A DNA stretch of 64,000 nucleotides from Naganishia liquefaciens (Eukaryota; Basidiomycota; Tremellomycetes; Filobasidiales; Filobasidiaceae). Both the position numbers and the translations under genes were made by a program. Numbering within the stretch: position 1 is the stretch's first letter; each line of letters opens with the position of its first letter. Positions 1 through 64,000 of the stretch are shown in pieces. Location: assembly GCA_013423385.1 (NCBI GenBank), contig BLZA01000058.1, forward strand, positions 1-64,000, in the 5' to 3' direction. The notes below the pieces were generated by a model. It did not search any database. It was not told where the DNA came from and worked only from the letters and a program-made list of their open reading frames with translations.

Positions 1-390
1 ATCGCATCCACGCTCAGCAGAATCGAGGGAGCCACTGTCACAGTCGAGCCTCATATCGGTGAGACAAACCGAAAGAACGACATCCGAGTGATCGGATCGG
101 AAGCCTCCGGTCTCGCCAGCCACGAGTACGATGTCAGCGTTGTTTCGTTGAAGAGCCGGGACTCGGTCGAGACCCGCCTACCGCCAAACTTATTACCCAC
201 CAACCCGGCGGAGCGTGGTCACGCCCTTATTGGACGATTCTTGGAGCAAACGGCGACCAACAAGCGGAACCGACTGCCAGAAGGAAGGAGAAGGATGGCG
301 TTCGACCCGCTGGTCTTCAGCGTGGGAGGATGCATGGACAAAGGTACAGTCGCTTGTCTCAGGCTGTGGCAGGGAGTACTGCCGCCCTCA

Positions 391-462
391 GCGTTCTCGG
401 CAATGTGCCAACAGTTATCACTTATCCTGCTACGGGCGCGGGCAAAGTCATTCGTTGCGTAA
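391..462 (+). pseudogene. C-terminal remnant 1 of a subtelomeric gene family
   Basis: These 72 nt encode a 23-residue tail with the core CQQLSLILLRARAKSF, ending in TAA. Two further segments (1269-1340 and 1794-1865) have the same length from the matching Ala codon to the stop, with no indels. Many differences between copies are synonymous, for example in the Leu, Ser and Gln codons. The preceding residues, LWQGVLPPSAF, also resemble copy 2. I see no convincing upstream exons, so I treat this as a relic or the last exon of an unrecognised gene. A telomere-like block follows about 140 nt downstream. The family is not recognised and I assign no function. Confidence 0.5.
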
Positions 463-602
463 AGATCTCTGGGATCGAAGTGCCTGATAACAGGTCATGA
501 TAGCAAGCGTAGACCAGCTGGTTCTCAAGTCAAGGCGTACTTCCTTAGTTATTACTCCGTAGACTCACTACTCAATTGTATATGTATTTCCTCATGCTAG
601 TA

Positions 603-632
603 CCTAACCCATAACCCCTAACCCCTAACCCC
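603..632 (+). repeat. Telomere-like CCCCTAA block
   Basis: About four imperfect 7-mers, two of them perfect AACCCCT, read CCCCTAA on the + strand (TTAGGGG on the other). This is the orientation of a left chromosome end. It follows copy 1 of the C-terminal repeat family and is separated from coding genes by about 2 kb. Confidence 0.7.
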
Positions 633-828
633 GACACGTAATGAGAACTTCCATGATATATGAGAATATTCTCGCATTTGAACCGGGCGCTTGGCCGCTG
701 ACCCTCAGTCAAAAAGGGCGAAAAGACGGTGGACTCTGTGACACAGGTACACTTGGCGGATGACGACTGCATCGCGTCGGATAACGATTCAGTCGTGACG
801 GTTGAGCTAAGACAGACAACGACTTGAG

Positions 829-1145
829 CGCGACGGAGAACAACTTGGTCGCCCAGCGGATGCAACGGATGACGGATAAGGCAAGACGGACGACGCTAAC
901 GTCGCGGCGAGGGCAACGGATATCGACTTGGTCGCGACGGATAACGCTAAGAAATACGGCGGATGCAACGGATATCGACTTGGTCGCGACGGATAACGCT
1001 AAGAAATACGGCGGATGCAACGGATATCGACTTGGTCGCGACGGATAACGCTAAGAAATACGGCGGATGCAACGGATAACGCTAAGGAATATAGCGGATG
1101 CAACGGATATCGACTCGGTCGCGACGGATAACGCTAAAATCGACG
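829..1145. repeat. 52-bp tandem repeat array
   Basis: Units begin at 917, 969 and 1021 with an exact 52-bp spacing and near identity. A shortened unit follows at 1073 and another at 1104. Degraded units with the same ACGGATAACGC and CTTGGTCGC words extend left to about 829. Within a unit the word ACGGATA occurs twice, which suggests growth from a shorter motif. The array is open in several frames but I see no protein signature. It looks like a subtelomeric minisatellite. Confidence 0.85.
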
Positions 1146-1268
1146 AGGTCGCGCGGACGGCGCGTCGATCGTCCGGGAGCGGGGGCACCCGGATATCCCC
1201 CCTTATCCGCCGGAGAATAATGCTAGGGAACGGTAGAGGAGTTGTGGCAAGACACGATGCCGCCGGCT

Positions 1269-1340
1269 GCCTTCTCGACCTTGTGCCAACAATTGTCCCT
1301 AATCTTGTTGAAGGCGCGGGCGAGATCATTTGTACTGTAA
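1269..1340 (+). pseudogene. C-terminal remnant 2 of a subtelomeric gene family
   Basis: This is the second 72-nt copy, encoding the core CQQLSLILLKARARSF and ending in TAA. The reading frame extends a little upstream as VEELWQDTMPPAAF, matching the LWQ..PP.AF of copy 1. The 3' flank shares words with that of copy 3 (TTTTGGTAGATTAGTCT against TTTTGGTAGAATAGTCT), so the duplicated unit was larger than the tail. The function is unknown. Confidence 0.5.
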
Positions 1341-1793
1341 GAGGAGCCAAGAGAGACTGAGACGGGAATATATTTACAGGTTCAACCGCCGAGGAGTGGC
1401 ATTTTCTTTAGTTTTGGTAGATTAGTCTTTGACAGGACTGATAGCTAAGCTGAAGACTAGACGTGGGTTTGAACCACTGGGCTATAATCAGAATCACGTG
1501 ACTATACCAGTTGACATATGAACTTGCTCTGAAGAGCAAAGCAGATTACAACGAGGGGAATCGAGTCTGAAGGCTCGCTATATATATCCATCGGTTACTA
1601 GGGGCGCACCGTGCTCGATTGCTTGTCGAAAAGTCGGACGATGCGCGGCGATCAGGAATTGCAAATTGTGTTTGATCGATCAGGTGATGGCAGACATGAT
1701 TGATGTCAGCTGGCCACGGACTTGGCGGTTCAACCGCGTAAACCGATTGGCATCGGTCAGCTGACTATCACCAGTCTCATTCATGACACTGCC
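1341..1793. other. Subtelomeric spacer
   Basis: No gene is supported here. The segment holds the 3' flank of the second remnant and the short, degraded 5' flank of the third. A minus-strand A-box/B-box-like stretch near 1455-1485 does not fold as a tRNA. Confidence 0.5.
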
Positions 1794-1865
1794 GCCTTTT
1801 TGACCTTGTGTCAACAACTGTCTTTGATTCTATTGAAGGTACGCGCGAGATCGTTCGCTCTGTAG
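1794..1865 (+). pseudogene. C-terminal remnant 3 of a subtelomeric gene family
   Basis: This is the third 72-nt copy, encoding the core CQQLSLILLKVRARSF and ending in TAG. Codon usage differs from the other copies while most residues are kept, which points to past selection on the protein. The upstream similarity is shorter than in copies 1 and 2. A telomere-like block (1992-2008) follows about 130 nt downstream, as it does for copy 1, so tail plus telomere-like block may be one duplicated unit. Confidence 0.5.
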
Positions 1866-1991
1866 GCGGAGGGTAAAGGAGGGAGGAAACTCTTGAACTT
1901 GGATGGGTGCGAATATCAGCATTGGAGTCTTTTGGTCTTGGTAGAATAGTCTCTGAATGTATAGGTTAGTTCAATGTTGGTGTCTGATATA

Positions 1992-2008
1992 CCCTTAACC
2001 CCTAACCC
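1992..2008 (+). repeat. Second telomere-like block
   Basis: A short CCCTTAACCCCTAACCC run in the same orientation as the block at 603-632. It lies directly before the GTGCA-rich repeat. Confidence 0.55.
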
Positions 2009-2023
2009 TCGGCTACTCTACGA

Positions 2024-2132
2024 AGTGCAGACTGTGCACCAAGTGCAGATTGTGCACCAAGTGCACCAAGTTCATCAATTTAGATAGTTCAGACAGTGCA
2101 GATCGTGCAGCAAGTGCAGATTGTGCACTTGG
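2024..2132. repeat. GTGCA-rich short tandem repeat
   Basis: Words such as AGTGCAGATTGTGCACCA recur imperfectly about every 18-24 bp. No coding signal is convincing. It is probably a decayed subtelomeric microsatellite. Confidence 0.65.
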
Positions 2133-2738
2133 CCTAGGAAGACTCCTGTTCCCTCTTGGCTTCCACACATTATGAATAGGTATATATAGCGGGCCTTCTG
2201 CCCTTTTGTAATAGCCTGATGTCTTATGATTCACCCTTTGATTTCCTTTCAATTACGAAGCTGCCTTGAGTGCAAGACTTTCTCAGGATTAGCTACCCTC
2301 GTCTTCCACTTCCGGTATTGAAAGATCCTGTCTTGAAGTAATAAGTGTACACCGCTAGTGCTAGATCCCTTATACAACGACGGTGCTATCTGCTATCGCA
2401 GAATAGATCACTGGTCAGCGACACACAGACTTACGAAGAGAGAGCGCTTAGTAGTGGCTTTCGCCGTATAAGATTCTGGCGGAAGATGGCGGTGCAAGAT
2501 ATAAACAAAGGTATTGGAAAAGGCATACTTTTTACCACAGCAGCGAGCCTTCCGTTCATCGGTTTGAGATTTGCTCTCCAGTTGAAAGATGGACGGAGAG
2601 GGTGAACGTCTTAGGTGCATAAGGGTAGGAGAACCCCCCGTCGCAATCTTTGTCGACACCCTATATATACTCTCCAAGCCTGAGCTTGACACAGAACTCC
2701 ACCAACGTCGTCCAAGTCGTGCCGAAAAAATTGCAGCT
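2133..2738. promoter_or_regulatory. Upstream region of the small nuclear protein gene
   Basis: No gene is supported. A TATATATA box lies at about 2663-2670, roughly 70 nt before the preferred start at 2739. An in-frame ATG at 2589 would add 50 residues of no recognisable character. Confidence 0.4.
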
Positions 2739-3593
2739 ATGGATCTTAAACACATCCTGAACCCAAGCAATAACGACAGTGCTCAATTGAGTCTCACTCA
2801 TCCACTTGACGCGGACATGGACAAGACACAGAGGAAGAAACCAGACCAACGTGATCCGGGTCTTATCGAGCTGCTGGAAAGGTTGATCCAGTCAGCCATC
2901 ATGGATGACCTTCAGCCAAGTCTTGAACCTGTCGAAAAGGCCAATCTGAGGCTTCAGCTCTTGGAAGGTACAGCATTTTTGAAGAATCTGCAGTCGTCTC
3001 CGCATAATAAAAGCACTCTCATCAGTTTCAATCAGTTAGAAGGTGCCTGCAAAAAACTGAAGATGAACAGCATGTGCACGGATGGTGTAACTTCTGCAAA
3101 GCTGGACCAGGTTATTCAAGATCTTCAAGCTCTGAAGGAACGTTGGCAATGTGAACGGAAAAGTCGGGGGAAACGAGGATCGTCGATCTCGCTCAAACCC
3201 TGGACTGCCTCTTCGAGCACCTCAGCTACTGTTTCTCCTAATTCGCCGTCCCTTTCGTCGGGACGAGACTCTCGTTTAGCGTTCGATCTGGTGGCTGTCG
3301 GCTTGAGCGGGAAGACATACGAGCTACCTCCCACAAAGCGACAGCGCCGCTCCGCAAGCAGCAAGCAAGGACTTACCTCACCGAGACCGGTGAGCGGTCT
3401 TACCAAGAGAATCGAACGCTCTACCGAAGGGTCCATCAGCCCGGGATGTACGGCAGAAAATTCCGTGAACAGTACAGCAGGCGGGAACCGAGCATGTGAT
3501 GAAGACTCTGATTCATCAGCCAGTCCGTCTTCAATAAGAGCACCTAGAAGCTTGGAAGAGACGTCAAAAACATTCTGCAACTCCGAACAATAG
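2739..3593 (+). CDS. Predicted nuclear protein, unknown function
   Basis: An uninterrupted frame encodes about 284 residues if translation starts at MDLKHILNPS. I prefer this start because it follows the TATA box closely and resembles the N-termini of fungal regulatory proteins; an in-frame ATG at 2589 is the alternative. The first 150 residues are mixed helical (LIELLERLIQ, LDQVIQDLQALKERW). The second half is Ser/Pro/Lys-rich and low in complexity, with the basic cluster PPTKRQRR, a likely nuclear localisation signal. I see no zinc finger or homeodomain. It is the first plausible intact gene after the subtelomeric repeats. Nuclear location is inferred; no function is assigned. Confidence 0.5.
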   Translation: MDLKHILNPSNNDSAQLSLTHPLDADMDKTQRKKPDQRDPGLIELLERLIQSAIMDDLQPSLEPVEKANLRLQLLEGTAFLKNLQSSPHNKSTLISFNQLEGACKKLKMNSMCTDGVTSAKLDQVIQDLQALKERWQCERKSRGKRGSSISLKPWTASSSTSATVSPNSPSLSSGRDSRLAFDLVAVGLSGKTYELPPTKRQRRSASSKQGLTSPRPVSGLTKRIERSTEGSISPGCTAENSVNSTAGGNRACDEDSDSSASPSSIRAPRSLEETSKTFCNSEQ

Positions 3594-4169
3594 ACTCTCG
3601 GGCGGGATGGGAATTCTTTGATAGTGCCTAGTCGTAAACCTTCAAGGGATAATACGGCATTTTAACGGAGACATGTTGTCTTTTCCCTTCGTTAGATGCT
3701 CTTGCAGCTTATGGCCGTGTACAAACTACTGTATTCTTCTTCTATGCATACTTGTGTCTTCGCCTTGCACAATATGGCGGCTGATTGCACCTAAAAAAGA
3801 CGTTCATTGACCTGAGTCACGAAATCGCAATTGCTGTGAATCTATGTCGTTCCCGCTTCGCTCACTGCATGTTCATGGGCAAATCGTTGAGGATACAGCT
3901 GGCGCCCCTGCCTCCAGGCCAACATCATTTTCTTATCACATCACAAGCAAACCACGTGGGCAGACCGAAATCACTAGGCAAATAAGTTGGACAGTCAGCG
4001 AACAAAGGAACCCGCCTCGCGTGGGTGCCTCCCGCTGAAACGCTACCACGTGACCCACCGCGGTCCCCTTGCTTGTCCCGCTTTCGGGCGACGCACGAGT
4101 CAACCCGGTCGACATTATCGAACAAATATCGCAGTCGTTGGCATTCCCCCACTGTCGCACACCACAGCC
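3594..4169. promoter_or_regulatory. Upstream region of MetRS
   Basis: No gene is supported. It holds the 3' flank of the preceding gene and the 5' flank of methionyl-tRNA synthetase. The MetRS frame stays open upstream to 3987, but that stretch has no similarity to the family. Confidence 0.4.
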
Positions 4170-6794
4170 ATGACAGACACACAAAAGATCCGGCCCTCGC
4201 CGGACCTGCTCATGAAGCAGCCCACCGCGCCGGGTACCGATACCGTCCTCCCGATCCCCGGCCAGCGCAACGTCCTCGTCACCTCGGCCCTTCCTTACGT
4301 CAACAACGTCCCGCATCTCGGCAACATCATTGGTAGTACCCTTTCCGCCGATGTCTACGCACGATACTCACGGACGCGCAACGTCCCGACGCTCTACATC
4401 TGCGGAACGGACGAATACGGAACGGCGACGGAAACGAAAGCGCTCGAGGAGGGAGTGACGCCGCGCGAGCTGTGCGACAAGTTTCACCGGCTGCACGCAG
4501 AGACATACGAGTGGTTCGAGATTGGGTTTGATCATTTCGGGCGAACGAGTACGGAGCGACAGACCGAGCTGGTGCAGCAGATCTACAAGAACATTCATAA
4601 GAATGGGCTGTTTACGCAGGAGACGAGCGATCAGACGTTTTGCGTGGATGAACAGAGGTATGTGCATCCTTCTCTTGTTGAGCGCTTGCTCAACCAACCG
4701 TTCCCAGATTCCTTGCAGATCGTTTCGTAGAGGGAACCTGTCCCCGATGCGGCTACGACGTATGTCCTTTCGCTCTCTATCTCCCCTCCCAATCTCACCC
4801 TTTCCCCTTCTAGGACGCCCGTGGCGACCAATGCGACCAATGCGCCGGCACCTTCTCCTCCCCCACCGAACTCCTCAACCCGCGCTGCAAACGCAACAAG
4901 ACCCACACCCTCACCACCAAACCTTCAACGCATTCCTGTCTCCGCCTTGACGCGCTGCAGCCGCGACTCGAAGCATGGCTTCAAGAAGCCCGAACCAAGG
5001 GCAAATGGGCCAGCAATGCCGTCATCTTGGCGGATGGAACGATCATTGAGCCGAGAATGAAGGGTGGATTGAGGCCGACGGCTGTGACGAGGGATTTGAG
5101 TTGGGGTGTGCCGGTGCCGCCGGTGGGTGATGCCGAGGAGGATGAGGCCATGAAGGGCAAGGTCATGTGTAAGTCCTAGCCAGTGTCTACGCTACTCGCA
5201 AATCTCGCTGACACAGAATTCCAATAGACGTCTGGGTAAGCAATTCTGTGCATTACTTCCTCTAGGGATTCTCATCTCATCGTTTATCAGCTCGACGCGC
5301 CTATCGGCTACCCCTCCATCACGGCCAACTACACCCCGGAATGGGAAAAGTGGTGGCGGAACCCGGACGATGTCGAGCTTTACCAATTCATGGGCAAGGA
5401 CAGTGAGTCCCAACGGTGTCACCCGTGAACAGGGTGCTGATATGGATTAGACGTCTACTTCCATACCGTGCTCTTCCCCGCCGTTCAGATGGCGGATGGC
5501 GAGAAGTGGACAATGCTTCACGACATCTCGGCAACTCGTACGTGCACGTGCCACTTTCCTTCTCGTGCGAAGACGCTGATGTTACATTCAGAGTACCTCA
5601 ACTATGAAAACGGTAAATTCAGCAAGAGTCGAAACGTCGGGTACGCCCTTTGTCTTTGATAACAGACATTCGAATGATGCTGACGACTCACGGCAGCGTG
5701 TTCGGTACTTCGGCCAAGGAGACGAATCAATCGCCGTCGGTCTGGCGATACTACCTCCTCATGAATCGCCCGGAGACATCCGATTCGGTCTTTACCTGGA
5801 ATGAATTTATTGCGCGAAACAATGGCGAGCTGTTGAATAACCTCGGCAACTTTGTCAACCGAGTAAGTACGCAATGGACAGAAAGGTTAAACATGCTAAA
5901 CGCGGTTTGCAGATCCTGAAATTCATTGCCGCGCGATATAACTCGACTGTACCCGGCGCAGAGGACGTCGGAGGAGAACCCAAAATCAATACCTCTTCCG
6001 ACGCCACCGAAGAAGACAAAATCGATGCATCCTTTGTCAGCGACATAAACGAACTCCTCGACACTTACCGCGCCAACATGGACTCCACAAAGCTCCGCGC
6101 AGGTCTTACCACGGCCATGGCCATCTCCGCCCGAGGTAACCAATACCTCTCGGACAACTCGCTCGACAACGCGCTCTTCGCCAACAAGCCGGAACGATGC
6201 GCACAGGTCGTGCTCAATGCCGTCAACTTGATCTACCTCATCTCGGTCGTCTTCCACCCTTTCATGCCAGGAACGACAACATCCATTCTTTCCCAGCTGA
6301 ACGCTCCGGCTCGTACGCTGCCGGAGAAATTCACCATCGACGTCTTGCCCGGACACAAGGTCAACAAGGCCGAACACCTGTTCAAGCGAATCGACCCCAA
6401 GATGGAGCACGAATGGCGGTCCAAGTTTGGCGGAGAGACGACGCAAAACCCGGGACCAGCCGACGTAGCCGGTTCTGCGGCCGGCGCTGGAACGGCTGTC
6501 GATCCTGCTGCGCAGGCAAAGCAGGCAGGCAAGTCCAAATCGCAAATTGAAAAGGAAAAGAAGAAGCGGGCCAAGGAGGAGGCCGCCGCACTCGAAAAAG
6601 CATTGGCCGAACTCAAGACACCCGAGTTGGCGGAGCTCGAGGAGAAGATCAAGGTGCAAGGCGCTGTCGTCAAGGAGATGAAGACGGGCAAGAAGGAGGG
6701 CGACGTTGACGCGGAAATCGCCGAGTTGCTGAGGATGAAGGCCGAGTTTAACGACATGATCAAGGCATTGAAGGCTAGCAAGTTGTCGCAGTAG
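4170..6794 (+). CDS. MES1: Methionyl-tRNA synthetase, cytosolic
   Basis: This class I synthetase charges tRNA-Met. Nine exons are inferred (4170-4657, 4708-4759, 4814-5168, 5228-5235, 5291-5402, 5451-5537, 5592-5640, 5697-5862, 5913-6794), totalling 2199 nt or 732 residues. The HIGH-type signature is HLGN at residues 49-52. A zinc knuckle CPRC...CDQC follows the first intron, and the KMSKS-type loop is KFSKS at about 376-380. After an Ala-rich, Lys-rich linker the protein ends in a WHEP-like helical hairpin ([20 protein letters not shown]...EIAELLRMK), a domain known from metazoan MetRS. Exon 4 is only 8 nt. No mitochondrial leader is visible. It converges with the Wee1 gene, with 113 nt between the stops. 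Confidence 0.95.
5228..5235 (+). other. 8-nt microexon of MetRS
   Basis: ACGTCTGG is flanked by introns of 59 nt (5169-5227, GTAAGT to AATAG) and 55 nt (5236-5290, GTAAGC to TCAG). It completes a Tyr codon and adds Val-Trp, giving the conserved stretch YVWLDAPIGY. Skipping it would lose conserved residues and shift the frame. Confidence 0.85.
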
Positions 6795-6907
6795 AGGAAA
6801 ACGAATGACTATGCATCATCTATAGATGGCAACATTACATGTCTGAGCGCGCGAATGTACAAATCGAGGATTATGAGGTATTACTGCTCAGACATTCATC
6901 CGTGTCT

Positions 6908-9900
6908 CTATTGCGCTTCGAGCAGATTGTCCAAAAAGTCAGATGTTTCGTGTACAAGGGCAGGCTTGAGGGCCTTGAGCGCATATCGGTTGCACGAGTC
7001 GAGGGCTGGAAGGTGAACCTTGGTAGTGTCTGGTGAAAGTTCGTTCTCGCGCGCACGCTGTCTCGTCCATTCTTCCCATTCATCGACGCTCGAGCGAGTG
7101 CGAGATTCCGATGACATGCGGCCGTCGAGCTCTGGAGTAGCCGAGACTGCTAGCATACGCTGGATGGGTCCAGATTTGGCTAATTGTCGTAGAGTGGACC
7201 GTTGGCAGCGGTCGCTATTCATCATTCCGCGTATGACGGCGAAGAGTTCGAGGCTGACATTGCACATCTTGGCGGGCAGGTCTGAGGCAAGAGTACAGCC
7301 GGATGATACCGAGGCGGCAAGAGTGGCGAGACCATCAAAGTCGGTATTGCTGGGACAGTAATGTTCCTCGAGATCGGAAAAGTCGTCGTTGCGCAGCTTC
7401 TGCCAAGCTTCGCCGTCTGAGTTGCAAGACGTCAGCACACTTGAATGGAGAAGCACCTGTCACTTACTGGAAGGCAGGACGATGTTGAAAGCCACTTCCA
7501 ACATGGTGGCACCTAGGCTAAAGACATCGGAAAAGGTACCGTACACTCCCTTGAGCATTTCGGGGCTCAAGTATTCGCGATCGCCTTCTCGCACAACGAC
7601 ATTGCCTTTGGGCACTACTGGGCAGCCGTCAGAGGTCAACGACGTCAATCGAATTGAGAGGCCAAAGTCGCTGATCTGGAGTCCTCCGTCTTTGCTGATG
7701 AGGATATTGGCCGGCTTCAGGTCGAGATGCAGAATGCCAAGGGAGTGGATATGACGCAGTCCCTGAAGCAAGGTCAGTACAGGCTAAAAACTGGCATGAA
7801 TACACTCACCTCTGTCAGCTCGTGCAAAACTTTCCAACAACGCCCTTCATCGAGACCTCCTTCATCACTGATAGTCTGCAGATATGTGGCAAGATCACCG
7901 CATTCGGCGAGGGCTGTCCGAATATGCAATTGGCTCTTTTCCTCCCATGCTTCTTGAAACTGAAGAACATTGGGGTGGGACGCGGCAGCAAGCGTGCTGA
8001 GGATGGCGACTTCTTCGAGCTGTCTTTTCCTGTAATGGCCACGTCAACACGTTCAGAGGTTTCGGAAAGTGCGCGACTAACCTGTCTTTCTCGCCGATAT
8101 ACGGTTTGCCACGTTTGACAGCCCAGACCGTACCGTTGCGCTTCTCCCTAACCTTCCACACGGTGCTGAATTCTCCCACGCCGATAGGTCCAAGCAGGAC
8201 AAAGTCTCGTTCGAACCGAGAATCGGCACCTCCTATGCTCGAAGTGGACACCCGTCTTGCCGTCTTTGCCGTGTTCTTGCTGTCTCCAGGCGCGAGTAAA
8301 CCGCTTCCCCGCATGTTGGCTTGCTGTTCTCCGAGCTTGTACGCGGCGGACAGCAATGGGTTGGACACGCGAGCGAGCGCTCGATGTTTAGGCAATCGGG
8401 ACAAGAACCCGCCCTTTTTCAAAGGAGAGGTAGGGGAATTGGCCACATCTGCTTTCGACAAGTTGGCTGAAGGCGCAAAGGGATAGTGACGAGCGCCGTC
8501 AACGGGTGGCGAAGGGGTAATGGTGGAAAAGTCGAGTTTGATCACTGCATGATGACTGTCAGCCTCATTCCGCCTTACCATGGATTCGACTCACCTGCTC
8601 GATCGTCATTCCTCGTCGGCGTCAGTGGCTCGTCTTCGTCCATTGGCACCGCCGTTTGGCGCGACCACGACCCATTACTCCAATTACCACTGTTCGTCCT
8701 TGCCCACATGGCGCTGCCTTTTCTGCGCAGTCCCCGGCCGCCCGCCAGAGGGCATTTGCCAGAGTTGCCGCTGATCGTGCCATTGGAATCGACGGCGGGC
8801 AGCGAAGACTGGTCGTCCTTGGGGCTCGGAGATTCTCGTTCCGGTGAAGGGTTGGTGCAGATGCCCATACTGGTAGGCACAAGAGTCGCCGTGTTGGCAT
8901 GTTTGGCAAACAGCAACGGCATCAAGCGAGGTTTGAGATTGCTGCCAGGAAGGCTCGGCGCAACGAACGGGTGACCCTTGATTGGCGTATCGGGCGTACG
9001 TACATCGGGTGAAACGGGAAGGAAATTTGCGCCTTTAACTTTACCCAGCGAATTGGGCAGAGAGGTGGCAGCGTCGACGACCGAGGTGGGTCCACTGTGA
9101 TCCGATCCGAAACGTCTGCTGCTAAAACCACTGCCCTTCTTGATCAGGCCTGTGCTCATAAATGCCGCCGGACTGGGTCGTTCATTGTCAAACACGTGTA
9201 CCGGCGTACCGATAGCCTGAATGTTGCCGGTTGGCTGACTAGGCATGGCCGGTATCTCGGGCGATTCCCTGGGGCTACCTTTGACAGGCGCTGTCGTCCT
9301 TCTGACGATAGGGGGTCGATTCGTCGACGCCTGTAATTCCCGCAAGAACGAGTTGCATCTCGAATTGTTTGAATCCGAAGAAGCTTCAAACGGCGACGGC
9401 GGATCATCCGGCCCGTTCATCTGCGGGCTAAACGTCGAGCGGCAAGGCGGCGGCGTGAATTGAGATCGATACTCGAGGAGCGGACTCGCTTTGCGTCCAA
9501 CAGCCTTGATTGAGTTGAACGAAAGTTTGGAGCTTGCGCGTCTACTGTGCGGCTCGTTTTCGGGCGTCTTGCTGGTCATCGTGTACAGAACGCCGGAGCA
9601 TACGGAATCTGTCGACGATAGCTTTCGCTGACGTTCCTCGTCGCCGCCGATTGACCCCGAATTGATCGATTTCAATGTCGGCACCGCCGACGCGCTGTGG
9701 CTCTTGAATTTGAAGCAGGCCGTACCCGGCGAAGGCGTCGGCGAGGCGGAAAGAATGGCATTTCTCTCCGTTCTCTCGTGCACTTGAACAATCATGTCAC
9801 GTTTTCCTTGTTTGCCATGTTGTGTAGGCGAGTACGTCGCTTCCCCCGCAAAGATCCCCAGCCCAATCGTCTCCTGTGCGCGCGGATTCGGCCCGAGGAT

Positions 9901-11692
9901 CCGCTTGATCCCATTCCAAGGCGTCGGACTCGGCGGAATGCCGTTCCCGCTGCTGTCAGTCGTCGTGGTCATCGTCGTCACCGTCTCGTCCGAGGGAAAC
10001 GAAGGAAGTTCTGGTGGATGCAATGTCGCTGTATGCAGCGGCGACCCATCCACTACATCTTCTTGCGCCTGGATTCGCGGAAACGCCACACTCGATACCT
10101 CCTCGGCGCGCTGCATCGTATCCATCGCCCATTCCCTGATCCGCCGCTTGACCGAATTCGGGACACCCTCGCTCCCGCCTTGCTCGCCCACTTGCTTTTC
10201 CTCCATCGAATCCTCATTGACACGGGCAGCAGCATCCCCAAACGGCACGAGACCAGACGGACGTTGAATCCTTTTCATTTCCGGCGAGACCCCTTCGCCG
10301 ACGTGTCGCGCACCAAAAGGCGACGCCAGCACCGCGCGTGCCTCGCCCATCATCCGCTGCGAACCCTTGCCGGCATACGCACACGGACTCTTGAGCGCTT
10401 CTCGTGCGCCCAACGCACGCTGGGCGCGCGATGCGCCGCCGCTTGACAACCGGAGCGCGCGAGGCTGTGCGACATACCGACGACTTGGCAGGCCTGACGA
10501 AGAGGGCGGATTGGTGTGAATCGGTGTTGTGCCGCCGTGGAGGTTTGTATGCTGGTATGTCGGTGAGAGTGGGGAGATGGCTTCACGCGCTGGCGAGACG
10601 AGTGGAAAAGGACTTGATTGCGAGTGATGATGCAATGCCGGGAGATCCGTCACGATCGTATGATTCGGGATCAGCGTCGAGCCGAGACGTGATTTCTTGA
10701 TGTCTGGTGATGCGGACGGCGAGGGATCCGGACGATGGTTGCCGTCCGATGTGCGCGATACCTTGGGCGACGTAGAGAGACGGCGTTTTGTCATGTAAAA
10801 ATTAGACAACCGTTGCGACAGCTTATTCCAAGACCCCATATCAGCGCAAATGCCCAAGAACGCACTTGCATCGCGGCGTGCGACTCACCTTTGGGATCTC
10901 AATCTCCTCCTCCTCGACCGTCATCCCGAGCAAACTCCCCGCCCTCTCCCTCGCGCGCTTCCCTTCCTCTCGCTCCCTCCGCGTCCATCCGGGGCTCTTC
11001 CACGGACTCTCCAATCCCGACGCCTGTCTATCGACCGACACCTTGTGCCTTCCCACAACCGATGCTTCCTCCTCTTGAAGATGCCATGGGAATGGTTTCG
11101 GAACGACGGTGAGCTTTGGGACTGGACGACCAGAAGGCGAGAATACCGACGACGCGTCCGGTCCTCCGACGAGGTCTTCTGTGGGAAAGACGAACCCATC
11201 ATTGGATCGCGCCGAGAGCCGTCGTTGCATTGGTGGTGCCGGAGATAGTCGTGTGTGGCTACTTTCCGTTGAACCCCGCGCGAGCAACATTGGTTGATCG
11301 TTCTCATCCACTATCCCCGCATGCCTTGATCCCGTACGCTTTGACGTCCCCTGCTGCGCATTCCATCCTATTCCTCCCATCCCGACATACCGATGACTTC
11401 CAATTACGGATCCGTACGATGAAACAGACGACGACGATGATGTTGGTTCGCACGAGGAAGATACCGCCGATCCGCGCTGTCGCGCATCCAACGCGGGGTT
11501 GACCGATCTTGAAGGAATCCGATCGATGGACAGCGGTGCACCCGAGGGCGCATAGGCAAAGGTCATGATGGGGTGAGGTACTGGCTTTGGACTTGTGGCG
11601 CCGGCGATGTTGCGGTCGTTAAGGCGTGGACGACGGGGAGCTTTGCGGTTGAGGTCGAGGGGTGAGAGTGGCGAGAGGGGTGAAGCGTCCAT
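6908..11692 (-). CDS. wee1: Wee1-type mitosis inhibitor kinase
   Basis: Wee1 phosphorylates Cdk1 on Tyr15 and delays mitosis. The long N-terminal region (about 1000 residues, exons 11692-10900, 10800-8590 and the start of the next) is Ser/Pro-rich, as in fungal Swe1/Wee1. The kinase domain begins with the glycine loop GPIGVGEFSTVWKV and the VAIK-type lysine AVKRG. It continues with the Wee1-type catalytic loop HLDLKPANILI (HLD replaces HRD), DFGLS, and the Wee1 signature EGDREYLSPEML. Small introns interrupt the kinase region, for example near 8545-8590, 8035-8095, 7760-7810 and 7417-7468. A C-terminal extension of about 150 residues follows. The ATG at 11692 is the first in frame. Confidence 0.93.
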
Positions 11693-12166
11693 AGTGCTCA
11701 ATTGGGCGTCTTCTTTCGGTCTTTCCCACGGGATCCTTCAACGACTTGCCATGCTGTGCACGACGACTGTTCAACTTGCGCACGATACGACTGAACTCTA
11801 CCGACAAACGACACGGGGGCGACACTGTATGAAGTCGGCAGTCACCCTACCCTCTCCCTCTCTCGTTTGTTTTGTTTTGTTTACCTCGCAATGAGCCGCC
11901 GTCGCGTGGCCGAAGCGTGGCTGGTTTGCTTCCGCAGGCGTACGTAAGGCGCGCCACGGGGGCTTATTCTAGGGCTTAGTCGCGGTCAGGGAAGACGGAA
12001 GGGGACAGCGCAGACTCGCTCAAAGGGGCATGCCACGTCCCAGAGTACAAGTACGGGCTTTCAGTCACGGATCCTGACAAAGTGGATGTCCGGCATCCAT
12101 TCCTGCAATCCATCTGAAGAGCCTCGTACATTTTTATCCCCAAGGCAGCGTCAACGTGCCCATTCC
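11693..12166. other. Spacer upstream of wee1 and downstream of GH18
   Basis: No gene is supported. It contains the wee1 5' flank, with a short TTTTG-type run near 11865-11882, and the GH18 3' flank. Confidence 0.4.
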
Positions 12167-14482
12167 TCATCCCATAATAGCCTTGGCCGCCGCCGGCCCA
12201 TCCTGAACATTCCACTGCCAAAACATGAACCCGCCATTCCACCCCTTTGCCCTCCCTCGCTTCAAACACCCGCTAAACACCTCGGGCGACATGTACCCAT
12301 TGTTTGCGTCTTTCGGGCGCGCGGGTTTGCCGATGACGATCTGCTCGGGCTTGAGCTTGAGGACGGTTTGCAGTTCGGTTACGGTCGTTCCCGCGTTGGT
12401 GGCGCCAAAGATGCTCTCGCACGTCGTGTATGCCGAGGCGCCTTGGTTGTAGTATTGGATCTGCCCGGGCCAAAAAAAGTAGCGTCAATGTCTGCCAGCA
12501 GAGGGTCCCCCCGGTGGGAAGCAAACTCACGTTGTAAAAATCGATTCCCGTGCCGACTTTTTCGTGCACCGTTCGGTATCCTCCGGCCCATCGGTCCGTC
12601 GTATCGAACCAAGGCGCCTGGGGTGCATGACTGATGAGATACGGAGAAGGCAACGCCGTTCTCAGAGCAGTTTGGAGTTCTGCCGGACGAGTCGGTCAGC
12701 TCACTATTCACATATCTTTCCGCCTTGAACGCTACGTACCAATAACCCATGCAATAGACGCCGCCGTCATTTGATCTTCGAAATCAACATCCACGCCGTC
12801 CAAGTCATAGTCCTTGACAAACTTGGCAAGTGCCGCCGCCACAGTCGCCGCTTTGGCCTTTTGAGCCACCTCGGGATCTACCACGCCCTCGCAAGTTTAA
12901 CGACAACCACTGTATTTCACTAGGAGACGTGCTTACCCGTCGCGCCAAACGCCGACACCATCACCGACACCCCAGCGGCCTTATACTCTGCCTTGAGCTT
13001 CTTCCTTTTTGCCGCCTCCATCTCACTCCACACCTGCGCCTTATCAATCGGTCCCATCGTCCCTGCACCCGCCTTCCCCTCCGGCCGTGTCACCATAAAG
13101 AACGAAAACAACAGCCGGTTGTAACCCTTCAAATTACCCGGTAGGGGCAAGGGGTCAGGGTCCGCACCGGCAAGAACGTTCCAGTCAATATACGTCACCC
13201 GATGCTTCATTTTTGCGGCCTCGGGGTTGATTTCCCAGTTCAACTCCAGCGGAGCAGAAGGGGGGGCCTGTCCAGGACCGTGCGTGGGAGGTTCCTCAAG
13301 CGGCGTCTTGGGGACTTCGGGAGATCCAGACGTTTCGTCAACGCCAGTCTGCTTCGGCGCTTGGCTAGTTTTAGTGGCTTCGTTCGCCGTGGTTCCGGTC
13401 GCCACGCCGGCAAAGGTTGCAAGGGTTCCACTGGCGGTTTCTTCGCTGCTAGGTCGCCTATTCGGAGGTACAGACTCGAGAGGCGTCGTGGGGACATCAG
13501 GAGAACCGGAAGTATCCTCGACGCCCACGCCTGTCTGTGTTGGGGCTTGACCGGTCCTGGTGGATTCGGTCGTCGTGGTACCAGTCGTCTCGGCTGTTGC
13601 GGGCATTCCTTGCGAATCGGTTGTCTTGATGGATGCTCCAGTCTCTGTGGCAGTTGCCTGGGTCGTAGATGGAGTTTCATCGACTTTGATTGCAGGATCA
13701 ACGGGTGATTCTTCTCCTACGGGGGGGAAACCTCGGTCTTATGGGTGGGGACTTCAAGCACGAGAGGACTCTCTGCGTTGGTTTCCTTCGCTGAAGGAAT
13801 TGGAGGCGTAGGGATTTTCGCGACCTCGGGCTCGGATGAGTCATCCGGAGGTCCCGTGGTATCTTCACCCGACGGTACCTTCGGTGTCTTGTCAGGCTCA
13901 TCAGCTGAAGGACTTTCTGCTGGTGTGTTGGTAACTTCCGGCACTGTAGTGTGATCTGGAGGGACATCAGTCGTCGTCGAAGCAAGGGTCAGTTCGCCAC
14001 CGGTCTCTTCCGCAGAAGTGTTCTCGGGAAGCGTCACAGCGGGCGCTCCGGGCGTCGCGGTGTCTTCGGGAGGCGTAGCCGACGGGGTCCCTGACGCTGC
14101 GATGGTATTCTCAGGACCGGTGACAGTCGGAGACGAATTCTCTGCCAGCGGTGTCGCAGACGTGGGAAAACACCCAAACATCTCCCCTTGCTGACTGCAT
14201 GGTGTCGCCTCTGGGCAAGTAGCGAGCTTTTGCCACGCGCCGAAAACACAACCTGCAGAACACGGTTGTCAGGATTCTGCATGGAAGCATTGGAAAAGAC
14301 AGAGACATACGCTGCAGGTCATTTCCGACGCACTGCCAGCCGCCCTGCGTACAACCAGCGGCAGGGGTATCCGCCCGACGTGGAAAGTCCATCAAGGACC
14401 TGCGTTGTCTGTGCGTGGGAAGTGCCGAGGTAGTATGAGCGGTGGCAAGGCAAAATAGCAGAGAGACGAGAATGCGTTTCAT
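12167..14482 (-). CDS. Secreted GH18 (chitinase-type) protein with Cys-rich N-terminal module
   Basis: A signal peptide (MKRILVSLLFCLATAHTTSA) is followed by a small Cys-rich module, CTQGGWQCVGNDLQ...CVFGAWQKLATCPE...GEMFGCF, spanning an intron near 14255-14310. A Thr/Pro/Ser linker of over 250 residues follows, with a duplicated segment (DTSGSPDVPTTPLE and DETSGSPEVPKTPLE). The GH18 barrel begins around HRVTYIDWNVLAG and carries the catalytic DxxDxDxE as LDGVDVDFED. A later strand reads IQYYNQGASAY, and the protein ends near GGFMFWQWNVQDG. GH18 enzymes cut chitin or related N-acetylglucosamine chains, so cell-wall remodelling is likely. The N-terminal module may bind polysaccharide; that is inference. 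Confidence 0.85.
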
Positions 14483-15683
14483 GGAGAAACTTTTGTGATG
14501 CCTTGCTACGGAAGTTATACGAAGTTTGCTCGATGACTCGTGAGGGTTCCGTTTGCCGCAGCTAAGAGGTATCAGTTATCATTCATCTTTTCCGACCAGT
14601 CGGAAAGTTGACGAGAGAGTCGAAAAGTGACTCGCTTGATGAAGCCAGCTTGAAGAGACATCTAGCCGCCTTTTATAGCTGCCTCTTAATCTGTCGGCAC
14701 ACACCACATGTGTGGACTTGTCAATGATCATCAAGGAGAGCATGCCTTCCGTTGTCATTCGATACTCACAAGTGACGAATTACGAGGTTCCGTTATCAGC
14801 GCAAACACGGGGTTGTAGCCATTCCTTTCGAATCCTGAAAGTCGCGAGTGCCCGTTGCTCTGCGGAACCCCAGGAAGAAAGGGCCTCGAACTATTTCTGG
14901 ATAATGGGTCGGAATTTCCCTTTACGGTCTAACGTTTGCGTATCAAGCAAGGTCGGCCGATTGATCACGACCGCCTGATGTGCGCGCTGGGCAGACTCGA
15001 TTTCAAAAAGACTCCCGGACAGCGCTCGATGTACATTATCTCATTAAAGCAGCCGCGCGATGCCAATCCGTAAGCTCAACTCGAGGGATTAATCGGTGGT
15101 TGCGCTGCTTGACCTCGCGCGACCGAAAGGGGCGAGGTATGCGAATATCTCATGTGGTCTGCGGCAACGCTGCCGTCCCAGGATTCTCCTTATTTCGGGA
15201 TCGAGGTTTGCTTGAGCGACCTTTGGAAGTGATGGAGACTTGAGCTATCCTTGAGGTGGCTGCCTGCCGTCATCGAGACGGAGACGGCCGATTGTATTCA
15301 TATCCTGGGTCACAGATTACCGAGGTAATTACGGGAAACCTGCATTCAGAACCCATGCTGACCGCCACATCATGCGACACTTCATCTCGAGATTCTAGCA
15401 ACGGGCACGCTGACGCGAACTCCACAGCGTACGATGATGCGTTGACGACGACAGTGAGAACAGGCTCTCCTGGACCCGTTGGTCGCACGGTGCAAGACGA
15501 ACGAGGCGAAATTCGTTCCCGGCTTTCGGCTTTCGGCGGCCGAGTCTAGTCTGAGCGAGCGAGTCTCGCCCCCTCTGATCGCACAGGAAACGGTTCGCGG
15601 CTTCAACCGTCGACTTTCGATGAGATAGATCTCTCGTGCTCTTTCCCCACTCACGGGCCTTGATCCCATGTCGACACCACGGA
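14483..15683. promoter_or_regulatory. Divergent intergenic region, GH18 / OXLD1-like
   Basis: This 1.2-kb region separates two divergent genes. No ORF in it shows family similarity or plausible splicing. It probably holds both promoters. I did not see an RNA gene. Confidence 0.45.
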
Positions 15684-16466
15684 ATGAACACGCTTCGATG
15701 TATCCCTCGTCATTCCTCCCTCGTCTCGCGCGCAAGATTGTTCACGACGAGCGCGCACCATGACCGTGACTTGACGGCGAAATACCGGTACCGTCCCCCG
15801 CCCGTCGCCGGACAGGATGAATACGTCACGGCGTCGACGATACCCGTCACGGGGAGCTTTCAGCATGTTCCGCCACCCTCGGAAGCTGGAGTGAACACAA
15901 CCGATACGGCTGCGGATGCGCCGATAGGTGGGAGAAAGGCGACGCCGTTGCCGGCGATGCAGCCGCTTCATCCGGAACCCGTAAAAGGCGTCAAGCCGCG
16001 AAGCGAAGAGATTCGTGTTGCGGGTGTTGTGATTCCGCCAAAGCCTCATCCTCCAGGATCAGACGGTATGTCTCGCCCTTTCCATCGGAAATCGTGCAAT
16101 GCTCATCTCGATTCCCAGAATGCTGCATGTCAGGTTGCGTTGTACGTCAGCCTCTACATCCTGTCTCCACCTTTCACTCATCCCTCTGCTGCTCAGAACT
16201 GCGTCTACACGCTCTACGCCGACGACCTCCTCGCCTACAACGAATCCATCTCCCACGCGCTCTCTGCGCTTCGCGCATTCAACATTCCCAAAACCGAATG
16301 GCCCACCGAGGTCCGTGCGTTTGCAGACAAGGGTCAAACGGGTGATGCGTCGGCGGCGGCGTTTGGCTCAAAGAGGGAAGAAAAGGCGGGCACGGTGACG
16401 CGGGAAACGATCATGCGGGATGTGTTGGAGGATGTGGATCCGGCGCTGAGGGCTTTCCTCGAGTGA
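15684..16466 (+). CDS. Mitochondrial oxidoreductase-like (OXLD1-type) protein
   Basis: Three exons are inferred: 15684-16065, 16119-16141 (23 nt) and 16197-16466. The N-terminus, MNTLRCIPRHSSLVSRARLF, is basic and hydroxylated, a likely mitochondrial leader. Spliced together, the centre reads PPKPHPPGSDECCMSGC followed by VNCVYTLYADDLLAYN. This matches the Pro-rich plus CC..GC..C signature of the oxidoreductase-like domain found in OXLD1. The four Cys come from exons 2 and 3, so the small exon is essential. Family members are mitochondrial but their biochemical role is poorly known. The C-terminus (TRETIMRDVLEDVDPALRAFLE) is helical. Confidence 0.8.
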   Translation: MNTLRCIPRHSSLVSRARLFTTSAHHDRDLTAKYRYRPPPVAGQDEYVTASTIPVTGSFQHVPPPSEAGVNTTDTAADAPIGGRKATPLPAMQPLHPEPVKGVKPRSEEIRVAGVVIPPKPHPPGSDGMSRPFHRKSCNAHLDSQNAACQVALYVSLYILSPPFTHPSAAQNCVYTLYADDLLAYNESISHALSALRAFNIPKTEWPTEVRAFADKGQTGDASAAAFGSKREEKAGTVTRETIMRDVLEDVDPALRAFLE

Positions 16467-17187
16467 GTGCGCGCGTGTCTTTTCTGTTCGATGCGGTCGG
16501 GACCTGTCTGTGGCAGTCAAGAGCCGAAGGGATCACGGGCTCGTCGTTGTGCGCTGTGACCAAGTACACCGCTACACTGCCCACCTTGAGCCGCACCACA
16601 TCCATCGGACGAATCTCCATGCGCTGCGTTGCTCGGATGCTGATCGACCGTTCCGCCAGACTCGAGAACAAGATCAAAGCACGGCATTGAGCTCGGCCGA
16701 CACCTTGAGAAAGACACCGGACCAATGTCGACCGCAAACTCGGTTTCCGAGGACCGGCATCTGGTTCGTGAACCTTTGCGGCGACCCCGTACGCCTGTGC
16801 GCGCGCGTCGCCTGAATGCCCTGAGACGACGCGCCCCTCGCGGGCACCGTTGCTCATCGGCTTGTCCACAGCCACGCGCCACGCAATTGGCGACATGTTC
16901 ATCATCGTCACAGTGGGGGTCGAACGATCACCGCCATCCAAGCGGCACGCGATATGCTAGCAGGACCGACGGCCAAATGAAGCTCCATCCGAGCAATTCT
17001 AGCCCCGGCATCTCCCTCGGATGCCGAGCTCGGCAAACACACGTCTTTGTATCGCGAGCCGTGATGTATACCATGCATTAAAACTCGATACAGTCTTCCG
17101 TATTATGACATCTTTCACGCTCTTCGTGGTCCCGGTAAACCGTCGTATGAGCTCTTCTCATCCCGCACCGCGCCATTGTCCTTCACA
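16467..17187. other. Convergent spacer without a supported gene
   Basis: This 0.7-kb, GC-rich region lies between the OXLD1-like stop and the arginase stop. A minus-strand frame of about 530 nt (16411-16941) and an overlapping frame in another phase are open. Neither shows a recognisable domain or consistent splice sites, so none is called. Confidence 0.4.
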
Positions 17188-18821
17188 TCACAGCAACGTC
17201 TCCCCTAGCGCCGCCCTCGTCAAGGAACACCCAACGGCGACCGTCTGCTCGACGAGCTTGTCATCCCCGAGCGTCGGGTTAACCTCCTGTAATCCGCATC
17301 ACCGTCAGCGCACATTTTCCGGAGCACCGAGAGGCGGGACTGACCATGATATCCAACGCGACAAGGCATCCCGTCTCGGCGACGGCTTCACAGATGTAGT
17401 GGCCCTCACGGAACGTCAAGCCGCCACGAACGGGCGTTCCAGTACCTGTGGCGCAGGCGGGTTAAGCATCATCATCTCGCCCATATCTCACCCCGGCCCC
17501 GCCCGAGGAGGAGGAAACTCACTGCCGGCCACGGTCGGATCCGTCGCATCCACATCAAAGCTCAAATGCACCGGTCTCTCCCCGCGCGGGTTCACATGCT
17601 CGAGCGCCATCTTGACGCACGCGCCAATCCCGTGCTTGTCGACGTCGTGCATGGTGAAACACTTGATGTTGTTTTCCCTCAGGATGCGTTTTTCCGCGGG
17701 ATCGACGTCGCGGAGGCCGATATAGACGCTGCGGGCGCGAAGAGGGGGCCGGGGGCGCAGGAAGGGCGGGCAGGCAGGGGGGCGATTTGAGAGATATGGG
17801 GAACCGAGGGGGTTTGCAGGGTGACATGGCAAGGTATTCGATTAGTAACCATTTTGGTACTCGCTTGGCGGCAGGGGGCGTTCTAGTACCATGACTCACA
17901 GCCTATCCGGACGCAGACACGGCTTGACCCATCCCTTGAACGGCTCGACATCCGTCCCTTGCAGGCCCAACAAGAACGACACGGGGCATCCATGCAAGTT
18001 GCCGGTGGTGGTCGTCAGCGGGGTGTTGATATCCGCGTGGGCGTCGATCTGGCGGGGATGACGGTCAGTTGAGTGTGTCGGAGGGATGGCGCAGGACGTA
18101 CCCAGAGGACACAAGCGTCCGGGTGCTTGCTCATTGTTCCTGCTATACTGCCGAGCGCCTGCCGTGCGGGGGGGAACGCGCATGAGCTTGCGGTACCGGT
18201 CGAAACAGGCAAAAAAAAAAAAAAAAAAAAGAGTCGATCTTACGAGACTATGATCCCCTCCGACTGTCACTGGCAACTCTCCCCTCGCCGCATGCTCTGC
18301 GACAACTTTTGCAAGCCTCTCACACACCTCGCTCACCACCCTCGCATTCCGCATCTTGCCCTCGCCCGTCTCGTGCTCACGCGCCTCTTGCACCGACGCA
18401 CGCGGGATATCGGCAAACGGCGCGGCACCATCGTACGTGACGTTCCATCCGAGGGATTTAATCTGGTCGAGGAGACCGGATTGGACGAGTGCGTTCGGGC
18501 CGAGGTCGACGCCTGGGCGGGCCTGGCCGGCGCTTTAACAGTTGTCAGCTCTTGTCCCCGGAACGACGAAACAAGCACACAGGGGACATACCTGAATGGA
18601 CATCCAACGACCTATGAGCGAATACCCATAAGCCCGTGCCCCAATCCTTGCCAACCCGCAACGCGACTCACTGCAACCGTCGGCGGGTCCTTTAAAAACT
18701 TGTGCGTATACGTCGGCCTCGCCTGCACCTCTGCCAACCCGGCGCCTCGCATCCGCCTCACCGAGGTACTCAACGTCCGCGTCCCCGGCGTCCGTGTGAT
18801 GCGTCGTACGATAAATGACAT
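17188..18821 (-). CDS. CAR1: Arginase with a mitochondrial leader
   Basis: Arginase hydrolyses arginine to ornithine and urea. The N-terminus, [20 protein letters not shown], is Arg/Ser/Thr-rich without acidic residues, a good mitochondrial leader. Exon 1 (18821-18672, 50 codons) ends at [11 protein letters not shown] 20-nt exon (18611-18592) supplies VVGCPFS, and the next opens at 18532 with [16 protein letters not shown]. The metal-binding motifs are GGDHS, DAHAD and SFDVDATDP, all intact. [15 protein letters not shown] and the tail EVNPTLGDD also match the family. One intron contains a run of 20 T (A on the + strand, 18211-18230). It is divergent from the C1-THF synthase gene. A matrix location is inferred from the leader only. 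Confidence 0.92.
18592..18611 (-). other. 20-nt microexon of arginase
   Basis: This exon joins TVA to AGQARPG through VVGCPFS, the conserved arginase N-terminal strand. The flanking introns are 18612-18671 (GTGAGT to CATAG) and 18533-18591 (GTATGT to AAAG). Confidence 0.8.
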
Positions 18822-19794
18822 GCTGGTATACCGCGACGAGAGCAACCCCCGAGGATGTCCCCCGTCATCCCTTGCCCCTTTGACGTATATACCTCGTACC
18901 GCCCCCGCTTGTCCGATTCCTTTTGTGTCTCAGAGCGGGACGCGCGGGAGACGCGGTCATCGCGGTCTCTCGCGCGGCGGCCGGGGGCGGACGGGTGGGC
19001 AAGGGGGCAAGGCATTTCCCGTTGGGCCAAGGCAGAGTGGCAACGCCCGGAACGCATCGGCTGGCTGGCGAGTTGTATACATGTTCGCGGGAATGCAAAG
19101 AGGTGTCGCCAACGCCAAAAGTCGCGGAATCCTCGGCCAGAACGACGCCGGGCCGGAGCAGAGTCGCGATCATCGGGTAGGCGCCTATTCATTCCGGTTT
19201 GCAAACACTTTGCAAACTGCGCGAATGCCAATGGCATACTTTACAGACATCTCTCCCCTTGTTGATATACCTCTTACCCGTTCGCATCCGTTTGCGCGCG
19301 AGTGCGGTGGGTAATCGAATGCACACAAGTCGCGCGCGATTCTGATAGCCAAAACGCGGGTTGCATGGGAGTCGCGACGCGACGCTCGAGGAGGTATATA
19401 TTTCGTTTACAAACCGTTGCAATCCTGCAAACACACTTTCATACTCTGTAAACACATCTAGGAATCCGATGATATGCCTCTCACCCGTTCGCGTCCGTTC
19501 GCGGGCATGCCAGAGGTGGTGCGACCGCGAAATCGTGAATAGACATCTGTGTATTCCATCATGTACCCCTCGCCCGTTCTCCCTCGGTGGACGCGCGCCC
19601 TGGATTCACGTGACGCCCCGCTTACCTAATGCGTTCCTCGTCTGCCCCGAAAGCCCCGGGAGGACGAAAATTGGAAATCGCGCGGGCGCGGGTTAGACAA
19701 GACGAGCGCTGGCCAGCGTGGGTCGACCCGGGGACACCAAGAGAGCGTGCAAGGGTTAGTGCCATCCCCCCCGCCCGTCTGTCGTGGTTTCACC
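18822..19794. promoter_or_regulatory. Bidirectional arginase / C1-THF synthase promoter with degenerate repeats
   Basis: This 973-bp divergent spacer contains two clear copies of a segment spaced 207 bp apart. GATATACCTCTTACCCGTTC (from 19264) matches GATATGCCTCTCACCCGTTC (from 19471), both followed by GC(A/G)TCCGTT. Weaker copies lie near 18884 and 19560. TTTGCAAACAC-like words precede the two main copies. No ORF here is convincing. The repeats may be regulatory or a decayed duplication. Confidence 0.6.
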
Positions 19795-22700
19795 ATGAGC
19801 TTGCGTCTCGCACTCAAGCGGAGCACTGCACTATCGTTACCCCACCGCACTCCCCGGTTCATTCCAGCCACGAGATACGTTGCCCACGTCGTCCCGCACG
19901 CACCACGCCCATTCGCATTCCAACAACCGAAACGATACCAGAGCGGCATGTCGGCTTTGCAAGAGGCGCAGAATCCGCAGGTCGGCGAGGGAGTCAAGGT
20001 CCAAGGTCAGGGAGGGCAAGCCCAAGTGATTGATGGGAATGCTATTGCCAAGTGAGTCGGCCAAGGGAGGGGAAGAGGACGCGCGCGCGCTGACCGTGAC
20101 GCCTCGTCAGGGAAATCCGCGCCAACTTGTCGCAAGAGATCGCCGAGCTCAAGGCGAAACAGCCGTCGTTCAAGGCGCCGCACCTCGTCATCTTGCAACT
20201 CGGGGATAACCCGGCCTCGAGCACGTACATCCGGATGAAGCTTCGTGCCGCCGAGGAATCCGGGATGACGGTCGAGCACGTCCAGGTCCCCTCGGCCGGG
20301 TCGGGCGGCGTCGCGCGTGTGCTCGAGCTCGTGCGCAAGAGCAACGAGGACCCGCGCGTGAATGGCTTGCTCGTCCAGTTGCCGCTCGAGGGTGCGTCCC
20401 CCGAGCAAGAACGTCAAGTCGTCGAGGCCGTCAGTCCGGGCAAAGACGTCGATGGGTTCCACCCGGAAAACATTGGACACCTCTCCAGTCGAATGAGCGA
20501 TCCGCTGTTTGTCCCGTGTACCCCGGCGGGCGTCGTCAAGTTGATTGATTCCACGGGTGTTTCCCTCGCGGGCGCCAACGCCGTCGTGCTCGGCCGAAGC
20601 GATATCGTCGGAACGCCCGTGTGTGCCCTGTTGAGGCGAAGGGACGCGACCGTGACGCAATGCCACTCGCGCACGCAAAACTTGAAGGAAATCCTCAAGG
20701 AGGCCGACATTGTCGTCGCCGCCATTGGCAAAGCCGAATTCATCAAGGGCGAATGGCTCAAGCCCGGATGCGTCGTCATTGACGTCGGAACCAACTACAT
20801 CCCCGACGCGACCAAGAAATCCGGCCAGCGGCTCGTCGGCGATGTCGAGTATGCCGCGGCCGCACGTGTCGCTCGATACATCACGCCCGTTCCCGGAGGC
20901 GTGGGCCCGATGACCGTCGCCATGCTCATGCACAACACCCTCGTCGCCGCCAAACGACAACACGCGGCCGAACGCGCACGCAAGACGATTCCCTTGCCGC
21001 TCGAGATGCTCGCCAAGGTTCCCTCGGATATCGAGATTGCCACGGCCCAACAGCCGAAACCGGTCGTCGACGTCGCCCACGAGATGGGCTTGATCCCCGA
21101 CGAGGTCGAGAGCTATGGCAAGTACAAGGCCAAAGTCGAGTTGAGCGTCTTGGAACGACTCGGCGCCCGACGGGACGGCAAGTATATCGTCGTGGCCGGT
21201 ATCACCCCGACGCCGCTCGGAGAGGGCAAGTCGACGACGACGATCGGTCTCGCGCAGGCGCTCGGCGCTCATCTCGACAAGATGGCCATTGCGTGTGTCC
21301 GTCAGCCCAGTCAGGGCCCCACGTTTGGCTTGAAAGGTGGAGCGGCCGGTGGCGGATACTCGCAGGTGATCCCGATGACGGAATTCAACTTGCACTTGAC
21401 CGGAGATATCCACGCCGTGACGGCCGCCAACAATTTGCTGGCGGCGGCCCTGGATGCGCGCATGTTCCACGAGGCGACGACGCCCGGTGACAAGGCGCTG
21501 TTGAACAGGTTGTGTCCGCCCAAAAAGGGCGTCAGGACGTTTGCGGCGCCCATGCTCGATCGATTGCGACGACTCGGCATCGACAAGACCAACCCGGACG
21601 ACCTGACCGAGGATGAAGTCCACAAGTTTGTCCGACTCGACGTCGACCCGGAAACGATCACGTGGAACCGCGTGATCGACACGAATGACCGATACCTGCG
21701 CAAGATCACCGTCGGTCAGGCCCCGACGGAGAAGGGCATCACACGGGAAACGGCGTTTGACATTGCCGTCGCGTCCGAATGCATGGCCGTCCTCGCGCTC
21801 TCGACCGACCTGGCCGACATGCGTCAGCGGCTCGGCAAGATGGTCGTCGCCTCGAGTCGGGACGGTCGACCCGTCACGGCGGAAGACGTCGGATGCGCCG
21901 GGGCCATGGCCGTGCTGATGAAGGATGCCATCAAGCCGACCATTATGCAGACGCTCGAGGGCACGCCCGTGTTTGTCCATGCCGGACCTTTTGCCAATAT
22001 CGCGCATGGAAACAGCTCGATCATTGCGGATAGGATCGCCTTGAAGTTGGCCGGAACCGAGGAGGGAGACGACAAGGATCGGGTCGGGTACGTTATCACC
22101 GAGGCCGGGTTCGGTGCAGATATCGGCATGGAGAGTGAGTGCTGTGGGGGCTAAAGAGGCAATATGGGACGCCACGCTGACCGCCCGCTCCCGCAGAGTT
22201 CTGCAACATCAAGTGCCGCGTCTCCGGTCTCAAGCCCAACGCCGTCGTCATCGTCGCGACCGTTCGTGCGCTCAAGATGCACGGCGGCGGTCCCGCCGTC
22301 ACGCCCGGTAAACCGCTCGCCGAGGTCTACCAAAAGGAAGACTTGGAGCTGCTCGAAAAGGGCTGCGCCAACTTGGGCAAGCACATTGAGAACGCCAAGA
22401 AGTTTGGATTAAAGGTCATTGTGGCTGTCAACCAGTTTGCGTGAGTATCTCTTGTTGACTCGGGAAGGGGTGATGCCGTGTTGACGCTTCGCGCCCAGCA
22501 CCGACTCGGAAGCCGAGCTCAAGCTCGTCGCCGACTTTGCCCTTCGCGCCGGTGCCGACCGGGCCGTCCCGTCCAACCACTGGGCCAAGGGTGGTGAAGG
22601 TGCGCTTCCGCTCGCCAAGGCCGTCATTGAGGCGTGCGAGGGTGACAGCGAATTCGAGTTCTTGTACGACGTCAACAAGCCGTTGGCCGAGAAGATGGAG

Positions 22701-23084
22701 ATCATTGCCAAGGAAATGTACGGCGCCGATGGAATCGACTTGAGCGACGAGGCCAAGCAGCAGATTGAGACGTATACCCGACAGGGTGAGTACCGATGCA
22801 CGTTTTGACAACGGACGTCCGTGGCTGAGCCCCCCTCCTCAGGCTACGCACACCTCCCCATCTGCATGGCCAAGACCGCGCTGTCTCTCTCGGATGACCC
22901 GTCCAAGAAGGGCGTGCCCACCGGCTTCACCCTGCCCATCAACCGAGTCCGTCTCTCGGCCGGTGCCGAGTTCGTCTACCCCTTGGTCGGCGACATGTCC
23001 ACCATGCCCGGATTGACCACTCGACCTGGCTTCTACGATATTGACTTGAACGCCGAGACGGGAGAGATTACCGGTCTGTTCTAG
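19795..23084 (+). CDS. ADE3: Trifunctional C1-tetrahydrofolate synthase
   Basis: This enzyme carries methylene-THF dehydrogenase, methenyl-THF cyclohydrolase and formyl-THF synthetase activities, feeding purine and methionine synthesis. Five exons (19795-20051, 20111-22134, 22197-22440, 22499-22785, 22843-23084) give 1017 residues. Residues 1-50 form an Arg-rich leader ending at RYQSG, and the next Met (MSALQEAQ, position 19949) could start a cytosolic form. The dehydrogenase half has [11 protein letters not shown] and [11 protein letters not shown]. The synthetase half has the nucleotide loop [32 protein letters not shown] and [11 protein letters not shown]. It converges with the GH31 gene. 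Confidence 0.97.
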
Positions 23085-23352
23085 ACGACGCGCAAAGCAG
23101 GACCAAAGAGACTTGATGTTTCAACACGAGGACTTTGTAGGACTATAATGACCGCCCATCGGCGACAAAAACGACGGGACCACGCAACCGGCCCGGCCCA
23201 TATAGAGTGGATCAAAGGAGATCCAAAAAAAAAAGGCAAACGACGGACTCAACCTTTTCGTTTGTAGCATGTAGCATTATCCATGGCAGTAGCACAGGAA
23301 CATGGGTTGCAGTTTCTGATGCTCATGGCTTTCCGTCTATACATATCACAGT

Positions 23353-26232
23353 CTAAGCGGCAACCTTTACGCCCTCGGCTTTGATCTTGCCTCCCTTGAC
23401 CGTCACTTTGCCTGCCCAATCCTTGCCCTTTCCGGTCGGGACCTCAACGACGGCTTCCTCGCCATCGGAGATGGCATACGACTTGACCTGCAAGCCGATG
23501 GTCGCATAGTCGTAGTCGGGAACTTCAACCGATTCCGGTCCAAGGCACAAGACCGTGTTTTCTCGGACGTAGACGGGAATCCGTGTGTACGGATAGTCGG
23601 TCTGTTTGATCCACCGCGGGCCCTGGATCACTTCGCTGGTCCAGAAACTGCAAGATACATTAGTCCAGGTGCGGCTACGACTTTGCGGAAACATACCAGG
23701 TCCATTTGCCCGAGGGAATGTACACGAGCGCGGTATCGTCGGAAAAGACAGGAGCAACCAAGAGTCGATCTCCGAGCATGCTGGGATGGGTCAGTACCGG
23801 TACCACGGCTGAGAACCTCTTGCTCACTATTGCTTGTCGAGGTTTGGCGTCATCGGGTCGTCGGGGAACTCGATGACCATGCTACGCATGACGGGAACGC
23901 CGGTGTTGGTCGCGTAGATCGACTGGGATACGGTTAGCTCGAGTCTCGGTCGCAGGCAATTCCCACTCACCTGCGCGTATAGGTAGGGCATGAGTCGCAA
24001 CTTGGTCTTTGTCATGATCGAGCACACGCGGGACGCCTCGTCATCGCCTTCGGAATCGTAAAGCCAGGGAACCCGGTACGAGTTGCTGCCGTGCAACCTT
24101 GAATGCGACGAAAACAGACCGAAAGCGAGCCACCGCTTGAAAAGTCCGGCCGGCGGTTTCCCCTCGAAACCTCCGATATCGTGCGACCAAAAGGCAAAGC
24201 CCGTCGACGTCAAGCTGAGACCGCCGCGAAGCGACTCCGCCATCGCCTCATATGTCGACTCGCAGTCGCCGCCCCAGTGGACGGGGAACCTCTGGCCGCC
24301 TGCCGTGGCCGAACGAGCGAACAAGGCCGCTTGGTGCTCGCCGTATCGCTCCTGAACCGCATCAAAGACGACCTTGTTATACAGATGGGTATAAAAATTG
24401 TGTGCTTTGCGTGGATCGCTACCGTCATGGTATTTCACGCCAAGATGCGGGATACGCTCCCCAAAGTCCGTTTTGAAAGTATCGACGCCGATATCCATCA
24501 GACCTTGAAGCAATTTCGCGTACCACTTGCAAGCCGCGGGATTGGTGAAATCGACAACAGCCATTCCGGGTTGCCAAAGGTCCCACTGCCAGACATCGCC
24601 GTTGGTACGCTTGATGAAATAGCCGTTGTCGACGCCTTCTTGGAAGATACTTGCACGCTGACTGATGTAACTATTGATCCAGACGCAGACTTTGACGTTG
24701 TACTTTTCCTTTACCGTTCGGATATAGCCCGCGGGATCGGGAAAGGCCTCGCTATCGAAGGAGAAGCTGCACCAATCGTATCTGCGCCGGATCTTGTCAG
24801 TTCCAATCCCGCCTCATTGAAATTCGCCTTACCTTTTCATCCAAAAACAATCGAGATGCAGCACGCGAACAGGGCAATGCCGTTCTTTCATGCCTTCTAG
24901 GAAAGCAGAGACGGTCTTTTCGTCATACGAGGTTGTAAACGACGTGGACATGTACAGCCCGTAAGTCCACGCAGGCGGCAGTGCGGGCTTGCCGGTCAAT
25001 TTGGCATAATTCATGAGGACCTGCAGAGACTCTATTAGCTTCTGATCGACTTGCGCCAAATGTTGATCTTACCGTTTTCATCGATCCGCCACCAATGACA
25101 TAGTATTCCAGCTTTTCACCACGGACGCTGAAGCCGACTTTGGAACATTTTTCGCTACCGACCTCGAAGTCGACTGTTCGTCGGCTGTCAGCAAAAGAGA
25201 AGCAGGGACATACACGGACAACTTACCTTCTTCCGGATGATTCACAAATACGCCATACCCGCGACTCGAGAGGTAAAACGGGATGTTCTTGTAGGCTTGC
25301 TGACTTGAGGTTCCGCCGTCTTGCGAAGAGGACGTGAGCTTTCCACGGAGGTGACGCGTATAAAATTCCAACCAGTGACTCACCTTGATTCCAGATTCCG
25401 ACACTCTGCCCATTCTTGACAAACGGTCCAAACCTTTCTCCCAAGCCATAGACCGACTCGCCGACGCTCAAGGTCAATTCATTGAGCATGAAGCGGACCT
25501 TGGCGTTTGGATCGCTGTTTGACGGTGCGACCCCGGTCAGCGCGTCCGGATATGTCGACATGCACCCGGCCTCGGACATCTGCCCAAGAGTATGAGCGTA
25601 CGGGACATCGATGAACGCTTGGCCTTTGGGCTCCGTCCCGCACAGAAACACTGGCTTGCCGGTTGTGCTGTCGGTGAACGAGACTGAATACGAGTAGGCA
25701 GAGGTATTGACGCTGGCGGTGAGTGTACCAGATTTCAGAGCGAGGGTCGAGTCGTCGGGTCGTATAATGCTCGGCTTTGGCGAGTCGGGCGCGCCATCGG
25801 GAAATAAGTCAAAGTGGGGCCCATGTTCGCGAACTCCCTGCAATGACCGAATCACAATGGTCAACCGAGCTTGGCAGATCGTCAAGATAGTTTCCGTACC
25901 TTGTGATGATCGATCCTGTGCGTGCATCAGAGCCTTCAGCGCTGCTCGATCTCGATATCGCGGCGGAACCCACCGAACTTTGATGATATCGTCACATGGT
26001 GACGAAATATTGACGGTCAAGAGGGAGCCTGAATGACGACTCCAGCGACCAAACGCATCAGGTAAGCAGATGACATACCATTCAGCGTATCGCCGCGGCT
26101 CGCGACATGCTTCGATGCTACCAAAAAGTCCAACTCGCCATTCTTGCCGTCGTTGAGGATGTCGACGACCTCAACGCCGCCTTGAAAGTTGTGGCCTTGT
26201 GGTCTGTGCCACAGGCCGTCTGTAAACTTCAT
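23353..26232 (-). CDS. GH31 alpha-xylosidase (YicI/XylS type)
   Basis: The enzyme releases alpha-linked xylose, for example from xyloglucan oligosaccharides. The GH31 nucleophile motif reads [10 protein letters not shown], the form typical of YicI-type alpha-xylosidases. The acid/base aspartate lies in [11 protein letters not shown], followed by [14 protein letters not shown]. Other family stretches are [13 protein letters not shown] at the start, [20 protein letters not shown] before the barrel, [16 protein letters not shown] and the C-terminal beta-sheet domain. No signal peptide is present, so an intracellular enzyme acting on imported oligosaccharides is likely. At least eight short introns interrupt it. 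It diverges from the sugar permease at 27580, which fits a shared pathway. Confidence 0.9.
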
Positions 26233-27579
26233 GCTTGCTGCTGGGCGTAAGGAAGCGAAAAGATCTGTACAGGCGGCAAGTTCGACTGGTTAGCAGAATC
26301 CCAAGTGGCACGTCCCGCTGCAAACTCACAAAGATACGAAGCTGAAGGACAACCGATGGCGTCTTGTCTGCGAGCTCACGGCGCGTATCTCTCGAGCACA
26401 TCATAGTTCGTTGATGTTGGCCTAATATCGCAGAGGGCACATGAATGAGTGCGAGTTATACCGGCGGGAACAAACAAAATCCCAACTCACCGAGGACTCG
26501 CCGAGTGCTATACCGGCGTTCCACAAACACTAGTGCCCTCTCATCCCGGTCCGACGACACAATGGGACTTGCTTTGTTGTCGATATCTCATTACCTCATA
26601 GCCGCCTAAAGTTGCTGATGACTGCCACTAGGGGCCCAAGTGGGAGACCACGATGACGAATGGGGCCGGATGTGGCCGTGGTCCTGTGGGGCTGGTCCGT
26701 TTTCGTCCGTATTTGTTTAGTCGTTCGAGTCAAAGCAAGCGGGACGGCGATCGGCATAATGTGATGCCGTCACTCAGGGGTGTTGAAGACGAGATCCGAA
26801 CGAGGCCGAGGAGCTGACCGAGGCAGCACATGGTCGCAACTTGCGTATCAGCCCTGTTTCAGCATTTCATCAGACAACAGAACGCACTGACCGATCACAT
26901 GCTGAATGGCTTCTTTCCGGCCCGCGGGTCCGTCCTGTCGACGCCCCACGGGGAGATGCGACCGAGATGGGTATAGAGCTTTGAGGAGGCATCGCTTCGT
27001 CCCGGTAGCGCGGGCGGGCGGAACAGCGGCGGCGGCGGCGGCGGCGGCGTCTAGGGATTGCTTGGCTGCGCAGGTCTATTTCGGTCAGGCATTGGTCAGC
27101 CCGCGGACCTCCCCCCGGGTTATCCTCATTGCTCACGTAGCCGTCAATCGCTTGACCGTCAGCGATTCGTGACTTTTCCTTCTAGCGCGCCGTCGTAGGG
27201 CAGCTCAAAGTTTCCGTGTTTCCTGGTTGAGCCTGCCGTGATGGGCAGCAGGAAAGTCCGAGAATTTAGCGATCCACAGATTGCAAGTTTCGTATTGTGT
27301 CTGACAGAGAACGGCGATTTGGCCCATTGAGGCACTCCGGGAGCACAGGCTCTGAAGCCGTTGGCGGAACGGTCTAGCTACCTGACTCGACTTCGGCGCT
27401 CTCGAGTAAGAGCCCAGGCAAGTCTGTATGTGGTCAGTCCTCGTTAGACCCAAGTCACTGTAACAAATGCAACGTGACAAACCGCGTATATATCGCAATG
27501 CCCCTTTGGCCAACTCTTCTCTCTGACGCGAGACCCATCGACTAGAGATTCGCACCTCATCATCCCCAGTAGCCTCATC
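26233..27579. promoter_or_regulatory. Divergent promoter, GH31 / sugar permease
   Basis: This 1.35-kb region separates two divergent sugar genes. A (GGC)n run of about nine units lies at 27023-27049. A TATATAT box at 27487-27493 is about 87 nt before the permease ATG. The word ATACCGGCG occurs twice near 26460 and 26515. No gene is supported. Confidence 0.5.
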
Positions 27580-29943
27580 ATGGTTGCCCACACCCCGGAT
27601 GCCGAGTACTCACGCCGACAAGTCGTTCGTGCGGACAATGCAGAGATCGACAACCATATCGCGGGATACTCGGACTTGATCAAGGATGCCGCCGATGCGG
27701 ATCAGATTGAGCATGAGATGGGCGTTCGACAGGCGTTGAGGATCCACAAAAAGGCCGTCTTGTGGAGTATGGCTCTGAGTGCGGCGTTGATTGTACGTGA
27801 GCTAGAATGCGGAGAGAACGTGCCGAGAAGGGCTGTCCACCCCTGACCGATCTCACCACGAACAGATGGAGGGCTATGATGTAGTTCTTATAGCAAGTTT
27901 CTATGGTCACCCAGCCTTCCTCAAGAAGTACGGGGTGCCAGGACCCGAAGGGAAGAACATTATTCCGGCGGCATGGCAATCTGGACTCGGAAACGGTTCC
28001 AGCGCCGGCGGAATCATTGGCCTGCTCATCAACGGCTGGGCATCGGAAAAGTTTGGGCCCAGGAGAACATTTCTTGTGGCCATGGTCTTGATGATCGGAG
28101 CCATCTTTGTGCCCGTCTTTGCGGAAAGTTTGCCGGTTTTGACGTTTGGCGAGGTGTTGTGCGGAATTCCTTGGGGTGAGTCTGAGCGCGTGGAAGAGGA
28201 CAGTTGCAGAACGTTGATGCTTCGAGTCTTAGGCATCTTCCAAACTCTGACAACTGCATACGCCTCGGAGGTGAACTCACTAGCTTGTGACGGTTTCAAC
28301 GAGAACTTACCATATGTCTCATTCCAGGTCTGTCCAATCGCCCTTCGCCACTACTTGACCGCGTAAATCATCCGACCTTCTCGCAAGGGAGATACGTACT
28401 CACTCTCGAACGTCTCGACAGGTATATTAATGCGTGCTGGGGCTTCGGGATCCTTTTATCTTCGGGCGTGGTGCGCGCCTGTCTGAATATAGAGAGTCAA
28501 TGGGGTAAGTGTATTTGAAGGGACAGCGCAAAGTTTCCGCTTTCTGAACATATAACTCGTCTTCGTAGCTTACAAGATACCATTCTGCCTGCAATGGATA
28601 TGGCCTCCGATTCTTATCACGCTCGTCTGGTTCGCGCCGGAGAGTCCTTTCTGGCTTGTCAGACAACAGAGGTACGCGGACGCCGAGCGGAGCGTGCGCC
28701 GCTTGACTTCCACGGGCCACTTCACCGACGAAGATGTCAAGCGAAACGTGGCCATGAAAATTCATACAACTGAGCTGGAGAAGAAAATGACGGCGGGAGC
28801 GTCGTATATCGACATGTTCAAGGGAATTGACAGACGGCGGACTGAAATTGTGGGAGAACGCTTCGATCGCTGTTCTGCTGTACAACTAAACTTCTACTTT
28901 CTGCAGTCTTTGATGGTCTTTGCTGCCCAGCTTCTTTCGGGGTGCGTTTCCTTGCCCGTTCGCTGCTGCACAGCGAGTGATTAGCTAACCATTCCCGACT
29001 CCATAGGCAAAACCTCATTGGACAAGGCGTTCAGTTGTAAGTGAATGGGAAGCGATGTCCGACCTCGACTTTACCTCTTTCCGCTCTTCAAGCTTCCAGC
29101 AAGCTGGTATGGCCGTTCAAGCATCATACGATCTCAACCTTGCATTGAATGCGGTAAGCCAAGCTGCAATCGCTGAATCCCGCATGCCTCTCATATCAAG
29201 CATTTACAGATGTTCGTCGTCGGCACTTTTGTCTCCTGGGGCTGTGCGTATCCTGAGGCTGCTCTTGCGGGTTCCTTTGCTCATCAAGCTAAGCTATTTT
29301 GTAGTGCTCACCCGCTTCGGCCGTCGAACATTGTACCTCTCTGGTCTCGCGACTATGGCTGTGGTCCTTCTTATCATCGGAGGTATGGGTTTCACCGATA
29401 GCACTACAGCCAAATGGGTGAGCGGTGCACTCCTGGTTTTCCTCAATCTGGCCTACAACTCCACGCTCGGACCGGTATGCTACACCCTGGTCGCCGAAAT
29501 ATCTTCAACGAGGCTTCGGGCAAAGACCATCTCCCTTTCTCGAGTGGCATATCAATTGATGAACATCATTTGCGGCATCATTGTCCCGCGACAACTGTCT
29601 CCCGCCGAATGGAACTGGGGTCCCAAAAGCGGTCTATTCTGGGCGGGAAGCGCCATCTTGACTTTCTGCTACGTTTGGCTGCGAGTGCCCGAGACGAGGA
29701 ACCGCAGTTACGGTGAATTGGATCTTCTATTCGAGAACCATATCCCAGCTTGGCGCTTCTCCAAGACAAAGGTCGATCGTAAGTCTTGGGTCGGCCGTTT
29801 CGAAAAAGTCGACTGTGCGCTGATCATGATGTCTAGAATTCAACCTTGATGAGCGACCAGACATCCCGGCCGATACGCCTTATCTGGAGGAAAAGCCCGA
29901 CTTGAAGACTGACATCACCCACGCTGAATATGTTCGCAAGTAG
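27580..29943 (+). CDS. MFS sugar permease, alpha-glucoside (maltose) type
   Basis: This is a 12-helix major facilitator importing sugars or oligosaccharides. After a hydrophilic N-terminus, the first helix region reads MEGYDVVLIASFYGHPAFLKKYG, as in fungal alpha-glucoside permeases. The sugar porter motifs GWASEKFGPRRT, PESPFWLVRQQR, FGRRTLYLSG and PETRNRSYGELDLLFE are all present. Many short introns are needed; for example GCC TCG GAG joins to GTC TGT, and a GTGCGT intron at 29240-29303 restores WGLLTRFGRRT. The tail is acidic (LDERPDIPADTPYLEEKPDLK). Next to the GH31 alpha-xylosidase, an oligosaccharide substrate is plausible but unproven. Confidence 0.88.
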
Positions 29944-30190
29944 TCTGGTCGTTTTTATTCGTAGTCGTTTCAAAGCTCGTTGACCTCGTGTTGTATCGGT
30001 AGCCGCGTAGTCACTGAAATGTCATGTCGTATTCCACAATACAAATAATGCTTCATTCCGCAAGCCGTGTAACACCGACGACGAGTGGTTCCACCAATGC
30101 GAGGCGCTTACATCGAATAAACTATGTAGAGCACACTGACGTGAAAGATCTTCAGTCACAGTACACCGAGGCTGTTGCAGAAATCGCTTA

Positions 30191-32676
30191 CTATGATGTC
30201 GCAATCAAGCAGACCGCCACAACCAACCCAAAGATCGTCCAGCCCTTGATAGCAGGGCGCAGACCTTGTCGGCGATCGGCCTCCGTCTCCATGGCCTCCT
30301 TCTTGACACGATCCGCCTCGTTGAGCCGCAAGACGCCGCCGAAGTACTTCTTATCCACGAACTGATGGGGACAGTGATCAGAGTCGCGCTGGCAAGTAAG
30401 GATACTTTAGCTTACGTGGTATCCTGCACCATAGAGGATGTCAACGGCCTTGAGCGCAATCATGAAGTAGAACATGTTGTCGTATTGACTTTTGCCAGCT
30501 GGGGCTCGGTCTTGGACTATGAGATTGAGTGTGCAGTGAGCGGATAGTGCCTAAGACTGTGCCGAGTTTCTGAGACTCACTGGCACCGACAGCGATGTCT
30601 ACGACCGTAGAACCCGCACTGTTGAGAGCCTTCCAGAGACCAAACGCCGTGCCAATACAGGCTTGTGATGGGACGAGCAACGGTATTGAGGCGATGAACG
30701 GAATCTACAAGTGCGTGTTAAGAAGACGAAGGCAGTTAGAGACACAAGGCCTACTTACGGCATTGCTTGAGAGGGCGACAGAACCGAGGATGACTCTAAT
30801 CAGAAGAGAAGGGTTCCAATGAGTGAAAGCCATACACCCTGTGATGAGGACTGTGCTTACGGTACGAGGGGATGAACGGAGGAGTACGCCAATAGCGAGA
30901 ATACCACAACCCAAAGGGCTGGAGAGCGACGGCGTCAGCGCAACAGCAGATACAGAGGGACACGAACGCACCTGCAGTTGCTGAAACGAACCACATTCTT
31001 CGACCGAAAAGGTCAAAGCACAGTCCAACGAGCGGCGTCATTACAATGGGGATGATCTAGAGCACATGTCGAGCAAGATTAGCGAGTGCCGTGCGGTCAC
31101 GAACTGCAAATTCTCTCACCTGCCCAATCGCACTGGTGTATCCAGCCGTTAGCTTGGTGGTCCCTCGGGTATTTTCGATCGTCTAGAAGATGGGTGGCAT
31201 GAGATCGCCTATTTCAGGAAGGGTTCCTTTGCGCGCGTACTTCGGACAAGTTCGAAGAGTAGGCGCCAACAACACCCGCTTGCAGCAGCTGAGATATCGC
31301 AATGAACCCTGAAGAAGACGCGAATGCACATTAGTCTGAGAATATGCAAGGAGTCTCCCGAAGACTATGTGCTCACAGAATGCAGCTGGAATTGCTTTGA
31401 TGCTGATTGCAACGAATTTGAAGTGCTCTTTCGAGAAAGGAGTCAAAGGTCGCTGGAGACTCTCATCCGCATACGATGAGACGGATTTCTTGTCAACTTC
31501 GGCCTTCTGCCGAGCCTGACGCGCAACTTGAATTCCGGTGACGATCCGGGCCTCCTTTGGAAGGCTGCGCTCAATCAAGACATAGGCGATGTTGAGTCCG
31601 AGTGTCACAGCGCACAGGATAGCGCCGACCTGTTGGCGGAAACGTTTAGCTGGGACCATGTCAGACGGCAGCTGATGCGACTTACCCAGAAAGCAAAGTA
31701 CCACTTTCCTGTTGATTGGGTAATGGGAATAGCGGAGAGATTACCGCTCAGGTTGAATACACGACCCATGGCAATGTCCAGTCCGTACACCTATACAGAA
31801 GAGAGGCTTGCTGAGTGTCTTTGACAAGACGAACATTGACACTACGCACGAAGCCGATCCATCCTCGACCGCCTTTCGCAGTACCACGGTACCTTGGAAG
31901 AAGAAACCATGTCAATACGCCAACGGAAACTGGAAGCGAGTTATCGTCTCACCAATGAGTGTAGAGCTTTGATTGTGCGGTTTCAATAGTTGTGCTTCCG
32001 ATACCGAACAGGATTTGTCCTCCCAAGATGCTGTAAGACGGACCGGATTAGCTGATGGCTCCTGTGATGATGACTAAGCTAGATTCAAAGCTCACATGGG
32101 AAACGAAGCCTTTTGGCCACCAATGGCCCTGACGACCGCACCGAGCAATATGAAGGTCGAGGAAGCAAGAGAACCGAAAGACGGGCCGTAGTAGTCGATG
32201 ATGATACCGGAAAAGATTGGCAGGACGCCGTTGATGAGCTGATCCGACGACGAGATCACACCGTATTTTGCGTTGGTGACACCGGGCACTTGCTTCCGGA
32301 TGGTGCTTTTAAGAGGTGACAGGGAACTTTGAGTGTAGTTGCTGCCCACTGAGCATGAAAGCGTTTCAACCGAAGACTCAGAGCGAGACAAAGCAGGCAA
32401 GAGCTTACGGGTGAAGAATATCACTAGCACGAGCGCTGGCACCTTCAGCCGCCAGGGCAGTACCACTGCACCGGTACCCGATTCCTGCAGGCCCATTGAA
32501 GAGTCGGCATCATGGTCCCCATTATTGAGAACGGCGACTCCTGTTGGCAGATTCAGAGTGTGCGACTTCTCTGTTTTGTCTGCCGGCCCATCATGGGCTT
32601 CTGTCGAGGCCATCGATTCCGAACCCTCTTTTGAGGACACAGCATCGTCGTCCCTTTTGTATTGTGCAGAAGCCAT
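30191..32676 (-). CDS. MFSD1-like MFS transporter, copy A
   Basis: This is a major facilitator of the MFSD1-like branch, whose known members are endomembrane transporters. The N-terminus is hydrophilic and acidic. Then follow RLKVPALVLVIFF, the luminal stretch VGSNYTQSSLSPLKSTIRKQ, ISSSDQLINGVLPIFSGIIIDYYGP and GGQILFGIGSTTIETAQSKL. After THWFRGT come MGRVFNLSGNLSAIPI, NTRGTTKLTAGYTSAIG, DLFGRRMWFVSATA and SQACIGTAFGLWKALNSAG. It ends in VCLIATS. About ten short introns are inferred and I see no breaks. Copy B at 33688-35996 is a tandem duplicate. An ATCTGATAA site lies 115 nt upstream, and two more lie farther up. The substrate is unknown; an iron-linked role is inference. Confidence 0.75.
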
Positions 32677-32790
32677 CTCTGAACAATTGTGTAATTGAAC
32701 GTGTATGGAAAGGACTCCGGAGGGACTTGACCAGCAGGTGCGAACGAAGGGATTCAAAGGTCAGGTTCTTATGTAGAAGCGCCTCCTTCA

Positions 32791-32799
32791 ATCTGATAA
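32791..32799 (+). promoter_or_regulatory. Iron-GATA site upstream of MFSD1-like copy A
   Basis: ATCTGATAA exactly matches ATCWGATAA, the motif recognised by fungal iron-responsive GATA repressors (the SreA/Sre1/Urbs1 family). It lies 115-123 nt upstream of the copy A start. The 14-mer CAATCTGATAAGAT is shared with the copy B promoter. Confidence 0.65.
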
Positions 32800-33245
32800 G
32801 ATTGCGGAGACATGCCTGCGGGAGAAAAGTCAACACGCCAAGCAAGGAGTCTGAAAAATGATTCAGCTAGCAAGTGACCCACATCGACACATTGAGTGGC
32901 TTCTTTACTTCGCAGTGTTCATGCAAGCGCAGGCAGCGCCGCACAAAAGCCACTCGCTGAGAGTAACGAATCTCAACAATACTTCACTACACATCCCGCT
33001 GGAAGCCTTGCAGATTCTCCTGATTTGATCAACGCGTGGAAAGCGAAGTAGATAAGATGGATCTTCCAAGAGTGAGACGACGGTCCTTTAGCAAAAGCAC
33101 GGTAGGGACAGTCATCATGGTGTACGCAAGGTGACAAACTGGTCGCAACGCTGGTGAAATACCGGGTGACACTCTACAAGCGCTAGACAACGGATCGGCG
33201 AATTCCTCGAAGCGAGGTGATTAACTAACTGAATATCTGCCTCCG

Positions 33246-33254
33246 TTATCAGAT
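33246..33254 (-). promoter_or_regulatory. Iron-GATA site, reverse orientation
   Basis: TTATCAGAT is the reverse complement of ATCTGATAA. It lies about 570 nt upstream of the copy A start. Confidence 0.55.
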
Positions 33255-33617
33255 ATCGGAGCATCAAGGATCTCAATTGCTCTTGGCTGTATTAGCTTTC
33301 ACTTTCCCTCTTCTCTCCTCAGGGGTTTTCGTGTGGATCACGACTGTCCGCCCGCGCTTCGCTAAACACATCAAATGATCGTGGTGTCTGAGCTCAAAGC
33401 GTCCTATGATCGAGACTGCGAGCGGTGCGGGCCGCTTCCTGTCGGGTCGACTCGCAGCAAGTGAAGCGTACTTGCTTTGGCTAACTTTCAGGGGATACTT
33501 GAATGCGCGACTGCTTCATTACGTAGAAGTTTTGACCATGCTGGGCCATCTCACGCTTCTTCGAATTTAATATCGCTTTCACGACTTCATGGAATACACG
33601 ACATACAGCACACTACA

Positions 33618-33626
33618 ATCAGATAA
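33618..33626 (+). promoter_or_regulatory. Iron-GATA site near the copy B 3' end
   Basis: ATCAGATAA is an exact motif match 62 nt beyond the copy B stop and about 0.94 kb upstream of copy A. A near match (GTCAGATAA) follows at about 33646. Confidence 0.5.
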
Positions 33627-33687
33627 GTCACAACACGTCAGACAGTCAGATAACATCTCGAAACAGCAAAAAGGAGCTTCAGACTCA

Positions 33688-35996
33688 CTACGACGTGGCA
33701 ATCAATACAACGAGCACCAGGAGACCGAACGCAGTCCATCGCCTCCTGGCAGGGCGGAGACCTTGAAGTCGGTCCGCTTCGCTTTCCTGCGACTCTTTTG
33801 CGAGCCGATCCTGTTCGTTGAGACGCAAGACGGATCCGAAGAAACGAATATCCAGGAACTGGCAACAGGCACGCAATGACAAAAACAATCAGTCAAGAGG
33901 CGGTGTGGGTGATAAACAGCATGACTGACGTCGTAGATCAGACCATACAAGACGTCCACCGCCTTCAAGGCGATAAGAAAGTAGAAGACACCGTTGTACT
34001 GGTTGTCACCTTTGGGTGTCCTGTCCTGAACTGCGAAGAAAGGTCATGAGCCGACGGAGGCATCGAGGATGATGGCGACTCACTGGCTCCGACGGAGACA
34101 TCTGTAATTGTGATGCCGCTAGAGTTGAAAGACCGCCAGATACCGTACGCCGTTCCAATAGATTCTTGTGAGGACACCAGCAACGGGATGGACGCGATGA
34201 ATGGAATCTGCCACGACGTATTTCAGCACAACGTGGGGTGGGGATTCCCGGCCACCTCTCGCGTACCGCATTACTTGACAATGCCAAGGACCCCAGCACG
34301 ACCCTGTCAGCGAGCAGGTGAATTAGATCTAGCTTAAATTACCGAATCCGGGCTGTTGCTCACGGTATCATTGGGTGGACATTAGTATAGGCCAATAAGG
34401 AGAAAACGAGGATCCAGAGCACTACAATAGCAGGTGCAAGTGAGCGTGGTGCGCATACCGGAATGGAGCATCTTACAAGCCGTGGCGGAAACCAGCCACA
34501 TCCTCCGTCCGAATAGATCGAAGCAGATGCCAAAGACGGGAGTCATGATGATGGGGACGATCTAGCACATCAGAATCGATTAATCAGGACCTTCCGCATT
34601 TGCAACTTGGTGGGCCGACAGACTTCACCTATGGCACTGGTGTATCCTGCGACCAGCTTAGTTGTCCCCCGGGTGACTTGAACGACCTATTTCACAACGA
34701 TACTGCCGGTGAGCGCAAGCTCATTACATTGACGAGCAGTCGCAACCCACCTCGGACAAATTCGACGTATATGCATGGGCGACTCCCGCTTGCAAGATTT
34801 GCGTAATTGCCAAAAGCCAAAAGGAAGCGGGCAAGTTGAGAATCGAATATGTGAGAAGGCGCCAGTGGTATAGAAGCGAAGTGGGCCGTGAATGTGAGGT
34901 CGGATTGTCATGTGCTGTGACCGGTTGTTGCGCCTGAATTTGTTTGAGATATCGACGGCCTGTCATCAATTGGGCGGACTCGGGCAGTGATTTTTCGAGG
35001 AGCAAGTAGATCACTATGAGTAGTAGCGCAAAAGCCGAGAGGATGGCGCCAATCTAGCGGGAATTTGGGCGATGAGAAAGAAGCACAACGAAAGGTGATT
35101 GGTAGAATCGTCAGACTCACCCAGAAAGCCCAATACCATTGACCTGTGCCGTTCGCAATGGGAATAGCGGTCGCATTGCCCATCAGACTGAACAAACGGC
35201 CGAACGCCATATCTAGGCCCGTCACGAGTCCGATCCAGCCACGACCGCGTTTCGTGTCACCGCGGAACCTGCGGAAGGGTCAAGGTCGTTCAAAACAGAA
35301 ATCGGTAAGACGGAATAGGAGATGGCTCACCAGTGACTGTAAAGCTTCGACTGAACCGTCTCGAGCGTCTTGCTTCCGATGCCGGACAAAATCTGGCCAC
35401 CCAGGATGCTTCATAAAACAAGATCAGCACAGCATTTCCACAAGATGTCCGTCGGCTCACATTGGAAAGGAGGCTTTCTGCCCTCCGACCGCACGCACGA
35501 TCGCACCTAACACGACAAATGTCGAAGACACCAATCCGGCAAGAATCGGTCCATAGTAGTCGATGGCGATACCGGAGAAGATGAGAAGCACACCGTTGAT
35601 GAGGTGATCCGAAGACGAGATTGCGCCGTACCGAGAGTTGTTGACATCTTGAATCTGGGCTTTGAGCGTGCTCTTCAGCGGTGGAAGAGAGCTTTGGCAG
35701 TATGTGCTGCCGACTAAGGGATGGATCAGAATCAGCAAGGTAGAGGACTTTCGAGGTGACGTACGGGTGAAGAACAGGATACATGCGAGCGCCGGGACTT
35801 TGACCGTCCACGAAATGCGAACCTCGCTACCATGCCCATCGACGGGGTCACTTGCAGATTCCTTGAGAAGTGTCGGACATGACTGCTCGGGAATGCCGTC
35901 AAGAGTTGGCTTTATTCCTTTCTCGGATGCACACGGAAATGGTTGATCTGGAGTATCGCGATGGGCTGTAAACGAGTGCTCGTCCACGTCCTGCAT
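33688..35996 (-). CDS. MFSD1-like MFS transporter, copy B
   Basis: This tandem duplicate of copy A has the same order and orientation. Shared stretches include VGSTYCQSSLPPLKSTLKAQ, ISSSDHLINGVLLIFSGIAI, SHWFRGDTKRGRGWIG, DMAFGRLFSLMGNATAIPI, WLLAITQILQAGVAHAYTSN and SQESIGTAYGIWRSFNSSG. The C-terminus reads VLRLNEQDRLAKESQESEAD and ends in VLIATS, as in copy A. The N-terminal tail (from MQDVDEHSFTAHRD) and the central loop differ strongly, so the duplication is not recent. No breaks are evident across the short introns. An ATCTGATAA site lies 66 nt upstream. The substrate is unknown. Confidence 0.75.
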
Positions 35997-37158
35997 CTCC
36001 CAGCAACGGCCTAAGAACACTGGCCTCGAGAGCCGGAACAATTGCAAGCATTTCGAAAGCAATCTGATAAGATAGACGCAAGAGGTATTCCTGAACCTAT
36101 TCCACGATGCATTCGAAAAAGCTGCTGCGGAGGTGACGAGGCTGTGCGCAGTCGATGACGGATACCAACCAGTTACCAACCTGACCCAACGTCGGCAGGA
36201 TGAACATGCGTTCCGCAAACGAAGCAGGTGAAACCAGGAAGCCGAAAGCGATCGGAGGCTCGGCAAGCTGCTCGGCCCAAATGCCGCTATCTATAAAACA
36301 TGTATATATCTGCCTATTTTCGGACTGTGATCGGTGAATTATTCCCTTCAGAATTAGTCGCAAAGTTGCATTGCGAAACAGCAAGTCGACTGCACCTTCG
36401 CAACAGCGAGATCCGTTAGCAAGTCAGCATTGCGGTCCCCAAAGTAGACAGAGAAGACGAGCAGGACTCAGAGCCAGAGCTCAGGATGTGTCCTGCGAGC
36501 GGGCATCGAGTCATGAACCACACGTAAAAATGCTATCACAGCTTGTCCATGTCTGGAGACCGCAACGAGGGCCGAGTCTTGTTGGATCCGACCGTTCAGC
36601 TGACGAAAACAACACGGATCGATGAGTGGCGAGACTGATGTGGATTTGCCCATCGGACGCTCGGTTCCCAGCTAACAAAGACCGAATAATGAACATGCTT
36701 CCTCTTCTCAGATAGAAACTCCGCTATGGCAAAGGTTTCCGATGATGGTTCAGGTGGTCGCCCTTGACAGGTTGTCCGATGGACTTTCTAAGGCATCATT
36801 GACAGCAGTTTTCCAGCTGGGATGCTGACCTTACCCTGCAATTGCCAGACCCAATCTCCGCACAAAGGAAGCAGGGGGCAGATCTTACTCTTATTCAGGT
36901 GGCGATTTCTCTACCAAACATCAGGAAGTGGCGTGTACACGATGGCAGTGCTGTTAGACAATGGAAAGGCTACAGTCCCTAGATTACCGGAAGGGAATTT
37001 TGAAGCACAGACGTGTGTAGGAGGTTGTCATACTCAGTCTCTGCAATCATACTATATGCAGATGTGCTGATAAAGGCAAACAGCCAAACACACTGTAAAT
37101 TCAAACTTCTCAATACAGCTTACCAAAACGACACTCAGGTGTTATTCAGTCTTCATAA
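35997..37158. promoter_or_regulatory. Spacer between copy B and the zinc-finger gene
   Basis: No gene is supported in this 1.16-kb stretch. It carries the copy B promoter with its GATA site and, nearer the right, more AT-rich DNA upstream of the zinc-finger gene. Confidence 0.4.
36062..36070 (+). promoter_or_regulatory. Iron-GATA site upstream of MFSD1-like copy B
   Basis: ATCTGATAA lies 66-74 nt upstream of the copy B start, inside the 14-mer CAATCTGATAAGAT that is also found upstream of copy A. Confidence 0.65.
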
Positions 37159-37809
37159 ATGTCTTTCTACACGGCGTTGCCCCATGACACTGTTTTGCAT
37201 AATCCCAGTCATGGTAGCATCATGCTTCCTTCCACGAACTGGACTTCGAGTCAACAAGGTCAATACCGAAATCCCGACGCAAACAGCTCATCATTCCCAC
37301 TATACACAGCTCCTACCCCTAGCTTAGATTCCCTTAGCTTCGGTCTCTTTTCCCCTGCCTCGACAGACCTTCCCGAAGGAATGTGGTCCAATCCCTTCAC
37401 AAACGACCTCTGCCCACGGCAGAACACCCAAGAGTCCAGTGAAGTTTTGACTGACGTACATCCAGATCTGCGCAAGGCGTTCAGCCACGACGAAGGTCAA
37501 ACGGAGTCCTCCAAGCGCAAGAAGGTTAACTCTTCTCAGCCTGTAGCAAGAGGGAGGGACAGCAAGAGGGATCCTAATGCTAGAGCGGGCTTTTGTCCAT
37601 TATGCCTAGGAGAAAAGCGCTTTTTCAGTCACTTAGCTGATCATTTCAAAGTCAAACACCACAATGTAACACTGACACCAGCGCAAGTGGCGAGTATTTC
37701 CCCCAAGTTTCGGCAATGCAAGTGTGGTCATCTGCTACGGGTCAATAATGGACTTGGAAGTAGACATCTGTGTCAAAATTCAGCTACCTCGAGCCAAGGG
37801 CATGATTGA
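37159..37809 (+). CDS. Putative zinc-finger nuclear protein
   Basis: A single exon encodes 216 residues. The first half is Ser/Pro/Asn-rich with aromatic residues, resembling an activation region. A basic patch (ESSKRKKVNSSQ) precedes a Cys/His-rich C-terminus. FCPLCLGEKRFFSHLADHFK and VKHHN give a C2H2-like finger. After a spacer, FRQCKCGHLLRV and SRHLCQ could form a second metal site. The arrangement fits a small DNA-binding or nucleic-acid-binding protein, but I do not recognise the family. It stands alone between the transporter pair and the siderophore transporter, so a regulatory link to either is speculative. Confidence 0.55.
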   Translation: MSFYTALPHDTVLHNPSHGSIMLPSTNWTSSQQGQYRNPDANSSSFPLYTAPTPSLDSLSFGLFSPASTDLPEGMWSNPFTNDLCPRQNTQESSEVLTDVHPDLRKAFSHDEGQTESSKRKKVNSSQPVARGRDSKRDPNARAGFCPLCLGEKRFFSHLADHFKVKHHNVTLTPAQVASISPKFRQCKCGHLLRVNNGLGSRHLCQNSATSSQGHD

Positions 37810-38936
37810 GAGTGTTCGGATGGCACATACCATTCCCCGGCTTGTAGGCGACTCTGGCACAGGTTGATAATCCTTTCCTTCTTTGCACATTCACCGGCTT
37901 ACAAGACATGTTTATATTTGTCCAAAGACCTTGTCGGGAGGCAATGGGACTCAAAGCCATATGAACTTTGTGCGAATAAGTTTATGCTGGAGCTGTTTTT
38001 CTATCCCTTTTTCTAAAAACTTCGCTCCTTTCCTTAAAACTTCGCCTTGAACGGCACTTAGCCGGTCCTGAAGTCATTTCCGATGGGCATGGGACTACTA
38101 TAACAGTAATAATAACTGGGAATTGCGCGATTGCCTATCCTATGAGCCTACTCCACAATGAGGGATTGTTGTCAAGTCAACAGTTGTTTACACATAGTGA
38201 ACTCCTCGACATTGCATGGGGCTAATATCAGGTGCCCTCTCGCTACTTGAATGTAAGTTGTATTGGGATTCGCCTGAGTGTGCCCATACTGTCATTGTTT
38301 GCTTCAGAGGCAGAATGCCAGTCGCATAGAGAGCGCCTACATTCGATCAAGTAGTAGCCCAGTCTCACTGTATAGTGTCGTACCGTCTCGCGTGTCCCCG
38401 TAAGACTTCAGCATAAGAGCTAGTGAGCTCGATCACCCAAACAGCTCGGGCTGCGCGGCGGAACAGCTGGAGCCAGCTTAGCGCTTCCGAGAGATTCTCA
38501 TTTAATTTCGTACCTGCGCTTCCTTGCCCGCGCCAAGCCCATGGTTATACACCACTTTGCGTCGACTATCAGCTAATCAGATAATGATAAGGCATCGGAG
38601 CGCGACCGACATGGGCCGAGTGAAAATCGCGTGTCGCTTCCTCGGCCTTGCCCAGGTTGAGGGTACACGATCACCAGCCACTCCGCGCCGTCGTTCGTAT
38701 AATCGTACGCGCAGAGAGACGGATAGGCTGAGGAGCTGGAGCGGTGAGTCCTGGGAGGGGTGAGTGCTGGGAGGCATGATTTTGGTCTTGGTAGTCCCGG
38801 TCTGATCCGCTCGGATCGTGAACGATTTTTTTCGCTCATTGCCCTGAGCGTCCGTGTCTCTTGATATATTATATATACCATCCGAAGGCAAACGCTCGCC
38901 TCAGGCATCTAACTCTTCTTATCAACCCTGCCCATT
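37810..38936. promoter_or_regulatory. Upstream region of the siderophore transporter
   Basis: No gene is supported. Besides the GATA site at 38576, a GATAAG follows at 38585-38590 and a TATATATA box lies at 38870-38877, 60 nt before the ATG. Confidence 0.5.
38576..38584 (+). promoter_or_regulatory. Iron-GATA site upstream of the siderophore transporter
   Basis: ATCAGATAA matches the iron-responsive GATA repressor motif exactly and lies about 353 nt upstream of the start. A second GATAA core follows at once (TGATAAGG). Confidence 0.7.
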
Positions 38937-41189
38937 ATGAGTCGCTCACTCGAAACATTTTCTCAAGAAGACAAGTCGTCGTACAAGGACGATCAGTCAA
39001 TCCCGCAAAATGAGAATGACGTCTCAGCAGTACCGACCCTGGATGCTCGAGCGACAGCGGAAAAGCCAGATGGCCCGGTTGTTACCTCGAAATCGAAGGG
39101 AGTCATCGGTATGGAACTCCTCGCGTCCCGACTAAACACCAAGTATTTTGTCTTGCTGTATGGAGGGTTCGTGTTGCTGGCCTACACCTTGTCACTAGGT
39201 GAGTGGAGACCAGGCTCTTCCGACATATCGCTGATGACCATATTAAGACCAATATACCTCGGGAACTTACAATACATATGCAACGTCCCAAGCGTTCGAA
39301 GCACATTCCTTGCTCGCGACGATCGGCGTCATTCGAGCCATTTTCCAATCGATCTCGCAGCCACCGATGGCCAAAATCGCCGACGTCTTTGGTCGAGTCA
39401 ATGCCTATATCCTCAGTGTCGTGCTTTACGTGCTTGGCTACGTGATTCAAGCTTCCGCACCAAACATCTATGTGAGTCACTTTCGCCGTTCTCGACTCAA
39501 CCAAGCTGATGTGACACTCCTTCAAAGGCCTATGCAGTCGGAAATGCGATCTACATCCTCGGTATCACGTCTCTGTTTTTGCTTCGTAAGCTCTGCAAAG
39601 TCGCTACAGGACCACATACTGATCGAGCTATTTGTTTTCAGAGAACATCATCATTTCCGACATTTCCTCGCTACGAAACCGTGTCTTGATGACCATCTTG
39701 CCAAACACAATTCCCGGCTGCCTCAACGTCTGGGTAGGAGGTGATGTTGCCGCATCTGTTCTAGCCAATGCCGGTTGGCGTTGGGGGATTGGTGAGCCTC
39801 AGTACATCTGGCCGATCAAGTCAAACGCTGAGCAAATTCTTGCAGGCATGTTCGCTATTATTACTCCTGTTCTCGCCGTTCCCATCATCGCTGCCCTTGC
39901 CACCGGTTCGCGAGCCCGCAAGGTCAAGGACGTTGAGGAAGTCGAAAAGGTCAAGGAGATCACCGTACTAGAGAAGCTTTCCCGGAAGGAGCGAGCGATT
40001 TCAATGTTCTGGCAGTTGGATCTGATCGGGTTGCTCTTGTTCATCGGTGGAACGGGCATGTTCTTGGTCACAATCACACTTGCCAACAACAAGACCAAGT
40101 CTTGGGCCGATGGTATGTCAGGCAGGGATCGACTCTGATCGCTGAAACTAATTCATCAGCACTCGATATAGCTCAATCGATTGCCTTGCTCGTCGTCGGT
40201 GTGGCCCTGCTTGTTGCCTTCGTTTGCTACGAGCGTTTCTACGCACCGCATCCGTTGATCCCCTTCCAGCTCTTGACCAACCGCACCGTAATCATCTGTT
40301 TCGTCATCGCTTTGCTACACCCAGTCGCCGGACGAATCGTCGGTGGATATTACTTCACTTTCTTACTGGTTGCTGCTGAGCAGGGCAACAAGTGGGCCAC
40401 GCGCCTCAGCAACATTGGAAGTTTTTCGGGAACAGTCATGGCGGTAGCGGCTGGATTTGCTGTCCGTTACACACGACGAATCAAATACGTCGTTATCTTC
40501 GGATTTATATGCCAGACCTTGGGAACGGGTTTGATGATTCGCTTCAGAACAAGCACAAATTCGAGGGCTGAATTGGCTGCTGTTCAAATCGTGCGAGGTT
40601 TCGGAGTCGGTTGCATCAGTTTCCCCATCCAGGCCGCCTTGCAATCAGCTTCCAAGCATGAACGTAAGTTGTTGTAGGCTACAGACCGCTCGACTGCCGC
40701 TTCTCATGCGTTCACTCTTTACAGATATGGCCGCCATCACCGCGGGCTGGTTGTTAGTCTACTATATTGCCGGCGGAATCGGTTCCGCCATCGGAGGAGG
40801 TAAGATCGTCTATGGCGCTTTCCTTTCTGAGTTGCCAAAGCTAACGATCGCATCCCGTAGGCATCTGGACCAACAAGGTTCCCGGAAAGCTGCAGCAGTA
40901 CTTTACCAATTCAACTTTGGCGGACTCGGCGTACAAGAACCCGACAGGCTTCATTGTCAAATATCTGCCCGGTACTCCCGAGAGAATCGCCATCGCTAGG
41001 GCGCACGACGAGACTCAGCGGCTCATGGTCATCGTCGGCATGTCCGTGTCTGCAGTGGCCCTGATCACTGCATGTTTCCTTCCAAACATCCGCCTTCCGG
41101 ATACCCAGTCGATCGAGGACGAGGAGCCGACCTTGGCCAACGCGACTGCGGGGAAGGCGCCTGCCCCTGTCGTTCATTCGGCAATGTGA
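38937..41189 (+). CDS. Siderophore-iron MFS transporter (Str/Arn/Sit family)
   Basis: This transporter imports ferric siderophores across the plasma membrane; the family has 14 predicted helices. The N-terminus is acidic and Ser-rich. Family landmarks are YFVLLYGGFVLLAYTLSL, then DQYTSGTYNTYATSQAFEAH, QPPMAKIADVFGRVNAY, VGNAIYILGITSLFLL and ISSLRNRVLMTILPNT. Later come ITAGWLLVYYIAGGIGSAIG and the C-terminal external loop GIWTNKVPGKLQQYF. Seven or more short introns are inferred. The promoter has the iron-GATA motif and a TATA box. Which siderophore is carried cannot be told; no synthetase lies in the window. Confidence 0.9.
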
Positions 41190-41333
41190 CGAACAGGAGC
41201 CTAGGAACATCTGTTGTAGCAAAAAAGCGTGCTTTGCGCTTGTAAATATGGCACAATGAGCTTGAAACGAGTAAGCGTAACCCAACAACAAGCCGAAAAG
41301 CGTATATCCTAGAATATCCGAATATACATAGCA

Positions 41334-43342
41334 CTATAGCAGTACCAGTACGACCTCGGACGCCGCAATCTCCAATAGGTTACCTTTAAGTTTATCCTCA
41401 ACTAGAGCGCCTGTTGCGACGAAGTCAGCCGTCTCATAGCTTTGTCCAGCCCATGCTCTGGAAACACATCAGCATCGACAAAATTGACGATACAGGGTAC
41501 TTACAGGCCCGAGGTTGATGTTGTCATTGGTGCATAGAGCCTCCTCAATCTCATCGCCTTCGTCGCCATTCCCCTCAACTCGACCCGCGTTCGCCATCTC
41601 GGAGTATTGGGGTCGACATATACCTCGGAATCTACGAATACCGCCCGTGAAAGCTGCCCTGACTCGTAGATCCCAAACGCAGAGATATGAGGGATGATAC
41701 TGGCGAGCTCTACAATCATGGTATCTGTAGAGGTAGAGCCTATAGCTTCAGCGACCACCAAGGCGCCGTAGTAAGGCGCATGAATAGAAGGCGCATCATG
41801 TGCATCCGCTGCCGTGCCGCCAGATATACCGGTGATAGGGATTGGATCGAACCAGTTATACCTGTTAGCAATATGAATTCAGCGAAAGCCAGGTGAAGAA
41901 GTCGAGACCGGGACGAACGACTGGCCGATCCGGTGGTGGAAATGCAATCGCTTGATACCAAGCGTCGCAGCGTGCAAAGCATAGTCGACTAGCCAGATAG
42001 CAGCCTCGGCCGCGTTGCTAATTCCAGGAACACCGCCTCTATTTGGAAGATGTCAGCTGAGTTCATAGAGTCCCTGCGCGGGCTCGATTACCGTGCAAGA
42101 CTGTTTGTTTCGCCCTTTACGGCGAATACATCAGAGGCAATATGGTGTAGGCGATCGAAGATGTGACTCACTATCCGGAACTCGAGCCCTGCTGCCTCGA
42201 TGATCGGACGGTATTCAGACCAATGGCGGATCATTTGTCGAATGAACGTCTTGTTCATCAAAGAGCCAGACGCCGCCTTCAAATCGCCCTGCACGCGAAT
42301 CACTTGACATGTAAGCCTGCGCGAACAATTGCTACACAAGAACTCACAAGGTACATGTGGCTTGAATACACCGTCATTTTCTTGAATACTTGCTCCTGCA
42401 TCAATCCTGTTCCCAATATCGTACGCGGCACCCACTCTTCTCTATCCTTGAAGAATCCCGTGATGTTCCCGATCTGAAATTTGACATCATCTTGCAAGAC
42501 CCTGGAAACCAGTGGCGCCAGGCGTGCTGTCTGGGCCACGTAAGCGAAAGGTGACCAGCTGGGCGGGCCTACGCGATGAAATGAAGGAACCTCATAGAGG
42601 TCTGGCTGCAGAGGCAGGAAGGAGTGTTGGTATGATCCTTTGTATTGCAGAGGGTTACTTGCCTCGTTTCCGATGGTGACGAGTTCGAGCTCAACATTCT
42701 TCATCTCCTCTTTACGGGAACCGTGAAAGGTTACACTGTAAAGATACTTTGCATCAGTAACGGATCGCGAAAAGGGTTTGACGTGTGCATAGCTTACTAG
42801 CAACGCCGCTTGGGCCAAAGTCTCCTTTTCATCCTGGGATCGCAAGTTAAGCCCGATAGTTCTGTGGCTCGTGAGCATAGCACGCTTGGAATATGAGGTA
42901 TCAGTCGACTCACAACTTTGTTTTCTCCGGCAAGTTCTGCGCCAGCGCGAAGTAATCCGGGCCGATTTGGACGCCATTCATGGCGGGTTCGGGATAGGGC
43001 GTTCTCTCCGAGGGAGGATGGGCAAGGGCGACAAGTGCTGTACGTACGTCCTGCGTCAACCGATACTTATCCTGTGAATCAGCTACAATGCAGGAATAAT
43101 TAAGCGACCTTCAACACGAAGTTCAGTGAGAGGGCACTCACCTCCTAACCTGATCGGACAAGTAACGCCTGTCCTCGTTGAGAATTGCGTAGCGCTTGAT
43201 GCGTGTACGCATTGGCGTGTCCGAGCGGACCCGTCCAGTCCTCGAAACGATCTCCCTCGATGGACAGTCCAAGCAGCTCATGCGAGAGCGGTTGCGCATA
43301 TGACGGCGGGGCGAGCGGGAGGTAGATGCTATTGGGTGTCAT
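41334..43342 (-). CDS. GH79 beta-glucuronidase-like gene with one apparent frameshift
   Basis: GH79 enzymes remove glucuronic acid from glycans. The N-terminus reads YLPLAPPSYAQPLSHELLGL, then SIEGDRFEDWTG and NAYTHQALRN. The acid/base lies in VTIGNEAS and the nucleophile in GETNSLARGGVPGISNAAE. IGQYNWFDPIPITG and SGLAWAGQSYETADFVATG complete the fold. Near 43187 the frame slips by one base: ALRN is in one phase, while STRTGVTCPIRLG is in another that splices correctly onward to ADSQDKYRL. Otherwise the gene looks whole. It is either a sequencing slip or an early pseudogene. No signal peptide is seen from the ATG at 43342; an upstream exon from 43490 is possible. Confidence 0.75.
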
Positions 43343-45486
43343 TATGGGCGCTATCAAAGTACTTGACCGATAGTCTAAGGATGTACGTACCGTACATGGT
43401 CTTGTCTGTGGAATTAATATACTGAGACAAGGCAGAACTGCCCAAAGACGGGTCGGACTGACGAGGTGGATAACATGAAACGGATACCATGAGATGATAC
43501 CTGCCCCGCTTTTTCCTAGCGGGGCAATGGGGCTCCTCGGACCGACACCGGTTCGAAATGCTCAGATTGTGGATAGATTTGCCTCTGTCAGGCAGCATCT
43601 TCGTGAATGCTATCTCGACATCCGAGGCTCAGCGCTTTCGCCTCTCAACATGGTCCACATTGTGCGGAGGTTGGCCTGACGATCCTTACGAACACCGCTG
43701 CCCCGCATTCTCCACCACCAGTATCGCGTCGTGAAGAACTGAAGATGGTGGCTCAACGTCGCCGAACGAGCGATTGTCATGAAATGGCGTCAGCAATCGA
43801 CCAAAGGTTGCGTATGGTTGCAGAACGAGAATACTATCGTTCGCGAAACGGATGCGTAAAGCTTGGTTCGAAGACGCTTCCGGCCTCACAGATATCTTTA
43901 TGCGTTCACGCAACAAGCAGGTTTTTCGCTTGGGAGAACCGCATCTTTCAGAAAACAGAGAGCAGCTCAGGCTAGAGGTCCCATGACTCATGGTGGAAGA
44001 AACTTCTACCTTGGAACATACCGTATGCTAAGGCTTGTACATGCGTCACAGAACAGAGGCTGCATGTGACTTCAAATGCACGGGCCCCAGATTGAAGACT
44101 GGAGCTCGGGAACTTTCCACATGACTACCAACGCGAGACGGTCGGCATCTCTTGCGGAATAGGTATGCGAAGAGGCATACAAAACTCACGGTTATCCTTC
44201 AGTCTCCTGCGTTTCGTATACGACGCATAGTGACATTTGGCGGCCTTGCCCAGTGTATTGAATGCAAGAATGGATAGAAAAAAGCACCGAGCTGGCGGAG
44301 TCTGTGCGTACTTCTGCTCATGAGCTGGATAGCAAAGAGAAAGGTCGAGGGGACTAAGCGGACAAGGTCAAAGCCAGGGGAGCTGAACCTGAGGATGTTA
44401 CGACCGCGCGCTTCTTGCTTACGCAATCTGAACGGCGTTCTTACGCTCCTCGTCAACGCATACCCACCTTACAGGCAAATGCACTTCCGTCTACGCGGCA
44501 CTCCAGCATGACTGTCGTACTGTAATCTTCTTTCCCGACTTACTTTCTCGACGTATCGAGATCTTCTGTTCTCACGTTCACAAGCTATAGAGAGTCCAGA
44601 TCCCAGCATTCGTATGGCAACCGATTTCTTTTCGAGAATCATTAACGCTCTCCTGATCCCGTTATACTGATTCAGTCCCCGACGGCTAAAGTGTAAGTGG
44701 GGAATGCGAATAAAAGCATGATTTACGAGAAGTCTAGACTCATCTGGCGAGAGGTGCACTAAGATGTGGGAATGGCGTGAGAGCGATCTATCATACGATG
44801 TGCTGTCTCTCTTCAAACGGTCGGCTGGTGTTGGCGTATTTGTTGGATCCGGTACAAGTACATGCGGCATATATTCCTTGTAACCGCGACAGGCTAGATT
44901 TTGAATAAACAGTCCCCTCGGGACCCCATGAAAGCGGTTCGTCTAGAATGTCAGCCAGTGTTCCAAAATTCTTCCCGTTGGAAGGACGGAAGCTACAAGG
45001 CACGGAAAGCATCCAAAACTACGTTCCAGGATTCCTCCTCAGACTGATATGTCTGCATGATTGTCAACAGCAAGCTTTCTGTATCATCTCCCACATAATC
45101 CCGGGTATTTCTGTCTTCAACAGCCACTCCACGCCTCCGCATCCGAAACGCAACCTGCCAGCTGAGCTCCCATTCTGCACATTCGACCTCGACATTCATT
45201 TGCTCAGTTTGACACTGACGCTCATGTCACGGTATCATCTGAGTCAACTAGGTCACCTGTTTGGACGGATGTACATGGTGCAGTTTCTGCAAGGACCTTC
45301 ATGGATCTGCGCTGGATCAAAGGAGAGCCTCCTGGGGTTTGTGCATAGGTCCGTGGCCACGAACGTGCATGGCCTGTTGACATAGGTATATATTCGTGTT
45401 GAAAGATCAGGACGTGATAGGCACACAGCGCCTCCGCTCTCACCTCGACCTGTCGCCTCCCTATATTCGAAACAACTGCCGCTGCC
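43343..45486. other. 2.1-kb spacer, no supported gene
   Basis: Several open frames of 60-145 codons occur on both strands. None shows a domain, codon pattern or splicing that I can support. A possible upstream GH79 exon lies at 43490-43395. A TATATAT box at 45387-45393 precedes the DUF2278 gene by about 94 nt. Confidence 0.4.
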
Positions 45487-46185
45487 ATGCCCGCCTTGAA
45501 AGACGTTCAGAACTATGGCGTTTGGTTTGCCCGACCAATCAAGTATGACGTCGAAACCAAGGAAGATGACCCTAAGAGCCCTCACATCCACCTGACTTTT
45601 CGGGACAACTCGCAAGAAAATTTCACTGCAGCGATCAATATCAAATCCGGAGACCGCAAGGAATCGAGACTCGTCTACTGGTTCAACGACGATATGCATG
45701 CGTCATTCATCGATGATTTCAAGGGCCTGAAGCCGGGTTTTCACTCGCTGGAAGGAAATACCAAAGGCCTCGATTACCTCCGAGATGACGGTCTCTTCGA
45801 CCAAAGTAAGGGGGAAATTCTTGACCACGACATCGATGGCGAGAACAACGACATCATTGACAAGCTCACCCCTCTTCTGAAACGAAGCGTCAACGAAAAG
45901 GCAACCATTCACATCTTCGGGTCTCAATTTGGGGGGAAGAAGTCCACTGGCAAACAACGAGGTATCCACAATGTCCATATGAATCAAGGTTCCCTCCCAA
46001 AGTACTCGAATGGCGTTCAGCAAGACGGGGCCATGTTCTTCCACTTCGAGGATGAGGATCAGTGGGTGGGGGTGTTCTTAGCCTTCGCGAGTCAAAGGGT
46101 GCCGACAGACAACGAGACTGGCCAGCCTTTGCCAAACGCAAGGAGTTGGGCGAATATCCTCAAACAGGAAGAGGAGGAATTCTGA
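45487..46185 (+). CDS. DUF2278 (YukJ-like) protein
   Basis: An intronless frame encodes 232 residues. It follows the DUF2278 pattern from end to end: QNYGVWFARPIKYDVET, FTAAINIKSGDRKESRLVYW, GLKPGFHSLEG, GLDYLRDDGLFD, ENNDIIDKL and IHIFGSQFGG. After these comes the strongest block, GIHNVHMNQGS...GVQQDGAMFFHFEDEDQWVG, then VFLAFASQRVPTDNETG. The family is best known from bacteria (B. subtilis YukJ) and has no established biochemical role. There is no signal peptide or membrane segment, so it is probably cytosolic. The lack of introns in an intron-rich neighbourhood would fit acquisition from bacteria, but that needs a phylogeny. Confidence 0.85.
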   Translation: MPALKDVQNYGVWFARPIKYDVETKEDDPKSPHIHLTFRDNSQENFTAAINIKSGDRKESRLVYWFNDDMHASFIDDFKGLKPGFHSLEGNTKGLDYLRDDGLFDQSKGEILDHDIDGENNDIIDKLTPLLKRSVNEKATIHIFGSQFGGKKSTGKQRGIHNVHMNQGSLPKYSNGVQQDGAMFFHFEDEDQWVGVFLAFASQRVPTDNETGQPLPNARSWANILKQEEEEF

Positions 46186-47191
46186 AGAGGTGAGGTCTTT
46201 TCCCGCCGCAATGCTTAGCGAAAGATTCCTGGTCGATGTGCTGTCTCAACTCATTTCCAGGCTCGATTATCTAGTCTCGAGGATGGCTCTACCGATGCTG
46301 CTTTTCGAATGGTCTTCAGACAAATGGCAAAATTCTGTCTCATCGTTTCGTCCTCGATTGCCTGGAACAAGGAAGCGTACTCAAGACATGTATGATCGCT
46401 GTAATCGTGAGATATTCGAGCTGATGAAAACTTGTATACCATTCGAGAAACCGGTTAGGATCATGTTGTTGCGGTGGACAACCACCCTTTGGTTTCTTCC
46501 TTGCTTGCTTGTGAGAGCGCTGGCATTCTTCCATCTTGTTGAGCTTATCCCGTGGACGGTGAGGTCGCAAGGTCTCGTGAGGGGCGCCGCCTTCATGTAA
46601 ACTCACATATGCATTCGTTTACGAAGTCTCGTATAAGAGCCGCCCGACCCGATATTGTATATCCGGCTGTTTGCGACCACCAGAAAAGCCGGCCCTCAAA
46701 GTGCGTTTGCAAGGGATACGCGCATCTCCAATCTCGGCTGCGATTCTTGCCGGATTTGCTCCCACGGCGAGGACATTTCGCATGACTTGGACGAGGTTCA
46801 ATCCTGTCAGCATGCTCGTATCATAGTCTTCGACCCGCATCGACGCGCAGAGACCGACTTATTATCCATCGGCTCAACTGCAGTATGGATCATCCACTCT
46901 AGCTAACCTCTTCCTCGCCGATCGCTGTGGCTGAAGTGAATCAGAGAAACACGTGTCAGTCCACTTTCCCGCGTCAGGTGGACGGCAACGTACCGGTGCC
47001 ACAGCACGGTTAGTGCCCGTTGCGGAGAAGCAATCCCACGTACCCAGTACCGCACGTACTGATCCAGTGTCGACCAGCATATCGACAAACGACTTGGTAA
47101 ATAAATAACGCGAAAGCAGAATGATGTCATCCTTCCCAGCATTTTCTGTGCTTCAACCCCAGAAGTCTCTGCTTCGCTTCGACGCTCAACC
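46186..47191. other. 1.0-kb spacer, no supported gene
   Basis: A plus-strand frame at 46190-46600 and several short minus-strand frames are open but show no recognisable family. The right end is the promoter of the esterase gene. Confidence 0.4.
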
Positions 47192-48477
47192 ATGAGTTTC
47201 CCAGCGCCATCACACCGTATCCTCTTCAAACCGATCCCCAATTCGGAAACAGGCGGCTGCCATATGGACGTATATCTTCCAGAGGTATCCGAGAATGCAC
47301 CAATCGGTGAGTCCCCCTTGCTCATCGTCTCGTCCCGATGCTGATACATGTAATACAGCATGGATGATCCACGGCGGAGGTTTCACTATCGGCGGATCCC
47401 ATCATATTCCCGTTGATCAAGTTCAATGGTTCCTAGACCATGGAGTCGCGGTCGTTTCCAATGAATACCGACTACTTCCACAGTGCGTCCGTTGCTCTTG
47501 TTGCGCCGTTCTTACACTGAGTTCTGCACAGTGCATCGATGGATGACATCCGGGAAGATAATCTCGACGCCTACAAATGGATACTCGACTCCCTTAACAG
47601 CACGATCGGCGTGCGGCTCGATATTTCAAAGATCGCTATTCTCGGCTGGAGTGCCGGAGGTACCGCACTGTTTTACCTCGTACGCCTCCCTTTCCCCTCA
47701 CTTTCCGACCCACTACTGATAACTGACACAGACGCACGACGCCCATCAAGCCGGTCTTCCCGGTCCGACCTGCCTTATACCGACATACCCCAAAGTCGAC
47801 ATGAAAGATCCCGCGGAACAACCGATTAGCGCCTTAAAGGAGACGTGCAGCAAGGACGAATGGGAAGCAGTGGAGCGATTACGTACGGGTCCGGTCTGTA
47901 CCGGGTACAAGCATGGGTGAGTTGACCTTGACGAGAAAGTTTATCGAATTCTGACTCATCAGACTCATCTGACTCAGAATCACTTGGTATCTGGATGATC
48001 CCAGTCCAAGAGCGACGGTAAGCGGACCAGACCAAAGTTCAGTCATCTCAACCGCTAATTCATTTTATCGTGTCGTAGTGGATGAAAGTGGTTCGTACCA
48101 TGCAGACTGTTTACAATCCCTTGCCGAAGCTCATCGATTTTCCACAGTCCATGCGCTCAAAAACAATTCACGCATCCTGGTTCTGTGCCGATCCTCCCTT
48201 CCCGGCCAACGTCTCACCCATCAATCTTCTCTCTTCTACTTTCCCTCCGACATTTGTCGTGATCGCCACCGCCGACTGGCTTATTCCCCCCGCAGAATCT
48301 CATGCACTGGTGGAAAAACTAAAAGGACTGGGCGTAGAAGTGACTCATGCAGAGGCTCAAGGTATGGGACATGGCGTATGCGAGGATCCTAGAAGTAGCT
48401 GGCCTGAAGGGCAGAATTGGTGGGTGGAAGCGGTACAGCCGTCGTTGGAGTGGGCCAGGGAAAAGTTGTTGGCGTAA
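47192..48477 (+). CDS. Alpha/beta-hydrolase, HSL-type esterase
   Basis: This is a serine esterase of the hormone-sensitive-lipase (alpha/beta hydrolase-3) group. The oxyanion motif is MIHGGGFTIGG, the nucleophile elbow is LGWSAGG, the acid is in ATADWLIPP and the histidine in GMGHGVCED. Exons 47192-47306 and onward from 47359 join in frame to give IAWMIHGGG; further short introns follow (for example RLLPHA, HGITWYLDD, RATWMK). There is no signal peptide. Its place between glycoside hydrolases suggests that it could deacetylate imported sugars, but the sequence alone does not fix the substrate. Confidence 0.85.
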
Positions 48478-49588
48478 AATGCTTTAGGTCAGGTTGCAAC
48501 TGGACCTGTCGAATGATTGGCGTTGTCTATCGTGTACACGATGATTGCCAATTGTTTTGGGATTGCCAGGGTGCCTTCTGTGCTTGATTGTTGAGAATAT
48601 GCCATCACACGTCATATCCTGGCTCTCCGACCCTCCCTGCGCCTAAGGTCCTTTGCCATCAAACGGTCAATCATTGTTTGATGGAGTCATGGAAGCCATT
48701 TGATGGCAATATATATAGAGGCGTAGCTTCCCTGCCTTTCCCTTCCTATCGCAGAACCCGCACGTTATCACTACGACTCGTTAGCTGACACCTACGCTTG
48801 TGTGGTTCTGACGATAGGTATGTACACTTGTATCATCTCTTATGCACGTTATCACGACGACTCGTTAGCTGATACCTACGCTTGTGTGGTTCTGACGATA
48901 TTGATTACTTGAGGAATTTCCATGCCAGCAAGACTAGAGGTCATCGTTTCCGGCTACCTTCGTGCCTGTACCGCTAGCTTCACGCCTTCAATCCTCTTTG
49001 GCGGACATGTATTTGGCATTCTACATGTCATTGTGTGCAACACATACCGATTGTCGGGACCGCGGGAAAAAAGAAGCAAACGCATCCTGCCTCTTGGTTT
49101 ACACATCATCATCCCATCGTACGACCCTCTCCGAACGAGCTCTACGCAGGCTGAAGAGCTGGCCAAGGGCGTTGACCTCTCGGACATGACCTGGTCTGAC
49201 AGACAACGGTGAGGGCCAACTGAACTCCCTCACGGAACCTGTCTTCTATCGCCATAGCGAGGGCGGGCCCTTGGTCTTGGGCCACAACCCACATACAGCC
49301 GAACAGTGAACTGAATCCGCTATGACGATCTTGGCATCAAGCGAAAGGACGTCCACCTGCCCTGTATGGTGGAGAGACCAAAGCGGACGGACGGTCACAG
49401 GTCTGATGTCTCGGAGGTGAGCGCGAATTCCGGTTCCATGAGCGGGATCGTGCAGGTCATGGAAACTTGCGGCCCAGGGTTCGTGCGGTCTGGCTCGAGC
49501 TGAACAAGCTATCCATATATCGTCTTCCACACGCCAAGCATGTATGGCATCAAATGCTCTGCCGGTAACCATTCACCACTTGCTCGCC
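48478..49588. other. Spacer with an 84-bp tandem duplication
   Basis: No gene is supported. An 84-bp duplication is described separately. A TATATATA run lies at about 48710-48717. The right end is the GH43 promoter. Confidence 0.45.
48760..48900 (+). repeat. 57-bp direct repeat, 84-bp period
   Basis: 48760-48816 and 48844-48900 are nearly identical (GCACGTTATCAC, then CGACTCGTTAGCTGA, then ACCTACGCTTGTGTGG). Their starts are 84 bp apart, with two mismatches noted by eye. It looks like a recent tandem duplication in non-coding DNA. Confidence 0.85.
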
Positions 49589-51476
49589 ATGACGTCCTAT
49601 CGCAACCCCATCCTACCCGGATTCAACCCAGACCCCTCAATCTGCCGTGTTGGCGACAATTACTTTATCGCAACATCAACCTTCCAATTCTTTCCCGGTG
49701 TGCCCATCTACCATAGTCGAGACCTTGTCAACTGGAACCTGATTGGACATGCGTTGAATCGGAGGTCGCAATTGGATTTGAGAACGGCCGAGGGCGGCGG
49801 GGGAATCTTTGCTCCAACGCTGCGGTATTGGAAAGGTCGCTTCTACATGACGACTTGCTGTGCATATCGGATTAGGTTCGGGTCAAAGGATGTGAGTTTG
49901 TCCGCTATCCTCGGGTCTTTCTGCTGATATCGTTATCAGCCCTTCGTCACGCCTCGCGGTTTTTTTGTCTGGACCGATGACATCTTTGACCAGTCCAAGT
50001 GGAGCGAGCCCGTCTACTTTGACATGCTGGGTATCGATCAAGACGTAAGCGAAATTCAGATATAACCGTGTTTGCATACTGAAGAGAAATACGCAGCTAT
50101 TCTTTGACGACAAGGACGGCAAAGTCTACCTCTCGACCACGGCCCGCATTTATGACAAACACCTGCCCCGCTACGGCTTCGACACGGGCGTCTTCATCTC
50201 CGAAGTCGACCTCGACTCGGGCCGCCTCAAGACCCGCCCCAAATTTATCCGTCAATCTCCCATCGGTGTCGGAATCGCCGAGGGCTCCCACATTTTCCGC
50301 AAAGACGACTACTACTACCTCATCACCGCCGAAGGCGGGACCGAGACGTTGCACCAAGAATGGGTCTTTAGAAGCAGAAAAGGACCGTACGGACCATGGG
50401 AAGCAGGACCTGAGGGCGTCAATCCGATGGTCTTCCAGGGCGAGCATCCAGATGAAGAGATCCAGTACACGGGACACATGGATCTCGTTGACGCGCCGGA
50501 TGGGAGGTGGTGGGCGGTGATGCTCGGTGTTCGTGAGCAAAGAGAGGCGCCGAAGAAAGGGGACGAAGTCGTATGGAGCCAATTGGGGCGAGAGACTTTT
50601 CTGTGTCCGGTTGAGTGGAAGGATGGGTGGCCTATTGTCAATAACCGATGGCCATTAAGGGTGAAGGGAGAGGAAAGCGCCGGCCTGGCAGTGGTCGATC
50701 CGGAGATCAATTGGAGGGATGACTTTGAGCAGAAGGGTAAGTCGAATCCTTCCGAAAGCTGTACCTTGCTGACGCCGCTCCAGCGCTCCAAATCGGCTGG
50801 TACACTGTCAGAACGCCCAATACTAATTTCTACTCCCTTACCGAACGCTCTTCAACCCTGACGATTTACGGGTCACCCTACTACTTTACCGACGACGAAT
50901 CGCCTTCCATGCTGTTGCGACGCCAAGACGCGTTCGAAGGCGTCTGGCAAACGGAACTCGATTTCACCCCGAGCGCTGCCGGCGAGGAAGCTGGAACGAC
51001 GGTCTGGTGGAGCAAATGGGCTTTTGCGAGTGTCGGAGTACGTGGTACGGGAGAGGAAGGCAATGTCGGAAGAGAAGTGGTGTTCAAGTACACCATGTTG
51101 GAGAACGATGACGTCCACGTATGTTCAAGCTTCGGGACGAGTCCGCGGTGCTCACACTCAGTCTATTCTTTGTTCACAGGAAACGGTATTCAGTGCTTCG
51201 ACTGTCAAAGGACCTGTCCGGTTCACCATTCAAGCAGACAGGTTCAAATACAACCTCTATTACCAAAGCGCCGATTCAACCAATGACCCACTCGACATCG
51301 ACAAGATGACGAGAGTGGGAGAGATCTCTGCTCGGGTTCTCACTAAACAGGGTCTGCTGCACTCTGTCATGACGGGCACGCATTTCGGTCTGTATGCCAT
51401 GGGCACGCATCACGAACCTTCGTTTGCACCAGCGCACTTTACGTATGCGTCTTGGCAAGCGAAGAGGGAGTCATAA
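49589..51476 (+). CDS. GH43 beta-xylosidase / arabinofuranosidase
   Basis: This inverting enzyme removes xylose or arabinose from xylo-oligosaccharides. The start MTSYRNPILPGFNPDPSICR places the general-base Asp early; an in-frame ATG at 49544 is the alternative. GGGIFAPTLRYWKGRFYMTT and the middle Asp region DQDLFFDDKDGKVYL follow. The catalytic acid Glu is in VGIAEGSHIFRKDDYYYL, then QYTGHMDLVDAPDGRWWAVM. The C-terminal beta-sandwich (from ALQIGWYTVRTPNTNFYSL) is that of XynB-type beta-xylosidases. There are three or four short introns. No signal peptide is present, so an intracellular enzyme is likely, working with the imported-sugar genes around it. Confidence 0.9.
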
Positions 51477-52488
51477 GCAGGAAGGAAACCATTTTGTAGA
51501 GGAATATATAAAACATCAAGTTCATCAGCCGACGCTTGCGTGAGAAAGGAGTGCCTGTAGAAGCTGCAGCTGGGATTCAAAGGCATCGAAGAGCCGATGC
51601 ATCAGCCAAGGCGTTTGGAGATCATACAGAGGCTTTGGAGTTGCATATAGCGGAATTATAAAGCATCAACCACGGTCTTTGTGAGCCTGTATCCGGGGGT
51701 GTGCCGGCATGTGGGAACGTAGCTTGAGAGCGTTGTGACAGAAGGTTTGTCATCTGACCTGTCAATCTTTGACAGGAATCCCAAGATTGTGACTGTCCCA
51801 CAACTCTCTAATGCTCGACGCCTCTATCAAGCTTAATGCTCCTAGTAGAATCGACAGGTGCGCGATTTCGCGATTGGATCTTGCGACCGAGTAAACGTTC
51901 AGCAAAGCCCCGGAACTCCTCAGCTGGCTAGGCTGGCTGAGACGGGGACGGCCCCGCAGGACTCGAAACAACTTGTATGAGCCTCTGGAGACTCCACACC
52001 AAGGCGCACGACAGCTTTCTGCTCAGCATGAAGGAGCCCGTCATACGGGGGTCGAAGCCAGAGAAGGCGGATCGCGCGCGGATCCGATGTATTGGCGGAA
52101 ATCATGCAGAAGAGTGGACGCGCCAGATGGGAGAAGATGGACGGTACGCAGCGAGAATGGAATGGGCCCCGCCGCCTCTGAGCGTTTTCTGGCTCGAAGT
52201 TACTCCGTGTTGAAAAGCGGGATCGCCTGTGATCGCGTGCGGGGTTGACTGGTGTTTCACTTGACATTGTCCAGCCCTCGAGATCCACTGAGCCGATATT
52301 GGACGTCCATCTCTAGAGGAGTATCTATTTCGTGTCCACGGTATATAAGATTGACTCGCCAAAACAACTGGCGATTCAGTATGGTCTCGGCCACTATTCG
52401 TCCACCACCTCGCGTATAGTCCTTTTCCAGCATCCACGGACGTCAAATCTTCTTTCAAACACCTGGACCCAACTGTACGATCGTCAGA
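51477..52488. promoter_or_regulatory. Spacer upstream of the second sugar permease
   Basis: A TATATAA box lies at 52342-52348, about 140 nt before the permease ATG. A stretch near 52078-52140 faintly resembles GH43 coding sequence but is not convincing. No gene is supported. Confidence 0.4.
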
Positions 52489-54553
52489 ATGTCCGCACTC
52501 GACGACATCAAGGATGACTACAAGCATGAAATGCAGCATGTGGAGGAGCTCGGAGGTGACTTGCGACCAGTCGGCACCACAAACGACATTGAATATCCCC
52601 AAGCTCTTCGGGATATGCCGGATGCGCCGTCTATGGGCACGCTGAAGACTGGTCTCGACCTGCAGCAATCGGATATGCACCTTTCCCTTGGCGCCGCCTT
52701 CAAGGAAAATTGGCGAATGTTTGCATGTGCCCTGCCCTATCTTATCGCTGCGTGAGTCGTAGTCGTAGCCACAACTGTTTCTGCCTCGCTTACCCAATTC
52801 GACCCTAAAGCATGGGCACCGGTATCGACGGCGGGCTTTCCGGTATCACTGTTTCCATGCCTGCGTTCCTCATCAAGTTTGGAGAATTTAATCCAGTCAC
52901 CAAGAGCTTGTTCCTTCCGTCTTTATGGAAGGGTTTGTGGGACTCGATGGTTGCCCTTGGTGTCGCGAGTGAGTAGAGGCGGCAGCCTTTCGCTTTGCAT
53001 TGTCGCTCAAGACTTTTGCAACAGTTGGAGCCATGAGCTCTGGGTATTTACTCGATCGGTTTGGGCCGCAAAAAGTCGTTATTGCCGCCAGTATATTTTT
53101 CGTTGCCTGCCCCGTCATGATTCAGACTTTCGCTACCAGCCGAGTGATGATGCTCGTCGGCAAACTGCTTGGAGGTATTCCCCAGGGAATGTTCAACGTT
53201 GCCGCTGCCAACTTTGTATCCGAGGCCACCAACCTTCGTATGCGCGGACCTGTATCTGCATTACTCCCTCTGAGTGCGATTGGCGGTGTCGCGCTCGGCC
53301 TGACCATCGGTTTTGAGCGAATCTCCTATGTCAAGAGTGGTAAGTTTGCAGAAGATAGCCGACTTTGGCTTGACTGATCCACCGTATTCCATTATAGACT
53401 GGCTATCTTGGAGACTGGCTCTCCTCATGCAAATTGTCCCGCCAATCGTCTGCTGCATCACCCTTCCCTTTGCCACCACTTCGCCCATCTACCTTATCAA
53501 GAAGGGCCGAACTGAGCAGGCGACAAAATCCGTTCGCACGTTGTATGGTCCAGCGGCCGATGTGCCGGCCCGTCTCGCCATCATTCAACAGGCCGTCGCG
53601 ATTGAAAGGGAGGAAGCAGCCAGGATCGGCGCCAGCTCTTACAAGGACCTGGTCACCACGGCCATTGCCCGAAAGAGAACGTTTGCCAGCTGCTGGCTGT
53701 GGTTCACCTACCAGGCCAACGGTCAGGTTTTTATTGCTTCGGGGCTGTACTTTTTGATCATTACCGGTAAGACATGCCGCGGAGTCAGCCTGACATTGCC
53801 GTGGACTCATTTTGGCTGTATCTCTAGGCATGGACATCACGACCGCTTTCACCATCAGTGTCTGCTTCTTGTCATTAAGTGCTTTGATTAATATCGGCTC
53901 CGGCTCGGTGATTAACAAAATCGGGCGGAGGAGTGCTTTCATATACGGAAAGTGGGTCAAGCATTCGAGATGTACACAGCGTTCTAGCTGACTGACTGAC
54001 TCTTCCGTCTTAGCCTTATCTACATGGCAATTATGGCGATCCTGGGCGGTCTGCACTGGGCCAAGGGACACAGTGGACAGCTCGCTGTAGCCGTCATGAT
54101 CAACATTGCCGTCGCTGCGCAACAACTCGGTGGAGGCGCGCCGACGTATACTCTGCTCAACGAGATTTCTTCGCTCCGATTGCGTGCCAAGACCCAGTCC
54201 GTCGCCATTGCATTCAACTTTGTGCTCAACTGGGCGTGGAACCTGGTGACTCCGTACATCTACCAGCCAGGACCTGGAAACGCCAACCTGGGGGCCGCAT
54301 CGGCCTTTATTTTCGTCGGCACCACGGGCCTCTGCCTCATCCCGGCATTCTTTTTGATTCCAGAGACGAACGGGCGCAGTAAGTCTTTCAGTTGGTCACT
54401 GGTCTCGACGGTTTCCTGATCCGGTTTCCACTTTCAGCTGTCGTCCAGATGGACCTACTCTACGAGAGCAAGGTCCCTATCCGCAAATTCGCCCAGACGG
54501 ATATTGCCGCGTTGGAAAAGTTGCATGCGCGCGAGCATAATGCGACTGCTTAA
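52489..54553 (+). CDS. MFS sugar permease, alpha-glucoside type, second gene
   Basis: This 12-helix sugar porter is related to the permease at 27580. The first helix contains MGTGIDGGLSGITVSMPAFL. Motifs are GYLLDRFGPQKVVIAAS, GKLLGGIPQGMFNVAAANFV, SPIYLIKKGRTEQA, INKIGRRSAFIYG, GGAPTYTLLNEISSLRLRAK and PETNGRTVVQMDLLYESKVP. Short introns are present at about 52753-52812, 52970-53024, 53341-53397, 53767-53828, 53953-54013 and 54379-54437. The helix-1 motif differs from the first permease (MEGYD replaced by GTGIDGG), so the substrate may differ. It lies 1.0 kb after the beta-xylosidase in the same direction. Confidence 0.88.
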
Positions 54554-55283
54554 GGAAATACTACTGTTGTAGCTTGTGCGAAATTGTATCTTGTACCGAT
54601 TATCATGATTGAAATGGAACGTAAAGGTCATGATCAGGGCAAAGCCCTCACGTAGGACTTGACTACGCGATGTTGGGGTCTTCGCATCTGCTCTCTCGTC
54701 CATCCTGTCACCCGGAGTCACCTCGTCAATGACTTTTTCATGAAAACGTCATTGAGGCAGATACACTTCCCGATGTCCAACGAGGAAAGGAGAAGTCTCT
54801 GAGGAACCGTGATGTCAATATCACGTACAGAGTACAAGCCCATGGTCGCTGGGTTCACTTTGGGCTAAGACGACCTCGCTTGGTGGCGCATATGAGGAAT
54901 GTTCCCTGACGATGTATGCATTTACGCGCATCCCGAGTCGACTGGGCTCTTTCATTTTGCCGGTATTGGTCAGTGGCGACTTGTCGGCGGTTGTCTATTC
55001 AAATCACATCGTTGTTGCTCGCGGAGCCCATCTGACTGAACACCGGCACGAGAGCTGTCGAAGGAGGTCTGTGAGCTTGGGAAACATTGCGTGCGGTTCG
55101 TGCACAAGTATCGTGCCTTGCGGCTTTGCGTGGCCTTTTGTCAGGAATTTGCGCGATTGTCGCGCAACTGACACGAAGCCTGCGATCGAGCGTGACGCGG
55201 CGAGGTAATAATGATGAATACCGTCCCTCCCGTTGGCTTTCTTTCATCTGCCATGACCACACCCTCTATTTCCAATCTCCAGA
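54554..55283. other. Spacer, no supported gene
   Basis: This 730-bp region closes the accessory block. I see only the 5' flank of the RGG-protein gene. Confidence 0.4.
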
Positions 55284-56586
55284 ATGAGCTCAGATATCGC
55301 ACAACCACCCCAGGACCCCGTCGAGGTGAAAGACGCCGAGCAGGCGCAGACTCCCGCGCATCAACCCGGCGAACCAAAGCCCGACGCAACCCAGACACCA
55401 GCACAAGAGCCCACGGCCGACAAGCCGGCTCCCAGCTCTTCCACGCCAATACAACCCGATGCTCCGGTATCCATAAACCCAGACGCACCCACTACCATTT
55501 CTACCCCTCCCCCGAAACTCAACCCTTCCGCCACGGAATTCATCTCCCGCTCATCCTCGACGGGCCCCGTCGATGGCTCGAAGCAACAACCTCTCTCGTC
55601 AAGCCGTCATGCAGGACGTGGCTCCTCTCGTCGCGCACGTGGATCCGCGAGACAGGGTCCGAGCTCGGGATCGGGAAACCCGGTCGTCCTGGCGACGCCC
55701 GTGACGGAGGGTGATGCTGTCGCGGGGATGACGGGCTTCAAGTCGCGGCCCGTGAGGGAACCGCGTCCGCCGCGCGGGTACGTCCCGCCTGCGCCGGAAC
55801 GCAAGGTATGCTTGAACCCTTGGACACCTGATGGCAATGGTGCGCTGACGAGGTGTTTCGCGGTGGACAGACGCGCCTGACGGCGGAAGAGCTCGAGGAA
55901 AAGATGGCCAAGATGCGGCTTTTGAATGAACGGACGCAGGCCGAGCAGGAGGTATGTTTCGGAAGTGGGCGATTCTGCAAGTTCACAAGTACTGATTGGG
56001 ACCTCCTTTACAGGCCCGCAACGCCGACGCCCAGGCGTACGAATCCCAGGTTTCGGCCGAACGCGCCCGTGCCGCCGCCGAACGGCAACGTCTCCGTGCC
56101 GAAGCCGAGGCCAAGACGCAACGCACGCAAGCGATGCAGTCCAACATTGATCAACAGCGCGAACAGTTCCGGCTGCGGAAACTCAAATTGCTCGAGGCGC
56201 AGGGCGGATTGGAGCCGCCGCGCGGACGGGCGGATGATGAGCGGGATTCGTTTGCGGCGTTTGGGAATGGGTCGAGGGACGCGGGCCAGTATGGCGGCTA
56301 TGGATACGGTGGCGGACCGCGGGAGAACGGGGAGAGGCGTGGGTCTGCGCGTGGGGAGTATCATGGACGGGGAAGGGGACAAGGAATGCGAGGCGGACGA
56401 CAAGGAGGAGGAGGAGGAGGAGGAAAAGGAGGAGGGGTGACGCCGGTCGTCAAGCCAAAGCCGAATCCGAGTGTACCTGATGCCGGAGATGAGGCGGCTT
56501 TCCCGGCGCTAGGGGATGGTAAACCCAAGGATGCCGACGCGGATGGCAAGACGGGAACGGGATCCGCGGAGAGTGAAGCGAAATAG
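55284..56586 (+). CDS. RGG-box RNA-binding protein (Stm1/eIF4B-like features)
   Basis: Three exons are inferred, joined near 55806-55870 and 55952-56014. The N-terminal 150 residues are Pro/Thr/Gln/Ala-rich. A basic RGG-like stretch (HAGRGSSRRARGSARQGPSS) and PRPPRGYVPPAPERK follow. A long charged helix, RLTAEELEEKMAKMRLLNER to LRKLKLLEAQGG, is probably a coiled coil. The C-terminus is RGG/GYG-rich with a Gly run (GMRGGRQGGGGGGGKGGG). It ends with a FPALG motif (EAAFPALGDGKPK), seen in translation-associated proteins. A role in mRNA binding or translation is inferred from composition; no specific family is certain. Confidence 0.7.
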
Positions 56587-57081
56587 AAGCGGACGAGATG
56601 AAATGCCTCTGCGTTGGAGTTAACGATGTTGTCGAGTGCTCCGGGCGAGGACGATCAAGTGCTGCGCATGCCTCTCAGACCGCGCGCAAACCCATCGACC
56701 GGACCGGACTGCGCCCTGACGCCTCTCCCGACCCCCTAACCCCTAACCCCCCCCCCTCCCTTGTACCACGGACATGCCCCCCGCATGTCCGCCCTTCTGG
56801 AACAATCCCGCCGCGTCATCCCTCGTCATCTTCTCACGGGCGCGCCCCCGTCATTCTGCTTCCGCGCCCGGCTCCACGCCCTCCCGCCGGCGCACTTGAT
56901 ATATCCCCACCCATGCGCACATCCATTCGCCGCACAGGGGGGACTGCTCTACCACCTCTCCACCCAAAAAAAAACCATCCCTTAGCAAATCTACCAGTGA
57001 GTCGTCCGCGGCGCATCTCGACCTCGACTTCTCCCGCTCAACGGCGCTCACACTCCAGCCCTTTCCTTTCCGCTTTCTGTC
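56587..57081. promoter_or_regulatory. Upstream region of cyclophilin with a telomere-like block
   Basis: No gene is supported. A CCCCTAA-type block lies at 56732-56756. The rest is C-rich 5' flank of the cyclophilin gene. Confidence 0.45.
56732..56756 (+). repeat. Short interstitial telomere-like block
   Basis: CCCCCTAACCCCTAACCCC followed by more C is two units of the CCCCTAA repeat in a C-rich promoter, 56 kb from the subtelomeric blocks. It may be chance in C-rich DNA, a binding site, or a relic. Confidence 0.45.
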
Positions 57082-57540
57082 ATGCTCGCTTCATCCGTCC
57101 GTCGATTCTCTGCTTCTGCACGATCAGCAATGGCGTGAGTTTGGACCACTTTGAAAGAGATAAGCAGATGGCTGATCAAGCAATGGGATCGCAGCGACTG
57201 TTACTTTGACGTTGCGATCAACGGCGCTCCTGCTGGTCGAATCACCTTCAAGTTGTTCGACGACGTTGTCCCCAAGGTGAGTTACTGGCAAGTGCTCACG
57301 AACGAAGACGACGCTCACCCCGTTCCCCCCGGGGTAGACCGCCGCCAACTTCCGAGCTCTCTGCACCGGCGAAAAGGGTTTCGGCTACGCCAACTCGCCC
57401 TTCCACCGAGTTATCCCCAACTTTATGCTCCAGGGCGGTGACTTTACCAACCGAAACGGTACCGGTGGCAAGTCGATCTACGGCAACAAGTTCCAGGATG
57501 AGAACTTCCAGCTCAAGCACACCAAGCCGGGATTGTTGAG

Positions 57541-57573
<33 letters not shown>

Positions 57574-57811
57574 GCAGTTCTTCATTACCACCGTCAAGAC
57601 CTCGTGGTTGGAGTGAGTCGTACGAGGGGGAATTTTTCGTGACTGCGGCTGATCTCTCACCCCCCCCCCCCCCCCCCCCTTCAGCGGCAAGCACGTCGTC
57701 TTTGGTGAAGTCAAGGACGGCATGGACCTCGTCAAGAAGATCGAGTCGTACGGATCTGACAGCGGTCGACCCAAGGCCGACATCATCATCCAGAACTCGG
57801 GTACCTTGTAA
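57082..57811 (+). CDS. Cyclophilin, mitochondrial and possibly cytosolic
   Basis: This is a peptidyl-prolyl cis-trans isomerase. Exon 1 (57082-57134) encodes [18 protein letters not shown], a mitochondrial leader. It splices at ATGGC|GTGAGT to CGACTGTTAC, giving [20 protein letters not shown]; starting at this inner Met would give a normal cytosolic cyclophilin. The cyclophilin core is complete: [57 protein letters not shown] with the active-site Arg, Phe, Gln and Phe, and [20 protein letters not shown]. The last intron has a run of 20 C (57660-57679) directly before the TTCAG acceptor. A single fungal gene giving both forms is known in Neurospora. Confidence 0.93.
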
Positions 57812-58365
57812 GGCGTCCGCAGGCGGTATCGATCACATGTAGAAATGAAAGGAAATGAAACGTGCATGCGTAAATGAAATATGTGCATGAAATAATTGAT
57901 CTTGCGGCGCGGGAAGACGGTCACGCGACTGGGGGAATACTGCGCGTCGTGGATCTGTCCGTGTTAGTTTCGTGACCGTGCGAGCGTCGTTCACGTCCTT
58001 TTGTGTATTGCGGTCAGCCAGGAAAACGCGTCAGGGTCCCGTCGATACCGATGCCCCGAGGGGAAAGGCCCCTGCTGGGCCTACCCGTTTCCGCAGCTGG
58101 ACGCGCAGTTGCCGCGGTTTCCTTTTGCGTCCCGCGTGGCCTCGTCGTCGGGGGAGTCTCTACAGTCGGCCTGGGTGACATCACGCACTTGCCTCTTGAC
58201 TCGTCAGTCTGCTCGTGGGGATGCGGACGACGGATAGAATAGTCACTCTCCCGCCCTGAACCTCGTGGACGCGATTACGTCATCTCGAGACTCGATGCAG
58301 TTGAGCGATAGGAAAAAAGCAACTCGAACGCTGCTTTTCATCCAACGCAGACGTAAGGGCAAGCG
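57812..58365. other. Spacer between cyclophilin and PIG-M
   Basis: No gene is supported in this 554-bp stretch. Short GC-rich open frames lack recognisable features. Confidence 0.4.
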
Positions 58366-61300
58366 ATGTCCGGCAAACGATACTTCTCGCCCCACGCCGC
58401 CGCCACCCGGTCACGCATAACCGACACACACATCCAGTATCTCGCCCTCGTGCTGCACGGGTGTCTGATCGCGTACGGGGAATACCGAGATGCGCGCGAG
58501 GTCGTGAAATATACCGATGTGGATTATCGGGTGTTTGGGGATGCGGTGAGGGCGTTGTGGGGAGGCGGGGAGGGGCAGGGAGCGGGGGGATGGGTGGGGA
58601 GGTGAGTGAGCCGAGGAGCGAAGCGACAAAGGCGAGGATATCTTCAAGCGAAGCGAGAAAGGTCCCGACCGACTGAAGGGAGCGGAGCATGCGAGCACCG
58701 CAGGCAAGGAAATTTCGAGCGTATCGTAGGGCGCGCGAGAACACCTCTGAGCGAAGCGGGAATATTAGTGTCGCTGGTAAGGGCTCCACGAGGCCGTTGT
58801 GGGACGGCGGATCATATCCCGGCGCGACTCAAGGGAGCGGGAATGTTTCTCTCGTCAAGCGAAGCGAGAATGGTCTCTCGTCGGGCGAAGTGATAGCTCT
58901 CGGCACCGCAGGCAAGGATCCTTGGAGTCGAGGAAGGGAAGTGGCGACGACGAGTATCAGTTTTCCGAGCGCAGCGAGGATCCCACCGTTACAGGCAGAG
59001 ACTTTCTCCGAGCATTCTTCGACGCCGCGCTCAAGCAACAGAACGTCACAGATCATGAGTGTCCGGGCGTCGCAGGGCGGCCGAATGAATCCCTCTTTTA
59101 ACGGCATCGAGCATTCGCTCGCTGCGGCTTTCGAGTTCCGGGGGACGCGGAGCAAAGTAGCCCTCGGGTGGAGCGAGAAGGGCAGTGTCGCAGCCGAAGG
59201 ATCCACCGCCTATCTCGCGGAACGCTCAAGGATCCGTCTCGCCGGAGCGTCAATGAGCATCCGTTCGCCCAGAAACTCGAGCCGACATCGCCGGGTTCCG
59301 GTCGAGGATGAATGTTTCCCGTCGAGCGCCTCGGACCAGCATGTCCAGCAAGCGAATGCCGCGGAAGGCTATCGTGGAATGATCGCTGTACGGCGTTTGG
59401 ATCATCGCAGTTCCAATTCTGGATCTCTGCATTATCTGAAATCGGTCATGGATGACGCAAATTGCAATGGCATCGTCTCTCGCAAAGGGGGACATGTGAG
59501 CGAGAGAGCCGCGTTCCGCAATGATGATGAACATCGGGGTCGATCAATCTTTGCGTCCAGGCAAACGGAACTCTATGTCATTGAATCGAAGGCGTACAGT
59601 GCCTGTGCAGGCCGCCAGACTATGAGCGTGTTACAAATCCGTGCAAATGGCGAAAGTCATGCAATCTTAACGGAGTGTGCAAAGACGCGCCCGCAAAAGC
59701 CTTGGGAAGCCACAAACATCGTCAAACGACGCCCGAAACGGGCTGAGCAGGGACAAGGGATTGGACAGACGGACAGGCAAAGATCGAACCAGCGAGCGAG
59801 CAGGCTCTGGTCCCGCATCGCGAATCTTGGTGCCTATTCGAGCGCAGCAGATGGACGTACATCAGGGGCGGAAGCCAGCGATTCAAGGCTGGAGGTAAAT
59901 CGGCAACACTAGTATGAAGGGGTCCGGGTCGACAGGCACCTTACAAGCATCCTCCCGCTCTGCTCAATCCCCTTGCCGCATACGGGCGTTTCAGCTTCGT
60001 CTCCGCCTGCCATCCAACGCGCGGTGATCCCCTCGTGTCGCAATCAAGGCCCACTAGAGTCTTGTCTCGCTACCCGTGCTGACGATTTGCCTTTCACTCA
60101 CGCTTGCCCTCTACGCCGCCCCGTCGCCCCGCCTCGCCTTGCATTCGATCGCTCGCCAGCCCCTACGAACGGGCAACATACCGCTACACACCGCTCCTCG
60201 CCGTCATTCTCTCCCCCATGCAGCTCATTCCGCCGCCCATTGGTCCATTATTCGGCAAACTCCTCTTCAGCCTCGTCTCTGCCGTTCCCATCCCGCACCT
60301 GCTGCTGCGTCTTGCTGGAACGCGAGTCCCGGCATCGAGCGGACCCAATTGGCTGGTCCACGCGCTATGGACGCTCAACCCGCTGATCCTCAACATTGCC
60401 ACGCGTGGATCCTCGGAAGCGCTCCTCGTCCTGCTCGTTCTCGGCTCTCTCGTCGCCCTCCGAGACGGCCGGCTGCGGACGTGCGCCATCCTATGGGGCG
60501 CAGCCGTGCATTGGAAGCTTTATCCCGTCATCTATGCGAGTTCAATCTTGATGGAATTGCAGCGGATGGATGGCGGCACGTTTTGGACGCGGAGAAAGGT
60601 CGTGTTTGGGCTGTGGAGCGGCGGAACGGTGGTCGGCCTGTCGCTCGTGTGTTGGCTCATGTATGTCCTTGCGGAGCCTTGGGACCCTCGACTGACGTAA
60701 AGCAGATGGGGCCAGCCATTCATCGAACACGCATTTTTCTACCATGCCACCCGTCTCGACCACCGCCACAACTTTTCCGCCTATTTCTACCCTATCTATC
60801 TGCAAATGTTCCAGCCTTCCGTGCCCGGGTGGCTTGGACTCGCGGACAGCATCGCGCGGCACCCGCTCGCGGCGTTTGCACCGCAGGTATCCCTGAGCCT
60901 CGTTGCCGGGTTCTTGTTACCCTCGCGGACGGATATCGCGTTTACGTGGTTTATCCAAACGTTCGTGTTTGTCGCATTTAACAAGGTGTGCACGTCGCAG
61001 GTGAGTTCAAGGACGCCGCCATCGCTCCCACACCTGGTGTTGATGACTCTCCGGCGTTCCGCGTTAGTACTTTATCTGGTACTTGTTCTTCTCGCCCGTC
61101 GTCATCCCACGCCTCCGAATATCCCTCGCAAGAGGCGTCCTGTGCCTAGGTATCTGGATCGCAAGCCAGGCAAGTACCCATTCGCCCCCTTGCCCAACTG
61201 CCTCTGATCCGGTCCCCTCTAGGCGCTCTGGCTCGCCGTCGCGTACCGGCTCGAGTTCCAAGCCCGAAGCGTGTTTCTACCGCTATGGTGCGCGAGTTTA

Positions 61301-61390
61301 CTGTTCTTGGTGACCAACTGCTGGTGTGTGGGCGTATTGCTGGATGCGTACGTGGTGGCGCCGCCTCCGCCGAGGAGTAAGGTAGAGTGA
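58366..61390 (+). CDS. GPI14: GPI mannosyltransferase I (PIG-M/Gpi14), with an outsized intron
   Basis: This ER enzyme adds the first alpha-1,4-mannose to the GPI anchor. Exon 1 (58366-58601) encodes the first helix and the catalytic DXD motif (VVKYTDVDYRVFGDAVRALW). Exon 2 opens at 60160 with SPYERATYRYTPLLA, which follows directly in the family, so 58602-60159 must be removed. The rest is a multi-helix membrane protein: LWTLNPLILNIATRGSSEAL, WGAAVHWKLYPVIYASSIL, then WGQPFIEHAFFYHATRLDHR and HNFSAYFYPIYL across a short intron. The last exons give YFIWYLFFSPVVIPRLRISL and TNCWCVGVLL. The donor GTGAGT and acceptor GCCAG fit phase 2. The small introns downstream are ordinary in size. Confidence 0.9.
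58602..60159 (+). other. 1558-nt intron of PIG-M with internal repeats and a long ORF
   Basis: The other introns I resolved are mostly 50-65 nt, so this one is about 25 times larger. Its left third is a degenerate duplication. AAGCGAAGCGAGAA occurs at about 58650 and 58858, and GCACCGCAGGCAAGGA at 58695 and 58903, both 208 bp apart. Variants of GAGCGAAGCG also recur near 58617, 58749 and 58967. A frame of 407 codons is open at 58689-59912 on the sense strand but resembles no family I know. It is Ser/Arg-rich, as expected of GC-rich non-coding DNA. It could be a decayed insertion, a host for a non-coding RNA, or an expanded intron. Confidence 0.75.
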
Positions 61391-62593
61391 ATGGAATCGA
61401 TGCGGGTTCGGGGTTTTCGCGTAGGGGAGGCCTTGTTTGTGATTGCGCGGATGACCGGTTGACAGGCTCAGCGTCTGCGCATTTTTTGCCTTGCTTTCGA
61501 CAGCCGGGATCACACGTTCACGAAGTGTCTTCTCGTCAGGGTATCTCCCTCGCCAATCAACGCCCATCGAAGGGTTCGGTCCAGCTGTCTCGTACGGAAA
61601 TCAAGTCCATCTCCTTCCCGGGGTCTTCCCCCTCTGTGCCATCTCTCGGCCCGCTACCGCAAGACGAAACAATATCCATATACGACCGCCGCGAGAAGAG
61701 ATGACGTATATCGAGGGAGTCTCCCGTCCGAGGCCACTGCGGGGGCGCTCTGGCACCGGACCGCCTAGGGTGGTTTGCCATCGAGGCGGAATCACAGGTC
61801 GAGGTGGCCCTGACTCGATTTCGTCTTTGCGTACGGCGTCTGAGGCGCTTGTCCATCAGCCAATAAAGGCATGAACGTGTATGTGCTCTGTGTTTGGGCC
61901 ATGGGTTCCGCCGGGGTGATTGTCCCCGTGGTGTGTGTTCCGACCGATTCCTGGGTACTATGCGCTCGATGCAGATTTGAAATCAGTTGTGGAAAGAGTC
62001 TAGGTCGAGGGGATATACGTGGTGGTGGGGAATGCGTTTTGGGCTTGGGCGAGGCTTTCTGGGCGACTTGACGAGGAATAAAGAGGGCGTAGGAGGATCA
62101 TTCTTGCTTGCGTTGTACGTCCGTTGTTTGTCACACGCCATCTTGTTGAGGCGGAGATGAATGTGATTCGATACGCAACATGCATTCAGAGTTATTCCCT
62201 GGCAGTGTTTCATATAGGCTCTGTCTAATATAACGATAGCAACGCTGCCGAGAAGGATACATTGTTTGGAATTGGAATAGTAAGTAGCTGATGCTGGATA
62301 GTATGGATAACAAAGGGGATCAATGTATGTTTCCCATCAATATATATATATATATATCCAACCATCATGTCTCCTATATAAATCCCGTCTGCCGGACTTG
62401 GCCGTGGATGAGGGATCGATCGAAGCAACGCCGAACGCGCCAAAGTGAAATGGTTGGTCATCCGAGCAATCAAATGTCGCCCTCGTGCTCGTCGTCGTCG
62501 CTCGTCCGACATCTAGACCTGCCTAGGCCAGTGTCGTATTAAGAGGAGGCAGCCTGCACGTACACCTCGCAGTCTCCCGCCGCGCCATCCACC
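61391..62593. other. 1.2-kb spacer before the ABC transporter
   Basis: No gene is supported. A (TA)n run lies at about 62340-62358. The right end is the promoter of the ABCC gene. Confidence 0.4.
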
Positions 62594-64000
62594 ATGTCGT
62601 GGACGGCCTTTTACACCAACGTCATCTACACCACGGCCACCACCTTGTCCCATCATCGGCCCGTCCATCATGCATCGCTATGCTACTCGATCGAAGGCTA
62701 CCGTCCGGCCTCGTCGCTCCGCGTATTCGACTTTTCGCCCTGCTTCGAGGCCGCGGCGGTCATGCCCGTGCCGCTCGTTGGGTTGCTCGTGTGTGCCGGG
62801 ATCGATCTGGCGCGGATTGGGCGCAAGGGGCCAAAGAGGGAGAGGGATGGGTGGAGTAGGCGGAGGATGTGGGCCAAGACAGTGAGTCTCGTGGGTGCGC
62901 CGAGAGGGAATGGACGTGCGGGCTGATATTTGGGCAGGCGTTGCACGGGATTGCGACGATTTTGTCGCTCGTCAATGTGATCCTCTTGTTCATATCTCTT
63001 CCGCACCGATTCACCAACATTCTGCTCCTGCCGTCTATGCTGCACCTCGTCGCCATGCCCGTCCTCTTAGTCCTGTCCCACTTTAACCATCAGCGATCCC
63101 TCCGTTCCTCCTCCGTCATTCTGATCTTTTGGCCCGTCTACCTCTTCACCATCGGCGTCACCCTGCGCACGCTCGTCAACATCATCACCCTCGAGCAACA
63201 GTCCACTAGCGGCGGGTTCGCACGCACCGATGCCCTCGCGTGGACAGCCAGGGGTTTCTACCTCGCGAGCGTCGCGTGTGGAATTATCGCGTGGCTCGTG
63301 GAATGCTACGGTCCCGAGAACGGCGGTATCACGTTGCGCGACGAGGTGAGCTACGGGAACGGCAAGTCCGTCGGTTCCTTTTCCTCCGCCGCCGCCGCCG
63401 CCGGCCCCGCCGCCGCCAATGGCTCTGCCCGCAAACCGAGTCGACGGAGCCTAGCGCGCGTACGGTCGTCCAGTACTGGATCTGCAAGGGGCAACGGGCA
63501 CAAGCACGCGTACGAGCCTGTGTTTTCGGAGGAAGGGGATATCCCGCAGGAAGAGGATGAGGATCGACAGCGGGCAGAAGGGATGGAGGAGAAAGTGTTG
63601 ATGATGGAGGATGCAGAGTCGCCCGTGTTGCGTGCAAACATCTATAATCGGTTGACTTTTGGATGGCTCACGCGTGAGTGCCCGAATCGTGCCGGCCCGA
63701 CGGCTCAACCCTTGTGCTGACGATTGTCTCCTCCCAGCCCTCATGCGACTCGGCGCAAAGCGATACATCGAGGAAGACGACATGTGGCCCTTGCCCTCGG
63801 CTGATTCCGCCGAAAACCTCAACGCGCGTCTCGATGCCGCTTGGCAAGACCAGTTGCGTAAAGTTGCCAGCGGACACAAGCAGCGCGCGTCCCTCACCAT
63901 CGCGCTCATCAAGGCGTACGGCGGTCCCTACATTGTCGCCGGTGGGATGAAGGCCCTTTACGACTGTCTCTCTTTTTTGCAGCCCCAGCTATTGCGTCTC
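62594..64000 (+). CDS. ABCC-type (MRP/Ycf1-like) ABC transporter, 5' part
   Basis: The gene runs off the window end. The N-terminus, from MSWTAFYTNVIYTTATTLSH, begins an MRP-type TMD0: VMPVPLVGLLVCAGIDLARI, then across a short intron LHGIATILSLVNVILLFISL, LLLPSMLHLVAMPVLLVLSH, VILIFWPVYLFTIGVTLRTL and GFYLASVACGIIAWLVE. A Ser/Ala/Arg-rich cytosolic linker precedes the conserved ABCC entry, SPVLRANIYNRLTFGWLTPL, then KRYIEEDDMWPLPSADSAEN, where TMD1 starts. The ATP-binding cassettes lie outside. Relatives export glutathione conjugates or drugs, often at the vacuole. The substrate is unknown. Confidence 0.85.

Follow-up and report, generated by a model that had tools for sequence, protein, structure and literature searches.

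In the SreA regulon of Aspergillus fumigatus, the 9-base motif ATCWGATAA reported for SreA targets precedes genes for siderophore transporters, ferroxidase and ferric reductase, the iron-regulated genes are clustered, and a putative peptide transporter is found among the targets; the known in vivo sites of Ustilago maydis sid1 comply with the same motif (PMC2610380). The same paper states a cysteine-rich region for the iron GATA factors and describes the Cryptococcus factor Cir1 as devoid of the N-terminal finger, repressing reductive iron uptake and activating siderophore uptake (PMC2610380). On the transporter side, PMC11252000 presents MFSD1 as a lysosomal dipeptide uniporter of mammals, whose dipeptide-binding residues include a Glu150/Arg181 clamp and Asp60. 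In the basidiomycete yeast Naganishia liquefaciens, we analyzed a cluster of five ATCWGATAA sites lying beside a homologue of siderophore-iron transporters (gene S) and two MFSD1-like genes (A and B), an arrangement which suggests that a transporter family so far without a tie to iron helps this yeast to handle iron.

The window, by which we mean the entire stretch of 64,000 nucleotides analyzed (C27:1-64000), belongs to a genome of 19.4 Mb in 28 contigs. Gene A (30191..32676, minus strand, 14 exons, 568 aa) encodes an MFSD1-like MFS transporter, and its model agrees with the public N. liquefaciens protein NliqN6_6686 (577 aa) across all 568 residues. Its paralogue B (33688..35996, minus strand, 12 exons with predicted borders, 550 aa) shares 62% protein identity with A. 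Gene S (38937..41189, plus strand, 8 exons with predicted borders, 622 aa) is by homology of the SIT/ARN type: it matches a protein named Siderophore iron transporter 1 (P0120) at 36% over 92%, and further matches bear the names ferrioxamine B transporter and MirC. S is thus a siderophore-iron transporter homologue with a putative transport function. Whereas S matches named SIT/ARN members, A and B match MFSD1-like proteins instead and were not found when the genome was searched with S. The gene identities given in an earlier note on this DNA, a siderophore transporter and two MFSD1-like transporters, hold in this sense.

Scanning the 64 kb returned exactly five exact matches to ATCWGATAA, at 32791+, 33246-, 33618+, 36062+ and 38576+, and no others, just as the earlier note had read them by eye. 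The ATCTGATAA site at 32791..32799 (plus strand) lies about 115 bp upstream of the gene A ATG, within the longer word CAATCTGATAAGAT, and a second ATCTGATAA site at 33246..33254 (minus strand) lies about 570 bp upstream of A. The ATCAGATAA site at 33618..33626 (plus strand), about 940 bp upstream of A, is followed by GTCAGATAA at 33645; given its position about 60 bp beyond the B stop, its target is the least sure among the five. Gene B has a ATCTGATAA site at 36062..36070 (plus strand), 66 bp upstream of its ATG, and gene S a ATCAGATAA site at 38576..38584 (plus strand), about 353 bp upstream of its ATG and directly adjoined by TGATAA (38585-38590). Over the 1 kb ahead of each ATG, the full motifs thus number three for A, one for B and one for S.

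Taken alone, the window total is only moderately rare: dinucleotide shuffles of the window contained 0.61 matches on average, and five were reached in 1 of 100. The placement is more telling. All five sites are intergenic, falling into three stretches beside A, B and S that add up to 3,302 bp, while the genes themselves, which span 7,048 bp, are free of matches. When these intergenic stretches were shuffled, the mean was 0.059 matches and at least three were reached in 0 of 4,000 shuffles. Moreover, the five sites, contained in 5,786 bp (~5.8 kb), form the densest ATCWGATAA cluster of the genome, and a cluster of this kind arose in 1 of 20,000 random genome placements; the view of the earlier note that five sites within 6 kb are unusual is borne out. 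The signal resides in the full motif. The bare core WGATAA (39 found vs 34.9 expected) and ATCWGATAA with up to one mismatch (21 vs 18.2) were not enriched in the window, and both were rejected as signals, their counts being near expectation.

The earlier note had also proposed a scan of the whole genome, together with a test for upstream enrichment. The scan yielded 224 matches, corresponding to the 215 places used for the random placements once 9 palindromes (TTATCWGATAA) were merged; the reversed pattern gave 91 matches. Scaling the window shuffles to the genome predicts about 185 matches, and the full-motif density is 0.74 per 64 kb genome-wide vs 0.61 in the window shuffles. The genome-wide excess is small. 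Because this density is near the shuffle level, an isolated match says little, and the argument rests on the cluster and its neighbouring genes. The next two triple clusters of the genome are located at a ferric reductase gene (FRE C1) and at a FET3-like oxidase gene (C18). Some other motif clusters, palindromes and site pairs lie near genes without an iron link visible by eye; no clear iron gene was seen there, as judged from open frames by eye and, in one case, from an ABC-transporter exon scanned against Pfam.

We next asked how the motif is distributed over iron-uptake genes, using 13 genes of four iron-uptake families (four S homologues besides S, one FTR1, three multicopper oxidases and five ferric-reductase NAD-domain genes) and 1 kb of upstream sequence. 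A full site was present at 5 of the 13 genes, with a binomial probability of 1.9e-7 at the genome density and 3.8e-5 at triple density. These are the siderophore transporter homologues C11a (site at -339) and C13a (-686), the SIT-like gene C13b (-582), the C18 oxidase (-455 and -107) and FRE C1 (-33 from the first ATG). C13b matches S weakly (33% over 54 aa), and one of its exons is without a Pfam match; leaving it out gives 4/12 (6.7e-6). In the strictest set, from which C18 and C1 were dropped as well since clustering had pointed to both beforehand, 2/10 remain (0.005; 0.04 at triple density). Among solved structures, the C18 oxidase, represented by one exon, matches yeast FET3 best (E 8.6e-23), with laccases near (1.1e-21). 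Outside the 13-gene set, a palindromic site precedes the guessed start of a heme oxygenase gene (Pfam E 1.1e-22) by about 185 bp; gene starts at the loci beyond the window were predicted by eye, the heme-oxygenase start being the least certain. Pfam identified both the heme oxygenase and the FAD domain of FRE; against NCBIfam, exons of these two genes and of C13b went unmatched. With full sites ahead of genes for a FET3-like oxidase, a ferric reductase and a heme oxygenase and ahead of three siderophore-transporter-like genes, one of them weakly matched, the motif marks, as judged from sequence, an iron regulon in the N. liquefaciens genome.

Against the explanation that we favor counts the finding that 8 of the 13 iron-family genes, FTR1 included, are motif-free. 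The transporter homologue C11b and FTR1 have no site within 1.5 kb upstream, and four FRE-domain genes and two oxidases have none within 14 kb. Unlike the SreA regulon, the N. liquefaciens set belongs to a basidiomycete yeast, has an FTR1 without a site and includes two MFSD1-like genes within the densest site cluster of the genome; no Lys/Orn oxygenase was recognised either. The sole match to the latter family (C7) looks on visual inspection like a protein of the glutathione-reductase type, and it was rejected as a candidate for siderophore production. No hydroxamate pathway was recognised in the genome by a search that an intron-broken gene could escape.

The sites share more than the nine motif bases. 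The 14-base word CAATCTGATAAGAT surrounds the proximal sites of both A and B; it is the longest word common to the two upstream regions, and this length was reached in 4 of 1,000 shuffles. Comparing 11 iron sites, with the palindromic heme-oxygenase place excluded, we found an 18-base word linking the 33246 site of the window to the SIT C13a site, and a 17-base word linking sites of FRE C1 and the FET3-like gene. Of 20,000 draws with random flanks, 19 attained the best word length, and none equalled the two best pairs jointly. Immediately ahead of the motif, A or T is found in 13/13 iron-gene matches vs 19/30 others (p 0.019), the latter set being rich in palindromes, which carry T at this place by definition. 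In a tree of 27 of 69 database proteins plus B, gene B falls outside the group of A-type proteins from four Naganishia species, with support of 98/96 for the five rows of B plus these four and 100/99 for the four A-type rows. The A/B duplication therefore looks older than those four species, and the common 14-base word looks to have been kept or regained since. In N. adeliensis, homologues of A and of S lie on different contigs, which counts against the favored explanation and leaves conservation of the cluster conjectural. The homologue searches for A and S were limited to scoring the 7,997 candidates with the most words in common, so that the absence of a lineage from them is uninformative; members of the A family were found in smuts, red yeasts, some mushrooms and Naganishia.

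A plausible regulator is encoded in the same genome. Among five matches to GATA fingers, a factor on contig C9 has an SRE-type C-terminal finger, with PF00320 above the cut-off and the finger completed across an intron. It also contains a cysteine-rich region of the exact form Cx5Cx8Cx2C, CPGDGLCNGTGGKSACEGC, the spacing found between the fingers of SRE/Urbs1/Cir1 factors. Within the best 120 of 599 matches, its relatives include proteins named Fep1, URBS1-like and srep, among them the Cryptococcus deneoformans 'gata factor srep', which we take to be Cir1 (52% identity over 95% of the searched region), and two proteins named 'transcriptional activator of nitrogen-regulated proteins' (P0208 and P0209). 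In having the cysteine-rich region together with the C-terminal finger, the C9 factor resembles Urbs1 of U. maydis and Cir1 of Cryptococcus, as these are described in PMC2610380 and PMC10672361. At the place of the N-terminal finger, PF00320 gave no match and a degenerate CxxC...CxxC is all that is visible by eye; the first finger is thus unrecognisable, and PMC2610380 reports Cir1 to lack it. By sequence, the gene is one for an SRE/Urbs1/Cir1-type GATA factor, its binding to ATCWGATAA being putative. The earlier note had ascribed the motif to iron-responsive GATA repressors, and the presence of the motif at iron genes and of such a regulator in the genome agrees with the iron part of this claim. 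The word repressor is unsafe for the C9 factor, because Cir1, likewise without an N-terminal finger, both represses and activates in the account of PMC2610380.

For A and B, similarity to MFSD1 is present in both sequence and fold. The sole credible sequence match in the PDB is MFSD1 (PDB 8r8q, E 5.1e-18), and a search with the last exon of A alone gave nothing credible there. MFSD1 is likewise the first Foldseek match of the predicted structure, built from an alignment of 25 of the 69 database proteins (E 5.6e-11), in a fold search that separates MFSD1 poorly from other MFS proteins. We transferred MFSD1 positions to A and B through one alignment and counted pocket residues in 63 rows, namely 61 database proteins plus A and B, in which P0001 duplicates A; three of the 69 proteins with at most 380 residues (P0044, P0062, P0064) were omitted and five distant ones (P0065-P0069) tallied apart. 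The clamp is split: Arg181 is kept in 59 of 63 rows and Glu150 in none. Asp60 is also kept in 0/63 rows, 7 of them being gapped there. Positions 176, 365 and 393 are altered in nearly all rows; position 176 is Asp and 393 Lys in nearly all of them, and the third residue beyond 150 is acidic just as widely. Four distant bacterial relatives retain Tyr56, Tyr59, Asp60, Glu150 and Arg181. The fungal clade therefore resembles mammalian MFSD1 in sequence, fold and Arg181 but differs from it at Glu150, at Asp60 and at most of the remaining pocket residues named for that protein. Because Glu150 and Asp60 are kept in no row, a dipeptide role of A and B, and 'dipeptide transporter' as a name for them, is doubtful; the MFSD1-like label of the earlier note fits family and fold but does not extend to these dipeptide-binding residues.

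Together, these data are best explained by an iron regulon that includes A, B and S, is governed by the C9 factor and serves iron-linked transport, a reading to which we assign a probability of about 0.65 as a whole. The five sites, very probably functional, would be binding sites of the yeast's own SRE/Urbs1/Cir1-type factor and would place the three genes in one regulon with the FET3-like oxidase, the ferric reductase, the siderophore transporters and the heme oxygenase. Upon a change in cellular iron, the cysteine-rich region may alter how the factor acts at the sites, and transcription of A, B and S would then shift, most simply upward in iron shortage. That A and B respond to iron is likely. 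They would move, across the plasma or vacuolar membrane, an iron-linked solute such as a siderophore, a product of siderophore breakdown or some other small chelate, and not ordinary dipeptides; for the iron link of the solute, we see the odds as about even.

A different outcome would be that A and B belong to the iron regulon and yet are true (di)peptide transporters, with iron shortage leading to protein breakdown and peptide recycling. We consider this improbable, though not negligible: in A. fumigatus, SreA represses a putative peptide transporter and an endopeptidase (PMC2610380), and the MFSD1-like family and fold and the widely kept Arg181 would suit such a role, but it has to contend with the loss of Glu150 and Asp60 from every row, with the changes at 176, 365 and 393, and with the distant bacterial relatives that do keep the residues. 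The regulator itself might be of another kind. The sites could serve a nitrogen-type GATA factor (AreA/Gat1-like), with A and B as nitrogen-controlled peptide transporters and the iron link of S incidental. The GATAA core is common to GATA factors, another finger locus, on C11, resembles AreA on visual inspection, and the two nitrogen-related names recur here from among the best 120 of 599 C9-factor matches. Since it is the long ATC-W-GATAA and not the bare core that clusters, the long motif stands upstream of FET3-like, FRE and siderophore-transporter genes, and the C9 factor has the iron-type cysteine-rich region, we give this reading little credence.

Control might also be limited to S, perhaps plus one of A and B, with the remaining sites as passengers. 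The 33618 site, just beyond the B stop and almost 1 kb from A, and the near-chance frequency of isolated copies genome-wide (224 vs ~185 from scaled shuffles) would fit; the proximal positions at 66 bp from B and 115 bp from A, with a 14-mer in common despite only 62% protein identity, make such a restriction quite unlikely. As for a cluster due to chance, five matches do occur in 1 of 100 whole-window shuffles and site pairs exist near unrelated-looking genes, but the placement test (1/20,000) and the intergenic shuffles (0/4,000 reaching three) speak against it, and chance alone was rejected as scarcely credible.

Should A and B, as the iron-regulon reading has it, respond to iron, fungi would have a further MFS family besides SIT/ARN for iron-linked solutes, and 'lysosomal dipeptide transporter MFSD1', the name assigned automatically, would mislead, a question confined to one small gene cluster. 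The site map likewise provides a candidate Naganishia iron regulon with operator words exceeding the known motif. In open PubMed Central (supplements excluded), we found no printed link of the family of A (UMAG_00840, MFSD1) to iron, the MFSD1 matches appearing unrelated by title; the available parts of PMC10672361 (U. maydis Grx4) and PMC13015310 make no mention of MFSD1-like genes, and among the matches listed, judged by titles and the starts of abstracts, no study of a Naganishia iron regulon was seen. A bolder and rather doubtful extension is that the MFSD1-like clade of basidiomycetes, whose pocket is rebuilt, may constitute an unrecognised class of iron-chelate or siderophore transporters controlled by an SRE-type factor, which would add an MFS route to that of SIT/ARN. 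Rhodotorulic acid, a siderophore that basidiomycete yeasts make as a cyclic dipeptide, would be one candidate substrate. Rhodotorula kratochvilovae, reported as a rhodotorulic acid maker in PMC13015310, has a member of the MFSD1-like clade (P0043).

A palindromic form of the iron site (TTATCWGATAA) lies within the gene for the SRE/Urbs1/Cir1-type GATA factor on contig C9, where TTATCAGATAA (C9:292527-292537; locus L003:1400-1410) is located in the intron interrupting the coding sequence for the C-terminal finger. The factor could possibly control itself through this intronic site. Palindromic sites also lie upstream of two other genes. One (C2:18006-18016; L027:4007-4017) lies ~185 bp, as counted from a guessed start, ahead of a gene for heme oxygenase (Pfam E 1.1e-22), and the other (C15:29331-29341; L028:4332-4342) is found ~140 bp upstream of an ATG preceding an oxidoreductase frame (Pyr_redox_2, Pfam E 1.9e-29; AIF-like by eye). 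For FTR1 on contig C14 (L013), the sole match in the genome, a search of the 1.5 kb upstream revealed no iron site. FTR1 and the FET3-like oxidase gene of N. liquefaciens reside on different contigs, the latter on C18 (L015), whereas PMC2610380 describes clustering of the genes for ferroxidase and permease in Ustilago maydis, Schizosaccharomyces pombe and Cryptococcus neoformans.

Within the window, the reverse-strand site at 33246 is enclosed by an inverted repeat, CTCCG-TTATCAGATAT-CGGAG (33240-33260), the inner CCG..CGG of which recurs at the siderophore transporter homologue C13a on contig C13 (L011:4573). This arrangement might reflect an operator that extends beyond the motif, or else a second factor. 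The Naganishia MFSD1-like proteins, among them those encoded at 30191-35996, cluster with smut-lineage fungi and not with Phaffia (100/100, in a tree of 27 of the 69 database proteins plus gene B), and the genes may represent either an old retention or a horizontal transfer.

Between gene B and the siderophore-iron transporter homologue, a 216-aa open frame (37159-37806) carries Cys/His pairs (CPLC...HxxxxH by eye); a Pfam search returned no match for it, and its residue pattern would be compatible with a small zinc-finger gene. At 23830-29943, where an exact ATCWGATAA scan of the window detected no full iron site, a glycoside hydrolase family 31 gene adjoins a sugar-transporter-type MFS gene, the two likely forming a sugar-use pair. 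A DUF2278-domain gene (E 1.7e-66) occupies 45421-46182.
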